The translations under genes and the position numbers were made by a program. A DNA stretch of 64,000 nt. Origin: Lachnospiraceae bacterium (lineage in GTDB: Bacteria; Bacillota; Clostridia; Lachnospirales; Lachnospiraceae). The stretch's first letter is position 1, and every line of letters begins with the position of its first letter. This document shows, piece by piece, positions 1 to 64,000 of the stretch. The DNA is taken from NCBI GenBank assembly GCA_024699045.1, contig JAILQK010000019.1, positions 1 through 64,000 on the forward strand, in the 5' to 3' direction. A model generated the notes under the pieces. That model did not search any database and was not told the DNA's origin. It saw nothing but the letters and a program-made list of their open reading frames with translations.

Positions 1-2
1 AG

Positions 3-218
3 GTGAGATATGTCGATAACGAAAGGGGAGAGCTTTTTGATCTTTGTGCAATGAGCGCGTGCAGACACAACATCATAGCCAACAGCACGTTCTCGGCATG
101 GGCGGCATGGCTTAACGAAAATGAGGGGAAGATCATAGTGTATCCCGATAAGCGGCATGGCTGGACCATCGAGCCGAAGGGAGGGAGCTTTTGGCCTGAT
201 GACTGGGTCGCGTTGTAG
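3..218 (+). CDS. C-terminal fragment of GT11-like alpha-1,2-fucosyltransferase (5' end outside window)
   Basis: 'MSACRHNIIANSTFSAWAAWLNENEGKIIVYPDKRHGW' matches the conserved C-terminal motif of GT11 enzymes (xxCKHxIIANSTFSWWxAWLN); the frame probably continues upstream. Confidence 0.75.
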   Translation: MRYVDNERGELFDLCAMSACRHNIIANSTFSAWAAWLNENEGKIIVYPDKRHGWTIEPKGGSFWPDDWVAL

Positions 219-296
219 TTTTTATTTATCAAAGGTATCATTGAGTGTGACAGTATCATACAGCAGCAAAGGATAATGAGGGGGAGATCTGAATAT

Positions 297-1079
297 ATGA
301 GCCTTGATGCACTTTTGGGAGTGACCATACCGTTTATAGGCACGTCGGCGGGAGCTGCCTGCGTGCTCTTCATGAAAAAGGATCTTGGGACCAAGGTTCA
401 GAAAGCTCTCACGGGGTTTGCGAGCGGGGTAATGGTCGCAGCCTCCATATGGAGCCTTCTGGTCCCGGCCATGGAACAGAGCGAGGGAATGGGGAACCTT
501 TCGTTTATCCCTGCGCTGACGGGCTTCTGGCTGGGAATAGCCTTCCTGCTCCTGCTGGATTTTTGTATCCCTCACCTGCATCTGAATTCCGAGGAGGCAG
601 AGGGACCTGCCACGCACCTTTCAAAGACAACGATGATGCTTCTCGCGGTAACGCTCCATAACATTCCGGAGGGGATGGCGGTCGGTGTGGTCTATGCCGG
701 ATATCTTTCGGGGTCTTCCGAGATCACATTGGGCGGAGCGCTTGCGCTTGCGCTTGGAATAGCGATACAGAATTTTCCGGAGGGAGCGATAGTATCGATG
801 CCTCTCAGAGCGGAAGGAGAGAGCAAAGGAAAGGCTTTTTTAGGCGGAGTGCTCTCGGGAGCGGTCGAGCCTATAGCGGCGATCCTGACTATAATGGCGG
901 CGGGCCTGATCATACCGGCAATGCCGTATCTTTTGAGCTTTGCCGCAGGAGCCATGATGTATGTCGTGGTGGAGGAGCTGATCCCCGAGATGTCAGCAGG
1001 CGAGCACTCGAATATAGGGGTCGTTATGTTCGCCTTCGGTTTCACTCTGATGATGGCCCTTGATGTAGCGCTGGGTTGA
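297..1079 (+). CDS. ZIP family divalent metal transporter
   Basis: Polytopic protein with 'HNIPEGMAVGV' and 'QNFPEGAIVSMPL' ZIP motifs; start at 297 preferred over 276. Confidence 0.88.
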   Translation: MSLDALLGVTIPFIGTSAGAACVLFMKKDLGTKVQKALTGFASGVMVAASIWSLLVPAMEQSEGMGNLSFIPALTGFWLGIAFLLLLDFCIPHLHLNSEEAEGPATHLSKTTMMLLAVTLHNIPEGMAVGVVYAGYLSGSSEITLGGALALALGIAIQNFPEGAIVSMPLRAEGESKGKAFLGGVLSGAVEPIAAILTIMAAGLIIPAMPYLLSFAAGAMMYVVVEELIPEMSAGEHSNIGVVMFAFGFTLMMALDVALG

Positions 1080-1088
1080 CGGAAGGGG

Positions 1089-1117
1089 TTGACTAATCAA
1101 AAAAATCAAAATAAGAT
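1089..1117 (+). promoter_or_regulatory. Sigma-A-like promoter upstream of the ECF sigma gene
   Basis: TTGACT (1089-1094), 17-nt spacer, TAAGAT (1112-1117). Confidence 0.55.
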
Positions 1118-1176
1118 GATACAGAAAAAAAATAACGGACATAACGACCACTGACAGAGGGGAAAGACTGCATACG

Positions 1177-1680
1177 ATGGATATTGAACAGGTATATAAG
1201 GACTATCATGACAAGGTATTGAATTATATCCGGAGCAAAGTGGGAAATCCGGAGGATGCTGAGGATATCTGTTCGGATGTATTCCTCAAGGTTCAGAAAA
1301 AGCTTATGGATTATGACGAGGAAAAGGCCTCGGTATCTACCTGGGTCTATACCATAGCGCGCAATGCCGTCATAGATCATTATCGTACAAGACGGGTGGC
1401 TGAGGAGATCCCCGAGGAGCTGGCTTCCGATGATGAAGTCGATAACGAGCTGCTTAACAAAGAGACGCTTTCCGAGCTGGCGGAGGCACTGAAGAAGCTT
1501 TCCGAGGAGGAGAGAGAAGTGATAATCCTTCATTATTACGAAGGGCTTTCGCTGAAAGACATAGAGCAACGAACCGGACTGTCATACGGACAGGTGAAAC
1601 TGAGACACAACAGCGCTCTTAAGGAATTGAAAAAATTATTTTCCGGAGAGACTGCCAAAGGGACATTCCGTATCGTATAA
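1177..1680 (+). CDS. RNA polymerase sigma factor, sigma-70/ECF family
   Basis: Sigma2 'DAEDICSDVFLKVQKK...VSTWVYTIARNAVIDHYR' and sigma4 'LSEEEREVIILHYYEGLSLKDIEQRTGLSYGQVKLRHNSALKELKK'. Confidence 0.93.
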   Translation: MDIEQVYKDYHDKVLNYIRSKVGNPEDAEDICSDVFLKVQKKLMDYDEEKASVSTWVYTIARNAVIDHYRTRRVAEEIPEELASDDEVDNELLNKETLSELAEALKKLSEEEREVIILHYYEGLSLKDIEQRTGLSYGQVKLRHNSALKELKKLFSGETAKGTFRIV

Positions 1681-1720
1681 AGAAGTAGAAAGCGTGATGC
1701 GGAGATAAGGAGATGAGGAT

Positions 1721-2035
1721 ATGGCAGACAATATAGGAAATAAGATCAGGAAATTATTTGATTTCCAGCGTTTTGAGAAGGAGCCGGGATTACAGGATGT
1801 GATCGAGGATTCTCTTAACAACGTGGCGGGTGTCCGGAGACTGACGGAGACCGAGCTTGAAAACGCCGCCGGCGGAGTCCGGATAGGAAATGATATGAAT
1901 AATGTCGGAAAGGCTCAGACAGGGGTCGGCACGATCTCAAATAAAAGAAAATGTGAATGCGGAGGAGATATAAGGCTCCTTTCCGGAGGAAGAGGGGTTT
2001 GCGTCAACTGTAACAAGACGTTTTATGATCTGTAA
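1721..2035 (+). CDS. Small protein with double-glycine-type leader and C-terminal zinc-ribbon-like Cys motif
   Basis: 'LTETELENAAGG' resembles bacteriocin/Nif11-type GG leaders; C-terminus 'CEC-x16-CVNC'; TAATG overlap with the next gene. Confidence 0.75.
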   Translation: MADNIGNKIRKLFDFQRFEKEPGLQDVIEDSLNNVAGVRRLTETELENAAGGVRIGNDMNNVGKAQTGVGTISNKRKCECGGDIRLLSGGRGVCVNCNKTFYDL

Positions 2036-3006
2036 TGGATCAGACCGCTAAGGAGTCATATTCCGTTGCGATAATAGATATCATCAAAGCAGCCGCATGC
2101 CTGATGATATTTCTCTATCACTGCAATACGATCCTGCCGGGCGAGTGGAAATTTTTAACGGTGCTGGGTCAGGATCTGGGAAACAACCTGTTCTTTATGG
2201 TGAGTGGTTTTGCCCTCGCGCCTTCCGTTGATAAAACGGAGGGGCGGGGGTTTTTTTCGTGGTATGCAAGGCGGCTGGTAAGGATCCTGCCGATAACCGT
2301 TTTAGCTTATATCGCCACATATTTCATGGGATATTTTTCGCTTTCGGATATGTCACAGTTTATAGCGGTCTTTATCTATCCGACGCTGTACTGGTTCATT
2401 TCTTCGATACTCGTTTTTTACATAATCCTTTTTATCATTGCAAAGCTTGTCGGGACAAAGGGACAGATATTGATATGTCTGATCCTTTTTGCATTGTTCA
2501 TTGTCCTGTCCGGGAGACAGGAGAGGCTCTACGTTATAGGACTTCTGGCGATGATCGTGGGATATCTGCTGAGGCATCACGCCGAAGGATATGCAAAGGA
2601 AGACAGAAACAGTAAAGAAGGGCGGATCGTCTATGTCCTTATGGCAATTTCATTTATTGCCTTTATCTTTGGCAAGTCGACGGATCTCGGAGGGCTTTCG
2701 TACGGACTGACGGGGGCGGGCGCTTTGGGGGCAGGCGGTACGATGCTCCTTGCCGGGTCAAGGATGAATGAAAGCCTCTCGCGGTTCATGAAGGAGAAAA
2801 AATATGCGGGCAGCGTGATCAGATATACAGGAAACATGGCGCTTCCTTTGTATCTGGTCCAGTGCTTCTGCTCGGGATACATCGGCTTTTGGATCGGATC
2901 GCATATTGATTTTCCGGTCTCTTTCTGGATAAATTTTATCGTCGTCTGGGGCATCGGCACCGTTTTATATCTGATCAGCCGGATCTGTGCCCGGGTCATC
3001 TCATAA
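2035..3006 (+). CDS. Acyltransferase family (AT3-like) integral membrane protein
   Basis: 'IIDIIKAAACLMIFLYHCNTILPGE...NNLFFMVSGFALAPSV...RRLVRILP' pattern of membrane acyltransferases. Confidence 0.85.
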   Translation: MDQTAKESYSVAIIDIIKAAACLMIFLYHCNTILPGEWKFLTVLGQDLGNNLFFMVSGFALAPSVDKTEGRGFFSWYARRLVRILPITVLAYIATYFMGYFSLSDMSQFIAVFIYPTLYWFISSILVFYIILFIIAKLVGTKGQILICLILFALFIVLSGRQERLYVIGLLAMIVGYLLRHHAEGYAKEDRNSKEGRIVYVLMAISFIAFIFGKSTDLGGLSYGLTGAGALGAGGTMLLAGSRMNESLSRFMKEKKYAGSVIRYTGNMALPLYLVQCFCSGYIGFWIGSHIDFPVSFWINFIVVWGIGTVLYLISRICARVIS

Positions 3007-3113
3007 CAAAATCCTCATAAAAAAATAATAAAATGCGATTCTTTTCAAGCTATTTTCGATGCGGTATATGTGGTATACTGTAAGTTCAGTAAAAAAAGAA
3101 AGAGAGCAGAACA

Positions 3114-4751
3114 ATGCCGATCGTAGATCTACTTACCAGAAACGCAAAAGAATACGGAGATGAGGTCGCACTCGTCGAATTAAATCCGGAACTGAAGGAT
3201 ATGAGGCGCATGACATGGAAGGAGTATGACCTTATCCAGCCGGAGCCTGACGAGCCTTACAGAAGGGAGATAACCTGGCGGATATTTGACGAGAAAGCCA
3301 ACCGTTTCGCGAATCTCCTGCTTGAGCGGGGAATACAAAAAGGCGATAAGGTCGGTATCCTTTTGATGAACTGTCTGGAGTGGCTTCCGATATACTTTGG
3401 GGTGTTAAAGACCGGAGCGCTCGCGGTGCCGCTTAATTTCAGATATGCGCCCGATGAGATCGAATACTGCGTAGGCCTTGCGGAGGTAGATATACTGGTA
3501 TTCGGCCCGGAGTTCATAGGAAGGGTGGAGGAGATAGCGGACCGGATCTCGGAGCATCGCCTTCTGTTTTATGTGGGAGAGAACTGTCCCACATTTGCCG
3601 AGAGCTACAATACGCTGACGGCGGACTGCTCTTCCGTGGCGCCGGATATAACCCTCACGGACGATGATCTGGCGGCGATCTATTTTTCAAGCGGAACCAC
3701 CGGTTTTCCTAAAGCGATACTTCATAAACACAGGGCGCTCATGCACTCTGCCGTCGTCGAGCAGAAGCATCACGGGCAGCAGAAGGATGACGTCTTTTTG
3801 TGCATCCCTCCGCTTTATCATACGGGAGCAAAGATGCACTGGTTCGGATCACTCGTTTCGGGAAGCAAGGCGGTGCTCTTAAAGGGAACCAAGCCGGAGT
3901 TCATACTCGATGCGGTATCAAGAGAAAAGTGCACCATCGTGTGGCTGCTCGTTCCCTGGGCGCAGGATATACTGGAGGCACTTGACAGGGGAGATCTGAA
4001 GCTCTCCGACCATGAGCTCTCGCAGTGGAGGCTTATGCATATCGGAGCGCAGCCCGTGCCGAGATCGCTGATCCGTCACTGGAGGGATTATTTCCCTGAG
4101 CACCAGTATGACACCAACTACGGACTTTCGGAATCCATAGGTCCCGGCTGCGTGCACCTTGGGGTGGAGAACATAGAACATGTCGGAGCGATCGGGGTCC
4201 CGGGTTACGGCTGGGAATGCAAGATCGTGGATGAGAACCGTCAGGAGGTCACAAAAGGCGAAGTGGGAGAGCTGGCGGTCAAAGGACCGGGCGTCATGGT
4301 CTGTTATTATCATGACGAAAAGGCTACGGAAGAGGTAATGGACAAGGAAGGATGGCTTTACACCGGTGATATGGCGAAGCAGGATGAGGAAGGATTCTAT
4401 TACCTCGTGGACCGGAAGAAGGATGTCATCATCTCCGGAGGAGAGAATATCTATCCGGTCCAGATCGAAGATTTCCTTCATGGCTTCGAGCCGGTCAACG
4501 ATGTGGCGGTGATCGGGCTGGCGGACCGCAGGCTCGGCGAGATCTCCGCGGCGATCATCGAGATCAAAAAAGGATTTACCTGTACGGAGGAGGAGGTTCA
4601 GCTGTTCTGCAAGAAGCTTCCGAAATATAAGAGACCGAGAAAGATCATATTTGCCGAGGTCCCGAGAAATGCGACAGGCAAGATCGAGAAACCTAAGCTC
4701 AGGGAGATTTACGGCGCAATGAATCTGGTAGCGCAGGAAAATGAAGGGTAA
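3114..4751 (+). CDS. AMP-dependent synthetase/ligase (acyl-CoA ligase-like)
   Basis: P-loop 'IYFSSGTTGFPKAILHKH', 'GWLYTGDMAKQDEEGFYYLVDRKKDVIISGGENIYP', C-terminal 'PRNATGKIEKPKLRE'. Confidence 0.93.
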   Translation: MPIVDLLTRNAKEYGDEVALVELNPELKDMRRMTWKEYDLIQPEPDEPYRREITWRIFDEKANRFANLLLERGIQKGDKVGILLMNCLEWLPIYFGVLKTGALAVPLNFRYAPDEIEYCVGLAEVDILVFGPEFIGRVEEIADRISEHRLLFYVGENCPTFAESYNTLTADCSSVAPDITLTDDDLAAIYFSSGTTGFPKAILHKHRALMHSAVVEQKHHGQQKDDVFLCIPPLYHTGAKMHWFGSLVSGSKAVLLKGTKPEFILDAVSREKCTIVWLLVPWAQDILEALDRGDLKLSDHELSQWRLMHIGAQPVPRSLIRHWRDYFPEHQYDTNYGLSESIGPGCVHLGVENIEHVGAIGVPGYGWECKIVDENRQEVTKGEVGELAVKGPGVMVCYYHDEKATEEVMDKEGWLYTGDMAKQDEEGFYYLVDRKKDVIISGGENIYPVQIEDFLHGFEPVNDVAVIGLADRRLGEISAAIIEIKKGFTCTEEEVQLFCKKLPKYKRPRKIIFAEVPRNATGKIEKPKLREIYGAMNLVAQENEG

Positions 4752-5928
4752 GATCGGAAACAGAAAAATCTATGCCGTATTGTTTGCAGTCTATATCGTA
4801 TTACTCATCGGGATGTTAATTTACTATAAACAGATGAGCAATAAGATTTTTGTGGTAAAGGGAACCTCGGCGGAGGCGGACAGATCCGGGATCTGCATAA
4901 TGTCCGAGAGATCCAAGGAATGGGCGGAAACGGGAACCCCGGGCTATGACAAGGGGATGGAGTATGATTTTATCATAGTGAATCCCGGAGACGCGGAAAT
5001 ATATGACTGGCAGGCGGAAATAAATTTCGGAACAGGCTTTGTGATAGACAGCAGCTGGAACGGGACCTTTGAGGCATCGGACGGCAGGCTTACCGTAAAG
5101 CCGGATGAGCGGACCGCGGTCCTGCAGCCCGAAGAGGAAAAGACCTTCGGGCTTGTGATGATCTCCTTAAATGAGCAGCAGGTCCTTGATTACAGTCTGT
5201 ATTATAAGGCAAATTACAAATATACGGACTCGCCGGCTTTCTGGCTCGTTGCCGCAGCTTTACTCCTTACACTCACGGTATTCATCACGGATGAATACAA
5301 CCGCAGAAGATACAGTAAGCTTAGAAAATCCCGGGAAGAGATACACGCGATCCTTATGGACAGCTTTACGACCTTTGCGAATATAATCGATGCAAAGGAT
5401 CCATATACTCAGGGACATTCCCTGAGGGTTGCGGAGTACGCCCGTCTAATCTCCGGCAAGATGGGATACAGTGAGGAGGAGCAGGAGAGGGTATACTGGA
5501 TCGGTATGCTGCATGATATCGGAAAGATAGGCATAACCGATGTGATACTGCAAAAACCGGGAAGCCTGGATAACGAAGAGTACTATACCATACAGACACA
5601 TGTGGATATCGGAGGGGCCATATTAAAGGATTTCAACGCGCTTTCGGATATAACCGCCGGGGCGCAGTACCATCATGAAAGATGGGACGGAAAAGGGTAT
5701 TCCAAGCATCTCAAAGGCAAGGAGATCCCTCAGATAGCCCGCATCATCTGCGTGGCGGATTCCTTTGATGCGATGACGAGCCCCAGGGTATACCGTAAGG
5801 CTCTGACCGTGGAATTTGCGAAAGAAGAGCTTGAAAAATGCGCGGGGACGCAGTTTGATCCCGAAATAGTCCCGGTGATGATCAAACTTATAGATGAGGG
5901 AGCGGTTCCGATAGAGATCAGATCATGA
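4741..5928 (+). CDS. Membrane-anchored HD-GYP phosphodiesterase-like protein with CBM2-like extracytoplasmic domain
   Basis: TM + 'YDWQAEINFGTGFVIDSSWNGTFEASDGRLTVKP...LQPEEEKTFGL' (CBM2-like) + TM + 'MLHDIGKIGI...HHERWDGKGYS...VADSFDAMTSPRVYR'. Confidence 0.85.
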   Translation: MKGKIGNRKIYAVLFAVYIVLLIGMLIYYKQMSNKIFVVKGTSAEADRSGICIMSERSKEWAETGTPGYDKGMEYDFIIVNPGDAEIYDWQAEINFGTGFVIDSSWNGTFEASDGRLTVKPDERTAVLQPEEEKTFGLVMISLNEQQVLDYSLYYKANYKYTDSPAFWLVAAALLLTLTVFITDEYNRRRYSKLRKSREEIHAILMDSFTTFANIIDAKDPYTQGHSLRVAEYARLISGKMGYSEEEQERVYWIGMLHDIGKIGITDVILQKPGSLDNEEYYTIQTHVDIGGAILKDFNALSDITAGAQYHHERWDGKGYSKHLKGKEIPQIARIICVADSFDAMTSPRVYRKALTVEFAKEELEKCAGTQFDPEIVPVMIKLIDEGAVPIEIRS

Positions 5929-6881
5929 CGATAAGCGTATGTCTTATAGTAAAAAATGAAGCGGCCATTCTTGCAAGATGCCTCGATCCGCTTGTAAGCA
6001 TAGCGGATGAGACAGTCATCGTGGATACGGGCTCGACCGATGAGACCAAAAAGATCGCATCAAGGTATACGCAGAAGATTTATGATCTTGAATGGAAAGA
6101 TGATTTTGCGGCCGCCAGAAATTTTGCTTTTTCCAAATGTTCCTGTGATTATATTTATTCCGCCGATGCCGATGAAGTCCTCGATGAGGTCAACCTTGAA
6201 AGGTTCAAAAAGCTCAAGTCGGCGCTCGACCCTTCAGTGGATATAGTTCAGTTCATCTATACAAACCAGCTTGAATACAATACGACCTATAATTTCGACA
6301 GGGAGCTCAGACCCAAGCTCTACAGGAGACTCCGTCCTTTTGTCTGGGAGGGGGAGGTTCATGAGCAGGTAAGGCTCGATCCGCTGATCTATGATTCGGA
6401 TATCGAGGTGATCCATAAGCCGACTTCTTTTCATTCGTCCAGAGATCTTGCGATATTCAGAAGGATCATCGGGGAAAAAGGAGGAATGGAACCCAGGCTT
6501 TCGGATATGTATATGAGGGAGCTTGCCGTGTCCGGGGAGGACGAAGATTTTGTCGAAGCCAGAGCGTATTTTGAAAAACTCATAGAGACGGAGACGGATC
6601 CGGCAAGGATCCGCGACGAACTGTATACGGTGATCCGGGGCTGCAGGGTATCGGATGACAGAGATGCCTTCATGAAATATGCGTTCCGGGCGCTGGCGCT
6701 CGGGGAGGTCACTTCCGAGACGGCATTTGAGCTCGGAGAGTTCTACAGAACAGCCGGGGATCCGGATGAGGCGAAAATCTGGTATTATAACGCCGCTTAT
6801 GAGACTGAGGCCTCGCTGGATCACAGGTATAAAGATGAGTATCCGTTACGATATCTGAAGGATGGAAAAAAGCAGGACTGA
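5925..6881 (+). CDS. Glycosyltransferase family 2 with helical C-terminal region
   Basis: 'ISVCLIVKNEAAILARCLDPLVSIADETVIVDTGSTDETKKIA...DYIYSADADEVLD'; ATGA overlap with the preceding gene. Confidence 0.9.
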   Translation: MTISVCLIVKNEAAILARCLDPLVSIADETVIVDTGSTDETKKIASRYTQKIYDLEWKDDFAAARNFAFSKCSCDYIYSADADEVLDEVNLERFKKLKSALDPSVDIVQFIYTNQLEYNTTYNFDRELRPKLYRRLRPFVWEGEVHEQVRLDPLIYDSDIEVIHKPTSFHSSRDLAIFRRIIGEKGGMEPRLSDMYMRELAVSGEDEDFVEARAYFEKLIETETDPARIRDELYTVIRGCRVSDDRDAFMKYAFRALALGEVTSETAFELGEFYRTAGDPDEAKIWYYNAAYETEASLDHRYKDEYPLRYLKDGKKQD

Positions 6882-8535
6882 TCATATAAAACAATACGCG
6901 ATCCCGGCGGCGGCCGCTCTTATCCAGTGGGTGATATGGCAGGCGCTCGGGATAGGACGCGCCTTCCTGACATACGATATAAGGGCGCCTTATGTATGGA
7001 TACAGAAGGGGCTGTTTCTCTTTCTCCTTGTGTCTTTATGGTGCTTTTTGTTTTATGTGATAAGAAAAGCAAAGGCGGGAGACGAAAAGATAAGGCGCGG
7101 ACTCACGGTCTTTGCGGTCTATTTTTCCATATCTGCGGTCGTTCTTTTGCTGTTATGGCCGGGAACCTGGTACTGGGATGATATAGGTGTCCTTGCGAGC
7201 GCCAAAAACTTCGATCTGCTTCCCTGGCAGCATGTGCTCTCGGCTTTTTTTCAGACGCTCTTTTTGCAGTTCTTTCCGGTTCCCGGGGGGATCATCGCGG
7301 TACAGCTTCTCATCGTCTCCGTTATCGTGGCCTATGCCGTAACGGATCTGGAGCTTTCTCTGTTTAAGGGAAAGAGCATTACGGGATTTCGGGCGGCCGA
7401 TATCCTGATCGAGCTCATCCCGTTTTTCCTGCCTCCGGTACTCCTCTATCAATACTCAGGGTTCAGGATGGGACTGTATATTTTCATCGAGATCTTTGTC
7501 CTGAGCTTTATCATCTGCATATCGATAAGAGAAAGGGAGATAAGCTGTCCGATGCTTTTCTTTTTCGCCCTTGCTTCGGCAGTGGTGACAACCTGGAGGA
7601 CGGAAGGATTTTTGTATGCTCCGGTGATCATCGTTATGCTGGTCCTGCAGAAAAAGGAGATGCTCTCTGCCGGAAAGAAGATCTTTACCGTCGGGGTCAT
7701 GCTGGCAGTGGTATTCATGATCTCGTCATTTCAAAAGTCGGCAACGGGAAACGATGATTACTCCGTGGTAACTTTTCTGCGGCCGCTGTCCGAGGTCGTA
7801 AGGGCTGCGGATCCCGGAAAAGATGCCGACCTTCTCGAGAAGGTGAACAGGGTCGTAGACACCGGGGTGATACTTGACAATCCCGACGTCAACGGAGAGG
7901 ATCTGCTCTGGAAATATGACCTTCCGATCCATGAGTATACGGATGAGGAATACAGTGACTTTATGAAAGCGTTCATCGGACTTTGCGTAAGATATCCCAA
8001 GGCGGTCGCGAAGGAAAGGATAAAGGTGTTTATAGATACCTCGGCGATCCGCGGGAGGACAAATCCGACAAATGTGACAGGAGCTTATTATCTGTTCGAC
8101 CCGGATGAGCAGAACGACAATCAGAGAGAATTCAATGAATGGGAGATCATGCTCAACAGACCGGTTTCCGAAACGCTCAGGCAGCGTTTCATACTGTTTC
8201 TCGGATGTCTGAGGGAGGACTTTTCTGAAAGGATCACATACCGGCTCGTATGGGATACGATCATACCGCTCGGGATCATCGGGATACTGTGGGTGGGACT
8301 TGCCGTGAAGAAAAAGTGGAAGCTCTTTATCGCAATGTCAGCGGTAGCTTTGAGGATCCCGGTGCTGTTCCTGACCGCGCCGGCCACCTGGACCATGTAT
8401 TATCTGTCATTTTATCTCATCGGATATGTTTCGCTGGTATTTATTATCCTTAAGATGGTGTCAGTGAAAAATGACCGGAAGACGGAGCCTTGGGAAAAGG
8501 GCCGGCAGACAGCGGCATCAGGCGGTCAGGATTGA
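6862..8535 (+). CDS. Large polytopic membrane protein, GT-C-like, probably involved in surface glycan synthesis
   Basis: Many TM segments; 'WPGTWYWDDIGVLASAKNFDLLPWQHVLSAFF' loop; location within the polysaccharide locus. Confidence 0.6.
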   Translation: MEKSRTDHIKQYAIPAAAALIQWVIWQALGIGRAFLTYDIRAPYVWIQKGLFLFLLVSLWCFLFYVIRKAKAGDEKIRRGLTVFAVYFSISAVVLLLLWPGTWYWDDIGVLASAKNFDLLPWQHVLSAFFQTLFLQFFPVPGGIIAVQLLIVSVIVAYAVTDLELSLFKGKSITGFRAADILIELIPFFLPPVLLYQYSGFRMGLYIFIEIFVLSFIICISIREREISCPMLFFFALASAVVTTWRTEGFLYAPVIIVMLVLQKKEMLSAGKKIFTVGVMLAVVFMISSFQKSATGNDDYSVVTFLRPLSEVVRAADPGKDADLLEKVNRVVDTGVILDNPDVNGEDLLWKYDLPIHEYTDEEYSDFMKAFIGLCVRYPKAVAKERIKVFIDTSAIRGRTNPTNVTGAYYLFDPDEQNDNQREFNEWEIMLNRPVSETLRQRFILFLGCLREDFSERITYRLVWDTIIPLGIIGILWVGLAVKKKWKLFIAMSAVALRIPVLFLTAPATWTMYYLSFYLIGYVSLVFIILKMVSVKNDRKTEPWEKGRQTAASGGQD

Positions 8536-8613
8536 GGAAGAATGCAATATATGATACAATTTTAAGGTTATCGTACTTACGATCAGGACACTAAAAAAGA
8601 TAAGGGAGAAAGC

Positions 8614-9693
8614 ATGCGTACATATCTTGTTACCGGCGGCGCCGGATTTATCGGTTCAAATTTCATTTATTATATGCTCCGCAAGTACGGGGATGAGATA
8701 AAGATCATCAACGTGGATGCGCTTACCTATGCCGGGAATCTTGAGAATCTTACCGGAGTTGAGGGGAAGGATAATTATTCTTTTATCAAGGCCGACATCA
8801 GAGACAAAGAGGCCATAGAAAAGATCTTTGGGGAAAATGATGTGGACATAGTGGTCCATTTTGCGGCGGAAAGCCATGTGGACCGCTCGATAGTAAACCC
8901 CGAGGTCTTTGTTGAGACCAATGTGCTCGGGACCGCCGTGATGCTCAACGCCGCGAAGGCCGCATGGGAGAATGAAGACGGCACATATAAAAAGGGAAAG
9001 AAATTCCTGCACGTATCGACGGATGAGGTATACGGTTCTTTGAGCGATCCCGCGGATTATTTCTATGAGACGACTCCCTACGATCCGCATTCGCCCTACT
9101 CGGCGAGCAAGGCATCGGCGGATCTTCTTGTAAAGGCTTACATGGATACTTATCATTTCCCGGCAAATATCACGAATTGTTCAAATAACTACGGCCCTTA
9201 CCAGTTCCCGGAAAAGCTGATCCCGCTGATCATAAACAATGCGCTTTCGGGCAAAAAGCTTCCGGTATACGGGGACGGAAAGAACGTGAGGGACTGGCTC
9301 TATGTGGACGATCACTGCAAGGGCATAGACATGGTGATCGAAAAGGGCGCGCCCGGCGAAAAATACAATATCGGCGGACATAACGAACGCGAGAATATCC
9401 AGATAGTAAAGACCATAATCAAGACGCTCCGGGAGATCCTTCCGGATGACGATCCGAGAAAGAAGAACGTGTCGGAGGATCTCATAACTTACGTGGAGGA
9501 CCGGAAGGGACATGACAGAAGATATGCGATCGCTCCCGATAAGATAAGCAGGGAGCTGGGCTGGCTTCCCGATACGAAGTTTGAGGATGGCATAAAGCTT
9601 ACGGTGAAATGGTATCTGGAGCATATGGACTGGATGGAGAATATCACCTCCGGGGGATATCAGGACTATTATAAGAGGATGTATAAGGTATGA
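8614..9693 (+). CDS. rmlB: dTDP-glucose 4,6-dehydratase
   Basis: '[17 protein letters not shown]', '[12 protein letters not shown]', '[15 protein letters not shown]', '[18 protein letters not shown]'. Confidence 0.96.
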
Positions 9694-10559
9694 AGGGAAT
9701 AATACTCGCCGGAGGATCCGGCACCAGACTTTATCCGCTGACCAAGGCCGTCAGCAAGCAGATGATGCCGGTCTATGACAAGCCGATGATCTATTATCCG
9801 CTTTCGACCCTCATGCTTGCGGGAATAAGGGACATACTCATAATCTCAACTCCGAGGGACCTGCCGGGTTTCAGGGAGCTTTTCGGAGACGGATCCCAGC
9901 TGGGACTCAGCATGAACTACAAGGTGCAGGAGACGCCCAGAGGACTTGCCGATGCGTTTCTGGTGGGGGCAGACTTTATCGGGACCGACAATGTGGCGAT
10001 GGTGCTCGGGGACAATATATTCTACGGACAGAGTTTTTCCAAGACCCTTAGGGCAGCCGCCGGGAGGGAGAAGGGCGCTACGATCTTTGGATATTACGTC
10101 AAGGATCCCACGGAATACGGGGTGGTGGAATTTGATGAAGACGGCAGGGCCATATCAATAGAGGAAAAGCCAAAGCATCCGAAGAGCAACTATGCGGTTC
10201 CGGGCCTTTATTTTTACGATAACGACGTGGTGGAGATCGCCAGAAACGTAAAGCCTTCGAAAAGAGGAGAGATAGAGATCACTTCCGTAAACAATGAATA
10301 TCTGAAAAGAGGAGATCTTTATGTCGAGACCCTTGGGCGGGGATTTGCGTGGCTTGATACGGGATCGCACGATATGCTCCTTGATGCCGCGGATTTTGTT
10401 TCGGCTTTCCAGAAAAGACAGGGGCTTTACATATCCTGTATTGAGGAGATCGCATACAAGAAGGGCTATATTGACAGGGAACAGCTTCTGAAGCTTTCGG
10501 AATCGCTGTCAAAGACGGATTACGGACGATATCTCCGGGATATAGCGAACGGATTATAA
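9690..10559 (+). CDS. rmlA: Glucose-1-phosphate thymidylyltransferase
   Basis: '[53 protein letters not shown]'; ATGA overlap with rmlB. Confidence 0.97.
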
Positions 10560-10607
10560 GTTATGGGACAGGAAGGTCCGTGACAAAAAGACAGGGGACA
10601 GGGCTTA

Positions 10608-11966
10608 ATGGGACGGCACAATTATAAGATATGGCTGATCCCTGCGATCATCATAGGGTTTAACTGTCTGGCTTTTATCGTGATCCTTGCCATAAGCATA
10701 AATAAAGAAAGCAAACCGTCGCCCGCAACGGATACGGTCTCGGGGGACAGTCCCGTCTCTTTTGCCGGAGAGTATGAGACGGAAGAGGCCGGACAGGCTG
10801 AGGGTGACCGTACCGGGGATGAACCGACGGAACCGGAGGAGGCTGAGGATAAGCCGGGTCTTGACGAATCTATATATGATGATGAGGTCGAAGAGGCGGA
10901 TCAGGGCAGCGGTTATGTTCTCCTGCTGACTTCAAGCGATTCGGATCTCAGGGTCAGGATAGCGGATACGAACGGCGGGGATCCCTCCGATATGAACTGG
11001 ACGGTGACGGTGACCAGGACCGGGGAGGATCAGGAAGAGACGGATGCTTCTTCGGAAAGCACGGAAGAAGTCTATGAGACTACGGGAGACAGCGGAGACG
11101 GGATACTGTATCTTGATGAAGTGCAGCCCGGAAGCTACAACGTCGTCGCGGATAACGGTTCCGGGATAGTGGAGTCGTCCTCCATTACCGTGAAACCCAG
11201 GATCCGGTACACGGCTTCCGCGGGGATACGAAGCATAGTGATGCAGGAATCGGATATCGATGCCGCAACCGAGGATACGGGATCGACCCCCGAGGAGAAG
11301 GAAAGCGAAGCCGAAAGTCAGGGAGAGGGAACGGAGCAGCCCTCCGGGATATCGCTCCCGCAGGGAACTCTCGGCATAGATGTTTCCAAATACAATAAGG
11401 AAATAGACTGGAATGCGGTACGTTCTTCCGGTGTGGAATTTGCCATAATAAGGGCCGGATACCGGGGATCGAGCACGGGCGTGCTGGTCGAGGATCCGTA
11501 TTTCGGAAAGAATCTCGCAGGGGCCAAGGCTGCCGGGATCAAGATCGGAGTCTATTTCTTTACACAGGCGATAACCCCCGGGGAGGCGGCAGAGGAGGCG
11601 GAAGCCGTGGCTTCGCTGGTAAATGCTTCGGACCTGTCACTTCCCGTATTTCTGGATGTGGAGAGCTCGGGAAACTCAAACGGCGGAAGAGCCGATCCGC
11701 TTGATAAGGCTGCGAGGACCGAGATAGTCCGGACTTTCTGCGAAACGGCTGAAGGCCTTGGATACGATGCCGGAGTGTACGCGAACAAGACCTGGATGAC
11801 CAAATATCTGGATATGGAGCAGCTTGCGCCTTATACAAAATGGCTTGCACAGTACAGAGCCGAGGGGCCTACCTATGAGGGGGATTACAGTATATGGCAG
11901 TATACATCAAACGGAAGCGTTGACGGGATCAACGGACGGGTCGATCTTGATATATTCATAAAGTAA
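10608..11966 (+). CDS. Membrane-anchored GH25 lysozyme-like protein
   Basis: N-terminal TM, acidic linker, then 'LGIDVSKYNKEIDWNAVRSSGVEFAIIRAGYRG...LPVFLDVESS...YSIWQYTSNG'. Confidence 0.9.
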   Translation: MGRHNYKIWLIPAIIIGFNCLAFIVILAISINKESKPSPATDTVSGDSPVSFAGEYETEEAGQAEGDRTGDEPTEPEEAEDKPGLDESIYDDEVEEADQGSGYVLLLTSSDSDLRVRIADTNGGDPSDMNWTVTVTRTGEDQEETDASSESTEEVYETTGDSGDGILYLDEVQPGSYNVVADNGSGIVESSSITVKPRIRYTASAGIRSIVMQESDIDAATEDTGSTPEEKESEAESQGEGTEQPSGISLPQGTLGIDVSKYNKEIDWNAVRSSGVEFAIIRAGYRGSSTGVLVEDPYFGKNLAGAKAAGIKIGVYFFTQAITPGEAAEEAEAVASLVNASDLSLPVFLDVESSGNSNGGRADPLDKAARTEIVRTFCETAEGLGYDAGVYANKTWMTKYLDMEQLAPYTKWLAQYRAEGPTYEGDYSIWQYTSNGSVDGINGRVDLDIFIK

Positions 11967-12104
11967 TATCAGGCAGGGACTTAGGATCCCGGAAGGTTAT
12001 GCCGGAGTATCCGGAAGCCGGGAGACGGCCCGTAATTGTATACATAAGCGATAAGTGGTAATATTTACAGAACAGAATAATCTTAAAGGGGTTGGATCTA
12101 AGCC

Positions 12105-12668
12105 ATGGGAAAGATAAGTGTCGAAACGTGTGAGATAGAGGGACTTAAAGTCATAACTCCGCAGGTCTTTGGCGATGAGCGCGGATATTTCATGGAGACC
12201 TATAGTCACAGAGATTTCAGTGAGGCCGGGATACCGGAGGTGTTCGTGCAGGACAACCAGAGTTCGAGCACGAGAGGGGTCCTAAGAGGACTTCATTTCC
12301 AGATAGAGCATCCTCAGGATAAGCTTGTAAGAGTCGTAAGAGGAGAAGTCTTTGATGTGGCGGTGGATCTGAGACCGGGTTCCGCTACCTTCGGCAAATG
12401 GTTCGGCACGATCCTTACGGAGGATAATAAAAAGCAGTTCTTCATACCGAGGAACTTCGCCCACGGTTTTCTGGTGCTTTCGGAAACCGCCGAGTTTTGT
12501 TATAAATGCACGGATTTCTATCATCCGGGAGACGAGGGAGGACTTCCCTATGACGATAAGGAGATAGGGATCGAGTGGCCGCAGGTCGACTGCGCTCTTA
12601 ATATCAACGACAGGGACAGGGGATGGCCCTCATTTGCCGAATACAAAGCCTCCCGAAAAATGACATGA
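12105..12668 (+). CDS. rmlC: dTDP-4-dehydrorhamnose 3,5-epimerase
   Basis: 'FVQDNQSSSTRGVLRGLHFQ', 'KLVRVVRGEVFDVAVDLR', 'FIPRNFAHGFLVLSETAEFCYKCTDFY'. Confidence 0.95.
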   Translation: MGKISVETCEIEGLKVITPQVFGDERGYFMETYSHRDFSEAGIPEVFVQDNQSSSTRGVLRGLHFQIEHPQDKLVRVVRGEVFDVAVDLRPGSATFGKWFGTILTEDNKKQFFIPRNFAHGFLVLSETAEFCYKCTDFYHPGDEGGLPYDDKEIGIEWPQVDCALNINDRDRGWPSFAEYKASRKMT

Positions 12669-13639
12669 CAAGAAAAAAAACAGTCACGGCGATAGTCGCG
12701 GTCCTTGTAGTCATCTGGGCCAGCTATATCATATTTCATCATAACCCGCTTGCCGATCCCGGTCAGGAGATGATAAAGAAGATCGTTTCCGTCGCGGTAA
12801 TGTGCGCAGCGTTCATAGTTTTCGCAAAGCTTTATGACAGGATAGTGATCCTGCCCCAGGAGCTGTGGTCAAACCGGAAGCTGATATGGAAGCTTTCGAT
12901 AAATGATTTCAGATCAAAATATGCCGGATCCTATATGGGGATCGTCTGGATCTTCTTACAGCCTGCAGTCACGGTGCTGGTTTACTGGTTTGTCTTTACG
13001 ATGGGGGGGCGCACCCCCGTATCTGAAACGCAGAATTATCCTTTTGTATGCTGGCTCATAGTCGGTATAGTCCCCTGGTTCTTTTTTTCGGATGCCTGGG
13101 GATCCGGAACGGGAGCGCTTCTGGCGTATTCATTCCTGGTCAAAAAGGTGGTCTTTAAGATCAGCATACTGCCGATAATAAAGATCATGTCAACGCTTTT
13201 CATACATGTGTTCCTGGTAGCGGTGACACTTGTGATCCTTATCCTGAACGGGATCTATCCGAATATATACTGGATACAGATCATCTACTTCACGCTCTGC
13301 ACTTTCCTTCTTGTGCTTGGCATATCCTATATAACCTGTTCGGTCGTGGTCTTTTTCAGGGATCTGGGACAGATCATCGGGATACTGCTTCAGGTTGGGG
13401 TATGGATCACTCCGATAATGTGGGACATAAACAATCTGTCGAGACCCTGGCAGATAATATTCAAACTCAATCCGGTTTTTTATGTGGTGGACGGCTACAG
13501 GATGGCACTGCTTGATCATATGTGGTTTTTTGAGCATTTTTATTCGACAATGTATTTCTGGATATTTACCGTAGCGGCGTTTCTCATAGGAGCGCTCATA
13601 TTCAAACGCCTTAAGGTGCATTTTGCGGATGTGCTGTAG
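12665..13639 (+). CDS. Polysaccharide ABC exporter permease (Wzm/TagG-like)
   Basis: ABC-2 permease: 'SKYAGSYMGIVWIFLQPAVTVLVYWFVFTMGG...YPFVCWLIVGIVPWFFFSDA...LNPVFYVVDGYRMALLD'; ATGA overlap with rmlC. Confidence 0.9.
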   Translation: MTRKKTVTAIVAVLVVIWASYIIFHHNPLADPGQEMIKKIVSVAVMCAAFIVFAKLYDRIVILPQELWSNRKLIWKLSINDFRSKYAGSYMGIVWIFLQPAVTVLVYWFVFTMGGRTPVSETQNYPFVCWLIVGIVPWFFFSDAWGSGTGALLAYSFLVKKVVFKISILPIIKIMSTLFIHVFLVAVTLVILILNGIYPNIYWIQIIYFTLCTFLLVLGISYITCSVVVFFRDLGQIIGILLQVGVWITPIMWDINNLSRPWQIIFKLNPVFYVVDGYRMALLDHMWFFEHFYSTMYFWIFTVAAFLIGALIFKRLKVHFADVL

Positions 13640-13678
13640 AGCGGTGCGTGAAAGGACAGACGGGTATAACGATCGACC

Positions 13679-14989
13679 ATGGATGAAGTGATCATTAACG
13701 TAGAACATCTGGATAAGATGTATAAGCTTTATAACAGACAGCGCGACCGCATGAAGGAGGCGCTCGGCCTGTCAAAGAACAAGCCCCTTTATAAGGAGCA
13801 CTATGCCCTGAAGGATGTCTCGATGCAGGTGCACAGAGGGGAGACGGTCGGCATCATAGGGACCAACGGGTCAGGCAAGTCGACGATCCTTAAGATAATC
13901 ACCGGGGTCCTGTCGGCGACTTCGGGAAATGTGGAGATAAACGGAAGGATATCCGCGCTTTTAGAGCTCGGAGCCGGTTTTAACATGGAGTTTACCGGGA
14001 TAGAGAATGTCTATCTGAACGGCACGATGAACGGCTTTTCAGAGGCGGAGATAAATTCCAGGCTGGAGGCGATCCTTGAATTTGCCGATATCGGTGAATT
14101 TGTTAATCAGAAGGTCAAGACCTATTCGTCGGGTATGTTTGTCCGCCTTGCGTTTGCGCTTGCGATCAATATAGATCCCGAGATCCTCGTGGTCGACGAG
14201 GCGCTCTCGGTCGGAGATGTGTTTTTCCAGAACAAATGCTACCACAAGTTTGAGGAATTCCGTAAGGACGGTAAAACGATATTATTCGTTTCCCACGATC
14301 TGTCTTCGATAAGCAAGTACTGCGACAGGGTCATACTTCTCGATCACGGGCGTAAGATGGCGGAGGGTAAGCCCAAGGAGATCATCGATATCTACAAAAA
14401 GGTGCTGGTGAACCAGACCTCATCCGCGATGTCGGGCTCCGAAACGGTAGGGGAGGACGGCAAGCTCATCAGCTCGCTGAACCGCAATTACAAGGGCGGA
14501 CTCTGGAAGTCGCATATGATACTCAATCCTTCCAACGATACCTATGGCAGCGGGCTTGCGGAGATAGAGGATTTCTGTCTGATCGACAATACGGGGAACA
14601 TGGTCAATACCGTCGTCAAGGGAGACAGCTTTTCCGTCAAGGTTAAGACAAGATATCATGCGGATATCTCCGAACCGATCATAGCGGTATCTCTTAAGAA
14701 CCGGATGGGAGTGGAGATCACGGGAACCAATACGATGTTTGAAAAACTCACTACAGGCGATTGCAAGGACGGGGATGAGATCGTTGCGGTCTTTACCCAG
14801 AAGATGATGCTGCAGGGCGGAGATTACCTTGTATCATTGGGACTCGTCGGATACAGAGAGGGGAATTTTACTGTTTATCACCGACTGTATGATATATTTA
14901 ATATACAGGTCATATCCTCCAAGGACACAGTAGGGTATTATGACATGGATTCAGAGGTGGAATTATATAAGAATGGAAAAGAAATCTGA
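13679..14989 (+). CDS. Polysaccharide ABC exporter ATPase with C-terminal Wzt-type carbohydrate-binding-like domain
   Basis: 'VGIIGTNGSGKSTILKIITGVLSATSG', 'TYSSGMFVRLAFALAINIDPEILVVDEALSVGD'; C-terminal beta-rich extension from about residue 250. Confidence 0.92.
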   Translation: MDEVIINVEHLDKMYKLYNRQRDRMKEALGLSKNKPLYKEHYALKDVSMQVHRGETVGIIGTNGSGKSTILKIITGVLSATSGNVEINGRISALLELGAGFNMEFTGIENVYLNGTMNGFSEAEINSRLEAILEFADIGEFVNQKVKTYSSGMFVRLAFALAINIDPEILVVDEALSVGDVFFQNKCYHKFEEFRKDGKTILFVSHDLSSISKYCDRVILLDHGRKMAEGKPKEIIDIYKKVLVNQTSSAMSGSETVGEDGKLISSLNRNYKGGLWKSHMILNPSNDTYGSGLAEIEDFCLIDNTGNMVNTVVKGDSFSVKVKTRYHADISEPIIAVSLKNRMGVEITGTNTMFEKLTTGDCKDGDEIVAVFTQKMMLQGGDYLVSLGLVGYREGNFTVYHRLYDIFNIQVISSKDTVGYYDMDSEVELYKNGKEI

Positions 14990-17099
14990 AAAGATAGGAA
15001 ATGTATATATCGATCTGACTCATTACAGCGGGAAGGATCTTTACAGTGAGGGCGCCGTAGAAGACGAGCTGCTGAACATAGTAAAGAGCGAACCGCATGA
15101 GAAATACAATGAGATGGCTGCCCGGATGATGACATGGAACGGGCTTTATCATCTGTCCGACATCAGGGGAAACATAGCCGATTTTATCCCGATAAGAAAA
15201 GATCAGAACGTGCTCGAGATAGGGGCGGGTTGCGGAGCGGTGACCGGAACGCTTGCCAAAAAGGCAGGAAGGGTCACAGCCGTAGAGCTGTCCTATAAGC
15301 GGAGCCTGATCAATGCCTACCGGAACAGGGATTTCGATAATATAGAGATCCATGTCGGAAATTTTGAAGATATAGAGCCTTTTCTTTCCGGGAGATATGA
15401 TTACATTTTTCTGATAGGAGTGCTGGAATACTCGGGGTCCTATATATCGAAATCCGGACCGGATCCGTATCTTGCCATGTTGAAAAAGCTCATCCCGCAC
15501 CTTGCGCAGGGCGGGGAGATCGCAGTGGCGATAGAGAACAAATACGGACTCAAGTACATATCGGGATGCCGCGAAGATCATACAGGCGGGTTTTATGACG
15601 GCATAGAAGGATACAGGAATACCGACAGGGTCAGGACCTTTTCCCGTAACGGGCTCAGCGAGCTTGCCAGGAAGGCGGGACTGAGAGCGAATTTTTATTA
15701 CCCCTATCCGGATTACAAACTCCCGTCCGTTATCTTTTCCGATGAACGGCTTCCGCATACAGGAGAGTTGCGTGATAATATAAAAAATTTCGATACTGAC
15801 AGATTTATCGCTTTTGATGAAGGGGCGGCTTTTGATGAGAGCATAAAAGAGGGACTCTTCCCCCTGGTCTCAAATTCGTTTCTGGTGATGCTCTCCACAG
15901 AGGACAGGATCGAGAGCTTTGATGTCAAAAGGGTGCTGTATTCCAAGCATTCCGATGAGAGAGATAACAGGTACCGGATAAGGACCGATATCCTTAAGGA
16001 TGGATATCATCGTAAATTCGTGGTCAAATATCCAAGAACCCAGGCTGCGGCAGCTCATCTGCTTGCAATGTATGATGCTTCGACAAAGATGGAGGCGGGG
16101 CTTAAGGATTCTTCGGTGAGGGTCAATAAGGCAAGGCTTCTGACTGATGAGGACGGGGTTTTTGAGGGGGTCCAGTTTGAATACCTCGAGGGCAGGGTCT
16201 TACAGGATATACTGGCCGAGCTTCTGATCATGGGCGGGAAAGCCGCGGCTTTTAAGATCGTAAAGCAGTTCGCGGGGTTTGTAAGGGCAAAGAGACTTCC
16301 CGATATCGATCTGATCTTTACAAACATAATGATAACCGCCGATGGAGCATGGAACATAATAGATTATGAATGGAGCAGCGATGACACTGATCCGGAATAT
16401 GTCATCTATCGCGCTATCAGATATTTCTACCGGGAATATCCGGGACTTGTCCCGACCGAGGAGCTGTATTCGGCGGCAGAGCTTGATGCATCTACCGACG
16501 GGAAGTTCGATGAGATGGAGAAGGAGCTTCAGGAACGCATAGCCGGAGACCATATATCGCTTGAAAAGATGTACAGCATCTTCGGTAAAGGGTATGTGAC
16601 ACTCGGGCAGGCAATGGAGGGATATAAGGGGCTGCTGAGACCGGCACACGTAAAGATCTATGCGGACCTTGGGGAGGGATTTTCCGAAAGCGGGATGCCT
16701 TTTATTGACGGGAAGATAACCGATGACATGAAGGTGACCCTTGACATTCCTCTTCCGGAGGGAGTCAGAAAACTGAGGATAGATCCGCAGGAAAACTACT
16801 GTATGGTCAGATTCCTCAAAGCGACGGTGCCCGATGCAAAAGTGAACGGGCGGGTCTGCGGAAACACGGTCATATTCGATACCCAGGATCCTCAGTTTAT
16901 ATTTGATATAAAGAAGGGAACCGGGAGCTTCCATATGGAATATACCATCGGGATCACGGATATGGGGATGTACGAGGATATCAGGGACGGGCTTACGGCG
17001 TATGAGACCGCGCCCAAAGGGATAGTGAACAAGATCAAGAATCTCCCGCAGGAGAAGGTGGAATATGTCAAGGTATCTGCGCTATATAGACAAGAATGA
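14973..17099 (+). CDS. SAM-dependent methyltransferase-kinase fusion (WbdD-like architecture)
   Basis: MTase motif I 'VLEIGAGCGAVTGTLAKKAGRVTAVELS'; kinase-like 'LPDIDLIFTNIMITADGAWNIIDYEWSSDD'; beta-rich C-terminus. Confidence 0.78.
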   Translation: MEKKSEKIGNVYIDLTHYSGKDLYSEGAVEDELLNIVKSEPHEKYNEMAARMMTWNGLYHLSDIRGNIADFIPIRKDQNVLEIGAGCGAVTGTLAKKAGRVTAVELSYKRSLINAYRNRDFDNIEIHVGNFEDIEPFLSGRYDYIFLIGVLEYSGSYISKSGPDPYLAMLKKLIPHLAQGGEIAVAIENKYGLKYISGCREDHTGGFYDGIEGYRNTDRVRTFSRNGLSELARKAGLRANFYYPYPDYKLPSVIFSDERLPHTGELRDNIKNFDTDRFIAFDEGAAFDESIKEGLFPLVSNSFLVMLSTEDRIESFDVKRVLYSKHSDERDNRYRIRTDILKDGYHRKFVVKYPRTQAAAAHLLAMYDASTKMEAGLKDSSVRVNKARLLTDEDGVFEGVQFEYLEGRVLQDILAELLIMGGKAAAFKIVKQFAGFVRAKRLPDIDLIFTNIMITADGAWNIIDYEWSSDDTDPEYVIYRAIRYFYREYPGLVPTEELYSAAELDASTDGKFDEMEKELQERIAGDHISLEKMYSIFGKGYVTLGQAMEGYKGLLRPAHVKIYADLGEGFSESGMPFIDGKITDDMKVTLDIPLPEGVRKLRIDPQENYCMVRFLKATVPDAKVNGRVCGNTVIFDTQDPQFIFDIKKGTGSFHMEYTIGITDMGMYEDIRDGLTAYETAPKGIVNKIKNLPQEKVEYVKVSALYRQE

Positions 17100-18765
17100 G
17101 ACCTGGCGGGGAGAGCATACCGACCGTCATATCATAGACAGGTTCAATGAGACGTATGACATCATCTATGACAGCGACAGCTTCACTCCCGATCCCGATG
17201 CCATAGGGGAATTCGCCAGGGCGTCGCAGAACGGGGATTATGATCTGATCTACTGCGACGAGGATGTGATAAGCGATCATCACAGGATCAAGCCCTTTTT
17301 CAAGCCGGGGTACTCCCCCGAAAACGAAAGAAGCCTGAAATACATTTCGGGGATGATAGCCTTAAAAAAAGGACAGACTCCTTCGGATCTTTCCGGTTAT
17401 GCAAGGGAAAAAGTCTTCCATATAGAAAAGGTTCTCTACCATCGCGATAAGGAGAGAGAGACTCCCGAACCGGAGGCTTCCGATCCTTTTGTCGAAAAGA
17501 CCGAAAAGAAGATCTCGGTGATACTGCTGTCAAAGGATCATCCGGATATGCTCGAGCGATGCGTCAGATCGCTGCGCGCCGCCCTTATCTCGGATGACAC
17601 GGAGCTTATCCTTATAGACAACGGAAGCAGTAAGGGATGCAAACGCAGATACCGGGAGATATCAAAGGAGCATGGCATCATCTACAGGTACAGAGAGTCG
17701 GAGTTTAATTATTCCGAGCTCAATAATTTCGGTGTGTCCCAGGCAAAGGGTGATATCCTGGTCTTTATGAACGATGACATAGAGGTCCCGGAGAGCGAAA
17801 AAGGAGTGATCGAAAAGCTCGCCGCCAGAGCCGACCTTGAGGACGCCGGCGCGGTGGGGATAAAGCTTTTGTATCCCGGAGAGGAAAAGATACAGCATTG
17901 CGGGATCACGCTCTTATATTCCGGCCCGTCACACAAGCTTCAGGGATACAGGGACGAAAGCTACTATAAGGGCTACAGCGATCATGACATCAATGCGCTT
18001 GCCGTGACCGGGGCCTGCCTTGCTGTCAGAAAGGACAGATTTGAGGCTGTCGGAGGGTTTGACGAGAAGCTTCCGGTGGCATACAACGATGTCGATCTGT
18101 GTCTTAAGCTTTATGAAAAAGGCTTTTACAATATATGCATGAATTCCCATCATCTGATCCATTATGAGGGAGCCACCAGAACGGATGACCGGAAACACCG
18201 GGAGGCCTACGAAAGACTTAAGAGCGAGCGGGAGTATTTTAACGCGAAGCACGGTGAGCTTGTGGACAGCGGGGATCCTTTCATGAATAAGAACATAACC
18301 CCGTACGGACTTGATTTTGAGATCAACCTTCCCTACGAATGGGAGCTTTCGGGGCTTTCGGATGTGAAGGATTCCTACGGCAGGATAAGGAAGAAAAAAG
18401 GGATCCATGCTTCGCTTGACCGGATCGATTATCGTCTGGCGGATGCGTACGGCAACGAGGATTTTTATGAGGTCACGGGCTGGATCTTCAAGGAAGGCTT
18501 TTGCCGGATGTCTCCCTGCGTGGTGATCGAGGGTGAAGGGGGAAGATGCGTGGCGGATACCGCCGGAATGCGGCGGCCTGATGTGGGAGAAGCATTTTCG
18601 AGATTCAAAAAAAGCGCGGATTCGGGTTTCATGGCCAGGATCCCGGCGAAGGAGCTCGAAAGGCTCGGTATAAAAGGAGAGATAACAGTCTATCCGGCCT
18701 TTGCCGGAAGGAACAGACGGATATATAAGGGTGACGAGGAATGTCAGAAGAAAACAGAGATCTGA
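17065..18765 (+). CDS. Glycosyltransferase family 2 with partial N-terminal GT-A segment
   Basis: Complete GT-A 'KKISVILLSKDHPDMLERCVRSL...DILVFMNDDIEVPE...GGFDEKLPVAYNDVDLCLKL'; N-terminus 'GDYDLIYCDEDVISDHHRIKPFFKPGYSPE' resembles only the second half of a GT-A domain. Confidence 0.88.
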   Translation: MSRYLRYIDKNETWRGEHTDRHIIDRFNETYDIIYDSDSFTPDPDAIGEFARASQNGDYDLIYCDEDVISDHHRIKPFFKPGYSPENERSLKYISGMIALKKGQTPSDLSGYAREKVFHIEKVLYHRDKERETPEPEASDPFVEKTEKKISVILLSKDHPDMLERCVRSLRAALISDDTELILIDNGSSKGCKRRYREISKEHGIIYRYRESEFNYSELNNFGVSQAKGDILVFMNDDIEVPESEKGVIEKLAARADLEDAGAVGIKLLYPGEEKIQHCGITLLYSGPSHKLQGYRDESYYKGYSDHDINALAVTGACLAVRKDRFEAVGGFDEKLPVAYNDVDLCLKLYEKGFYNICMNSHHLIHYEGATRTDDRKHREAYERLKSEREYFNAKHGELVDSGDPFMNKNITPYGLDFEINLPYEWELSGLSDVKDSYGRIRKKKGIHASLDRIDYRLADAYGNEDFYEVTGWIFKEGFCRMSPCVVIEGEGGRCVADTAGMRRPDVGEAFSRFKKSADSGFMARIPAKELERLGIKGEITVYPAFAGRNRRIYKGDEECQKKTEI

Positions 18766-20780
18766 ATCCGGAGCAGATGGCTTCGTATTACAAGGAGCTG
18801 TATAAAAAAGAAAAGGACAAGAATAAAAAGCTTACCCGTGAACTCACGGATCTTGAGGCGGAGTATACCCGTCTGAGGATCAAGGTCGACAGGCTTAAGA
18901 AGAGTCTTTTGTACAGGATGATCTATCCTCTGCGCCTTGCATGGTCGCATCTGAAGAATGCCTTTATAAGGGTCAGGAGATACGGATCGATAAAAGAGCT
19001 GGTGCGTAAGATAAAATCAAAACGCATCGAAAGGGCCGCCTACAAATATCACGGTACCGAAAGCTTTCTTACCGGCGAGGAGCTTGAAAAAGCAAAGGCA
19101 AGAAAGTTTAAGAAGGATCATGTATTCTCGATCCTCATCCCGCTTTACAATACTCCCGAAAAGTTCCTCAGGGAGCTTCTCGACTCGGTGAACGCCCAGA
19201 TCTATGAGGGGTGGGAGCTCTGTTTTGCCGACGGCTCGGACGAAGAGCACGGCTATGTGGCGGATATCGTTTCGGAATATGCCGCGCGTGACGGCAGGGA
19301 CCGGATCAAATATAAGAAGCTTGATAAAAACGGGGGGATCTCGGAGAATACCAACGCCTGCTTCGAGCTGGCAACCGGTGACTATTATGCGCTGATGGAT
19401 CATGACGATCTGCTCCATCCTTCCGCATTTTATGAATTCATGAAAGTCCTCGATGAGAAGGATGCGCTCTTCATTTATTCGGATGAGGCAACCTTCAAGG
19501 GGGATTCGATCAATGACATGGTCACGCTCCATTTCAAACCGGATTTTGCGGTGGACAATCTAAGGGCCAATAATTATATCTGCCACCTTTCGGCATTTAA
19601 GAGGGAGCTTGTGGAGAAGGCAGGAAAATTCCGCTCCGAATATGACGGAAGCCAGGATCACGATCTTATCCTCAGACTGACCCATGAGGCGTCCAAATAT
19701 CCCGACGGGATAGTCCATGTGCCGCACATACTTTATTACTGGCGCAGTCATTCGGGATCGACTGCGGCAAATATCAATGCAAAGACCTATGCGATCGAGG
19801 CGGCGAAAAAGGCCGTTGCTTCGGCTCTTGAAAGAGACGGGATGGAAGGCTTTGAGATCCACAGTTCTCAGGCTTTTGCCACGATATTCAGGCTCAGGTA
19901 CAAGCTGTTGAGTGAGCCAAAAATCTCGATCATCATACCCAATAAGGATCATGTCGAAGACTTAAGACGCTGTATAGATTCGATAATGCTTAAGTCCTCA
20001 TATGAAAACTATGAGATAGTGATAGTAGAAAACGGGAGTACGACGGCAGAGATCAGAGATTATTACGGGGAGCTTGAAAAGGCGCCCTGCATAAGGATAG
20101 TCGAGGAGAAGCAGGAGAGCTTTAATTTTTCGGGACTCATCAACAGAGGAGCGGCGGAAGCCTCCGGGGAATATCTCCTTTTCCTTAATAATGATACGGA
20201 AGTCATTTCCAGAGACTGGATCGAGGAGCTTCTGATGTATGCGCAGCGTCCGGATGTAGGCGCGGTTGGAGGGATACTTTATTATCCGGATCATACGGTC
20301 CAGCATGCCGGAGTGGTCATCGGTCTCGGCGCGCACCGTACCGCAGGACATGTGCACTACAGGCTTGCGGATTCAAATCTGGGATACATGGGACGCCTTT
20401 GTTATGCACAGGATTTCAGCGCGGTAACGGGAGCCTGTCTCATGGTCTCAAAAGAAGATTTCGATGCCTGCGGCGGACTTGATACGGATTTTGCCGTGGC
20501 GCTCAATGACGTGGACTTTTGCCTGAAGCTAAGACACATGGGAAGGGTCAATGTGTTTACACCTTATGCCAGTCTTTATCACTATGAATCCGCTAGCCGC
20601 GGATCGGATGTGAACGGCGAGGATGGCGAAAGAGCAAAGCGATATGAGGAAGAATCGGAGATGTTCCGCAGGAAATGGGCAGAGGATCTGGAAAAAGGAG
20701 ATCCCTATTTCAACCCGAATTTCAGTCTTGATCACAGTAATTTTACGCTGAAGGTCAATCCTCAGCCGATGGTACAGTAG
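18741..20780 (+). CDS. Bidomain glycosyltransferase family 2
   Basis: N-terminal coiled coil, then two GT-A domains ('FSILIPLYNTPEKFLRELLDSV...MDHDDLLHPSAFYE' and 'ISIIIPNKDHVEDLRRCIDSIM...LLFLNNDTEVISRDW'). Confidence 0.93.
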   Translation: MSEENRDLNPEQMASYYKELYKKEKDKNKKLTRELTDLEAEYTRLRIKVDRLKKSLLYRMIYPLRLAWSHLKNAFIRVRRYGSIKELVRKIKSKRIERAAYKYHGTESFLTGEELEKAKARKFKKDHVFSILIPLYNTPEKFLRELLDSVNAQIYEGWELCFADGSDEEHGYVADIVSEYAARDGRDRIKYKKLDKNGGISENTNACFELATGDYYALMDHDDLLHPSAFYEFMKVLDEKDALFIYSDEATFKGDSINDMVTLHFKPDFAVDNLRANNYICHLSAFKRELVEKAGKFRSEYDGSQDHDLILRLTHEASKYPDGIVHVPHILYYWRSHSGSTAANINAKTYAIEAAKKAVASALERDGMEGFEIHSSQAFATIFRLRYKLLSEPKISIIIPNKDHVEDLRRCIDSIMLKSSYENYEIVIVENGSTTAEIRDYYGELEKAPCIRIVEEKQESFNFSGLINRGAAEASGEYLLFLNNDTEVISRDWIEELLMYAQRPDVGAVGGILYYPDHTVQHAGVVIGLGAHRTAGHVHYRLADSNLGYMGRLCYAQDFSAVTGACLMVSKEDFDACGGLDTDFAVALNDVDFCLKLRHMGRVNVFTPYASLYHYESASRGSDVNGEDGERAKRYEEESEMFRRKWAEDLEKGDPYFNPNFSLDHSNFTLKVNPQPMVQ

Positions 20781-21237
20781 ATCTGATCACTTCTTTTGAG
20801 GAGCAGATCTTGTCCGCGAGGGTAAGGATCCAGCCTTCTTTTGATCTTGGGATATGAAACAAAGTCAAAGGCCACATATGTGATGCTATCATGTCGTACT
20901 CTTTGTCGGTGATATCGAAATCACGCCGGGCGTTCATGCCTGCGATATCCGGATGATGATATCCGTGAAGCCGGTCTCCGTGGTCATGCCAGTCATATAA
21001 AAAATAATCGTGGAGCAGAGCGGCCTTTATCAGGCTTTTTTCATCCGTTTTGATCCCGAGTCTGCGATTGATCAGGAAAGCCGTATAAGCCACGCTGAGG
21101 GAATGGGCGTAGGTCGTCGTGGCACCGTGCTGAATGAAGCCGCGCATCCTGCGGACCCGGTTGTCGCCTGCCACGGGTTTGGCGTATTGCATGAAATCCT
21201 TAAGTTCATCATCCGATAATCTGAAAGAACGTTTCAT
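20755..21237 (-). CDS. HD domain-containing phosphohydrolase-like protein
   Basis: 'TTTYAHSLSVAYTAFLINRRLG...LIKAALLHDYFLYDWHD...MIASHMWPLTLFHIPRSKEGWILTLADKICS'. Confidence 0.85.
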   Translation of the reverse strand: MKRSFRLSDDELKDFMQYAKPVAGDNRVRRMRGFIQHGATTTYAHSLSVAYTAFLINRRLGIKTDEKSLIKAALLHDYFLYDWHDHGDRLHGYHHPDIAGMNARRDFDITDKEYDMIASHMWPLTLFHIPRSKEGWILTLADKICSSKEVIRSTVPSAED

Positions 21238-22085
21238 TGGGTATCATCCTCCGTCGCTGTCGAGCGGTATTTATCATACATCTCTTTAAGAGTGGCGGCA
21301 ATATGGGAAGTCACGCCGTCGGAGTTTTTGGTTTTGAAGGCCCGGATGCTCCTCATATGGTGCCTGTCTTTACGGGACATGTTTGACATATATTCGGTGA
21401 TCCCTTCAGAGATCTCTTTTTTCGCGGTCAAGGCGTTTTGCTTCGCGGTCATCGCGCCGTGTTTTGCCGCCGATACCAGAACCGAAGGACCGGTTGAGGC
21501 AAGCTCGTAACCTGACTGCATCCTTTTATCAAAGTTTTCCTGCATCATCTCGATACGCGTCAGCATATCGGTGAGGCTTGCTACCGTCACGGCGATATCG
21601 ATCCCAAGCATCAGCATGAATATCATCGCGATAAGCTCATTCAGAAGCATATGCCTGTCGAGCTCCAGCGATATGATAAAAGGAAGGATATACCTGACGA
21701 TAAATACCCCGACGAGACCAAAACCGCAGGTGGCAGGGATACAGATGCGGCCGTTGATATTTAAGGGGACATCACTGTAGTCCCACCATACCGCATGAAA
21801 AATGCGTTCCATAACGTAAGAGGTAAAGTATTCGATAAAGGCCGAGAGAAGGGCGCAGATCAGAAAGGTCTTCCAGACGGGGCCGCGATACCCTCCGGAG
21901 ATCAGACCGCTTCCGAAAAAAATCATGGCCAGTGTCACTGCCGAGCCGTATATCGGGCATATGGGTCCGAAAAGAAAGCCCCGGTTTTCCCAGTGTTTAT
22001 CCTTAAAAGTGCAGAAAATGCATTCGTAGATCCAGCCTGCAAACGAAAAAACAATAAAAATGTTAAAATATTGCGCGATTATCAT
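21234..22085 (-). CDS. Putative ABC transporter permease-like membrane protein (CmpB-type family)
   Basis: 'FSFAGWIYECIFCTFKDKHWENRGFLFGPICPIYGSAV' and 'DYSDVPLNINGRICIPATCGFGLVG' family signatures. Confidence 0.75.
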   Translation of the reverse strand: MIIAQYFNIFIVFSFAGWIYECIFCTFKDKHWENRGFLFGPICPIYGSAVTLAMIFFGSGLISGGYRGPVWKTFLICALLSAFIEYFTSYVMERIFHAVWWDYSDVPLNINGRICIPATCGFGLVGVFIVRYILPFIISLELDRHMLLNELIAMIFMLMLGIDIAVTVASLTDMLTRIEMMQENFDKRMQSGYELASTGPSVLVSAAKHGAMTAKQNALTAKKEISEGITEYMSNMSRKDRHHMRSIRAFKTKNSDGVTSHIAATLKEMYDKYRSTATEDDTQ

Positions 22086-22113
22086 GTCATATCCCTTTTT
22101 CCTTCCTCAATAC

Positions 22114-22141
22114 ATTTTATTTGTATCGAAAGGTTTGTCAA
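22114..22141 (-). promoter_or_regulatory. Sigma-A-like promoter for the 20755-22085 minus-strand genes
   Basis: On the minus strand TTGACA, 16-nt spacer, TAAAAT. Confidence 0.5.
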
Positions 22142-22307
22142 ATTCCAACGGGATCGAAGAGGTGCACCGGATGCAAAAAAAGCGCGCTTCCGACACCGCA
22201 ATACTTTTCATACAGGCCGTTTTGAGGTATCATTTAATCTGCAGGATCTGTTGAAGCGCTGGATTCCGTATGGATCGGAGCACAGGCCGCAGGAAACAAA
22301 CGGAGTC

Positions 22308-24449
22308 ATGAAAGTGAAGAAAGCTAAGATCAAAGATACAGGCAGTTCGATGCGCGTGATCCTCGTGATAGCGGGGATAATGCTGAATGTGGGTCTTGCG
22401 TATGTTACACACAGATCGAATCTGCCGTTTTTCATGGATACCATAGGGACCATAGTCGTATCGGCGACTGTGGGGATCCTTCCCGGGATCCTGACCGCGA
22501 TAATGACCAATGTTTTTTGCGGATTCTTCTTCCCGCATTCCATGTATTATTCTCTTGCGGGTGTACTGATCGCTATTTTAACCTCATTCTATTTCGAAAA
22601 CCGGGGATCAAAGGGACGGGGATTTACCGTTTTATATGTGCTCGGGATCGCGCTGATCGGCGGAGTGCTCGGGATGACGATACAATGGGGACTGCTCGGC
22701 AGGCCGCAGTTTGAGGACGTGGAGATGCTTGCGGAAACTTTCTCCGGAGAGCGCAGAGGAGCATCCTTCTATATTATGTGGCTTCTTGTTAACACGATCA
22801 TCAATATCGTGGATAAGAGCCTCACATCAGGAGCGGCGTTCTTTATAATCCGCCTTATCCCCGACAGGATCACAGAGTCCATGCAAAAAAGCGCATGGAA
22901 GCAGAAACCCCTCACAAAAGATGAGATAAACCTGCTCAAGGATAAAGCCAGAGAGGAAAAAAGGTCGCTTCGGACCAGGATGTCCCTCATGCTCATCATC
23001 GCGGCCCTTTCGCTTACGGTGATGATGATCTTTATCAGTGCCGGTCTTCACTTTGAAAAGACCGAGAAGGAATATGCCGATAATGCGATGAATGCGGCTA
23101 AGTTCGCGGCCTCGGTGGTGGAGCCGGAAATGATAGATAAATATATGTCCGAAGGAAGCGATGCGCCGGGTTATAAAGGCACGGAGGAGTTGCTTTACCG
23201 GATCCGCGATAACACTACAGGGGTCAAATATCTTTATGTGCTGAAGATCGAGGAGGAAGGCTGCCGTTTTGTCTTCGACCTTGATTCCGATGACGGAGTG
23301 GAAAGCTTCAAGCCCGGAGAATTTACACCGTTTGAAGAGAGCTTTTTACCTTATATCGAGGCGCTGAAAGCCGGGGAGGAGATAGATCCCATTGAGTCCA
23401 ACGAGATATTCGGATGGCTTCTCACCGCTTATTATCCCATAAGGAATGATGACGGGCAGACGGTCGGCTATGCGGGCGCCGATGTATCCATGAATTATCT
23501 GTCCGATTACATCAAGGAATATCTGATAAGAGTCATTTTCATTTTCTCCGGATTCATAATACTGATCCTTGTATACGGATTCCGGGTGTCGGGGCACTAC
23601 CTGATATATCCGATCGGGAGCATGGCGGCTGCGACCGAAGCTTTCATGCAGGGACAGAACGATCAGGATGCGCTTGATGACAGCGTGGACAAGCTGAAGG
23701 CGCTTGATATACATACCGGAGACGAGACAGAGAGACTCTACATCGCTATCTGCAACATGGCCTCGGGCATGGCGGAGCATATGAGGAGCATCCGGCACTA
23801 TGCCGATACAACGGCGCAGATGCAGAACGGGCTCATCGTCACAATGGCGGATCTGGTGGAGGACAGGGATTCGGATACCGGAGCGCATGTACAGAAGACC
23901 TCGGCTTATGTGAAGATCATCCTGAACGGGCTGAAGAAAAAAGGTTATTACGAGGAAAAGCTTACCCCTGAGTATATATCCGACGTAGTGATATCGGCTC
24001 CTCTCCATGATGTGGGCAAGATCAACATACCGGATGCGATACTCAACAAGCCTGGAAAGCTTACGGATGAGGAATATGAGATAATGAAGACTCACACCAC
24101 CGCCGGAAAAAGGATCATAGAGAAGGCGATCGATACAGTGCAGGGAGGAAGTTATCTCAAGGAAGCAAGGAACATGGCGGCATATCACCATGAGCGCTGG
24201 GATGGCAAGGGATACCCGGAAGGTCTTTACGGAGAGGTGATCCCTTTGTCCGCAAGGGTCATGGCGGTAGCGGATGTCTTTGATGCCCTGGCATCCCCAC
24301 GGGTATATAAGCCGGCCTTTCCGTTGGAAAAGGCACTTGCGATCATAGAGGAAGGCGCCGGAACGCAGTTCGATCCGAAATGTGTGGAGGTGTTTATGGA
24401 CTCGCTTCCTGAGGTTAAAGAGATATTGAAGAAATTCCATGGAGTTTGA
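22308..24449 (+). CDS. HD-GYP domain sensor with N-terminal ECF S-component-like TM region and Cache-like domain
   Basis: 'PLHDVGKINIPDAILNKPGKLTDEEYEIMKTHT...YHHERWDGKGYPEGLYGEVIPLSARVMAVADVFDAL'; start chosen at ATG 22308 with upstream GGAG. Confidence 0.88.
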   Translation: MKVKKAKIKDTGSSMRVILVIAGIMLNVGLAYVTHRSNLPFFMDTIGTIVVSATVGILPGILTAIMTNVFCGFFFPHSMYYSLAGVLIAILTSFYFENRGSKGRGFTVLYVLGIALIGGVLGMTIQWGLLGRPQFEDVEMLAETFSGERRGASFYIMWLLVNTIINIVDKSLTSGAAFFIIRLIPDRITESMQKSAWKQKPLTKDEINLLKDKAREEKRSLRTRMSLMLIIAALSLTVMMIFISAGLHFEKTEKEYADNAMNAAKFAASVVEPEMIDKYMSEGSDAPGYKGTEELLYRIRDNTTGVKYLYVLKIEEEGCRFVFDLDSDDGVESFKPGEFTPFEESFLPYIEALKAGEEIDPIESNEIFGWLLTAYYPIRNDDGQTVGYAGADVSMNYLSDYIKEYLIRVIFIFSGFIILILVYGFRVSGHYLIYPIGSMAAATEAFMQGQNDQDALDDSVDKLKALDIHTGDETERLYIAICNMASGMAEHMRSIRHYADTTAQMQNGLIVTMADLVEDRDSDTGAHVQKTSAYVKIILNGLKKKGYYEEKLTPEYISDVVISAPLHDVGKINIPDAILNKPGKLTDEEYEIMKTHTTAGKRIIEKAIDTVQGGSYLKEARNMAAYHHERWDGKGYPEGLYGEVIPLSARVMAVADVFDALASPRVYKPAFPLEKALAIIEEGAGTQFDPKCVEVFMDSLPEVKEILKKFHGV

Positions 24450-27400
24450 CGGGAGGATTGCGGAAGTAATGACCGGGACTAAAACGAAGCTAAGGTCAAT
24501 GATAGCGGCTGCAGTGATGCTGACGGTTTTCGGCAGCATCGATATGGCTTACGCGTCTTCGAACACTTCAGAAACAACGGAGAGTACTGTTGCTCCGGAA
24601 CAGTCCGAGTCGATGATCGGGGGCGGCTATGCGGTCACCGGTCAGCTTGATGACGTCGGATATACTGCGGAGCTTTATGATGCAACCAACGGTCTGCCAA
24701 CCTCGGATGCGAACTATATCCTTGCTACCGAAGCGGGTTATATCCTGATCGGCGGATACAGCGGGATAATACGCTATGACGGAAGCACGTTTGAGAGACT
24801 TGACGCGTCCGGCGGACTTACCAGCGGAAGAGCGATGTATGAAGATAAAAAAGGAAGGATATGGGTCGGGACCAATGACAACGGGGTCGTCCTTATGGAG
24901 GGCAATACAAGCACCCATTATACCTATCTTGACGGATTGCCTTCATCTTCGATCCGGGCATTTGCCGAGGGAGGCGACGGGATCATCTATATAGGGGCTA
25001 CGGCAGGCGTATCCTATGAGAATGAGGCCGGACAGCTGAAGGTCCTGGAGGATGACAGGCTCAAAGACAAGCTGGTGACCAATCTTTCGACGGGGGCAGA
25101 CGGGATAGTGTACGGAAATACCAAGGACGGAGAGATCTTTTCCCTGGAGGGAGGAAAGGTGTCAAGGTTCTATACCGGCGCGGAGCTCGGACTGGGACTT
25201 GTCACCGCGATCCATGCCGATCCCGGGCAAAGAGGCATCGTGTACCTCGGGACTGAGGGAAACAGTGTTTTCAAGGGAAGATTCGGAAATGATGTCGAGA
25301 ATATGGAAGAGATCTCCGTGGATCCGGCAGAAAATATCGCCTGGATAACCACGGCCTGCGGAAGGGTATGGGTCATTTCCGAGAAGACTGCGGGGTATCT
25401 TGATGAGAAAGGGACCTTCCATGTGATAGAGGGCATGCCGATGGATAATTCCATCGAAATGATGACTACGGATTATCAGGGGAATCTCTGGTTTGCTTCA
25501 TCGCGGCAGGGCGTGATGAAGGTCGTGACAAATAATTTCAAGGATGTCACGAAGATGGCCGGGCTGCCGGAGACCACGGTGAACGCTACCTGTTTCAGGG
25601 ACGGAGAGCTTTATATCGGGACAGACAACGGATTGTGCATGATAGACGGGAAAGGAAGCATCATTGAAAACGAGCTTACCGGTTTTGTCGGAGATGCCAG
25701 GATACGATGCCTTACGCTCGACGGGACGGGAAATATGTGGATATCCACTTTCACGAACGGTCTGGGACTTTTGTGTTATACCCATGACGGAAGGATCATA
25801 AGCTTTACCGAAGAGGACGGGCTTCCGGATGAGCGGATAAGGTGTACCGCTGTGGGCTCCGATGGTTCGATACTTGTCGGCACGAACGGGGGGATCGCCG
25901 TTATAAAGGACGAAAAGGTGACTTCGGTCCCCGGAGAAGGATCGGAGCTTGGTAATTCGGTGATACTTACGATCGAAGAAGGAGAGGACGGACAGATCAT
26001 TGCCGGGACAGACGGTGCCGGGATCTATATAGCAGACGGAGACAAAGTAACCTCGATAGGACGCGGGGACGGACTTACCAGTGACGTGATAATGAGGATA
26101 AAGAAGGACGATGAGCGAGGAGTTTACTGGATAGTCACATCCAATTCCATAGAGTATCTGAAGGACGGGAAGATAACAAACATAAAGAGTTTTCCTTACA
26201 ACAATAACTTTGACATATATCCCGGAAGTAACGGGGACCTCTGGGTGCTCTCTTCTTACGGGGTTTATTCCGTAAATGCGGAGGATATGCTCAATGATTC
26301 CATAACGGATTACAGACTCTACACGGTCGATAACGGTTTGACGGCCACGCCCACTGCAAATTCATTCAGCGCGCTGGATGATGAAGGGAACCTGTACATC
26401 TCGGGCAGGACAGGTGTGAGCCGTGTAAACATCGATCATTATTTTGAAAAGAACACGAAAGTCAAAACGCTTATACGATCGGTCTTCTGCAGAGACGAGG
26501 AGATCCTTCCCGATGAGGAAGGAACCTATACTCTTCCGGCGGAATCCGGACGTATCCATATCACCCCCTCGATACTGGACTATACCATGACGAATCCAAT
26601 GGTACATGTATTTCTTGAAGGAAGCGATGATGACGGTATAACCGCAGTGCAGAGCGATATCAGGACTCTTGAATACACGGGACTTAAATACGGGAATTAT
26701 ACGCTTCATATCCAGATACTCGACAGCAGTACCCGGAAGGTGATCCAGGATGATACGTTCAATATCGTAAAAACTCCCATGATAATAGAGCTTTTATCCG
26801 TAAGGATACTTCTGGTCATACTTCTGGCTGCGATCGTGGGCTTCATAGTATGGCGGATCATGACAGGGACTATCATAAGGAGACAGTATGCCGAGATCAG
26901 ACAGGCCAAAGACGAGGCGGAACGGGCAAACAGCGCCAAGTCCAGATTCCTGGCCAATATGTCCCATGAGATAAGGACTCCCATCAATACCATAATGGGA
27001 ATGGATGAGATGATAATGAGGGAGGACACGAAAGATGTGCCGAAAAGCTACTCCTCAACCGTGACGGGCTATGCACGCGATATCAAGGCCGCATCCGAGT
27101 CCCTCCTCGGACTTATCAATGATCTTCTTGATATGTCAAAGATCGAGTCCGGGAAGATGCATCTTGTGGAGCAGGAATATGACACACAGGATATGCTCCG
27201 GTCGATCGTAACGATGATAAGAGTGAGGAGCAGGGAGAAGGATCTTACATTTGACGTCTTCATCGACGGCGGACTTCCCAAAAGGCTGTACGGTGATGCG
27301 GGGAAGATAAAGCAGATCATTTTGAACCTTTTGACAAATGCGGTAAAATATACGGCTGAGGGGGGCTTTGTCCTCAGGGTGGATGTGACAGAGAGGGAGC

Positions 27401-28722
27401 AGGATCACTGCGGTCTGCGCATTTCCGTAAAGGATACGGGGATAGGTGTCAAACCTGAGGATCTGGATAAGCTCTTTACCGCCTACGAACGTCTCGATGA
27501 GGAAAAGAACAGCGGCATACAGGGGACAGGACTGGGCCTTGACATCTCCAGACGTTTTGCCGGGCTGATGGACGGAAAACTCTGGTGTGAAAGTGTCTAC
27601 GGTGAGGGCTCCGAGTTCATACTGACACTGAAACAAAAGATCGCTGACCGGACAGCGATAGGGACATTTACCGAGGAGGAGGACGAAGGCTTAAAGGGAC
27701 CGTATGTGCCCCAGTTCGTAGCGCCGGAGGCTGAAGTGCTGGTCGTCGATGACAATCCGATGAACCTTAATGTCATAAAGGGACTCCTGAAGGCTACAAG
27801 GGTCTTTGTGACGACAGCGGAAAGCGGCAAGGAATGTCTGGAAAAGATCAGGTACGGAAAGTTCGATGTAGTCCTTCTTGATCATATGATGCCGGGAATG
27901 GACGGTATCGAGACCGTGGCCCGCATCAGGGAAACGGATCCGGAGCTTCCGGTGTACGCGCTTACCGCCAATTCTACCGCGGGAGGCGAAGAGTTCTACA
28001 GATCAAAAGGCTTTAACGGTTATCTGGCAAAGCCCATAGACAGCATCGTGCTCGAGAAGGCGATAATGAAACATCTGCCTGAAGAGATCATGATGAAGCC
28101 TTCGGAAAGTGATGTGACGGAGGACCTTACCGAGCTGCCGGAGGACATGCAGTGGCTTAACGAAACGGAAGGGATATCGGTACCTTTGGGAATAAAATAT
28201 TCCGGAGGAGTGTCGTCCTTTATCTTTTCACTGAAGCTCTTTCTGGAAACCATGGATGACAGCGCAAAGGTTATCGAGGATGCCTATGAGACCGGGGATA
28301 TAAAACTGTATACGGTCAAAGTCCATGCGCTGAAGAGTTCCGCAAGGATCATCGGAGCGGAGAAGCTTTCAAAGCTTGCCGAAAGCCTGGAGGATGCCGG
28401 AAACAGAGAGGACATGGGATTCATAAACGATAATACCGGAAGGCTTCTTGAGGATTATAAAGAGTACAAGGTCAGGCTGGCTCGTCTTATGAGCAATGAT
28501 GCGGATGAGGACGATAAGGAGCCCATTCCGCGGGACGAGCTTGAAGGAGCCTATGCCGCCTTAAAAGAGGTGATCCCCCAGATGGATTACGATTCAGTGG
28601 AGATGATCCTGGAGCAGCTTAAGACATACCGCCTTCCGGATGAAGACAGGAAAAAGACGGAAGAACTCGAAAGATTACTCAAGGCTCTCGATTGGGACGC
28701 AATGGAGGCGCTTGTAGGTTGA
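24439..28722 (+). CDS. Hybrid sensor histidine kinase: beta-propeller sensor, TM, HisKA, HATPase, REC, Hpt
   Basis: Signal peptide; propeller repeats ('GRIWVGTNDNGVVLMEG', 'NLWFASSRQGVMKV', 'NMWISTFTNGLGLL'); 'FLANMSHEIRTPINTIMGM'; 'GTGLGLDISRRFAGLMDGKL'; REC 'VVLLDHMMPGMDG'; Hpt 'VHALKSSARIIGA'. Confidence 0.92.
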   Translation: MEFDGRIAEVMTGTKTKLRSMIAAAVMLTVFGSIDMAYASSNTSETTESTVAPEQSESMIGGGYAVTGQLDDVGYTAELYDATNGLPTSDANYILATEAGYILIGGYSGIIRYDGSTFERLDASGGLTSGRAMYEDKKGRIWVGTNDNGVVLMEGNTSTHYTYLDGLPSSSIRAFAEGGDGIIYIGATAGVSYENEAGQLKVLEDDRLKDKLVTNLSTGADGIVYGNTKDGEIFSLEGGKVSRFYTGAELGLGLVTAIHADPGQRGIVYLGTEGNSVFKGRFGNDVENMEEISVDPAENIAWITTACGRVWVISEKTAGYLDEKGTFHVIEGMPMDNSIEMMTTDYQGNLWFASSRQGVMKVVTNNFKDVTKMAGLPETTVNATCFRDGELYIGTDNGLCMIDGKGSIIENELTGFVGDARIRCLTLDGTGNMWISTFTNGLGLLCYTHDGRIISFTEEDGLPDERIRCTAVGSDGSILVGTNGGIAVIKDEKVTSVPGEGSELGNSVILTIEEGEDGQIIAGTDGAGIYIADGDKVTSIGRGDGLTSDVIMRIKKDDERGVYWIVTSNSIEYLKDGKITNIKSFPYNNNFDIYPGSNGDLWVLSSYGVYSVNAEDMLNDSITDYRLYTVDNGLTATPTANSFSALDDEGNLYISGRTGVSRVNIDHYFEKNTKVKTLIRSVFCRDEEILPDEEGTYTLPAESGRIHITPSILDYTMTNPMVHVFLEGSDDDGITAVQSDIRTLEYTGLKYGNYTLHIQILDSSTRKVIQDDTFNIVKTPMIIELLSVRILLVILLAAIVGFIVWRIMTGTIIRRQYAEIRQAKDEAERANSAKSRFLANMSHEIRTPINTIMGMDEMIMREDTKDVPKSYSSTVTGYARDIKAASESLLGLINDLLDMSKIESGKMHLVEQEYDTQDMLRSIVTMIRVRSREKDLTFDVFIDGGLPKRLYGDAGKIKQIILNLLTNAVKYTAEGGFVLRVDVTEREQDHCGLRISVKDTGIGVKPEDLDKLFTAYERLDEEKNSGIQGTGLGLDISRRFAGLMDGKLWCESVYGEGSEFILTLKQKIADRTAIGTFTEEEDEGLKGPYVPQFVAPEAEVLVVDDNPMNLNVIKGLLKATRVFVTTAESGKECLEKIRYGKFDVVLLDHMMPGMDGIETVARIRETDPELPVYALTANSTAGGEEFYRSKGFNGYLAKPIDSIVLEKAIMKHLPEEIMMKPSESDVTEDLTELPEDMQWLNETEGISVPLGIKYSGGVSSFIFSLKLFLETMDDSAKVIEDAYETGDIKLYTVKVHALKSSARIIGAEKLSKLAESLEDAGNREDMGFINDNTGRLLEDYKEYKVRLARLMSNDADEDDKEPIPRDELEGAYAALKEVIPQMDYDSVEMILEQLKTYRLPDEDRKKTEELERLLKALDWDAMEALVG

Positions 28723-28732
28723 AGGGAGAGAT

Positions 28733-29500
28733 ATGGCAAAAAGCAGAGTCATCGTGACGGGTGAGAAAGAGACATTTCTTATAAGGGTCCTTATAAAAAA
28801 GGTTAATGATGCGGGCATCAACTGCGATTTTGTCCCCTGGGAGATAGATGACCTTAATTCCGGACTTGATGGGGTCAGCCTTGTAACGGTATATATGGAT
28901 GAAAGCGTGAGACCGACGGAAAATGTGCTCCATTTCCTGAGTGACAAAATGTCAGAGGACGGCTGCCGCCTGATCCCGGTGGGAGAAGAAAGGGACCTGC
29001 AGTATGTTCAGAGTCATTTCCCGAGGGACATGATATACAAGAGTTTCCCCCGTCCTATAGATAACGAAGCCTATATTAAAACGGTCAAGGAGCTTACCGA
29101 TAAGGCTGCGGCCGGTGAACTCAGAAAGACCATACTCATTGTCGATGACGATCCGAACTACATGGGACTTGTGAGAGAATGGCTGAAGGGAACCTATAAG
29201 GTTGCCATGGCAAATTCCGGATTGCAGGCGATCAAATGGCTCGGTAAAAATAAGGCAGACCTTATCCTTCTCGATCATGAGATGCCGGTCACCAGCGGTC
29301 CTCAGGTCCTGGAGATGCTGAGGAGCGAAAACGATACAAAGGACATACCGGTAATGTTCCTTACCGGAAAGAGTGATAAACAAAGCGTCATGTCGGTCGT
29401 AGCACTGAAACCGGAGGGATATTTCCTTAAGAGTATCGAAAGAGAAGAGCTTTTGGAGAATCTTTGGAAATTCTTTATGCTGCATAAGAAAACCGTTTGA
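28733..29500 (+). CDS. Response regulator with N-terminal extra domain and C-terminal receiver
   Basis: 'TILIVDDDPNYMGLVREWL...ADLILLDHEMPVTSGPQVLEML...IPVMFLTGKSD'; about 130 aa N-terminal extension. Confidence 0.88.
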   Translation: MAKSRVIVTGEKETFLIRVLIKKVNDAGINCDFVPWEIDDLNSGLDGVSLVTVYMDESVRPTENVLHFLSDKMSEDGCRLIPVGEERDLQYVQSHFPRDMIYKSFPRPIDNEAYIKTVKELTDKAAAGELRKTILIVDDDPNYMGLVREWLKGTYKVAMANSGLQAIKWLGKNKADLILLDHEMPVTSGPQVLEMLRSENDTKDIPVMFLTGKSDKQSVMSVVALKPEGYFLKSIEREELLENLWKFFMLHKKTV

Positions 29501-29530
29501 AGGAAAAATTATCGTCGAGGTAAAGATGAT

Positions 29531-30745
29531 ATGACTTATTCTTCCATTGCCGTACTTGCAATACTTGTACAATTGATAATAAATCAGGATGTTATCCACA
29601 AACATGCGCAAAAGGATAATATCCCTGCCGAAAAAGAGTATCTGAGGTTCTTTTTGTCGACCATGGTCTATTATGTCACGGATGCGCTCTGGGGCATTTT
29701 TGACATGCTGCATATGACATCGATCCTTTATGCCGACACGGTCGTATACTATGTTGCAATGGCCTCCGCGGTCCTTTTATGGACACGGTACGTGATCACA
29801 TATCTTGACGAGAAAAGCATCCTGTCCAGGATGCTGCTCCGTGCGGGTCAGATCTTTTTTGCTTTTGAGATACTCTTCCTTATCGTCAATTTTTTCAGAC
29901 CGGTATTGTTCACGTTTGATGAGAACGGAGTCTATCGGCCGGGAAGCGTCAGGTATATTGCTTTAGTCATACAGATAGTGTTTTTCCTGCTGACATCGGT
30001 GTACACATTCTATGTGATGACGAAGACAGCCGGCGCGGTAAGGCGCAGGAACCGGACGATCGCGGCCTTTGGACTGATAATGGTGATCTTTATAGGCTGG
30101 CAGTATTTTTATCCTTATCTCCCGATGTATTCCGCAGGCTATCTTTTGGGCTTCTGCCTGCTTCACAGCTTCGTCCTTGAGGATGTCAAGACCGAGTACC
30201 GGATGGAGCTTGAGAATGCGCTGAAGCGGGAGAAGGAACAGAGAAAGACACTGGGATCCGTCAGGAAGCTTGCTTACACCGATCCTCTTACCGGGGTAAA
30301 GAGCAAGCATGCTTACGCTGAAAGGGAGGATGTCGTAGACCAGCTCATCGCCGACAACGTTGCGGGTGAGTTCAGCGTGGCGGTCATGGACCTTAACGGA
30401 TTAAAGGAGATCAATGATACGAGAGGACATGAAACCGGGGATGAATACATCATCACGGCCTGCAGGCTCATATGTGATCATTTCAAGCACAGTCCGGTCT
30501 ATCGTATCGGGGGAGATGAATTCGTCGTCATTATGATCGGAGAGGATCATAAGAACCGTTCCGAGATCATGAAGTCCCTTGGAGAACGGATGGAAAAGAA
30601 TGCCAGAGAGGGAAAGGTGGTCATAGCGATCGGGGTCACCGATTTCAATCCCAAAACCGACTACAGTCTCTCTACGGTCTTTAAGCGCGCAGATAAGATG
30701 ATGTATCAGAATAAAAAAGAACTCAAGAATCAGGAGCCGGCATAG
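29531..30745 (+). CDS. Membrane diguanylate cyclase (GGDEF)
   Basis: About 6-7 TM N-terminus; 'YTDPLTGVKSKHAYAERED...VYRIGGDEFVVIM' with intact GGDEF. Confidence 0.93.
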   Translation: MTYSSIAVLAILVQLIINQDVIHKHAQKDNIPAEKEYLRFFLSTMVYYVTDALWGIFDMLHMTSILYADTVVYYVAMASAVLLWTRYVITYLDEKSILSRMLLRAGQIFFAFEILFLIVNFFRPVLFTFDENGVYRPGSVRYIALVIQIVFFLLTSVYTFYVMTKTAGAVRRRNRTIAAFGLIMVIFIGWQYFYPYLPMYSAGYLLGFCLLHSFVLEDVKTEYRMELENALKREKEQRKTLGSVRKLAYTDPLTGVKSKHAYAEREDVVDQLIADNVAGEFSVAVMDLNGLKEINDTRGHETGDEYIITACRLICDHFKHSPVYRIGGDEFVVIMIGEDHKNRSEIMKSLGERMEKNAREGKVVIAIGVTDFNPKTDYSLSTVFKRADKMMYQNKKELKNQEPA

Positions 30746-30796
30746 ACACCTGACAGGGGGTGAGCCTGAGGTTCTGAGCCTGAAAGGGACATTACG

Positions 30797-32545
30797 CTGA
30801 ACTTTTCCGATGTGATAAAAAAATATATGCAGGAGACCGGATGCACCGCGAAGGATCTTGCGGAGCTAAGCGGGCTTTCCGCGGCTACGGTCAGCAGGTA
30901 CCGGTCCGGAGAGAGGACCCCTGCAGCGGGGAGCAGCCGGCTTACAAGGCTTGGCAATGCGTTTGCAGCCCTTGCGGAGCGTAAGGGCATCAGCGGGATC
31001 GACAGTGCTGCAGTGCAGCGGGATCTGCGGTCGGCCTGTTCTGAAAACGACCGCGGCTTCGATGCGGCAAGCTTTCATTTCAATTTTTCTCTTATGACAG
31101 AAACCCTCTCTTTAAATCTGAGCGATATGGCGCGTACCATGGGTTATGACACATCCTACCTTTCCCGCATCGGCGCAGGGAAGAGGACACCGGCCGATCC
31201 GGAACGGTTCGTGCAGGAGGCCGTGACCTATGCGCTTAAGGCCCGCGGCGGCAGTGAATACCAGGCAAAGCTCGCCGGTCTTTTAGGATGCCGGGAGAAG
31301 GACATTGCCGATAAGAAAAGCGCATACGACAGGCTGTACGGGTTTCTTTACAGCGATTCGGAAAGTCCGAGACGATATGCGGAGAGCTTCCTCTGTACGA
31401 TGAACTCATTCAATATAGATGAGTATCTTAAGGAAAACAGCAGGTACGATCTGTCAGGAGCCGGGGACCGGGGAAACGTGGCAGGAGAGATCCCCGAGAT
31501 GACCTATGATCTGGCGCATGTCCCTTTTATTGTACAGGGTTTTATCCGAAGAACGATCCCGGAACACCCGGATGCGCCGCTGACGATATGCTGGAATATC
31601 CCGGATAAGCCGTACGGTGAGAACGGGGAAGTCGATCTCAGACTTACGGAGACAGTCGCCCGAATGATGGCGAGCGGTGCCAGGATCAGGCTCATTCACT
31701 GCGGGGCGAACTCGGTCGAAGATATGACGGCCTGGATGACACAGTGGATGCCGTTATATCTGACCGGCCGGATAGATCCGTATTATCTTGAAGGCGGGAG
31801 CGGCCGGATATTTCACAGCGCTTTTTTTCTGTCAGGCAACGGGGTCCTTCAGATCGAGGAGATTGAAGGGCATGCGGACAGGGGCAGGATCGTTTTTTCC
31901 GAGGCCAAGGATGACCTTATCTATTATTCGCGCAGGGCGGAGGATCTGATCTCACATTCGGAAAAAGCGCTTGAAGTCATATCGAGCGCTGATCGTGAAA
32001 AAAGAGACGGATTTCTGATGCAGGATGCCGATGTGACCGGCAAACGCAAGACACTTCTTTCCACGCCCCCTACCTACACAGCGTCTCCGGAATTGATGAA
32101 GACCCTGTTTGACCGTAACGGAACGGGGGAATCGGACAGGAGACGGATACTGGACTATATCGACAGGGAACGGGGCCGCATATTAAAGATCATGGAGCAT
32201 TCCGAGCAGGAGGATCATATCCCGTACATCACACGAAAGGACTATGCAAAGAATCCCATCCATCTTTCGCTTTCAGGACTTTTTTACGAAAAGGACATCT
32301 TTTATACCTATGAGGAATACATGAAGCATGTGGAGGATACACGGCGCTTCGAAAGGGAAAACCGCAGGTACCGCGTCATATTGAGGGAAGGGATGCCGTA
32401 CCGGAACATCCAGATATTTATGCACAGCGGCAAGTGGGTCATGATATCCAAAAATAAAACACCGGCGGTACATTTCATAATCAGACATCCGGGACTTATC
32501 GACAGTCTGGAAAAGATGATAGAGATATACACGAGGAACGGGTAG
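30797..32545 (+). CDS. HTH (XRE-like) domain protein with large C-terminal region
   Basis: 'CTAKDLAELSGLSAATVSRYRSGERTP' HTH and second HTH-like 'LNLSDMARTMGYDTSYLSRIGAGKRTP'; start uncertain (ORF track uses GTG 30812). Confidence 0.75.
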   Translation: MNFSDVIKKYMQETGCTAKDLAELSGLSAATVSRYRSGERTPAAGSSRLTRLGNAFAALAERKGISGIDSAAVQRDLRSACSENDRGFDAASFHFNFSLMTETLSLNLSDMARTMGYDTSYLSRIGAGKRTPADPERFVQEAVTYALKARGGSEYQAKLAGLLGCREKDIADKKSAYDRLYGFLYSDSESPRRYAESFLCTMNSFNIDEYLKENSRYDLSGAGDRGNVAGEIPEMTYDLAHVPFIVQGFIRRTIPEHPDAPLTICWNIPDKPYGENGEVDLRLTETVARMMASGARIRLIHCGANSVEDMTAWMTQWMPLYLTGRIDPYYLEGGSGRIFHSAFFLSGNGVLQIEEIEGHADRGRIVFSEAKDDLIYYSRRAEDLISHSEKALEVISSADREKRDGFLMQDADVTGKRKTLLSTPPTYTASPELMKTLFDRNGTGESDRRRILDYIDRERGRILKIMEHSEQEDHIPYITRKDYAKNPIHLSLSGLFYEKDIFYTYEEYMKHVEDTRRFERENRRYRVILREGMPYRNIQIFMHSGKWVMISKNKTPAVHFIIRHPGLIDSLEKMIEIYTRNG

Positions 32546-32570
32546 GAAACCGGAGAGAGAAGGGGTCGTT

Positions 32571-32661
32571 TTCCGGCTGTCCCCACCGTTGTTTCCACCG
32601 CTGTTTCCATCCTCTGTTCCCACCACTGTTTCCGCCTTGTCAAAACCTGTTGACAAGACGG
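32571..32661. repeat. Short imperfect direct repeats followed by inverted repeat (REP-like candidate)
   Basis: 'CCGTTGTTTCCA CCGCTGTTTCCA TCCTCTGTTCCCA CCACTGTTTCCG' then CTTGTCAA-N6-TTGACAAG. Confidence 0.6.
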
Positions 32662-32678
32662 AAATTGACTTTTATACT
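32650..32678 (+). promoter_or_regulatory. Sigma-A promoter for the Liv-like ABC operon
   Basis: TTGACA (32650-32655), 17-nt spacer, TATACT (32673-32678); the -35 lies in the right arm of the inverted repeat. Confidence 0.75.
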
Positions 32679-32719
32679 ATTGAAGTTGTAAGTCGGTTAA
32701 CAGGGGAGACGAATTTATT

Positions 32720-34000
32720 ATGAGAGGAAAGATCTTCGGGATCTGCCGCAGATCATGCGTGGCGGTATTTACGGCATTTGCCGCGTTTATGCTTATGTCC
32801 TGCGGAAATGCAGGGCAGGACACGATCAGGATCGGATATGTCAATCCGACAACGGGCGCCCTTGCCGGGAACGGAGAGGGCTGTGACTGGGTAGTGGCCC
32901 GGATGGAGGAATATCTTGCCGGGCATCCGATAAAGGTCAACGGTGAGGAGAAGGCCTGCGAGATCATAGTCTATGATTCGGAAAGTGACGCCAATAAATG
33001 TTCGGAGCTGACACAGAAGCTTATCGAAGAAGATAATGTGGACATGATCATCGCGATACAGACGCCGAACACCGTGATACCCGTGGCAGAGGTTGCGGAG
33101 AGATACGAGGTTCCGTGCATCGCCACACAGTCGCCCATAGATTCCCTGGCGAACTCACGGGATGAATTCAAATGGACTTATTGCTCATTTTATACGCTTG
33201 ACGATGTCTATGAGTCACAGAGAGCGTTATGGACCGCGGCGGGCTGCGGCGTCGGGAGCGGAGCAAAGGTCGGACTTCTTTTTGCCAATGACGCCGACGG
33301 CACGGCATGGCACGAGCTTTTTGTAAAACGCCTTGCCGAGGATGGTTACACGGTAGTGGATCCGGGGCAGTATCCTTCGGGAACCACGGACTTTACCAAT
33401 CTGGCGAATAAGTTTAAGACCGAGGGCATAGATGTGATCGCCGGGACCAATATCCCCCCGGATTTCATGAATTCGTACAATGCGATAATAAGCGCGGGAG
33501 TGGAAGCAAAAGGAGTCACGATGGGAAAGTGCTGCCTGCTGCAGTCGGATGTGGAAGCGCTCGGAGATCTGGCCGACGGGATCATGACCCAGGTGTGGTG
33601 GGCTCCCACAAACCCGTATTCCTCGGAGCTTACCGGGATCTCATCTGAGGAGCTGGATAAAGCTTACCGGGCGGACCACGACGGCAGAGTCATGCCGCAG
33701 CCTGCGGCATACGCCTATGAAGCGCTTGAGCTTGCGGTGCATACATTCAACAACAGCAGCTCTCTTGAAAAGGAAGACATTCGCGCTGCCCTGAGTTCCC
33801 TGGATGTGGATACGGTGATCGGTCATGTGAAATACGATCAGAAGATGAAAGGACTCACCTTTGCGAGAACGGTCCTTTGCGGAGGACAGTGGCAGAGGGA
33901 GGACGGAGAGCTTACGCTTAAGATAATAGACAACTCCCTGCATCCCGAGATACCTCTCACGGGAGAATACCAGCCGGGGAATGCCACGAACAAAAAATAA
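32720..34000 (+). CDS. ABC transporter substrate-binding lipoprotein (LivJ/UrtA-like)
   Basis: Lipobox 'LMSC'; 'IRIGYVNPTTGALAGNGEGCDW...ACEIIVYDSESDANKCSELTQKLIEEDNVDMII'. Confidence 0.85.
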   Translation: MRGKIFGICRRSCVAVFTAFAAFMLMSCGNAGQDTIRIGYVNPTTGALAGNGEGCDWVVARMEEYLAGHPIKVNGEEKACEIIVYDSESDANKCSELTQKLIEEDNVDMIIAIQTPNTVIPVAEVAERYEVPCIATQSPIDSLANSRDEFKWTYCSFYTLDDVYESQRALWTAAGCGVGSGAKVGLLFANDADGTAWHELFVKRLAEDGYTVVDPGQYPSGTTDFTNLANKFKTEGIDVIAGTNIPPDFMNSYNAIISAGVEAKGVTMGKCCLLQSDVEALGDLADGIMTQVWWAPTNPYSSELTGISSEELDKAYRADHDGRVMPQPAAYAYEALELAVHTFNNSSSLEKEDIRAALSSLDVDTVIGHVKYDQKMKGLTFARTVLCGGQWQREDGELTLKIIDNSLHPEIPLTGEYQPGNATNKK

Positions 34001-34752
34001 TGAAGCAGGATGCAGCGGTTTTTGATAATGTAGAAGCGGGATACGGCAATGTCCGTATTCTGAACGGCCTTTCCTTCCGTGTTGCGGAAGGAGAGGTTTT
34101 TGGCGTTATAGGACCTAACGGCTGCGGGAAAACGACAATGCTCAATGCTCTTTCCGGTATGATAAGACCTTCAAAAGGGATGATTAGCTGTTTCGGGAAG
34201 GAACTGAACCGGCTTGAGGCATACGAAAGATGCAGGCTTGGCATAGGCAGGACATGGCAGATCCCCAGACCCTTTGCCGGGATGTCGGTATATGAGAATA
34301 CGCTTGCGGCTGCCGTACACGGAGCCGGGAGAAAGAACCTTTTAAGGGATCGAAGAAGCGGGCGCAAGGAGTCGGATACAGCGCTTAAGGCGCTCGAGGA
34401 GACGGGACTTGCCGAAAAAAAGGATATGCCTTCGGGAGAGCTTACGCTGCTTGACCGCAAGCGTCTGGAGGTTGCAAGGGCCATGGCATCGGAGCCCAGG
34501 CTGCTTCTCCTTGATGAGGTGGCGGCGGGACTCACGGAAGCGGAAACCACGCAGATAACGGATCTGGTGGCAGGATTAAAGGAAAAGCATTACACGGTCA
34601 TCTGGATAGAGCATAATATCGAGACCATGATGAAGGCTACGGACCGGCTGATGTGCATGTCGGAGGGAAGGAATGTGCTGACGGGGGATCCGGCAGAGGT
34701 GATGGCGTCGGAGACCGTCGAAAGGCTGTATCTTGGAGCGGATGATGAGTGA
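34000..34752 (+). CDS. ABC transporter ATP-binding protein (LivG-like)
   Basis: 'VIGPNGCGKTTMLNALSGMI', 'LTLLDRKRLEVARAMASEPRLLLLDEVAAGL'. Confidence 0.9.
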   Translation: MKQDAAVFDNVEAGYGNVRILNGLSFRVAEGEVFGVIGPNGCGKTTMLNALSGMIRPSKGMISCFGKELNRLEAYERCRLGIGRTWQIPRPFAGMSVYENTLAAAVHGAGRKNLLRDRRSGRKESDTALKALEETGLAEKKDMPSGELTLLDRKRLEVARAMASEPRLLLLDEVAAGLTEAETTQITDLVAGLKEKHYTVIWIEHNIETMMKATDRLMCMSEGRNVLTGDPAEVMASETVERLYLGADDE

Positions 34753-35461
34753 AGAGATCCTGCGGCTGGAAAATATAAAGGCAAACTACGGGGATTTCCC
34801 CGCGGTCGATGATGTGAGCATCTGCATCGGGGAGGGAGACATAGTGTCCGTCCTCGGAACTAACGGCTCGGGGAAGACCACGCTTATGAACTGCGCAGCC
34901 GGACTTATCCGTCCTTCAGGGGGCAGGATATTCCTGCGGGGAGAGGATATAACGGAAATGCCGCCGGAGCTCAGGGTCAATGCCGGACTGGCACTCGTGC
35001 CCCAGGGGGGGAGATGCTTTGCAAGGATGTCGGTGGAAGATAATCTGCTGACGGGGAGCTACAGCAGGAGGGCCCGGAAACAAAGCCGGGATTCACTGGA
35101 AAAAGTCTATTCTCTGTTTCCTGTCCTTAAGGAAAAGAGAAAGCAGCAGGCAGGGACGCTTTCGGGAGGAGAGAGGCAGATGACCGCGATAGGAAGAGCG
35201 ATGATGTCCCGGCCTTCCGTCATGCTGTTTGACGAGCTGTCACTCGGACTTGCTCCGGTCGTTGTAAAGGAGATATATGCGAGGCTTACGGAACTGAACG
35301 GTTCCGAGCGGATGACCATCGTGCTCATAGAGCAGGATACGAGAAGGGCAATGAGGATGAGCAGCTATACATACATAATGCTCAAGGGACGCATCGTACT
35401 GGAAGGAAGATCCGATGCATTAAAGGATGAAGACGTGAAGACGGCTTATTTCGGGATATGA
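34745..35461 (+). CDS. ABC transporter ATP-binding protein (LivF-like)
   Basis: 'VLGTNGSGKTTLMNCAAGLI', 'LSGGERQMTAIGRAMMSRPSVMLFDELSLGLAP'. Confidence 0.9.
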   Translation: MSEEILRLENIKANYGDFPAVDDVSICIGEGDIVSVLGTNGSGKTTLMNCAAGLIRPSGGRIFLRGEDITEMPPELRVNAGLALVPQGGRCFARMSVEDNLLTGSYSRRARKQSRDSLEKVYSLFPVLKEKRKQQAGTLSGGERQMTAIGRAMMSRPSVMLFDELSLGLAPVVVKEIYARLTELNGSERMTIVLIEQDTRRAMRMSSYTYIMLKGRIVLEGRSDALKDEDVKTAYFGI

Positions 35462-36348
35462 TCATGTACATATTACAGGTATTGATAAACGGGATACTGT
35501 TAGGCGGCGTGTATGCGATACTCGGACTCGGGATGTCACTGACACTGGGAATAGTAAAGCTTACAAACCTTGCGCACGGGGAGTACATCATCCTCGGAGC
35601 TTATGCCTCAATGGTGCTTCAGTCCGCGCTTGGAGTGGATCCGATCCTTTCGCTTTTTATTTCGGTGCCGTTATTATTTGCCGGCGGTTACCTGCTGCAG
35701 AGGCTCCTTGTGAACAGGGCCATGAAGGACGGAGCCGAATCCGCGCTGCTTGTGACCTTTGGGATCTCGGTGATACTGAAGGATGCATTGCTGCTCATAT
35801 TCGGCGCCGATGCCAGACACATCACGGTATCCTACGGTAATGAGAGCATCATGATAGCAGGCTTAAGCATTCCGCTTTTAAACATCCTTCTGATACTGAT
35901 CTCGGGAGCGTCTATTCTGTTCCTTGAGCATTTCATGCAAAAGACCATGACGGGAAGAGCGATCAGGGCGGTCTCCGATGACACCGAAGCGGCGGCGCTC
36001 ACGGGTATCAATGTCGGACACATGTTTGCGCTGGCAGCGGGCATAGCGGCGGCTACCGCTGCGGTCGCGGGTCTTAGCGCAGGTATGAAATGGACATGGT
36101 ATCCGTCAAGCGGAGGTCATTATCTGCTGATCGCTTTTGTGATAGTCGTGATCGGGGGACTCGGCAATGTCGGAGGGACATTTGCCGCAGGGATAGTGTT
36201 CGGTCTGATCCAGGTGATCGGTGGGGCAAGCTACGGCATGCTAATAAGCTATATCTTTCTGGTAGTGATCCTGACGCTGAAGCCGCAGAGTATGTTTCCT
36301 CGGATAAAGAAGCTTACGGGAGGGCGGGGAAATGATGCCGGCCGGTGA
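35458..36348 (+). CDS. Branched-chain amino acid-type ABC permease (LivH-like)
   Basis: 'LINGILLGGVYAILGLGMSLTLGIVKLTNLAHGEYIILGAYAS'. Confidence 0.92.
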   Translation: MIMYILQVLINGILLGGVYAILGLGMSLTLGIVKLTNLAHGEYIILGAYASMVLQSALGVDPILSLFISVPLLFAGGYLLQRLLVNRAMKDGAESALLVTFGISVILKDALLLIFGADARHITVSYGNESIMIAGLSIPLLNILLILISGASILFLEHFMQKTMTGRAIRAVSDDTEAAALTGINVGHMFALAAGIAAATAAVAGLSAGMKWTWYPSSGGHYLLIAFVIVVIGGLGNVGGTFAAGIVFGLIQVIGGASYGMLISYIFLVVILTLKPQSMFPRIKKLTGGRGNDAGR

Positions 36349-37315
36349 CAGGACAAAAAAAGGACTGATAGTCACAGGCGTCCTGTTTATGGTGCTGTTT
36401 GTGATCGGGATCACGGGGATCGGCGGGAGCAATGTCCTTCGCTACGGTTTTCGTATATTGCTCTATATCACGATAGGTGAAATGTGGAATCTGCTGTCGG
36501 GATATGCCGGTCTTACAAGCCTTGGCCAGCAGGCATTCATAGGGCTGTCGGGTTATGCGCTCGCAGTCGCAACGACTAAGTACGGCCTGTTCTATCCTTT
36601 AGGCATTGTGGCAGGTCTTGTGATAAGTCTGGGTGCGGCCTTTGTACTGTCCTTTCTTCTACTCAGGATCGAGGGGATGTATTTTTCGATCACTACCTGG
36701 GTCGTGGCCGAGGCCCTCGGGACCTTATTTATGAGCCTTATGTACGTAAACAGGGGAGCGGGCATGACGGTGTCTGCGGAGCCTTATCCCAGGATCGGCA
36801 CATTATATTTGATGGCACTGGTACTCTGCTTTGCTTCAATGATCACGATGATCCTCCTGCCGGGATCGGAGTTTGGTCTCGGGGTCAGGGCGATGCGCGA
36901 TGACGTGCAGGCAGCGGAGTCCTTAGGAGTAAACGTTAAGCGGAGCAGGCGTATCATCTATCTCGTCGCGGCGGGTTTTACCGCGCTTGCCGGTTCTTTG
37001 TTTTTTCTTAATAAGGGAACGATCTATCCGGAGAGCGGTTTTGATATCGGCTGGACGATCTCCATGGTATTTATCGTGATAATCGGGGGATCGGGGACCG
37101 TTGCGGGACCTGTTGCGGGTGCCGTGATCTATGTCTTTTTAAGTGAGATCCTGGCGCATTATCCCGGCTGGTCCAATATGATCCTCGGAGCCATAGCGAT
37201 CCTTATGATCCTTTTCTGCCCGCAGGGAGTGATACCGGCTATTGGAGCTGCAGTAAGAAACAGCGCAAAAAGACGGCGGAAGGGTTCCGACGGATGCAGG
37301 GAATTGGATTATTGA
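36332..37315 (+). CDS. Branched-chain amino acid-type ABC permease (LivM-like)
   Basis: 'EMWNLLSGYAGLTSLGQQAFIGLSGYALA', 'IIGGSGTVAGPVAGAVIYVFLSE'. Confidence 0.9.
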   Translation: MMPAGDRTKKGLIVTGVLFMVLFVIGITGIGGSNVLRYGFRILLYITIGEMWNLLSGYAGLTSLGQQAFIGLSGYALAVATTKYGLFYPLGIVAGLVISLGAAFVLSFLLLRIEGMYFSITTWVVAEALGTLFMSLMYVNRGAGMTVSAEPYPRIGTLYLMALVLCFASMITMILLPGSEFGLGVRAMRDDVQAAESLGVNVKRSRRIIYLVAAGFTALAGSLFFLNKGTIYPESGFDIGWTISMVFIVIIGGSGTVAGPVAGAVIYVFLSEILAHYPGWSNMILGAIAILMILFCPQGVIPAIGAAVRNSAKRRRKGSDGCRELDY

Positions 37316-37421
37316 AATTTATATATTATACTGTTAAGAGGTGAGACTATAGAGGGTTGATCATTTTCATACGTTGAAGAGTAATGATCTAAGTGTTTAC
37401 ATGGATAGGAGGAATCAGATC

Positions 37422-38426
37422 ATGGTATGTCCACACTGCGGTGAAAAAAATGCCGACGGGGCGAAGTATTGCGTCAGATGCAGCGCAACCCTTCCGAGAA
37501 AACAGGGCGGAGGACAGGGGAGAGGCCCCGGGGGCGGCATCGATCCCAAAACGATCATCATAATAATCCTTGCGGCTCTGGTCGTTATAGCAGGGATAGT
37601 ATTTATCCACTCAAAGCTTAGTGACAACAGCGAGGAACCGTCCGAGGAGGCTACTACCGAGGAAGAGACAGAAGAGGTGACGGAAGAAGAGACCGAAGAA
37701 GCTACGGAGGAAGCGACCGAAGAGGCGACCGAAGCGGCCCGTTCCGACTGGTTTTCGGATCAGGGACTGTCGCTGTCCGATGCTTCAAACAGTTTCACTT
37801 TCAATACGATGAAAAATGACGGAGCGAACGATACCGAGGAGATGGAGGTGACCTCCAAGGTGACTCTTACCGAATCCACAGAGAATGTTTCGGACGGATA
37901 CAAGATAGTCCAGGCGGTCTTTGTCCACGATATAAGCAATGCGAACGGTGACAGAGGGATCATCGCGGACGGAGTATTTGACCGTTATACCGGAACATTT
38001 TACGGCTTTGAAGAAAAGCAGCCCGAGCAGGATGATGACAGCAAGGCGGATCTTGAGGGCTTTGTCAGGATAACCGACGGGGATTATAAATACGATATCG
38101 CGGTCAAGACCGAGCAGAAGGTCAATGCTCCCATAGTCACGAAAACCATAACGGTAGTCTGTCCGAAAGATTACGACGGCGCGATATTCTTTGCGGGATA
38201 CAACAGCCTGGATCTTGATAATAAACGGGCGGAGCTCGATATGGGTGAGAGACTCTATACCTTTGATGAGCTTCCCTTTAAGGATGACGGGCACGATACC
38301 TATTATTTCCAGTATGAGAAACCGGATACCACCGGCAGCTCATTCTGGGGAACGTACGATGCCGAGGCAGCTTCGACGACCGAGGAGACCCCTTCGGAAT
38401 CCGAGCCCTCGAGACCTGCCCAGTAA
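37422..38426 (+). CDS. Zinc-ribbon membrane protein with Glu/Thr-rich linker
   Basis: 'MVCPHCGEKNADGAKYCVRCSATLP', TM, low-complexity 'EEATTEEETEEVTEEETEEATEEATEEATEAA'; start 37422 chosen. Confidence 0.75.
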   Translation: MVCPHCGEKNADGAKYCVRCSATLPRKQGGGQGRGPGGGIDPKTIIIIILAALVVIAGIVFIHSKLSDNSEEPSEEATTEEETEEVTEEETEEATEEATEEATEAARSDWFSDQGLSLSDASNSFTFNTMKNDGANDTEEMEVTSKVTLTESTENVSDGYKIVQAVFVHDISNANGDRGIIADGVFDRYTGTFYGFEEKQPEQDDDSKADLEGFVRITDGDYKYDIAVKTEQKVNAPIVTKTITVVCPKDYDGAIFFAGYNSLDLDNKRAELDMGERLYTFDELPFKDDGHDTYYFQYEKPDTTGSSFWGTYDAEAASTTEETPSESEPSRPAQ

Positions 38427-38441
38427 CCGGACAGCACATGA

Positions 38442-39422
38442 ATGAAAACAGCATTTAGTGCAAAACGGATAAGACAGGAGATCAACTCCTTTTTGATGAT
38501 AACAGTGGGGGCTGTCATCGCAGCTTTCTCTCTGGAGGAGTTCCTTGCGCCAAATAGTATTTTTGACGGAGGAGTAGTCGGAATCGCCATGATCCTGGAT
38601 GAATTCCTGCCGTTCGATGTCGGAGTGCTGGTGGTGGTGATCAACATTCCGTTCCTGATCATAAGCTATAAGACGATAGGCAGATCCTTTGCGCTCAAGG
38701 CAGTTTATTCCATGGTACTGTTTTCTTTTATGACCTCCATATTCGGGCCTATGGTCAATGCGACGCAGGACAAGATCCTTGCGACCGCTTTCGGAGGAGT
38801 GCTGCTGGGAGCCGGAGTAGGTCTGGTATTAAGAGGAGGCGGCTGCCTGGACGGCACGGAGATCGTGGCTTTGATGTTATATCGCAAATACGGTTATTCC
38901 GTCGGAAATACGATCTTATATATAAACGTGGCGATATATACCATAGCCGGGATCCTCTTCGGACTTGATAACGGTATGTATTCGCTGCTCATGTATTTTA
39001 TCACCTCCAAAGTCATAGACATGGTGGATATGGGTGTGAACAACGCCAAATCGGTCATGATAATAACCGAAGAAGGACAGGGGCTTGCGGACGAGATCTA
39101 TAAACAGCTCGGGCGGACGGTGACCTTCCTCAAAGGAGAGGGGATGGTCAGCAGGAATCAGATGGACATACTGTACTGCGTGGTCAATCGTGCGGAGCTT
39201 TTCACACTGAAGGGGATAATAAACGATTTCCCCGGGAGCTCCTTCAGCACCGTGTCCGAGGTTTCGGAGATCGTCGGAAATCATATAAAAAAGACCGTCA
39301 TACGCAAACCGGCAAAGAAATCCGATAAGGCTGAGCCGGGAGCGGATAAAGTAACGGACACAGGGGTGAACACAGGGGCGGATAAGCCTGAAGCGGAAAA
39401 AGATATCAATAAGCCGGAGTGA
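38442..39422 (+). CDS. YitT family membrane protein (DUF161/DUF2179) with charged C-terminal tail
   Basis: 'FLMITVGAVIAAFSLEEFLAPNSIFDGGVVGIAMIL...LVLRGGGCLDGTEIVALML...VMIITEEGQGLADEIYKQLGRTVTFLKGEGM'. Confidence 0.9.
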   Translation: MKTAFSAKRIRQEINSFLMITVGAVIAAFSLEEFLAPNSIFDGGVVGIAMILDEFLPFDVGVLVVVINIPFLIISYKTIGRSFALKAVYSMVLFSFMTSIFGPMVNATQDKILATAFGGVLLGAGVGLVLRGGGCLDGTEIVALMLYRKYGYSVGNTILYINVAIYTIAGILFGLDNGMYSLLMYFITSKVIDMVDMGVNNAKSVMIITEEGQGLADEIYKQLGRTVTFLKGEGMVSRNQMDILYCVVNRAELFTLKGIINDFPGSSFSTVSEVSEIVGNHIKKTVIRKPAKKSDKAEPGADKVTDTGVNTGADKPEAEKDINKPE

Positions 39423-39434
39423 TCAGCACTCCGG
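39414..39434. terminator. Bidirectional terminator between convergent genes
   Basis: Perfect 8-bp stem CCGGAGTG-ATCAG-CACTCCGG containing the yitT stop codon. Confidence 0.65.
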
Positions 39435-39438
39435 TTTA

Positions 39439-40191
39439 TCATTTACCGAAAGATTTTTTTAGCTGCTTTTTGTGCGCGCAGAGCTTTTCCTTACAGTTTT
39501 TGCACGAAAGATAATCATTGGTGTTTTCGGAAAAGCGTTCCGGATGCAGGAAAAACGTGATCTCCCATCTGATGAGCAGCGCGATCGAGAGTATCAGAAG
39601 TCCCTTTGCGTAGATATTGTCCACAAAAAACAGCGGAGTAAACATCATCGCATAATCCCAGTTATAAATACGGCAGGTGACACAGCATTTATTCTTCAGT
39701 AACCAGGTCTGAAAGGGGCAGAAGAAGAGGATGCATATAATATCGCATACCGAATACGCGCTGCAGAGGAGGATCATTGCGCCGTCATCAAGCAGACCTG
39801 ACATATGAAGGGCTCCAAACAGACCGTTGAAGACGATCCAGATCAGGGCGACCAGCACCGTGGCATTGTTGTCCTGGATCACGATCTCTTTTTTTCCGGT
39901 ATCGATATGATTTTTCGCGAACTGTTTTTGACAGCCCGGACTTTCGTATGATGAAGGGAAAAAGCGGAATACCATCTCGACCGCAAAGACAAGCCATACG
40001 ATTATAAGGACCACGGGACTTTGTTCGAGGCTTTTTGTATTAAAATCGCCGATATTGAACTTAAACGATGCATATCCTGCAAGCAATACCGCAAAGATGA
40101 CCGAACGATATAAAAGCCTGAAATAATGCCAGGCGCATATTACGCTGATCTTATGCTTTTTCATATTCTCCGTATCTTTTTTATTTTCCAT
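39439..40191 (-). CDS. Membrane protein with Cys-rich C-terminal half
   Basis: Several TM segments; 'CCVTCRIYNWDY...CKNCKEKLCAHKK'; start MENKKDTENMKKHK preferred. Confidence 0.6.
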   Translation of the reverse strand: MENKKDTENMKKHKISVICAWHYFRLLYRSVIFAVLLAGYASFKFNIGDFNTKSLEQSPVVLIIVWLVFAVEMVFRFFPSSYESPGCQKQFAKNHIDTGKKEIVIQDNNATVLVALIWIVFNGLFGALHMSGLLDDGAMILLCSAYSVCDIICILFFCPFQTWLLKNKCCVTCRIYNWDYAMMFTPLFFVDNIYAKGLLILSIALLIRWEITFFLHPERFSENTNDYLSCKNCKEKLCAHKKQLKKSFGK

Positions 40192-40462
40192 ATCTTTTTT
40201 CCTCTGCCATTGAATTATAACAAAAATCAATAAAAAAAACTGATCATTATGATCCGGGCAGATACAGGGGGGAAGCAAAAAGTGCCGAAAAAGTGCCGGG
40301 GTCCGGAGGAGAAGAAAGAGGGGAGACGCAGTGATGATGAAAAAGCTTTTACAAAAGGTCTGTGAGGTAACAGAGATCCTCGGATTGTGGTATAATCTTA
40401 TGAAATCATTTGGCGGGCATGCTTTTCATTTATTATGAAGGAAGCGACAGGAGGAAAGCATC

Positions 40463-40717
40463 ATGCAGCATTTTACATATTACCCGAAGGGGGTCTGCTC
40501 GAGACAGATAGATTTTGATCTTGATGAAGAAGGAAAGATCCACGATCTTAAGTTTGTCGGGGGCTGTGACGGGAACCTGAAAGCGATCGGGATCCTGCTT
40601 GAAGGCACGGACGCCCGTGAGGCAGCGGAAAGACTAAGAGGCAACGATTGCAGAGGCCGGGGGACGTCATGCGCCGACCAGCTTTCAAAGGCGATCGACG
40701 GGATGGCGCTTTCCTGA
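40463..40717 (+). CDS. TSCPD domain-containing protein
   Basis: 'MQHFTYYPKGVCSRQIDFDLDEEGKIHDLKFVGGCDGNLKAIGILLEG...DCRGRGTSCADQLSKAI'. Confidence 0.88.
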   Translation: MQHFTYYPKGVCSRQIDFDLDEEGKIHDLKFVGGCDGNLKAIGILLEGTDAREAAERLRGNDCRGRGTSCADQLSKAIDGMALS

Positions 40718-40802
40718 AAAGACTGCCAAAGCCCATCCTACGGAAAAAGAGATAGCCGGAGCGGTTCATTTCTGCCGGACTCTGCCGTAAGGGTGGGGAA
40801 AT

Positions 40803-41663
40803 CTATACATTACCCAGATAAACGTGATCCAGATGACCGGAGGCCACCGAGCGCAGCCTTTGCATAAGCTTAATGTCTGTGGGAGGCGTATCGGTCATCA
40901 TGTACTGCGGGAAATATCTGGTAATGTGGAGGATGATCCCGGGATCGATCCCTGCTATCCAGGCGGCTTCTTTTTCCATATCAGACGGCTCGTCGCTTAA
41001 TCCGGGTACGATAAGGGTGGTAAGCTCGATATGAGCTGAGGCATGAGCCGCTTTTATAAAAGTCTTTACCGTATCGAAGTCGCCTCCCAGAGATCTGTAT
41101 CCTTCGGAGGAAAACACTTTCAGGTCTATGTTCATTGCATCTATAAAGGGAAGAACCTCTTCAAGGATCTCAGGGTTTATGTTCCCGTTCGTCACGAGGA
41201 CATTTACCAGTCCGGCTTTCTTTACAAGCTTTGCGGTTTCCAGAACATATTCATAAGCTATAAGGGGTTCATTGTAGGTGTAGGCTACACCTATATTGCC
41301 GTGAGAGCCTGCCAGTTCGACAGCAAGTTCGCAAAGCTCCGTCGGGGAAAGCTTTTCGGTGCGGAAAGCTCCTTTGAGTCCTGTCTGTGAGATCTCGTGA
41401 TTCTGACAGAACCTGCAGGACATATTGCATCCGAAGCTTCCGACGGAAAGGACAGGGCTTCCCGGCATGAAACCGGCCAGAGGTTTCTTTTCTATGGGGT
41501 CCAGCGCGGTAGCCGTAAGGGAACCGTAAGACACGGGAACAATGCGGCCGTCTTTATTGTGCCGCGCACGGCACCGACCGGTCTGTCCCTCCGATAACCT
41601 GCACCGGTGCGGACATACCGGGCATACAGAAATCTGATCGCTGCCTGTAATCCTGTTTTCCAT
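40803..41663 (-). CDS. amrS: AmmeMemoRadiSam system radical SAM enzyme
   Basis: 'CPVCPHRCRLSEGQTGRC', rSAM 'CNMSCRFCQNHEIS' (CxxxCxxC), 'VAYTYNEPLIAYEYV'. Confidence 0.9.
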   Translation of the reverse strand: MENRITGSDQISVCPVCPHRCRLSEGQTGRCRARHNKDGRIVPVSYGSLTATALDPIEKKPLAGFMPGSPVLSVGSFGCNMSCRFCQNHEISQTGLKGAFRTEKLSPTELCELAVELAGSHGNIGVAYTYNEPLIAYEYVLETAKLVKKAGLVNVLVTNGNINPEILEEVLPFIDAMNIDLKVFSSEGYRSLGGDFDTVKTFIKAAHASAHIELTTLIVPGLSDEPSDMEKEAAWIAGIDPGIILHITRYFPQYMMTDTPPTDIKLMQRLRSVASGHLDHVYLGNV

Positions 41664-41666
41664 GGG

Positions 41667-43022
41667 TCAGATATGCCTTACGACTTCAAATCTCTGCAGT
41701 GTCAGCTCTTCTGAGGGCCCTATCCCCGCCTTCTGTCTTGCGATATCGATCTGCTGCTCCACGGTATCAACGCCGTCGAGATCAGGCAGAAGAAGACCCC
41801 GGCGCATTCCGTTTGAAACTATCACGCCGTAGCGTTTTACATCAAGTTCATCATATGAGGTTACCGGCTCAGCTTCACCAAGCACATCAACGTTGATCTC
41901 AAGGTCATCCAGTTCGTCCTCTTTTACCGGGGAGAACCGGGGATCTCTTGAGACTGCCGAAACCGCATTCTCCCGGATCTCTTCGGCAACACTGCCGCAG
42001 GTTGCGGAGATAGTCCCGATACACCCTCTTAACATCCCGAATTCGTGCACGGATACAAAGGCACCGGCCCGGGTCTGAAGCATTTCGTCCGGAAGCCCTT
42101 CAAGGTCCGGGAGTTTTTTGCCTTTCACAAAATTGTTGATGGTTTCTCTGGCAAGCCTGACATATGCGTCCATGGCATCCGCTCCTTTCTCTTTCCCGGC
42201 AGCGGGCCGGTCATCGTCTCTGATCCTGAATATCGCGATCCCGTATCCGACACCGAACGTTGCTTCATGCGACAGGACTTCGCTTTTGACATTATGGGAA
42301 TGAAGGATCCCGCTCAGAATGACAAAAGAACGATGTCCGCATTCCTGGCTCTTGTCCAGCAGCCGTTCATCAAATTGCGAGAGTTCGGAAAGAGCGCCCC
42401 TTTTGATCACATCCATGAGCATGGAGTCGTATTTCGGCCCTTCGGGCCGATAGCCGTAAGGCCCGTCGGCTTTTTGACAGTGGGAAAGGTCTCCGCTTGC
42501 GATGACCACGATCTTTTTGTCGGTCCTTGAGGCGACACGGTCGATAACTCTTCCAAGGCTTTTGTGAACATCGAGCGAAAAACCGGAGAGACCTATGCGG
42601 ACCAGTTTGTAACCGGTATATCTTTTGTTGATGAAGTAAAGGGGGACCATGGTACCGTGATCCAGACGAGGATCCGTTTCTCCGTCGGTACCGGCCGGGA
42701 TCCCGGCGCTCTCAGCGGCATCGCAGATCTGCTGAACAAGTTCGGTGTCATAGTCCACTTCGAAGGAGACCTCGGGAGCGCCGAAGCTTCCAAAATTTCC
42801 GGAGGCATGCGTCCCGGGTGATATATGAAAGTAGTCGGAATACATGGTCGCATGAGGAGAGGTAACGATGATGGTGTCAGGCTGTATGTCTGCGATCCGT
42901 CTGGATACTTTCTCGAATGCGCTTTCTGTTGAATGTATCTTCCATTGCTCGCCTCTTCCTATCTCGGGTACTGCGACCGGAGGGTGAGGTACCATGAATG
43001 CTTCTGTTATCGGCATGGGCAT
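41667..43022 (-). CDS. MEMO-like / AMMECR1-like fusion (AmmeMemoRadiSam proteins B and A)
   Basis: N-term 'AFMVPHPPVAVPEIGRGE...DTIIVTSPHATMYSDYFHI...VVIASGDLSHC'; C-term 'GAFVSVHEFGMLRGCIGTI...DPRFSPVKEDELDDLEINVDVL'. SD favours start at 43016. Confidence 0.9.
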   Translation of the reverse strand: MPMPITEAFMVPHPPVAVPEIGRGEQWKIHSTESAFEKVSRRIADIQPDTIIVTSPHATMYSDYFHISPGTHASGNFGSFGAPEVSFEVDYDTELVQQICDAAESAGIPAGTDGETDPRLDHGTMVPLYFINKRYTGYKLVRIGLSGFSLDVHKSLGRVIDRVASRTDKKIVVIASGDLSHCQKADGPYGYRPEGPKYDSMLMDVIKRGALSELSQFDERLLDKSQECGHRSFVILSGILHSHNVKSEVLSHEATFGVGYGIAIFRIRDDDRPAAGKEKGADAMDAYVRLARETINNFVKGKKLPDLEGLPDEMLQTRAGAFVSVHEFGMLRGCIGTISATCGSVAEEIRENAVSAVSRDPRFSPVKEDELDDLEINVDVLGEAEPVTSYDELDVKRYGVIVSNGMRRGLLLPDLDGVDTVEQQIDIARQKAGIGPSEELTLQRFEVVRHI

Positions 43023-43149
43023 ACTCCTTCTTTTCGGTAAGCTCTCTTACACAGTCGACCATAATCGGTACTATTTCAACTTTACTACCAAAATACAGAA
43101 GCATCAATACATTAAAAATAATTGCAAGGGTCATTGTTCCGGTCATCAT
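42877..43149 (-). CDS. Possible small membrane protein overlapping the MEMO gene start out of frame
   Basis: GGAGG Shine-Dalgarno (plus-strand CCTCC 43155-43159) 5-8 nt before ATG ATG; hydrophobic N-terminus 'MMTGTMTLAIIFNVLMLLYFGSKVEIVPIMV'. Confidence 0.35.
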   Translation of the reverse strand: MMTGTMTLAIIFNVLMLLYFGSKVEIVPIMVDCVRELTEKKEYAHADNRSIHGTSPSGRSTRDRKRRAMEDTFNRKRIRESIQTDRRHTA

Positions 43150-43304
43150 GCGAACCTCCGTGTATTATACTGAATGAGTTTATATGCCGCTGTCATCATC
43201 TTATGAAAGGATTTTCTCAAAATGAATGTACATTAAGACGGACAGCATCATTTGGCGCGGGAGGTGACAGAATTGAAGTGACAGGTTAAATGCGTATGGG
43301 ATTG

Positions 43305-43334
43305 TTGACCCTGTTTCAGCAGTTCTAGTATAAT
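43305..43334 (+). promoter_or_regulatory. Sigma-A promoter abutting the gtrA-family start codon
   Basis: TTGACC (43305-43310), 18-nt spacer, TATAAT (43329-43334). Confidence 0.65.
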
Positions 43335-43335
43335 C

Positions 43336-43806
43336 ATGGCGATGGATGATTTTATAAGAAGGGTACTAAAGATTTTTCATATCAGGCTTTCGGAGGGAAA
43401 GGAGACGGCTCTGATCCAGTTCGTTAAGTTCGGGATAGTGGGAGTTTCCAATACTCTGCTGAGCTATGCGATCAACGTGGTGATCCTGCTCGCGCTTTCC
43501 CCACTGAAGCTTTCCTGGGATTATTTTGCGGCAAATGTGGTCGCGTTCATCCTCAGCGTAGCCTGGTCATTTTTCTGGAACAATAAATATGTGTTCGTGA
43601 AGAAGGACGGAGAGAAGAGGAACATCTGGGCCGCGCTCTTAAAGACATATATTTCCTATGCGCTTACCGGTCTTGTGCTGGCCAATGTCCTTTCTTATAT
43701 CTGGATCGATGTGGTGGGCATATCAAAATTCATCGCGCCGCTGCTCAATCTGATAATAAGTGTTCCCGTGAATTTCCTTATGAATAAGCTCTGGGCATTC
43801 AAATGA
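43336..43806 (+). CDS. GtrA family membrane protein
   Basis: 'FVKFGIVGVSNTLLSYAINVVILLAL...AWSFFWNNKYVFV...LLNLIISVPVNFLMNKLWAFK'; ATG 43342 may be the true start. Confidence 0.92.
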   Translation: MAMDDFIRRVLKIFHIRLSEGKETALIQFVKFGIVGVSNTLLSYAINVVILLALSPLKLSWDYFAANVVAFILSVAWSFFWNNKYVFVKKDGEKRNIWAALLKTYISYALTGLVLANVLSYIWIDVVGISKFIAPLLNLIISVPVNFLMNKLWAFK

Positions 43807-43867
43807 ACCCATATAAAGCCCCCGTTTCAGGAGCGCGGGCAGGATAAAAAAAGTAGTTGCATTTTGA

Positions 43868-43909
43868 GTTAGTCTATGCTAACATATCACATGGTTAGCA
43901 ATGACTAAC
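43868..43909. promoter_or_regulatory. Tandem palindromic operators GTTAG-N6-CTAAC
   Basis: GTTAGTCTATGCTAAC (43868-43883) and GTTAGCAATGACTAAC (43894-43909), separated by 10 bp. Confidence 0.6.
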
Positions 43910-43934
43910 ACATACATTTATATTTCTCCTATAC

Positions 43935-43978
43935 TATAATATCCGTTCCGGGGGTGGGATACCGGAACGGATATTATA
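43935..43978. terminator. Long perfect hairpin between convergent genes
   Basis: 17-bp perfect arms TATAATATCCGTTCCGG / CCGGAACGGATATTATA, 10-nt loop; no clear U-tract on either strand. Confidence 0.5.
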
Positions 43979-44002
43979 CTGTTCAGCGTTATGGGACGGG
44001 CT

Positions 44003-46612
44003 TCAGTCTGCAGCGTTTCTGATGATCTCTGCCTTAAGCGCAGGGTTCCCCTCGCTTTGATCGCGATCGATGTTTATCACGTCACCCTCACCGGCCCCGT
44101 CGGAAAGGATGGCTCTTGCTGCAAGGGTTTCCACGTTCTTTTGCATGTACCGCTTCAGCGGACGAGCGCCGTATACGGGATCATATCCGCCGTCGGCTAT
44201 GATTTTTTTCGCTTCGTCCGTAAGGGTTATGGAGAGCTGCTTATCGGCAAGTCTCTTGTTCGTGTCCGCGATAAGGAGCTCGATGATCCCTTTGATATTT
44301 GCCTTGGTCAGCGGCCTGAATTCAATGATCTCGTCCAGCCGGTTCAGGAATTCGGGCCTGAAGTGGGAGCGCAGCTCCGCGTCAACCGCCTGATGAGCCT
44401 CACTGCTTATACGTCCCGAGTCATCGATACCTTCCAGAAGGTATTGAGAGCCTATATTGGACGTCATGATAAGGATGGTATTCTTGAAGTCCACGGTCCT
44501 GCCCTGAGAGTCCGTTATGCGTCCGTCATCAAGGACCTGGAGCAGCACATTGAACACATCCGGATGGGCTTTTTCGACCTCATCGAAGAGCACCACGGAA
44601 TAAGGGTGTCTCCTGACCGCTTCGGTAAGCTGACCGCCCTCGTCATATCCTACATATCCGGGAGGGGCTCCTATGAGCCTTGATACCGAGAATTTTTCCA
44701 TATATTCGGACATATCTATCCTGACGATGTTGTTTTCATCGTCAAACAGTGCTTCGGCCAGAGCCTTTGCGAGCTCGGTCTTGCCGACTCCGGTAGGGCC
44801 CAGGAAGAGGAAGCTTCCGATTGGCTTTGACGGATCCTTGATCCCGGCCCTTGACCTTATGATCGCATCGACGACCTTTTCGACGGCTTCGTTCTGGCCG
44901 ATCACGCGTTTATGAAGAGTGTCTCCCAGATGGAGAACCTTTTCCCTCTCGCCTTCATTCAGCTTGGAGACGGGGATCCCTGTCCAGCGGGATACGATCG
45001 TAGCGATCTCGTCTTCGGTAACGGCTTCGTGCACCATCGAGATGTCTTTTGAATTTAAGGCTGATTCTGCGGCTTCAAGTTCGGACTGAAGCTTCGGAAG
45101 GTCACCGTACTGAAGCTTGGCGGCTTTTTCCAGATCCCCCTGCCTCTGGGCGATCTGTATCTCATTGTTTACCGACTCTATCTGCTCACGCAGCTCCGAG
45201 AGCCTGCCTACGCTCTGCTTTTCATTATCCCACTTGGCTTTGTCGTTCTGGAAGGCCTCGTTCAGCTCGGAGATATCCTTTTGCAGTTCCGAAAGCCGCT
45301 GTTTTGACGCATTGTCTTTTTCCTTTTTCAGGGCGGTCTCTTCTATCTGCATCTGAGTGAGCCTTCTCCTCATCTCATCAAGCTCCGCGGGCATCGAATC
45401 CATTTCGGTCTTTATCGAAGCGCAGGCTTCATCGACAAGGTCTATCGCTTTGTCGGGCAGGAATCTGTCCGAGATATAACGGTTTGACAGGACTGCGGCA
45501 GCTACGAGAGCCGAATCGGCGATCTTTACGCTGTGATATACCTCATAGCGGTCCTTGAGTCCGCGGAGTATCGATATGGTATCCTCCACCGTGGGCTCGT
45601 CTACGAGAACCGGCTGGAAACGGCGCTCCAGCGCTTTGTCCTTTTCTATGTATTCCCTGTATTCATCAAGGGTCGTCGCGCCTATACAGTGAAGCTCTCC
45701 GCGCGCCAGCATCGGTTTGAGCATATTGCCGGCATCCATTGCGCCGTCGGTCTTGCCGGCGCCGACTATAAGATGCAGCTCGTCTATGAACAGGATGACT
45801 CTTCCGTCGGAACGCCGCACTTCCTCGAGGACCGCCTTAAGCCTTTCCTCAAACTCACCGCGATATTTTGCCCCGGCTACGAGGGCGCCCATATCAAGAG
45901 AGAAGATCTCCTTTTCCTTAAGTGCATCGGGGACATCCCCGGCTACTATCCTCTGGGCAAGGCCTTCGACCGCGGCGGTCTTTCCGACGCCGGGTTCTCC
46001 GATAAGGACCGGATTGTTCTTTGTTTTCCTTGAAAGGATGAGGATGGTGTTGCGGATCTCCGTATCACGTCCGATGACAGGATCAAGCTTTTGTTCTCTG
46101 GCTCTGGCGACCAGATTTGTACCGTATTTTTCAAGCACATCGTAGGTGTCTTCGGGATTGTCGGTATTTACGCTCTGATTACCGCGGACTTCGGAGAGGA
46201 CCTGAAGAAAATGGTCTCTTGTGATGCCGTAATCCTTCAGGATCTCTTTAAGCTCGCGGCCCGGGTGTTTTATCGTTGCGAGAAAGAGATGCTCTACCGA
46301 TACATATGAATCGCCCATGGCCTTTGCCTCGTCCGGCGCCGAGAGGAGGATCTTATTCAGATCCTGTCCCATATAAGACTCAGCCCCCTGAACCTTCGGG
46401 CGTTTTTCTATTATCCCGAGGATACCCTGAGTGAATTCCTCGGTATCTATCCACATCTTTTCAATGAGTTTCTTGATCAGGGAATCGTCCAGCGTCATCA
46501 GTGAATAAACGAGATGAGCGGGGACCAGTTCCTGGTTGCCGTAATCCGAAGCGATCTTCTGGCATCCGTTTACCGCCTTGATGGAATTTTGTGTAAATTT
46601 GTCTATATTCAT
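44003..46612 (-). CDS. clpB: ATP-dependent chaperone ClpB
   Basis: Two AAA+ modules '[18 protein letters not shown]' and '[22 protein letters not shown]', ClpB N-domain and middle coiled coil. Confidence 0.97.
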
Positions 46613-46716
46613 ATCAGTGCCTCCTTTCCGGGGACCGATCCTATAACGGCCCGTCGTGACTTTGTATCAGGGCGGGCCGGAGATCATTGGTTCAAAACAT
46701 ATACTACATCCAATTG

Positions 46717-46743
46717 TTAGCACTGTCAAGAGGTGAGTGCTAA
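46717..46743. promoter_or_regulatory. CIRCE element (HrcA operator) upstream of clpB
   Basis: TTAGCACTG-N9-GAGTGCTAA: one mismatch to TTAGCACTC-N9-GAGTGCTAA; minus-strand TTGACA-N17-TAGTAT overlaps it. Confidence 0.9.
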
Positions 46744-46918
46744 TCCAAAGGAAGGCTTATTTATAAGCTTTTTTATAAGGTCTTACCGATGCTTGATATT
46801 ATAAGGCGGGTTTATTTATAATGGATGAAACATGCTCCGGGCTTTTGACAGCTTTCCGCAGGAATCGGACCGGGGGTGTTGGACTGTTATCCGGTTGCAC
46901 AGAACAGGAGGTATCGCA

Positions 46919-47293
46919 GTGAGGATTCTGGGAAACATATTATGGATAATATTCGGAGGCCTTTTCAGCGCGCTTGGATGGATCCTTGCGGGGTGTCTGT
47001 GGTGTATAACGATAGTGGGCATTCCGATAGGCTTACAGTGCTTTAAGCTTTCTTCGATATCGTTTAATCCTTTCGGTAAAGAGATAATCTATGACGGAGG
47101 AACGGTTTCGGTCCTGGTGAATGTGCTCTGGTTCATTTTGTCGGGGCTGGAGCTTGCGATAGGGAATGCGGTCATGGGATGTATACTTTGCGTTACCATT
47201 GTGGGCATACCTTTCGGAATGCAGTTTTTTAAGATCGCGAGACTGTCACTGGCTCCGTTCGGGGCAACTGTTGTAAGGACCGAGATCCTTTGA
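46919..47293 (+). CDS. YccF domain-containing membrane protein
   Basis: 'ILGNILWIIFGGLFSALGWILAGCLWCITIVGIPIGLQCFKL' and repeat 'CILCVTIVGIPFGMQFFKIARLSLAPFG'; GTG start with AGGAGG upstream. Confidence 0.88.
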   Translation: MRILGNILWIIFGGLFSALGWILAGCLWCITIVGIPIGLQCFKLSSISFNPFGKEIIYDGGTVSVLVNVLWFILSGLELAIGNAVMGCILCVTIVGIPFGMQFFKIARLSLAPFGATVVRTEIL

Positions 47294-47342
47294 TCTTATT
47301 ATTGACTGATCGCAAAAAAAATCCGGAACAGGAGAGGAAAAT

Positions 47343-47984
47343 ATGCCGCTTGAACATAACAGAAATCTGACCGATGCCGGCAATCCGGCAAAGCCGGCCG
47401 GTAAAGCCGGGGAGGACATGCTGCTCTATATGAATAAAGAGCATAAAGATCTGACGCTATGGGCGTTGGATATCTTTGAGCGCGGTGCCGGAGACCGGAT
47501 CCTGGATATCGGCTGCGGAGGCGGTGAGACGATACGGGTCCTTTCGGAAAGGATCCCGACGGGGCATTTCACCGGGATCGATCATTCGGAGGTTTCGGTA
47601 AAGCTCTCAGGTGAGACGAATGCTTCGAGTATCCGGGAGGGCAGGACGGAGATCCTGTCGGGGTCCGTTTCGGAGCTTCCTTTTGAAGACGGATCATTTG
47701 ACAGGATCATCACGGTAGAAAGCTTTTATTTCTGGCCGGATCCCCCGGAAAGCCTGAAGGAGGTATACCGGGTCCTCACGAAAGGGGGAAGGTTCTTTCT
47801 TGTATCCGAGATATATGAACGTCCCGACCTTACCGGGCGCAGCAGGAGTAATATCGAAAAATATAAGATGAACGTTCCCGGGATCGGGGAGTTTAAGGAA
47901 TTGTTCCGTGAGGCCGGTTTTTCGGACACGGAGATACACTTGAAGGACGGAGAGTACTGGATCGTTGTGGAGGGAATAAAGTAA
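47343..47984 (+). CDS. Class I SAM-dependent methyltransferase
   Basis: 'RILDIGCGGGETIRVLSERIP...GIDHSEVSVKL...LPFEDGSFDRIITVESFYFWPDP'. Confidence 0.9.
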   Translation: MPLEHNRNLTDAGNPAKPAGKAGEDMLLYMNKEHKDLTLWALDIFERGAGDRILDIGCGGGETIRVLSERIPTGHFTGIDHSEVSVKLSGETNASSIREGRTEILSGSVSELPFEDGSFDRIITVESFYFWPDPPESLKEVYRVLTKGGRFFLVSEIYERPDLTGRSRSNIEKYKMNVPGIGEFKELFREAGFSDTEIHLKDGEYWIVVEGIK

Positions 47985-47991
47985 ACGGAAG

Positions 47992-48492
47992 ATGTTAAGA
48001 TACTGTCCCGTTTGTAAGCAGGATCATGATTTTGATCCGTTGATGGTTTCCGGAAAAGAAGATCTGATATGTCCCACATGCGGGAACATCATCGATAAGA
48101 ACAGCAGGAACCCGGAAAGCAAAGCGGCTATAGAGGAGACCGAGGAAAAGATCGGTCGTGTCTATGCCGCCTTACTGCATATGGGTTATATCTTTTATAT
48201 GGTCATGGGTGTCATCGGGGCCACAGGTTTTTTCCTTGATGTCAGGATGCTTTTGTATGTGGCTACCGGCATTTCGCTGGCGGTCTATGTTATCCAGTTC
48301 CTGACAGGGACCGTTACGTTTCCTTCCGGAGTGATCCTTTTACCGGCGGGAGCGGTGGCCTGTTATTTTTATTTCCATACCATAGAGGGCGCATGCCTTG
48401 GCATACATCTCGTATTTCTCATCAGACATCTGATAAGGGATGTCATCTTCAGGCTGGTCCTGACTTTCATCAGAGCCGTATCGGGTGATTAG
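47992..48492 (+). CDS. Small membrane protein with N-terminal zinc-ribbon-like motif
   Basis: 'YCPVCKQDHDF...LICPTCGNII' followed by TM segments. Confidence 0.65.
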   Translation: MLRYCPVCKQDHDFDPLMVSGKEDLICPTCGNIIDKNSRNPESKAAIEETEEKIGRVYAALLHMGYIFYMVMGVIGATGFFLDVRMLLYVATGISLAVYVIQFLTGTVTFPSGVILLPAGAVACYFYFHTIEGACLGIHLVFLIRHLIRDVIFRLVLTFIRAVSGD

Positions 48493-48497
48493 CCTGC

Positions 48498-50288
48498 TTA
48501 TTCCACATCCTGAAGGGCATCGTAGTTTTCTTCGCCGGTCCTGATCTTTACGACTCTTGTTACGTTGTAGACAAAGATCTTGCCGTCTCCGATATGTCCG
48601 GTATAAAGTGCTCTCTTTGAGGCTTCCACTACTGCGTCAACGGGGATGCCGCTTACGATGACCTCAACCTTGATCTTGGGCAGCAGGGTCGCATCCAGCT
48701 CGACGCCTCTGTAATATTCTCCGGCGCCTTTCTGTATGCCGCAGCCCATTACCTGTGTTACGGTCATGCCCGTTACGCCAAGTTCGTTAAGGGCTTTTTT
48801 GAGAGCATCAAATCTTGCAAGCTTTGCGATGATCGCAACCTTATGCATTCCGGTATCGTAGAAAGCGCTTCCTTCGGCCGGTACCATGATCTCTTTGACC
48901 ACCTTGACCGAGGCATTTTTCTGCGCTTCGGTAGCGTTATCATAGGAGTCTTCTCCAAGGTTTGTGTTCTCGTTTATATCCAGAGCGGTTCCGGTCATAT
49001 CCTGGATCGCAAAACCTGAGTAAGCGCTGGGAAGACCGTGCTCTGAGCTGTCGAGACCTTCGATCTCCTCTTCATAAGAGGCTCTGAGTCCCAGAGTCTT
49101 CTTTATTATAAAGAAGGTGATCACGATAGTTACCACAGTCCAGATTATCGTGCTGATCATGCCGATGAACTGGATCCCCAAAAGCTTGAAGCCTCCTCCG
49201 TAAAACAGGCCGAGAAGCTCGTTGCCTTCTGCGTCCGCAAGAGAATAGGTCGGAGCGGAATTTGTGGCAAAAAGACCTACCGCAAGGGTTCCCCAGATCC
49301 CGTTTACAAGGTGGACCGCACAGGCGCCGACGGGGTCATCGATACGTAATACATAATCAAACAGCCATACGCCGAATACTACCAGAAGCCCTGCGACTGC
49401 ACCGATGATCATCGACCCCGGAACATCCACGACGTCACAGGGGGCTGTGATCGCAACAAGACCTGCCAAAGAGGCGTTGAGACACATTGAGACATCGGGC
49501 TTACCATATTTAACCCAGGTAAGGATCATGGTGACAACGGTTGCAACCGCAGGAGCTACAGTAGTCGTAATGAATATCGATCCGAGCTGTCCTACCGATG
49601 TCGCGGCAGCTCCGTTAAAGCCGTACCAGCCGAGCCAGAGGATGAAAACACCAAGGGCTGCCATAGGAATGTTGTGACCGGGAAAAGCATTTACCTTAGT
49701 TATTTTTCCGTTCTTATCCTTCTCGTATTTTCCGATACGCGGACCAAGCATGGCAGCGCCGACAAGTGCGCAGATGCCGCCTACCATATGTATGCAGTTG
49801 GAGCCTGCAAAGTCATGAAAGCCCATCTGCGCAAGCCAGCCTCCGCCCCAGGTCCAATGTGCTTCTATGGGATATATCACTGCGGATATGATCGCCGAGT
49901 AAACACAGTAGGAGATGAACCTGGTACGTTCCGCCATCGCGCCTGATACTATGGTAGCGGTCGTGGCACAGAATACGAGGTTAAAGATGAAATTTGACCA
50001 GTCAAACTCTGCATAATTCGTGAAGATATCCAGGGTCGGAATTCCGACGAGACCGCCGAGAGCATCCTCTCCAAGAAACAGGCCGAAGCCCAGAAAGATG
50101 AACATCACGGTGCCTATGCAAAAGTCCATCAGATTTTTCATCAGGATGTTTCCGGCGTTCTTGGCTCTTGAAAATCCCGTTTCGCACATGGCGAATCCTG
50201 CCTGCATCCAAAAGACCAGGGCAGCACCGATCAAAAACCAGACGCCGTAGACTTCACCGGATACGTATTCCATAATTTCGTTGTTCAT
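48498..50288 (-). CDS. amt: Ammonium transporter (Amt) fused to a C-terminal PII (GlnK-like) domain
   Basis: Amt: 'GAALVFWMQAGFAMCETGFSRAKNAGNILMKNLMDF', 'IEAHWTWGGGWLAQMGFHDFAGSNCIHMVGG'; PII-like 'HKVAIIAKLARFDALKKALNELGVTGMTVTQVMGCGIQKG...YRGVELDATLLPKIKVEVIV...IGDGKIFVYNVTRVVKIRTGE'. Confidence 0.93.
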   Translation of the reverse strand: MNNEIMEYVSGEVYGVWFLIGAALVFWMQAGFAMCETGFSRAKNAGNILMKNLMDFCIGTVMFIFLGFGLFLGEDALGGLVGIPTLDIFTNYAEFDWSNFIFNLVFCATTATIVSGAMAERTRFISYCVYSAIISAVIYPIEAHWTWGGGWLAQMGFHDFAGSNCIHMVGGICALVGAAMLGPRIGKYEKDKNGKITKVNAFPGHNIPMAALGVFILWLGWYGFNGAAATSVGQLGSIFITTTVAPAVATVVTMILTWVKYGKPDVSMCLNASLAGLVAITAPCDVVDVPGSMIIGAVAGLLVVFGVWLFDYVLRIDDPVGACAVHLVNGIWGTLAVGLFATNSAPTYSLADAEGNELLGLFYGGGFKLLGIQFIGMISTIIWTVVTIVITFFIIKKTLGLRASYEEEIEGLDSSEHGLPSAYSGFAIQDMTGTALDINENTNLGEDSYDNATEAQKNASVKVVKEIMVPAEGSAFYDTGMHKVAIIAKLARFDALKKALNELGVTGMTVTQVMGCGIQKGAGEYYRGVELDATLLPKIKVEVIVSGIPVDAVVEASKRALYTGHIGDGKIFVYNVTRVVKIRTGEENYDALQDVE

Positions 50289-50348
50289 AATGATCCTCCC
50301 TTCACCGCAGTTCGGATTTTCGGACTTGCTGTCACGAGTACTGCGATG

Positions 50349-50386
50349 AAAATATAAAAGGCGCCCGGTTAATACCAAGCGCCTTT
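50349..50386 (-). terminator. Intrinsic terminator/attenuator in the amt-PII leader
   Basis: Minus-strand RNA AAAGGCGC-UUGGU-AUUA-ACCGG-GCGCCUUU then UUAUAUUUU; 13-bp stem including two G-U pairs that exist only on the minus strand. Confidence 0.82.
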
Positions 50387-50435
50387 GCTTTCATCTATAT
50401 GTGCCGACTGTATTCGGCTTGTGTAGTATGTTGTA

Positions 50436-50501
50436 TTAATACTTGCAGATATGTGAAAAGCTTTCGTACAGTTCCTCAAAAAAAACTTCTATCTTCTTCA
50501 T
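50436..50501 (-). CDS. Leader small ORF (21 aa, MKKIEVFFEELYESFSHICKY) upstream of amt-PII
   Basis: Strong SD AAAGGAG 7 nt before ATG; in-frame upstream ATG at 50543 would give 35 aa. Confidence 0.55.
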   Translation of the reverse strand: MKKIEVFFEELYESFSHICKY

Positions 50502-50591
50502 AACGATGCTCCTTTCTTTTGAAACAATGCCTTCAACTTCCATGAGCTGCGTTCCGGCCGGTGAGCGCTACTCGTTATCTTTGCTAAAACC

Positions 50592-50620
50592 AATATAACG
50601 CATTGCAATACCGATGTGAA
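50592..50620 (-). promoter_or_regulatory. Promoter for the amt-PII leader transcript
   Basis: Minus strand TTCACA, 17-nt spacer, TATATT. Confidence 0.65.
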
Positions 50621-50658
50621 ATACATATAATAAATGTATTATCATACCTTAAAGGTAT
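50620..50658. promoter_or_regulatory. Two palindromic operator candidates between amt-PII and lysR
   Basis: AATACAT-N7-ATGTATT (50620-50640) and ATACCTT-A-AAGGTAT (50644-50658). Confidence 0.6.
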
Positions 50659-50682
50659 CAAAGATCGAAGGAGATATAGCGG

Positions 50683-51600
50683 ATGGAATTGCGGCATATA
50701 AGGTATTTCATGGCGGTAGCCGAGGAGATGAATTTTACCAGAGCGGCCGAAAAACTGAGCATCGCCCAGCCTCCTCTGTCCCGTCAGATAAAGGATCTGG
50801 AGGATGAGCTTGGGGCAAAGCTTTTTGAAAGATCCTCACATGCGCTGAGGCTTACCGAAGAAGGGATAATATTCAAGCAGTATGCCGAACAGATGCTTGA
50901 GCTTGAGGGAAGGTCAAAAGATGACATCTCAAAGATGAGCAACAATCTGAACGGGCTCATACATATCGCGACCGTTGAAGGATACGGACCAAGAATGCTC
51001 GCGGACTGGATAGCGGGCTTCAGGAAGGACTATTCGGAGGTGCGCTTCGATATATGGTCCGGGACCACTGACGAGATAATAAACCGTACCCACAACGGAC
51101 TCTGTGATCTGGCGATCGTCATGGAGCCTTTTTCCGATCCCGATGTCATTTCATATCCGATACATTCCGAGCCCTGGGCCGCCATAATACCTAAAAGCGA
51201 TCCGCTGGCCAAAAAGAAAGGGTCATCGGTGAAACCGGAGGAGCTTGCGGACAAGACCCTGATCATCCCTTCAAGGGCTTCCAGAAGGGAAGAGTTCAGA
51301 AGCTGGATGCCGGATCCGAGCAAGCCTCTTAAGGTTGCCTGCAGAGTGGCGCATATCATCAATGTAAGGGAGCTTGCGGGGGCGGGCGCCGGGGTTGCGA
51401 TATTCCCGCTTGCCAAGGGGATAATGGAAGACGATGATGAAGTAGTGGTCAAGGCGATAGATCACCCCGAGGCTGTTGCTTCATATCTTCTTATAAAGAG
51501 TAAAAAGCGTTCGCTGTCAAGGGCGACCGAAGCATTTTGGGACTTTGCGGTTAAGGCTAAGCCGGATGGAAAACGCGGCAGGGGCGGAGGGAGGTTTTAA
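50683..51600 (+). CDS. LysR family transcriptional regulator
   Basis: 'MELRHIRYFMAVAEEMNFTRAAEKLSIAQPPLSRQIKDLEDELGAKLFERSSHALRLTEEG'. Confidence 0.96.
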   Translation: MELRHIRYFMAVAEEMNFTRAAEKLSIAQPPLSRQIKDLEDELGAKLFERSSHALRLTEEGIIFKQYAEQMLELEGRSKDDISKMSNNLNGLIHIATVEGYGPRMLADWIAGFRKDYSEVRFDIWSGTTDEIINRTHNGLCDLAIVMEPFSDPDVISYPIHSEPWAAIIPKSDPLAKKKGSSVKPEELADKTLIIPSRASRREEFRSWMPDPSKPLKVACRVAHIINVRELAGAGAGVAIFPLAKGIMEDDDEVVVKAIDHPEAVASYLLIKSKKRSLSRATEAFWDFAVKAKPDGKRGRGGGRF

Positions 51601-51603
51601 TTA

Positions 51604-52185
51604 ATGAAGATAATACTTGCAAGCTCATCTCCCAGAAGGAAGGAGCTGCTTGAGCAGGCCGGGATAGTGTTTGAAACGGATACATCCGAAGCGGACGAGA
51701 CCGTGGAGGAGAAAATGTCCCCCCCGGAATATGTGGAGGAACTGTCGGGCAGGAAAGCGGCGGCGGTCGCGGCAAGACATCCCGGGGATGTCATAATAGG
51801 AGCGGATACCATTGTCGCGCTTGAGGGCGATATACTCGGCAAGCCATCGGATGTGAAGGAGGCATACCGAATGCTGAAAAGACTTGCGGGGAAGACACAT
51901 TCGGTATATACGGGCGTGACGATCCTGTACCCAAAGCCTGACGGGCAGCATTCGGCGGAGTGCTTTCATGTAAAGACGGATGTCAAAATGTATGAAGAGA
52001 ATGAGAGGCTGATAAGAAAATATGCGAATTGCGGAGAACCTCTCGACAAGGCAGGGGCCTACGGGATACAGGGCAAAGGAGCGGTACTGGTCGAGCGGAT
52101 CGAGGGTGATTACAGCAATGTAAAGGGACTTCCGCTGGCAGAGGTATACAGACGGTTATACAATAAAGGAGTGTTTGAGAAATGA
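51604..52185 (+). CDS. maf: Maf family nucleotide pyrophosphatase
   Basis: 'MKIILASSSPRRKELLEQAGIVFE', 'VIIGADTIVALEGDILGKP', 'DKAGAYGIQGKGAVLVERIEGDYSNVKGLPL'. Confidence 0.95.
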   Translation: MKIILASSSPRRKELLEQAGIVFETDTSEADETVEEKMSPPEYVEELSGRKAAAVAARHPGDVIIGADTIVALEGDILGKPSDVKEAYRMLKRLAGKTHSVYTGVTILYPKPDGQHSAECFHVKTDVKMYEENERLIRKYANCGEPLDKAGAYGIQGKGAVLVERIEGDYSNVKGLPLAEVYRRLYNKGVFEK

Positions 52186-52246
52186 ACGCGCGATGTTATG
52201 ATCAACAGGCAGGTTCATGTCTTTACGGGAAAGGAGGCTATGGTCC

Positions 52247-53269
52247 GTGAAACAGATCACATTGGGAAAAACAGGGATAACGACCCCGAAAAACGCATTC
52301 GGTGCGCTTCCGATACAGAGGGTGAGCATGGAAGAAGCCGTAAAGCTCCTCAGAAAAGCACATGAAGGCGGCATGACTTATTTTGATACCGCCCGCGCAT
52401 ATACGGACAGTGAGGAAAAGCTTGGTGAGGCTTTTGAAGGGATCCGAGACGATATCTTCATAGCGACCAAGACGATGGCGGATACGCCTGAAAAGTTCCG
52501 GGAGGATCTGGAGACCAGCCTCAGGAATCTCCGCACGGACCATATAGATGTGTATCAGCTGCACTGCGTACCACGCTGCTACAGGCCCGGAGACGGGACC
52601 GGGATGTACGAGGCGCTCCTGGAGGCAAAGCGACAGGGCAAGATCCTTCATATAGGGATAACGGCGCATAAGATAGGAGTCGCGGAAGAGATCGTTGAAA
52701 GCGGACTTTATGAGACGCTTCAGTTTCCGTTTTCATATCTTGCCACTGACAGAGATATCGCGCTCGTCAAGGCGTGTGAAGAGGCCGACATGGGATTTAT
52801 CGCCATGAAGGGACTCTCGGGAGGACTGCTCAATAACTCCGAAGCCTGTATGGCATATATCGATCAGTATCCCGTGCTTCCGATATGGGGGATACAACGG
52901 GAGACGGAGCTTGACGAATGGCTCGGGTTTTTCAGGGAAGAGGCCGTTTTAAGCGATGAGATAAAGGCTTTGATAGAGAAAGACCGAAAAGAGCTTTTGG
53001 GTGAATTCTGCAGAGGCTGCGGTTATTGTTCCCCCTGTACGGCAGGGATCACGATCAATCAGTGCGCGCGCATGTCGCAGATGATCCGCAGGGCGCCGTC
53101 AAAGGCCTGGCTTTCGGAACACTGGCAGGCCGAGATGATGAAGATAGAGAAGTGCATCGACTGCGGAGCCTGTATGAAACGCTGTCCGTATGAGCTTAAG
53201 ATACCGGAGCTTCTGCGCAAGAATCTGGCGGATTATAAAGAGATACTGGCAGGAAGAGTCAAGGTTTAG
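52247..53269 (+). CDS. Aldo/keto reductase with C-terminal [4Fe-4S]-type motifs
   Basis: 'YFDTARAYTDSEEKLGEAF', 'DHIDVYQLHCV', C-term 'CRGCGYCSPC...CIDCGACMKRCPYEL'; GTG start preceded by GGAGG. Confidence 0.9.
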   Translation: MKQITLGKTGITTPKNAFGALPIQRVSMEEAVKLLRKAHEGGMTYFDTARAYTDSEEKLGEAFEGIRDDIFIATKTMADTPEKFREDLETSLRNLRTDHIDVYQLHCVPRCYRPGDGTGMYEALLEAKRQGKILHIGITAHKIGVAEEIVESGLYETLQFPFSYLATDRDIALVKACEEADMGFIAMKGLSGGLLNNSEACMAYIDQYPVLPIWGIQRETELDEWLGFFREEAVLSDEIKALIEKDRKELLGEFCRGCGYCSPCTAGITINQCARMSQMIRRAPSKAWLSEHWQAEMMKIEKCIDCGACMKRCPYELKIPELLRKNLADYKEILAGRVKV

Positions 53270-54390
53270 GCCACGATCGGGGTCTGAGCAGTGCCACAGG
53301 TCAGGGGATCAGTGTCGTAAGTCAGGGCCTGATCAAGGGGGCGGATAAGGCTGCGGCGTGATCGGACCGTGCCGGGGATATCGAAGACCTTGTCGTAAAT
53401 TTCGAAAAAAGTCTGATCGGCATCCAGTATGTGCGGGGAAAGATCCAGAGAATTCCACAGCTCCTCATTGAATCCCGTACGAAGATCCCGGATATAAGAA
53501 GTGTAAACCCTGTCGAAGGCTTCGCTTTTTCTTTTTTGTACGATCCGGATCTTATTCGCATCCGTCTGCTCAAGATCCAGGGTGCTGAGGCATTTGACTA
53601 TGGATACTCCCTCATCGGTGACGATGGGGGAAGAGACCTCATCGTTCGAGAGCTCAAAGCAGGCTTCCACAAATTCCGGTGAGAATTCGTCGGTATCCTT
53701 GCCGAATGAATATTTTGACTGAGGCGCATCGTTGTAGTCGTCTGCAACGGAATCAAAGCTCGTGCCTTCCCCGAGCAGGGCATAGGCGGCATTTGCCCTC
53801 TGCATGGCTTCAGCTTCGTTGTCACCGGTTATCAATATCCTCTGAATGGTGATTATCCGGGCCTCATCGTCGGATATCTCGGGATCTATATCTCCCGTGA
53901 TCTCATCGTAGACCTTATAGGCAAGCGCATAGTCTTTATAAACAGAGAGCAGGGTATCCCGGTCGATCCGCATGGCAGAGATATCCCCGTCTGACAGTGA
54001 ATCCATATACTGATCTGCGGCTTCTTCGCATTTTGCTATGTCTTTCGCATCAAGGGCGATACCCCGGTCGGCGGCCATAAGACCCATTGCTTTGACCTGG
54101 GCGAGCCTTGAAAGGGCGATCGAGGTCAGTCTGTCGGAAACATTGATCCCGTCAAGAGTGCGGTCCATAAGACCGTCTCCGTACACCGATCCGTAGCTTT
54201 TTTCGGTGTTGCAGATATAGGTCAGGGCTTCGGGAACATAGCATTTGCTGTCTCCGATAAAGAAGAGCTCGTTCTCTTCGAAACCGGTCGTAAGGACGAC
54301 CCGTCGGTCCCTTTCCTTTTCTTTATCGCCGCATCCTGTGATCATAAGGAGGCAGACCGTTATCATAATGAAAAGACATCTGATCTTCAT
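53266..54390 (-). CDS. PpiC/foldase-like lipoprotein
   Basis: Lipobox 'MITGCGDK'; 'ARIITIQRILITGDNEAEAMQRANAAYALLGEGTSFDSVADDYNDAP...FVEACFELSNDEVSSPIVTDEGVSIVKCL'. Confidence 0.75.
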   Translation of the reverse strand: MKIRCLFIMITVCLLMITGCGDKEKERDRRVVLTTGFEENELFFIGDSKCYVPEALTYICNTEKSYGSVYGDGLMDRTLDGINVSDRLTSIALSRLAQVKAMGLMAADRGIALDAKDIAKCEEAADQYMDSLSDGDISAMRIDRDTLLSVYKDYALAYKVYDEITGDIDPEISDDEARIITIQRILITGDNEAEAMQRANAAYALLGEGTSFDSVADDYNDAPQSKYSFGKDTDEFSPEFVEACFELSNDEVSSPIVTDEGVSIVKCLSTLDLEQTDANKIRIVQKRKSEAFDRVYTSYIRDLRTGFNEELWNSLDLSPHILDADQTFFEIYDKVFDIPGTVRSRRSLIRPLDQALTYDTDPLTCGTAQTPIVA

Positions 54391-54585
54391 GCGGCTTATT
54401 TTACCATAAAAATCCCGGGGCGCACCATTTCACAACGCAACTTGTTTTTTATGGATATGAGGGTATAATATAAGCATTTAGCGACCGAGTCCGGGCAGTG
54501 TGATATAATAAGGAAATCGATCGGCTCTATCCGGAACGGCTGAATGATCAAGGATAGTGAATCATCATTACGGAGGTATTGTTCA

Positions 54586-54912
54586 ATGAAGAAATTCTTA
54601 AAGGGAGTATTGGGAGTAGCAGTGATCGGAGCTGCTGCAGCCGGGGTTTATTATTATCTGACCGGCAACAAGTATTCGGATATCGAAGATTTTGATGAAG
54701 AGACCAACGACGATCTGCAGGATTTCCTTGACAGTGAGAAGGAAGAAGAGGGCGAAGATCACTATGTAACGCTCGACCTCACGAAGGAAAAGGCATCCGA
54801 TGACGACAAGATAATAGGTGATGTGAGCGATGAAGAAAGCAAGGTCGTCAAAGCCGATTCGGATGAGAGTGAAGAGGTGGAAGGATTTAACTTCAGCGAC
54901 CTCACAGACTGA
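54586..54912 (+). CDS. Small N-terminally anchored acidic protein
   Basis: 'MKKFLKGVLGVAVIGAAAAGVYYYLTGNKYSD' then a strongly acidic tail; immediately upstream of the PBP gene. Confidence 0.75.
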   Translation: MKKFLKGVLGVAVIGAAAAGVYYYLTGNKYSDIEDFDEETNDDLQDFLDSEKEEEGEDHYVTLDLTKEKASDDDKIIGDVSDEESKVVKADSDESEEVEGFNFSDLTD

Positions 54913-54927
54913 TAAGCAGGAGAGGTT

Positions 54928-57603
54928 TTGGACTACAGTCGAAGAGGAATAGAAAAAAGACGCAGAGAGCTCCATGCCAAGATGCCCAAGCTCACGAACA
55001 TGCTGGGCGCCGGTTTTTATATGGCGGCCATAATCGTTCTCGTTGCGGGGGTTCTGGCCGGAGCTTTTGCAGGTGTCGGGATATTCAGGGGAATGCTGGC
55101 GACGGCGCCGGATATCTCAACTATTGATGTGCGTCCCACGGGTTATTCCAGCTCGGTGTATGACAGCGAGGGCAATCAGATCACGAAGCTTGTCGCTACC
55201 AATTCAAACAGGATATATCAGACCATAGACAAGATCCCGATCGACATGCAGCATGCGTTTGTTGCCATGGAGGACGAGAGATTCTATGAGCATAACGGCA
55301 TAGATATAAAGGGTATTGCCAGAGCGGCATATATAGTGCTCTCCACAAGAGATATGTCGCAGGGAGCGAGTACCATAACCCAGCAGCTTATCAAAAACTC
55401 CGTGTTTGACAAGTGGGCATCGGGGGAGTCGAAATTTGAAAAGATAAAGAGAAAGATACAGGAGCAGTATCTGGCGATACAGCTTGAGAGACAGCCCGGG
55501 ATGACCAAGGACAATATACTCGAGCTTTATCTGAATACGATCAACTTAGGACAGAATACGCTGGGCGTTCAGGCAGCGTCGCTCCGCTATTTCGGAAAGA
55601 ACGCATCCGATCTGGATCTTTCCGAGGCCGCAGTTATAGCGGCGATCACAAGTAACCCCAGCAGATACAATCCTATCTCGCATCCCGAAAACAATACGAT
55701 AAGGCGTAAGATGGTGCTCGATAAGATGCTGGAGCAGGGCTATATCACCGAACAGGCTTATTCCGCGGCGATAGCCGACGATCCGTATGAAAGGATCCAG
55801 AAGGTTAATTCGCAGACTGAGCAGAATTCCATCAACTCATATTTTGTCGATGCCATGGTTCAGGAGATCATGGATGATTTCCAGGAGAAACTCGGTTATA
55901 CCGAGAATCAGGCATATAACATGCTTTATTCGGGCGGACTGCAGATCTTTGCGACACAGGATTCATCCATCCAGAAGACCTGTGACACCGTGACCTCCGA
56001 TCCCGAGCTTTATCCCGCTAATACGGAATATCTTCTTGATTACCGGGTCACCGGCGTAGATAAGGATGACAACGTACAGAATTTCTCATCCCAGATGATG
56101 GAGGTTTATTTCAAGGATCAGGGACGGAACGGATACGACAGGCTCTACGCTTCGGAGGAAGAGGCAAGGGCCGATGCGGAGGCATATAAGCAGTATATAG
56201 AAAGCGAGGGCTACAGTGTCGAGGCGGAGACGATATCGATCACGCCTCAGCCCCAGATCTCGCTTACCATAGAGGATCAGTCCACGGGATACGTGAAGGC
56301 GGTAGTCGGAGGACGGGGAAAGAAGGAAGCTTCCCTTACACTGAACCGTGCGACGGATACGGTAAGACAGCCCGGATCCACATTTAAGATCGTGTCAACG
56401 TATGCTCCGGCGTTTGATATTGGAGCCAAGACTCTGGGTACGGTAACGGTCGATGAACCTTTTAACTATGCAAACGGAAGACCCGTATCAAACTGGTACT
56501 CATCGGGCTACAAGGGACCCGTGACATTGAGATATGCGATCGAGCAGTCGATGAACATCATTGCCGTAAAGACGCTCACCGATATAACCCCCCAGGTAGG
56601 ATTTGATTATCTGCTGGATTTCGGATTTACCACGCTGGTCGATAATGAAGTTCAGTCTGACGGGACAGTAATGTCGGATGTGCAGCAGGCTCTGGCGCTC
56701 GGAGGCATCACGCACGGCGTCAAGAATTATGAGCTTAACGCGGCCTATGCCACGATAGCAAACGGCGGGCTTTATCATGAGCCTACCTTCTATACGAAGA
56801 TACTGGATCATGACGGAAATGTCCTGCTCGACAATACCGGAGATCCCGGAAGACAGGTAATAGGAGAGGCAGCGGCTTATCTTTGCACCTCGGCCATGGA
56901 GGATGTCGTAACAAAGGGAACGGGAGCTTCAGTCAATTTCGGGACACAGAAGATCGCCGGTAAGACAGGTACCACGACCGGTGAGAATGATGTGTGGTTT
57001 GCGGGATACACTCACTACTACACCTGCACGACCTGGGCCGGATATGACAATAACAAGAAGATGTACAATAAGGACCAGCAGAGACTAGCGCGTACGGTCT
57101 GGCGGGCGGTCATGGAGCCTATACATGAAGGGCTTCCCGAGGTTGATTTCGTCAAGCCTCCGGATGTTACGACCGCATCCGTCTGTAAGATGACCGGTAA
57201 TCTGGCATCTGATTTCGATCAGGCTGCGGGAACGGCGCACTCGGAATTCTACCGGGTCGATACGATACCTACCACGGTCTGTAACGGGGTACACAGCACC
57301 TCATACAGCTTTGTATGCGGAGTAACGGGTCAGGCGGCGTCGGAGACCTGTCCATACCGGGTGGCAGGGACACCGCTGAATGCGGGATGGTGTCCTCATT
57401 CGCTCGATGCTACGGGTGTGCAGCGTACCGATGCGGTTCCCGGAACAGCCACCGGAACTACGGACGATGCCGGAGCTGCCGGCGGAGGCGAAGAAAACGG
57501 TGATATCGGAACCGTGGATCCCAATGTGCTCGCGGCGCTGATGGCCCAGCAGGCCGCCCAGCAGGCCGCTCAGCAGGCCGCCCAGCAGGCGGTGACACCG
57601 TGA
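54928..57603 (+). CDS. Penicillin-binding protein 1A-type transglycosylase/transpeptidase
   Basis: GT51 'FVAMEDERFYEHNGIDIKGIARAAYIVLSTRDMSQGASTITQQLIKN'; transpeptidase 'RQPGSTFKIVS', 'KTGTTTGENDVWFAGYT'; TTG start. Confidence 0.95.
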   Translation: MDYSRRGIEKRRRELHAKMPKLTNMLGAGFYMAAIIVLVAGVLAGAFAGVGIFRGMLATAPDISTIDVRPTGYSSSVYDSEGNQITKLVATNSNRIYQTIDKIPIDMQHAFVAMEDERFYEHNGIDIKGIARAAYIVLSTRDMSQGASTITQQLIKNSVFDKWASGESKFEKIKRKIQEQYLAIQLERQPGMTKDNILELYLNTINLGQNTLGVQAASLRYFGKNASDLDLSEAAVIAAITSNPSRYNPISHPENNTIRRKMVLDKMLEQGYITEQAYSAAIADDPYERIQKVNSQTEQNSINSYFVDAMVQEIMDDFQEKLGYTENQAYNMLYSGGLQIFATQDSSIQKTCDTVTSDPELYPANTEYLLDYRVTGVDKDDNVQNFSSQMMEVYFKDQGRNGYDRLYASEEEARADAEAYKQYIESEGYSVEAETISITPQPQISLTIEDQSTGYVKAVVGGRGKKEASLTLNRATDTVRQPGSTFKIVSTYAPAFDIGAKTLGTVTVDEPFNYANGRPVSNWYSSGYKGPVTLRYAIEQSMNIIAVKTLTDITPQVGFDYLLDFGFTTLVDNEVQSDGTVMSDVQQALALGGITHGVKNYELNAAYATIANGGLYHEPTFYTKILDHDGNVLLDNTGDPGRQVIGEAAAYLCTSAMEDVVTKGTGASVNFGTQKIAGKTGTTTGENDVWFAGYTHYYTCTTWAGYDNNKKMYNKDQQRLARTVWRAVMEPIHEGLPEVDFVKPPDVTTASVCKMTGNLASDFDQAAGTAHSEFYRVDTIPTTVCNGVHSTSYSFVCGVTGQAASETCPYRVAGTPLNAGWCPHSLDATGVQRTDAVPGTATGTTDDAGAAGGGEENGDIGTVDPNVLAALMAQQAAQQAAQQAAQQAVTP
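57544..57597 (+). repeat. 12-bp tandem repeat encoding (AQQA)n at the PBP C-terminus
   Basis: CAGCAGGCCGCY repeated about four times; protein 'QQAAQQAAQQAAQQAV'. Confidence 0.8.
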
Positions 57604-57636
57604 CAGTGACCGGCTTAAATATGTATTTGAGAATAT

Positions 57637-57664
57637 ACAACCCCCTGACCTATCAGGGGGTTGT
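57637..57664 (+). terminator. Terminator after the PBP gene
   Basis: 12-bp stem ACAACCCCCTGA-CCTA-TCAGGGGGTTGT; T-rich run follows about 11 nt downstream. Confidence 0.75.
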
Positions 57665-57738
57665 TCCATGTGTTTTTTTTATAGTATAATTAATTTTTAC
57701 CGAAGGTATTTCGGAAGAACAATTATGGAGGAAATGTA

Positions 57739-60369
57739 ATGAAGAAATGGGTGTATCTATTCACGGAAGGTAACGCAGACATGCGGGAACTCCTCGGGGG
57801 AAAGGGAGCGAACCTGGCTGAGATGACGAATCTCGGACTGCCGGTCCCGCAGGGCTTTACAATCACGACGGAAGCCTGCACACAGTACTATGAGGACGGC
57901 AGGGAGATCAATGACGAGATATTCGGACAGATCACGGATTATGTAGACAAGCTGCAGGAGATCACGGGGAAGACGTTCGGAGATAAAGAGAATCCGCTTC
58001 TGGTTTCCGTTCGTTCGGGAGCAAGAGCTTCGATGCCCGGTATGATGGATACCATCCTTAACCTGGGACTGAACGAGACAGTCGTAAATACTCTTGCAGA
58101 GAAATCCAACAACCCCAGATGGGCCTGGGACTGCTACAGACGTTTCATCCAGATGTATTCGGATGTCGTTATGGAGGTCGGTAAAAAGCATTTTGAACAG
58201 CTCATCGATAAGATGAAATCCAAAAAGGGCGTCACTCAGGATGTGGAGCTCGATGCTGACGATCTTAAAGAGCTGGCCAATCAGTTCAAGGCTGAGTATA
58301 AGGAGAAGATCGGCAAGGAATTTCCTTCGGATCCCAAAGAACAGCTCATGGGAGCGATCAAGGCGGTATTCAGGTCATGGGATAATCCCCGCGCCAATGT
58401 GTACAGAAGAGACAATGATATCCCTTATTCCTGGGGAACCGCGGTAAACGTTCAGTCAATGGCCTTCGGTAACATGGGAGATGACTGCGGTACCGGTGTC
58501 GCATTTACAAGAAATCCCGCAACAGGCGAGAAGGGACTCTTCGGTGAATTCCTTACCAATGCACAGGGGGAGGATGTGGTCGCAGGCGTGCGTACCCCTA
58601 TGAAGATCTCCGAGATGGAAGTAAAATTCCCCGAGGCTTTCTCACAGTTCAGCAGTGTGTGCAAGACCCTTGAGGATCACTACAGAGATATGCAGGACAT
58701 GGAGTTTACGGTCGAGCACGGCAAGCTCTTCATGCTGCAGACGAGAAACGGTAAGAGAACAGCGCAGGCCGCACTCAAGATCGCATGTGATCTCGTGGAT
58801 GCCGGCATGAGAACAGAGGAAGAGGCAGTGGCGATGATCGATCCCAGGAATCTGGATGCGCTTCTTCATCCTACGTTCGATCAGAGCGCTCTTGTAAGGG
58901 CAAGGCTTATAGGCAAGGCTTTGGGAGCGGCTCCCGGAGCAGCCAGCGGTAAGATCGTATTCACGGCTGCGGATGCCGAAGACTGGGCAGCAAGAGGTGA
59001 GAAGGTTGTGCTCGTAAGGCTCGAGACTTCACCCGAGGATATCACCGGAATGAAGGTCGCCCAGGGAATCCTTACCGTGCGTGGAGGAATGACAAGTCAT
59101 GCAGCGGTCGTGGCACGCGGAATGGGCGCCTGCTGCGTATCGGGATGCGGCGATATCATAATGGACGAGGAGAATAAGAAGTTCACGCTTGCAGGCAAGG
59201 AATATCACGAAGGCGATGTTATTTCCTTTGACGGAACCACCGGTAATATCTATGACGGCGCGGTTCCCACGGTCGATGCAAAGATCGCGGGTGAGTTCGG
59301 CAGGATCATGGGCTGGGCCGATAAATACAGGACGCTTAAGGTTCGTACGAATGCGGATACACCGTTTGATGCAAAGAAGGCAAGAGAGCTCGGAGCAGAG
59401 GGCATAGGACTTTGCCGTACTGAGCATATGTTCTTCGATGAGGACAGGATAGAGGCATTCCGTGAGATGATAGTATCCGATACGGTTGACGAGAGAGAAG
59501 AGGCTCTTAAGAAGATCGAGCCTTTGCAGCAGGGAGACTTCGAGCAGCTCTTCGAGGCTATGGAAGGCAATCCCGTGACCATAAGGTTCCTTGATCCGCC
59601 GCTTCATGAGTTTGTTCCCAAGACCGAGGAGGATATATCAAAGCTCGCAAAGGCGAAGGGTAAGAGCGTCAGCGCTATCAAGGCCAAGATCGACAGCCTG
59701 GTGGAGTTTAACCCGATGATGGGACACAGAGGTATCAGACTTGATGTCACATACCCTGAGATCGCAAAAATGCAGACGGTTGCAGTCATAAGGGCCGCGG
59801 TCAATACTCAGAAGAAGCATTCCGACTGGAACGTGGTGCCTGAGATCATGATCCCTCTCGTAGGAGATGTGAAGGAGCTGAAATACGTTAAGGATATAGT
59901 TGTAGAGGCTGCGGATGCCGAACTCAAGGCTCTCGGATCGGATCTTAAGTATGAGGTCGGAACCATGATCGAGATCCCCAGAGCGGCGCTTACGGCCGAC
60001 AAGATCGCCAAGGATGCTGAGTTCTTCTGCTTCGGTACGAATGATCTCACCCAGATGACCTATGGTTTCTCAAGAGACGATGCCGGCAAGTTCCTTCAGG
60101 CATATTATGAGAGAAAGATCTTTGAGAACGATCCTTTCGCAAAGCTTGACCAGGACGGCGTGGGTGAGCTCATGGATATGGCGCTCAAGAAGGGCAAGGC
60201 TGTAAGACCTGAGCTTCACTGCGGTATCTGCGGAGAGCATGGAGGAGATCCTTCATCCATCGAATTCTGCAACAAGATCGGACTTGATTATGTATCCTGC
60301 TCACCGTTCCGTGTCCCGATAGCAAGGCTTGCGGCGGCACAGGCGGCCATCAGCCAGAGAGACGAGTGA
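57739..60369 (+). CDS. ppdK: Pyruvate, phosphate dikinase
   Basis: 'LLGGKGANLAEMTNLGLPVPQGFTITTEAC', 'GGMTSHAAVVARGMGACCVSGC', 'GIGLCRTEHMFF', 'CFGTNDLTQMTYGFSRDDAGKF'. Confidence 0.97.
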   Translation: MKKWVYLFTEGNADMRELLGGKGANLAEMTNLGLPVPQGFTITTEACTQYYEDGREINDEIFGQITDYVDKLQEITGKTFGDKENPLLVSVRSGARASMPGMMDTILNLGLNETVVNTLAEKSNNPRWAWDCYRRFIQMYSDVVMEVGKKHFEQLIDKMKSKKGVTQDVELDADDLKELANQFKAEYKEKIGKEFPSDPKEQLMGAIKAVFRSWDNPRANVYRRDNDIPYSWGTAVNVQSMAFGNMGDDCGTGVAFTRNPATGEKGLFGEFLTNAQGEDVVAGVRTPMKISEMEVKFPEAFSQFSSVCKTLEDHYRDMQDMEFTVEHGKLFMLQTRNGKRTAQAALKIACDLVDAGMRTEEEAVAMIDPRNLDALLHPTFDQSALVRARLIGKALGAAPGAASGKIVFTAADAEDWAARGEKVVLVRLETSPEDITGMKVAQGILTVRGGMTSHAAVVARGMGACCVSGCGDIIMDEENKKFTLAGKEYHEGDVISFDGTTGNIYDGAVPTVDAKIAGEFGRIMGWADKYRTLKVRTNADTPFDAKKARELGAEGIGLCRTEHMFFDEDRIEAFREMIVSDTVDEREEALKKIEPLQQGDFEQLFEAMEGNPVTIRFLDPPLHEFVPKTEEDISKLAKAKGKSVSAIKAKIDSLVEFNPMMGHRGIRLDVTYPEIAKMQTVAVIRAAVNTQKKHSDWNVVPEIMIPLVGDVKELKYVKDIVVEAADAELKALGSDLKYEVGTMIEIPRAALTADKIAKDAEFFCFGTNDLTQMTYGFSRDDAGKFLQAYYERKIFENDPFAKLDQDGVGELMDMALKKGKAVRPELHCGICGEHGGDPSSIEFCNKIGLDYVSCSPFRVPIARLAAAQAAISQRDE

Positions 60370-60391
60370 TATATAAGAGGAGAGTAAGAAT

Positions 60392-60580
60392 ATGAATGGT
60401 ATTTCTTCGAGCGTTACAGCAAATAAGATCAACCAGTTTGTGGATCCTTCAAGGAGGATGACGAAGCCTCTTGCGGAAACGAAGCCGCAGAAGGAGCAGC
60501 CGCAGGATTTTCAGAGCACTTTCAGGGAGGCGTTGGCGCATCCCGAAGGCAAGGGACTCTTTGTGGACAGCGCGCTCTGA
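60392..60580 (+). CDS. Small hypothetical protein (62 aa) downstream of ppdK
   Basis: Good SD (AGGAGAG) and a compact gap after ppdK, then a strong terminator. Confidence 0.6.
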   Translation: MNGISSSVTANKINQFVDPSRRMTKPLAETKPQKEQPQDFQSTFREALAHPEGKGLFVDSAL

Positions 60581-60625
60581 TAAAGCCGTAAATATTTTTC
60601 ATATCCGAAAACAGGAATAAAAAGG

Positions 60626-60666
60626 ATAACCTCTGCCGGGGCATCGGCAGGGGTTATTTTTTCTTT
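60626..60666 (+). terminator. Strong intrinsic terminator
   Basis: ATAACCTCTGCCG-GGGCAT-CGGCAGGGGTTAT then TTTTTCTTTT; 13-bp stem with one U-G pair. Confidence 0.92.
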
Positions 60667-60735
60667 TACGTGAGCGTTCATTGTAGTATAATAAGCGTCA
60701 TAGTTTATCTGTTGATATGAAAGGGGAGAGTATCA

Positions 60736-62637
60736 ATGCTGAAAAAGTTGATGGCAACAATGCTTGCTGCCGTTCTCATACTGACAGGCCTGTCTTTCAG
60801 TGAGCCTGCGTATGCTGCCGGCAGTGCGAAGCGAAATACTAAGTTTACGACTACCGCGGAGATGAAGACAAAGCTCGGGACGAGCGATGCCTCGACCTGG
60901 TCTCCGGTATATCTGACAGAGGTGGAGAATACCTATTGGACCTTTGCCGATCAGAGCAAACTCGGAGGCACTCAGATCAGCCTTGACATGGCTAAGAACT
61001 GCTACCGTAATCTTGAGATGCTGCTCGATAACGGCTACACGATGGATTACAACGTGCTCTCAGCGTACTGCGCGGAGTATCTCGGGAAAAAGAACGGTCA
61101 GCCGGATGCATTCTACAATGTGATGTCGAGCTGTCTCAATAATCCGTATCTTCTCAATCGTCCCGCGGCTACGGTGACGGCGACGACTTATAACGGAAGA
61201 GATTATTCAAAGGTTTTTGATGCATCCTATTATCTTTCTTCAAATCCTGACCTTGCGGGAACCATAGGAAACAATCCTCCGGAGCTTCTGCGTCATTTTG
61301 TGGAGATCGGAGTGACCGAGGGAAGAGCCGGGAATGCTTCATTTAATGTAGGAGCGTATGCCGCATCGATCGATGCGGGAGTGATGGCATCGGCAATGCA
61401 GTCGGCTTCCTATAAGACTCTCGGAGCCGGAGCGGCGGCACCGGTCGGAAAATACAGCTATTCAAACGCCAATTACTATGGACAGTACCTGGGACACTAC
61501 ACGGTGTCGGCTGCGGCGGATACCGCAGGTTCGACTGCGGCTTCGCAGGCAACCGGAGGCACAAAGACATCAACGACAAGCTCGATCGATCCTTCGACGA
61601 TAACCGATATCGATACTCAGGGGCCTGACGGGGCAGAGGACAATTCACCTGCCATCCCCAAAGCTGTGGTGGGAACCTATACCACAAACAGTACCAGAAG
61701 CGTCTATACGAATGAGCCGGTATCCGCGGCGCAGGCCAACACGAGACCGATCGCGGTCATGATGCCTACGGACAGGGCTGCCCAGCCGTCCTACGGGATA
61801 AGCAAGGCGGATATTCTCTATGAGATAATGGAAGAAGGCGGGATATCAAGGCAGATGGCGATCATCCCGAACTGGCAGGGGATGAGCCGGATAGGAAATC
61901 TCAGAAGCTGCAGACTTTATTATATATATGCGGCCAAGGAGTGGGATCCCATCCTGATCCATTTCGGTGGAGTGGCCTATATGAAGGGCGTGATAAATGC
62001 GGCGGATATGAACAATCTGTCCGGTACATACGAGTACGGAGTCGGAGGAAAGGCTCCGGGAGCGGGATATTTCTTCAGGACAAGCGACAGGTCGGCGCCT
62101 CACAATGCGTATATCTCGGCATCGGGAATACAGAAGGCGGCACTGCAGCAGGGGTATTCTCTCAATCTCCGCGCCGGATATTACAATCCGACACATTTCC
62201 AGTTCGCTCAGGGGGTGAACGATCTCTCACAGTATGCGGATGCAGTTGCGGCTCCGACCATTGATCTGTCGGGAGTGTATCCTTACAGTAAGAGTAAGCT
62301 CACCTATAATGCTTCTGACGGAAAGTATTATAAATATATCCACGGAGGCCCTCAGAAGGATGCGATAAACGGACAGCAGCTCGCATTTGCCAATGTCATT
62401 GTACAGAACACCAAGTGGAAAACCATGGATAAGAAGGGCTATCTGGCTTTCTCCATGCTCGACAGCACAGAGGACGGTTATTATTTCACCAAGGGCAAGA
62501 GGATACATATCCACTGGAGTAAGACCAGCGATTACAGCCCTACAAGGTATTACGATGATTCCGGCAAGGAGATACAGATGAATACTGGAAAGACATATAT
62601 CGCCATAGCTCAGGCCGGTAAGTATAACGGCAACTGA
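60736..62637 (+). CDS. Secreted DUF3048-family protein with N-terminal 'YYLSSNPDL' module
   Basis: Signal peptide; 'FDASYYLSSNPDLAGTIGNNPPELLRHFVEIGVTEGRAGN'; 'RPIAVMMPTDRAAQPSYGISKADILYEIMEEGGISRQMAI'. Confidence 0.85.
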   Translation: MLKKLMATMLAAVLILTGLSFSEPAYAAGSAKRNTKFTTTAEMKTKLGTSDASTWSPVYLTEVENTYWTFADQSKLGGTQISLDMAKNCYRNLEMLLDNGYTMDYNVLSAYCAEYLGKKNGQPDAFYNVMSSCLNNPYLLNRPAATVTATTYNGRDYSKVFDASYYLSSNPDLAGTIGNNPPELLRHFVEIGVTEGRAGNASFNVGAYAASIDAGVMASAMQSASYKTLGAGAAAPVGKYSYSNANYYGQYLGHYTVSAAADTAGSTAASQATGGTKTSTTSSIDPSTITDIDTQGPDGAEDNSPAIPKAVVGTYTTNSTRSVYTNEPVSAAQANTRPIAVMMPTDRAAQPSYGISKADILYEIMEEGGISRQMAIIPNWQGMSRIGNLRSCRLYYIYAAKEWDPILIHFGGVAYMKGVINAADMNNLSGTYEYGVGGKAPGAGYFFRTSDRSAPHNAYISASGIQKAALQQGYSLNLRAGYYNPTHFQFAQGVNDLSQYADAVAAPTIDLSGVYPYSKSKLTYNASDGKYYKYIHGGPQKDAINGQQLAFANVIVQNTKWKTMDKKGYLAFSMLDSTEDGYYFTKGKRIHIHWSKTSDYSPTRYYDDSGKEIQMNTGKTYIAIAQAGKYNGN

Positions 62638-62680
62638 GAGGGCGGCGAAACAACCATAAAGCGCTGAAAGAGTGATGAAA

Positions 62681-62722
62681 CGCTCCGCCGGGGACCGGTC
62701 AGATCCGGATCCCGACGGAGCG
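62681..62722 (+). terminator. Hairpin after the DUF3048 gene
   Basis: CGCTCCGcCGGG ... CCCGaCGGAGCG, followed by AAACGTTTT. Confidence 0.6.
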
Positions 62723-62843
62723 AAACGTTTTACTGGACAAAAGCGCCGGTTTGTTTTATATTATTTACTAGGCTTTTGATTTTGCGGAGCCATCTTTTTT
62801 GAAACAAAGGCGAAACGTTTCGCTTAAAACCGAAACGCGTGCC
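62720..62843. promoter_or_regulatory. fucI promoter region with LacI-type operator candidates
   Basis: TGGACA-N17-TATATT (62734-62762); palindrome GCGAAACGTTTCGC (62810-62823), imperfect copies GCGAAACGTTTTAC (62720-62733) and CCGAAACGCGTGCC (62830-62843). Confidence 0.7.
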
Positions 62844-62913
62844 GTGTCTGCATCGGGAAGTAATGCCGCCCGCAGCGGATGAAAAAATCAATATTTAAGA
62901 GGAGGTATTTGTA

Positions 62914-64000
62914 ATGGCAAAAAACAGGTATATCGGGGAGTATCCGGCGATAGGTATCCGTCCTTGTATCGATGGGCGCAGAGGACCGCTCAAGGTAAGG
63001 GAGTCTCTTGAAGATCAGACAATGGGAATGGCGAAGTCCGTTAAGAAGCTTTTTGAGGAGAATCTCAGATACTCAAACGGCGAGCCGGTAAAAGTAGTTA
63101 TCGCGGATACCACGATAGGACGTGTTGCCGAGTCGGCTGCCTGCCAGGCAAAGTTTAAGAAGGAAGGCGTGGCGATCACTCTTTCGGTAACTCCCTGCTG
63201 GTGCTATGGTTCGGAGACAATGGACATGGATCCCCTGACGATAAAGGGTGTGTGGGGCCTTAATGCTACGGAGCGTCCCGGTGCGGTATATCTTGCATCG
63301 GTTCTTGCTACTCATGCGCAGAAGGGTCTTCCTGCATTCGGGATCTACGGTAAGGATGTACAGGATGCCGATGATTCTGTTATTCCCGAGGATGTAAAGA
63401 CAAAGCTTCTCCGTTTCGGAAGAGCGGCAGTGGCAGCGGCTACAATGAGAGATAAGTCATATCTGCAGATCGGTTCGGTAACCATGGGTATCGGTGGATC
63501 CATCATCAATCAGGACTTCTTCGAGGAGTATCTCGGAATGAGAGTTGAGTCCGTTGACGAGGTTGAGATCCTTCGCCGTATGGAAGAGCACATCTATAAT
63601 GAGGATGAGTATCAGAAGGCGCTCGCATGGATCAAGAAGTATTGCAAGCCCGGCTTTGACAAGAACCCTGATTTTGTTAAGAAGTCTGATGAGCAGAAAG
63701 AGAAGGACTGGGAGTTTACGGCAAAGATGGCATGCATCATAGAGGATCTCTATCAGGGCAATCCCAATCTTCCGAAGGGCTGCGAAGAGGAGGCGGTCGG
63801 TCACAATGCCATCGCCGGTGGATTCCAGGGACAGAGGCAGTGGACGGATCACTGGCCCAACTGCGATTTCCCTGAGGCTATCCTGAACACAACATTTGAC
63901 TGGAACGGCGCGAGAGAGCCTTTCATCCTCGCTACCGAGAATGATACTCTTAATTCCGCCAGCATGCTTTTCATGACGCTCCTTACGAACCGCGCTCAGA
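62914..64000 (+). CDS. fucI: L-fucose isomerase (3' end beyond window)
   Basis: ATG 62914 with AGGAGG SD; '[72 protein letters not shown]...[17 protein letters not shown]'. Missing from the ORF track because it has no in-window stop. Confidence 0.93.

Follow-up and report, generated by a model that had tools for sequence, protein, structure and literature searches.

The three-gene locus

The window, by which we mean the whole 64 kb stretch of DNA that was analysed, contains three consecutive genes, for an extracytoplasmic function (ECF) sigma factor, a 104-aa protein with a double-glycine (GG) leader and a membrane acyltransferase (Table 1). Their places and their common forward strand agree with an earlier note on this DNA, as do the identities of the sigma factor and the acyltransferase, both of which scored well above the cut-offs of their models. 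The sigma factor contains sigma regions 2 and 4 and lacks region 3 in Pfam and NCBIfam, which is the composition of the ECF group. The TAATG overlap between the stop codon of the 104-aa gene and the start codon of the acyltransferase gene, also reported previously, is present (GATCTGTAATGGATC). The sigma70-like promoter that had been proposed upstream of the sigma gene does exist as a sequence, but sites of this type are as frequent in the region as expected by chance (3 observed versus 3.0 in shuffles), and it is weak evidence for a promoter.

Table 1. Features of the locus (positions in the window)
Feature	Position	Strand	Evidence
Candidate sigma70-like promoter, TTGACT-N17-TAAGAT, upstream of the sigma gene	1089..1117	+	At shuffle expectation
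ECF sigma factor gene, 167 aa	1177..1680	+	TIGR02937, 117 bits (cut-off 42.9); Pfam Sigma70_r2 and Sigma70_r4_2
ECF-type promoter, TGCCA-N15-TCGTATA	1653..1679	+	Overlaps the final codons of the sigma gene, including its stop
LFDYQ-family protein gene, 104 aa, double-glycine leader	1721..2035	+	Profile A1, E 1.4e-22
Conserved half: LFDFQ segment (from residues 12-16), then C39 recognition motif LTETELENAAGG	1721..1876	+	Alignment A1
Variable tail with zinc-ribbon-like cysteines C78, C80, C94, C97	1877..2032	+	Sequence positions
Membrane acyltransferase gene, 323 aa	2035..3006	+	Acyl_transf_3, PF01757, 83.8 bits (cut-off 31)

The overlapping codons favor a reading in which sigma factor, peptide and acyltransferase form a bacteriocin-like cassette, with the peptide being acylated. 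The earlier note had raised both the cassette and the acylation, and neither is supported by comparison with the relatives of the 104-aa protein, which we call LFDYQ proteins. At all other LFDYQ loci examined the acyltransferase is absent, so that peptide acylation is not supported, and no recurrent modification, immunity or other enzyme gene stands beside the sigma/LFDYQ pair. The acyltransferase is a local neighbor outside the conserved pair and was rejected as its partner; we regard the acylated cassette as highly improbable. The suspicion that the 104-aa protein is not an ordinary bacteriocin is, for its part, supported.

The LFDYQ family

The 104-aa protein matched no Pfam or NCBIfam model (in NCBIfam, none at E<=1). 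Membership among the NHLP or Nif11 precursors was considered and rejected, as neither TIGR03793 nor TIGR03798 was matched. LFDYQ proteins are a new, unnamed family paired with an ECF sigma factor. Homologues resemble the 104-aa protein over residues 1-52 and diverge beyond, the family being defined by about 50 conserved residues that end in L[ST]DDELxxVxGG or AAG (consensus KL..LFDFQRFE.EP.L..VI....(n)LSDDELE.VAGG). One of them (L034) was found in a goat-rumen Lachnospiraceae metagenome-assembled genome. In the window's protein, the motif LTETELENAAGG occupies residues 41-52, with the GG at 51-52; Leu stands at positions -12 and -7, Gly-Gly at -2/-1, and Ala, instead of Val, Leu or Ile, at -4. 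The bacteriocin-type GG leader described earlier is thus present, and it lies above chance because the N-terminal ~51 residues that include it form a conserved family. The last ~20 leader residues match the end of a Nif11 leader (PDB 9zn4, E 0.0044), which was the only noteworthy PDB match for the fold of the LFDYQ segment.

The cysteines of the tail are spaced CxC-x13-CxxC, and not with the x16 given previously; several relatives have CxxC-n-CxxC. These cysteines may bind zinc. A structure model of low confidence (two-row input, pLDDT 52) places strands in the tail, as helix/strand hints only. Tails of the zinc-ribbon-like kind predominate in the window's clade. In other genera and on deeper sigma branches, the tails are hydrophilic and roughly 15-35 residues long, and the leader there mostly ends in AAG or SAG rather than GG. 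The earlier note had allowed that homologues might lack the GG motif, or be annotated as cytosolic zinc-ribbon proteins with no conservation of the leader. Many relatives do end in AG or AAG or are without a zinc ribbon, but the leader region is the conserved part of the family, and no library gives the 104-aa protein such an annotation. In G310 (L039) the tail is an SDxEL...DCY domain, which is also found behind short GG leaders in L045, L050, L225 and L230, tails having been exchanged at the GG boundary (L039 versus L050 and L225). The dN/dS ratio is 0.07-0.2 for the leader in most relatives and about 0.2-0.5 for the zinc-ribbon tail, indicating purifying selection on both; the short tail of one pair gave 0.61, a weaker constraint. 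At two loci (L059, L061), the sigma gene is flanked by an LFDYQ protein (AAG, short tail) and by a separate short-leader GG zinc-ribbon protein, so that the two halves of the window's protein are present there as two genes.

A canonical GG leader, a tail under purifying selection and the recurrence of zinc-ribbon tails after other GG leaders fit a reading in which the protein is an export substrate only. In that case a zinc-ribbon-like effector or signal (residues 53-104) would be secreted by means of a long leader (residues 1-52), the LFDYQ segment would dock to the exporter or to a chaperone, and the sigma factor would simply activate the gene. Against this reading stand the members in other genera, with their short hydrophilic tails and no GG.

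Pairing with an ECF sigma factor

A strong match to the leader profile occurs in 28 of the 48 genomes of the genus, nearly always in single copy (the window's genome has one), and the sigma orthologue is single-copy in 31 of the 48. The sigma factor accompanies LFDYQ in all 28 genomes, and LFDYQ is missing from each of the 17 genomes that lack the sigma factor (p=2.7e-10, Fisher, uncorrected for shared ancestry). Because linked genes co-occur partly by descent, most weight falls on the eight genomes that keep both genes although these are kilobases apart or on separate contigs. Adjacent pairs are ordered sigma-LFDYQ or LFDYQ-sigma and overlap in some genomes. Among the neighbors of this sigma factor, no other gene recurs as steadily and no other recurrent one looks like an anti-sigma factor. 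Strong LFDYQ matches are also found in 8 genomes of the family outside the genus, and two further families of this class have LFDYQ proteins as well. The link to the sigma factor that the earlier note had suggested is borne out by co-occurrence, adjacency and a shared promoter; a dedicated partnership of the two, as a genetic link, is strongly supported. Such constant association with an ECF sigma factor is expected of an anti-sigma factor. Counted against the model set out below are three genomes with the sigma factor and without LFDYQ (G303, G304, G342), and a distance between the two genes of 7 kb or more in some genomes.

The pairing, together with the frequency of AAG and AG variants, would also suit a protein that acts only in the cytosol as an inhibitor or activator of the sigma factor, the GG-like motif being the uncleaved end of a conserved helix and the tail a metal or redox sensor. 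Against such a regulator stand the motif of the window's clade, which is of the C39 leader type at -12, -7, -2 and -1, the Nif11 leader end as nearest PDB sequence match, and the swapping of tails at the GG boundary (L039 versus L050 and L225).

A promoter shared with GG-leader genes

A dyad count over upstream regions yielded the motif TGCCA-N14/15-TCGTATA de novo before GG-leader genes, and the consensus of 37 aligned sites is CTGCCA-N14/15-TCGTATAAA. The site at the end of the sigma gene lies 41 bp upstream of the 104-aa gene and is the single match to the exact pattern in the 64 kb window, where 0.02 are expected. Most LFDYQ genes of the window's clade have a related site upstream. The window's genome has 10 motif sites versus 3 for the reversed control pattern. 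A GG-leader ORF follows 8 of these 10 sites, one of the eight being beside the NHLM exporter on contig C136, and 14 of the 16 sites in G079; the controls gave 67 of 4000 random positions (1.7%) and 28 of 503 ORF starts in GG-gene-rich loci. Genomes with the closer sigmas have a mean of 7.5 sites, versus 1.9 in those without the sigma factor and about 1.2-1.5 for the reversed pattern.

The position of the motif, its distribution together with the sigma factor and its ECF-type shape suggest that the ECF sigma factor reads this promoter. Most likely, the genes under its control encode GG-leader export substrates and are scattered over the genome, the gene of its own partner among them, and a promoter common to the 104-aa gene and other cargo genes would also fit the export-substrate-only reading. 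Two findings count against the model. Divergent sigmas mostly lack the motif, which confines the promoter rule to the closer sigma clade, and some sigma-negative drafts (G330, G314) still have GG genes preceded by the motif, for which missing contigs are a fitting but unproven explanation. The motif was upstream of HlyD/exporter operons in 2 of 29 cases and of the sigma gene itself in 4 of 38, and we therefore do not claim that this promoter directly controls either.

At a minority of motif sites, the gene that follows encodes a longer protein with an apparent signal peptide instead of a GG-leader protein (L278 in G000:C133, L298, L332), and the regulon may thus include some Sec-exported proteins. 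In L291 (G079:C11:2950-5600), three tandem GG-leader genes have near-identical leaders, identical promoters and differing short cores, suggesting recent duplication with change of the core.

Association with NHLP-type exporters

As the earlier note had stated, the 64 kb window has no exporter; that statement holds for the window alone, and the wider search that it had proposed found three C39 transporters in the window's genome, an incomplete draft, on contigs C136, C78 and C226. Contig C136 encodes an NHLM_micro_ABC1/ABC2 pair above the curated cut-offs. The C39 domains of C78 and C136 have the catalytic-Cys motif ECGA, in place of which the C39-type domain of C226 (L076, 3907-6042, reverse strand) has ENGAAA; this last is probably a non-cutting C39-like domain. 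On C78 (L074, G000:C78, 2683-13627), the C39 exporter stands beside radical-SAM-like ORFs and a GG-leader ORF, after which comes a long repeat of Cys, Ala and Gly (ACGGHACA...); this is a candidate locus for a radical-SAM RiPP in the window's genome.

In genera other than that of the window, the pair is part of or adjacent to an operon of the order HlyD-ABC1-ABC2-(GG cargo)-LFDYQ/sigma (L155, L158, L160-L163), and within the genus it is found at an exporter operon in L064 and L065. Three loci fetched after the hypothesis had been formed, two of them from other families, all had the order HlyD-ABC1-ABC2-LFDYQ-sigma. The six genomes of the genus without NHLM_micro_ABC1 all lack LFDYQ (p=0.003). 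Across 397 genomes of the family, NHLM_micro_ABC1 is present in 9 of 10 LFDYQ-positive genomes versus 40 of 397 overall (p=4e-9), and in the remaining one (G383) ABC2 lies where a contig ends.

Exporter operons with the pair often have STAS and HATPase-like genes, of the partner-switch type, which flank the pair in L049:3329-5563, L155 and L338:10313-11860. Genes for very short HlyD-like proteins (~75 aa), whose match to TIGR03794 covers just its first 44 positions, stand ahead of exporter or sigma genes (L064:3765-3992, L062:6519-6743, L055:1026-1250); in L062 and L055 the gene stands before the sigma gene without any exporter.

These associations bear on both alternatives. Partner-switch-like STAS and HATPase-like genes near several loci would suit a purely cytosolic regulator, but the restriction of LFDYQ to exporter-bearing genomes would not, and we consider this reading unlikely. 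For the protein as an export substrate only, the difficulty is that leaders of 15-20 residues suffice for the other cargos of the same exporters, and that LFDYQ is single-copy and follows the sigma factor, not the number of cargos; we hold this reading to be doubtful.

Proposed mechanism

Our best explanation, with a probability of roughly 0.48, is a sigma-driven GG regulon with an LFDYQ anti-sigma partner that is exportable in this clade. The ECF sigma factor would transcribe scattered genes for small double-glycine-leader proteins, the substrates of NHLP-type C39/ABC exporters, and the LFDYQ protein would most likely be a small soluble anti-sigma factor dedicated to it. The 104-aa gene, transcribed from the sigma-type promoter at the end of the sigma gene, would provide negative feedback, its LFDYQ segment binding the sigma factor and inhibiting it. 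In the window's clade, this putative sigma-binding half continues directly into the canonical C39 motif and the zinc-ribbon-like tail, and the protein would probably be cleaved and exported by an NHLP/C39 exporter whose genes lie on another part of the genome, and thereby removed from the sigma factor. Members with AAG may dock at the exporter without cleavage. Two features of the leader count against the model: in members from other genera it mostly ends in AAG or AG, for which no cleavage by LahT-type C39 peptidases is known, and in the window's protein residue -4 is Ala and not Val, Leu or Ile. The further step, that the C39 ABC exporter removes LFDYQ and so tunes cargo transcription to free export capacity, is more tentative.

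Comparison with known systems

The NHLP and Nif11 (N11P) precursors and the NHLM transporters are known families (TIGR03793, TIGR03798 and TIGR03794/03796/03797; Haft et al., 2010, PMC2887384), and that paper nowhere mentions a sigma factor. The LFDYQ system resembles them in its exporter family, members of which are encoded by the window's genome and next to LFDYQ pairs, in a leader that ends in a Gly-Gly-type motif with a variable tail behind it, and in precursors that are scattered in the genome. It differs in that the LFDYQ leader is homologous to neither the NHase-like nor the Nif11 type, and in being single-copy and tied to a sigma factor. Double-glycine leaders cut by C39 exporters are typified by Gly-Gly (or GA/GS) at -2/-1 and by hydrophobic side chains at -4, -7 and -12. 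For LahT150 from Lachnospiraceae C6A11, 13 leader residues are enough for C39 recognition, and Thr is tolerated at -4 (PMC6363468). As in AMS/PCAT LahT leaders, the 104-aa protein has the recognition residues Leu-12, Leu-7 and GG (PMC6363468); unlike them, it has Ala at -4 and an additional conserved segment upstream, and many relatives have AG or AAG.

Like the partners in ECF sigma/anti-sigma pairs, LFDYQ is small, adjacent and co-inherited, and has an ECF-type promoter. It differs in that it is not a transmembrane anti-sigma, it contains no known anti-sigma domain in Pfam or NCBIfam, and it lacks the HxxxCxxC motif of the zinc-binding anti-sigma (ZAS) type. Assignment to the latter was rejected on this ground and because members in other genera and on deeper branches have no Cys tail. 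FlgM is an anti-sigma factor that is relieved by export, through the flagellar type III apparatus. The export route proposed for LFDYQ differs, being a C39 ABC exporter, and its binding to the sigma factor is here a prediction. In a literature search that covered few subscription papers, no report was found of a GG-leader anti-sigma factor or sigma partner, or of an NHLP-linked sigma factor or regulon.

Significance

NHLP/Nif11-type exporters and small GG-leader proteins are widespread among the Clostridia of gut and rumen, yet neither their regulation nor most of their cargo has been explained. One sigma factor, one promoter motif and one partner protein here define a regulon, so that DNA sequence is enough to compile a list of cargo, and this list takes in many zinc-ribbon-like GG proteins which would fail a bacteriocin search. 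If the export-coupled anti-sigma were true, it would constitute a FlgM-like checkpoint in a system without a known one, and removal by the exporter of the partner that regulates its cargo would be a new way to match peptide production to export.
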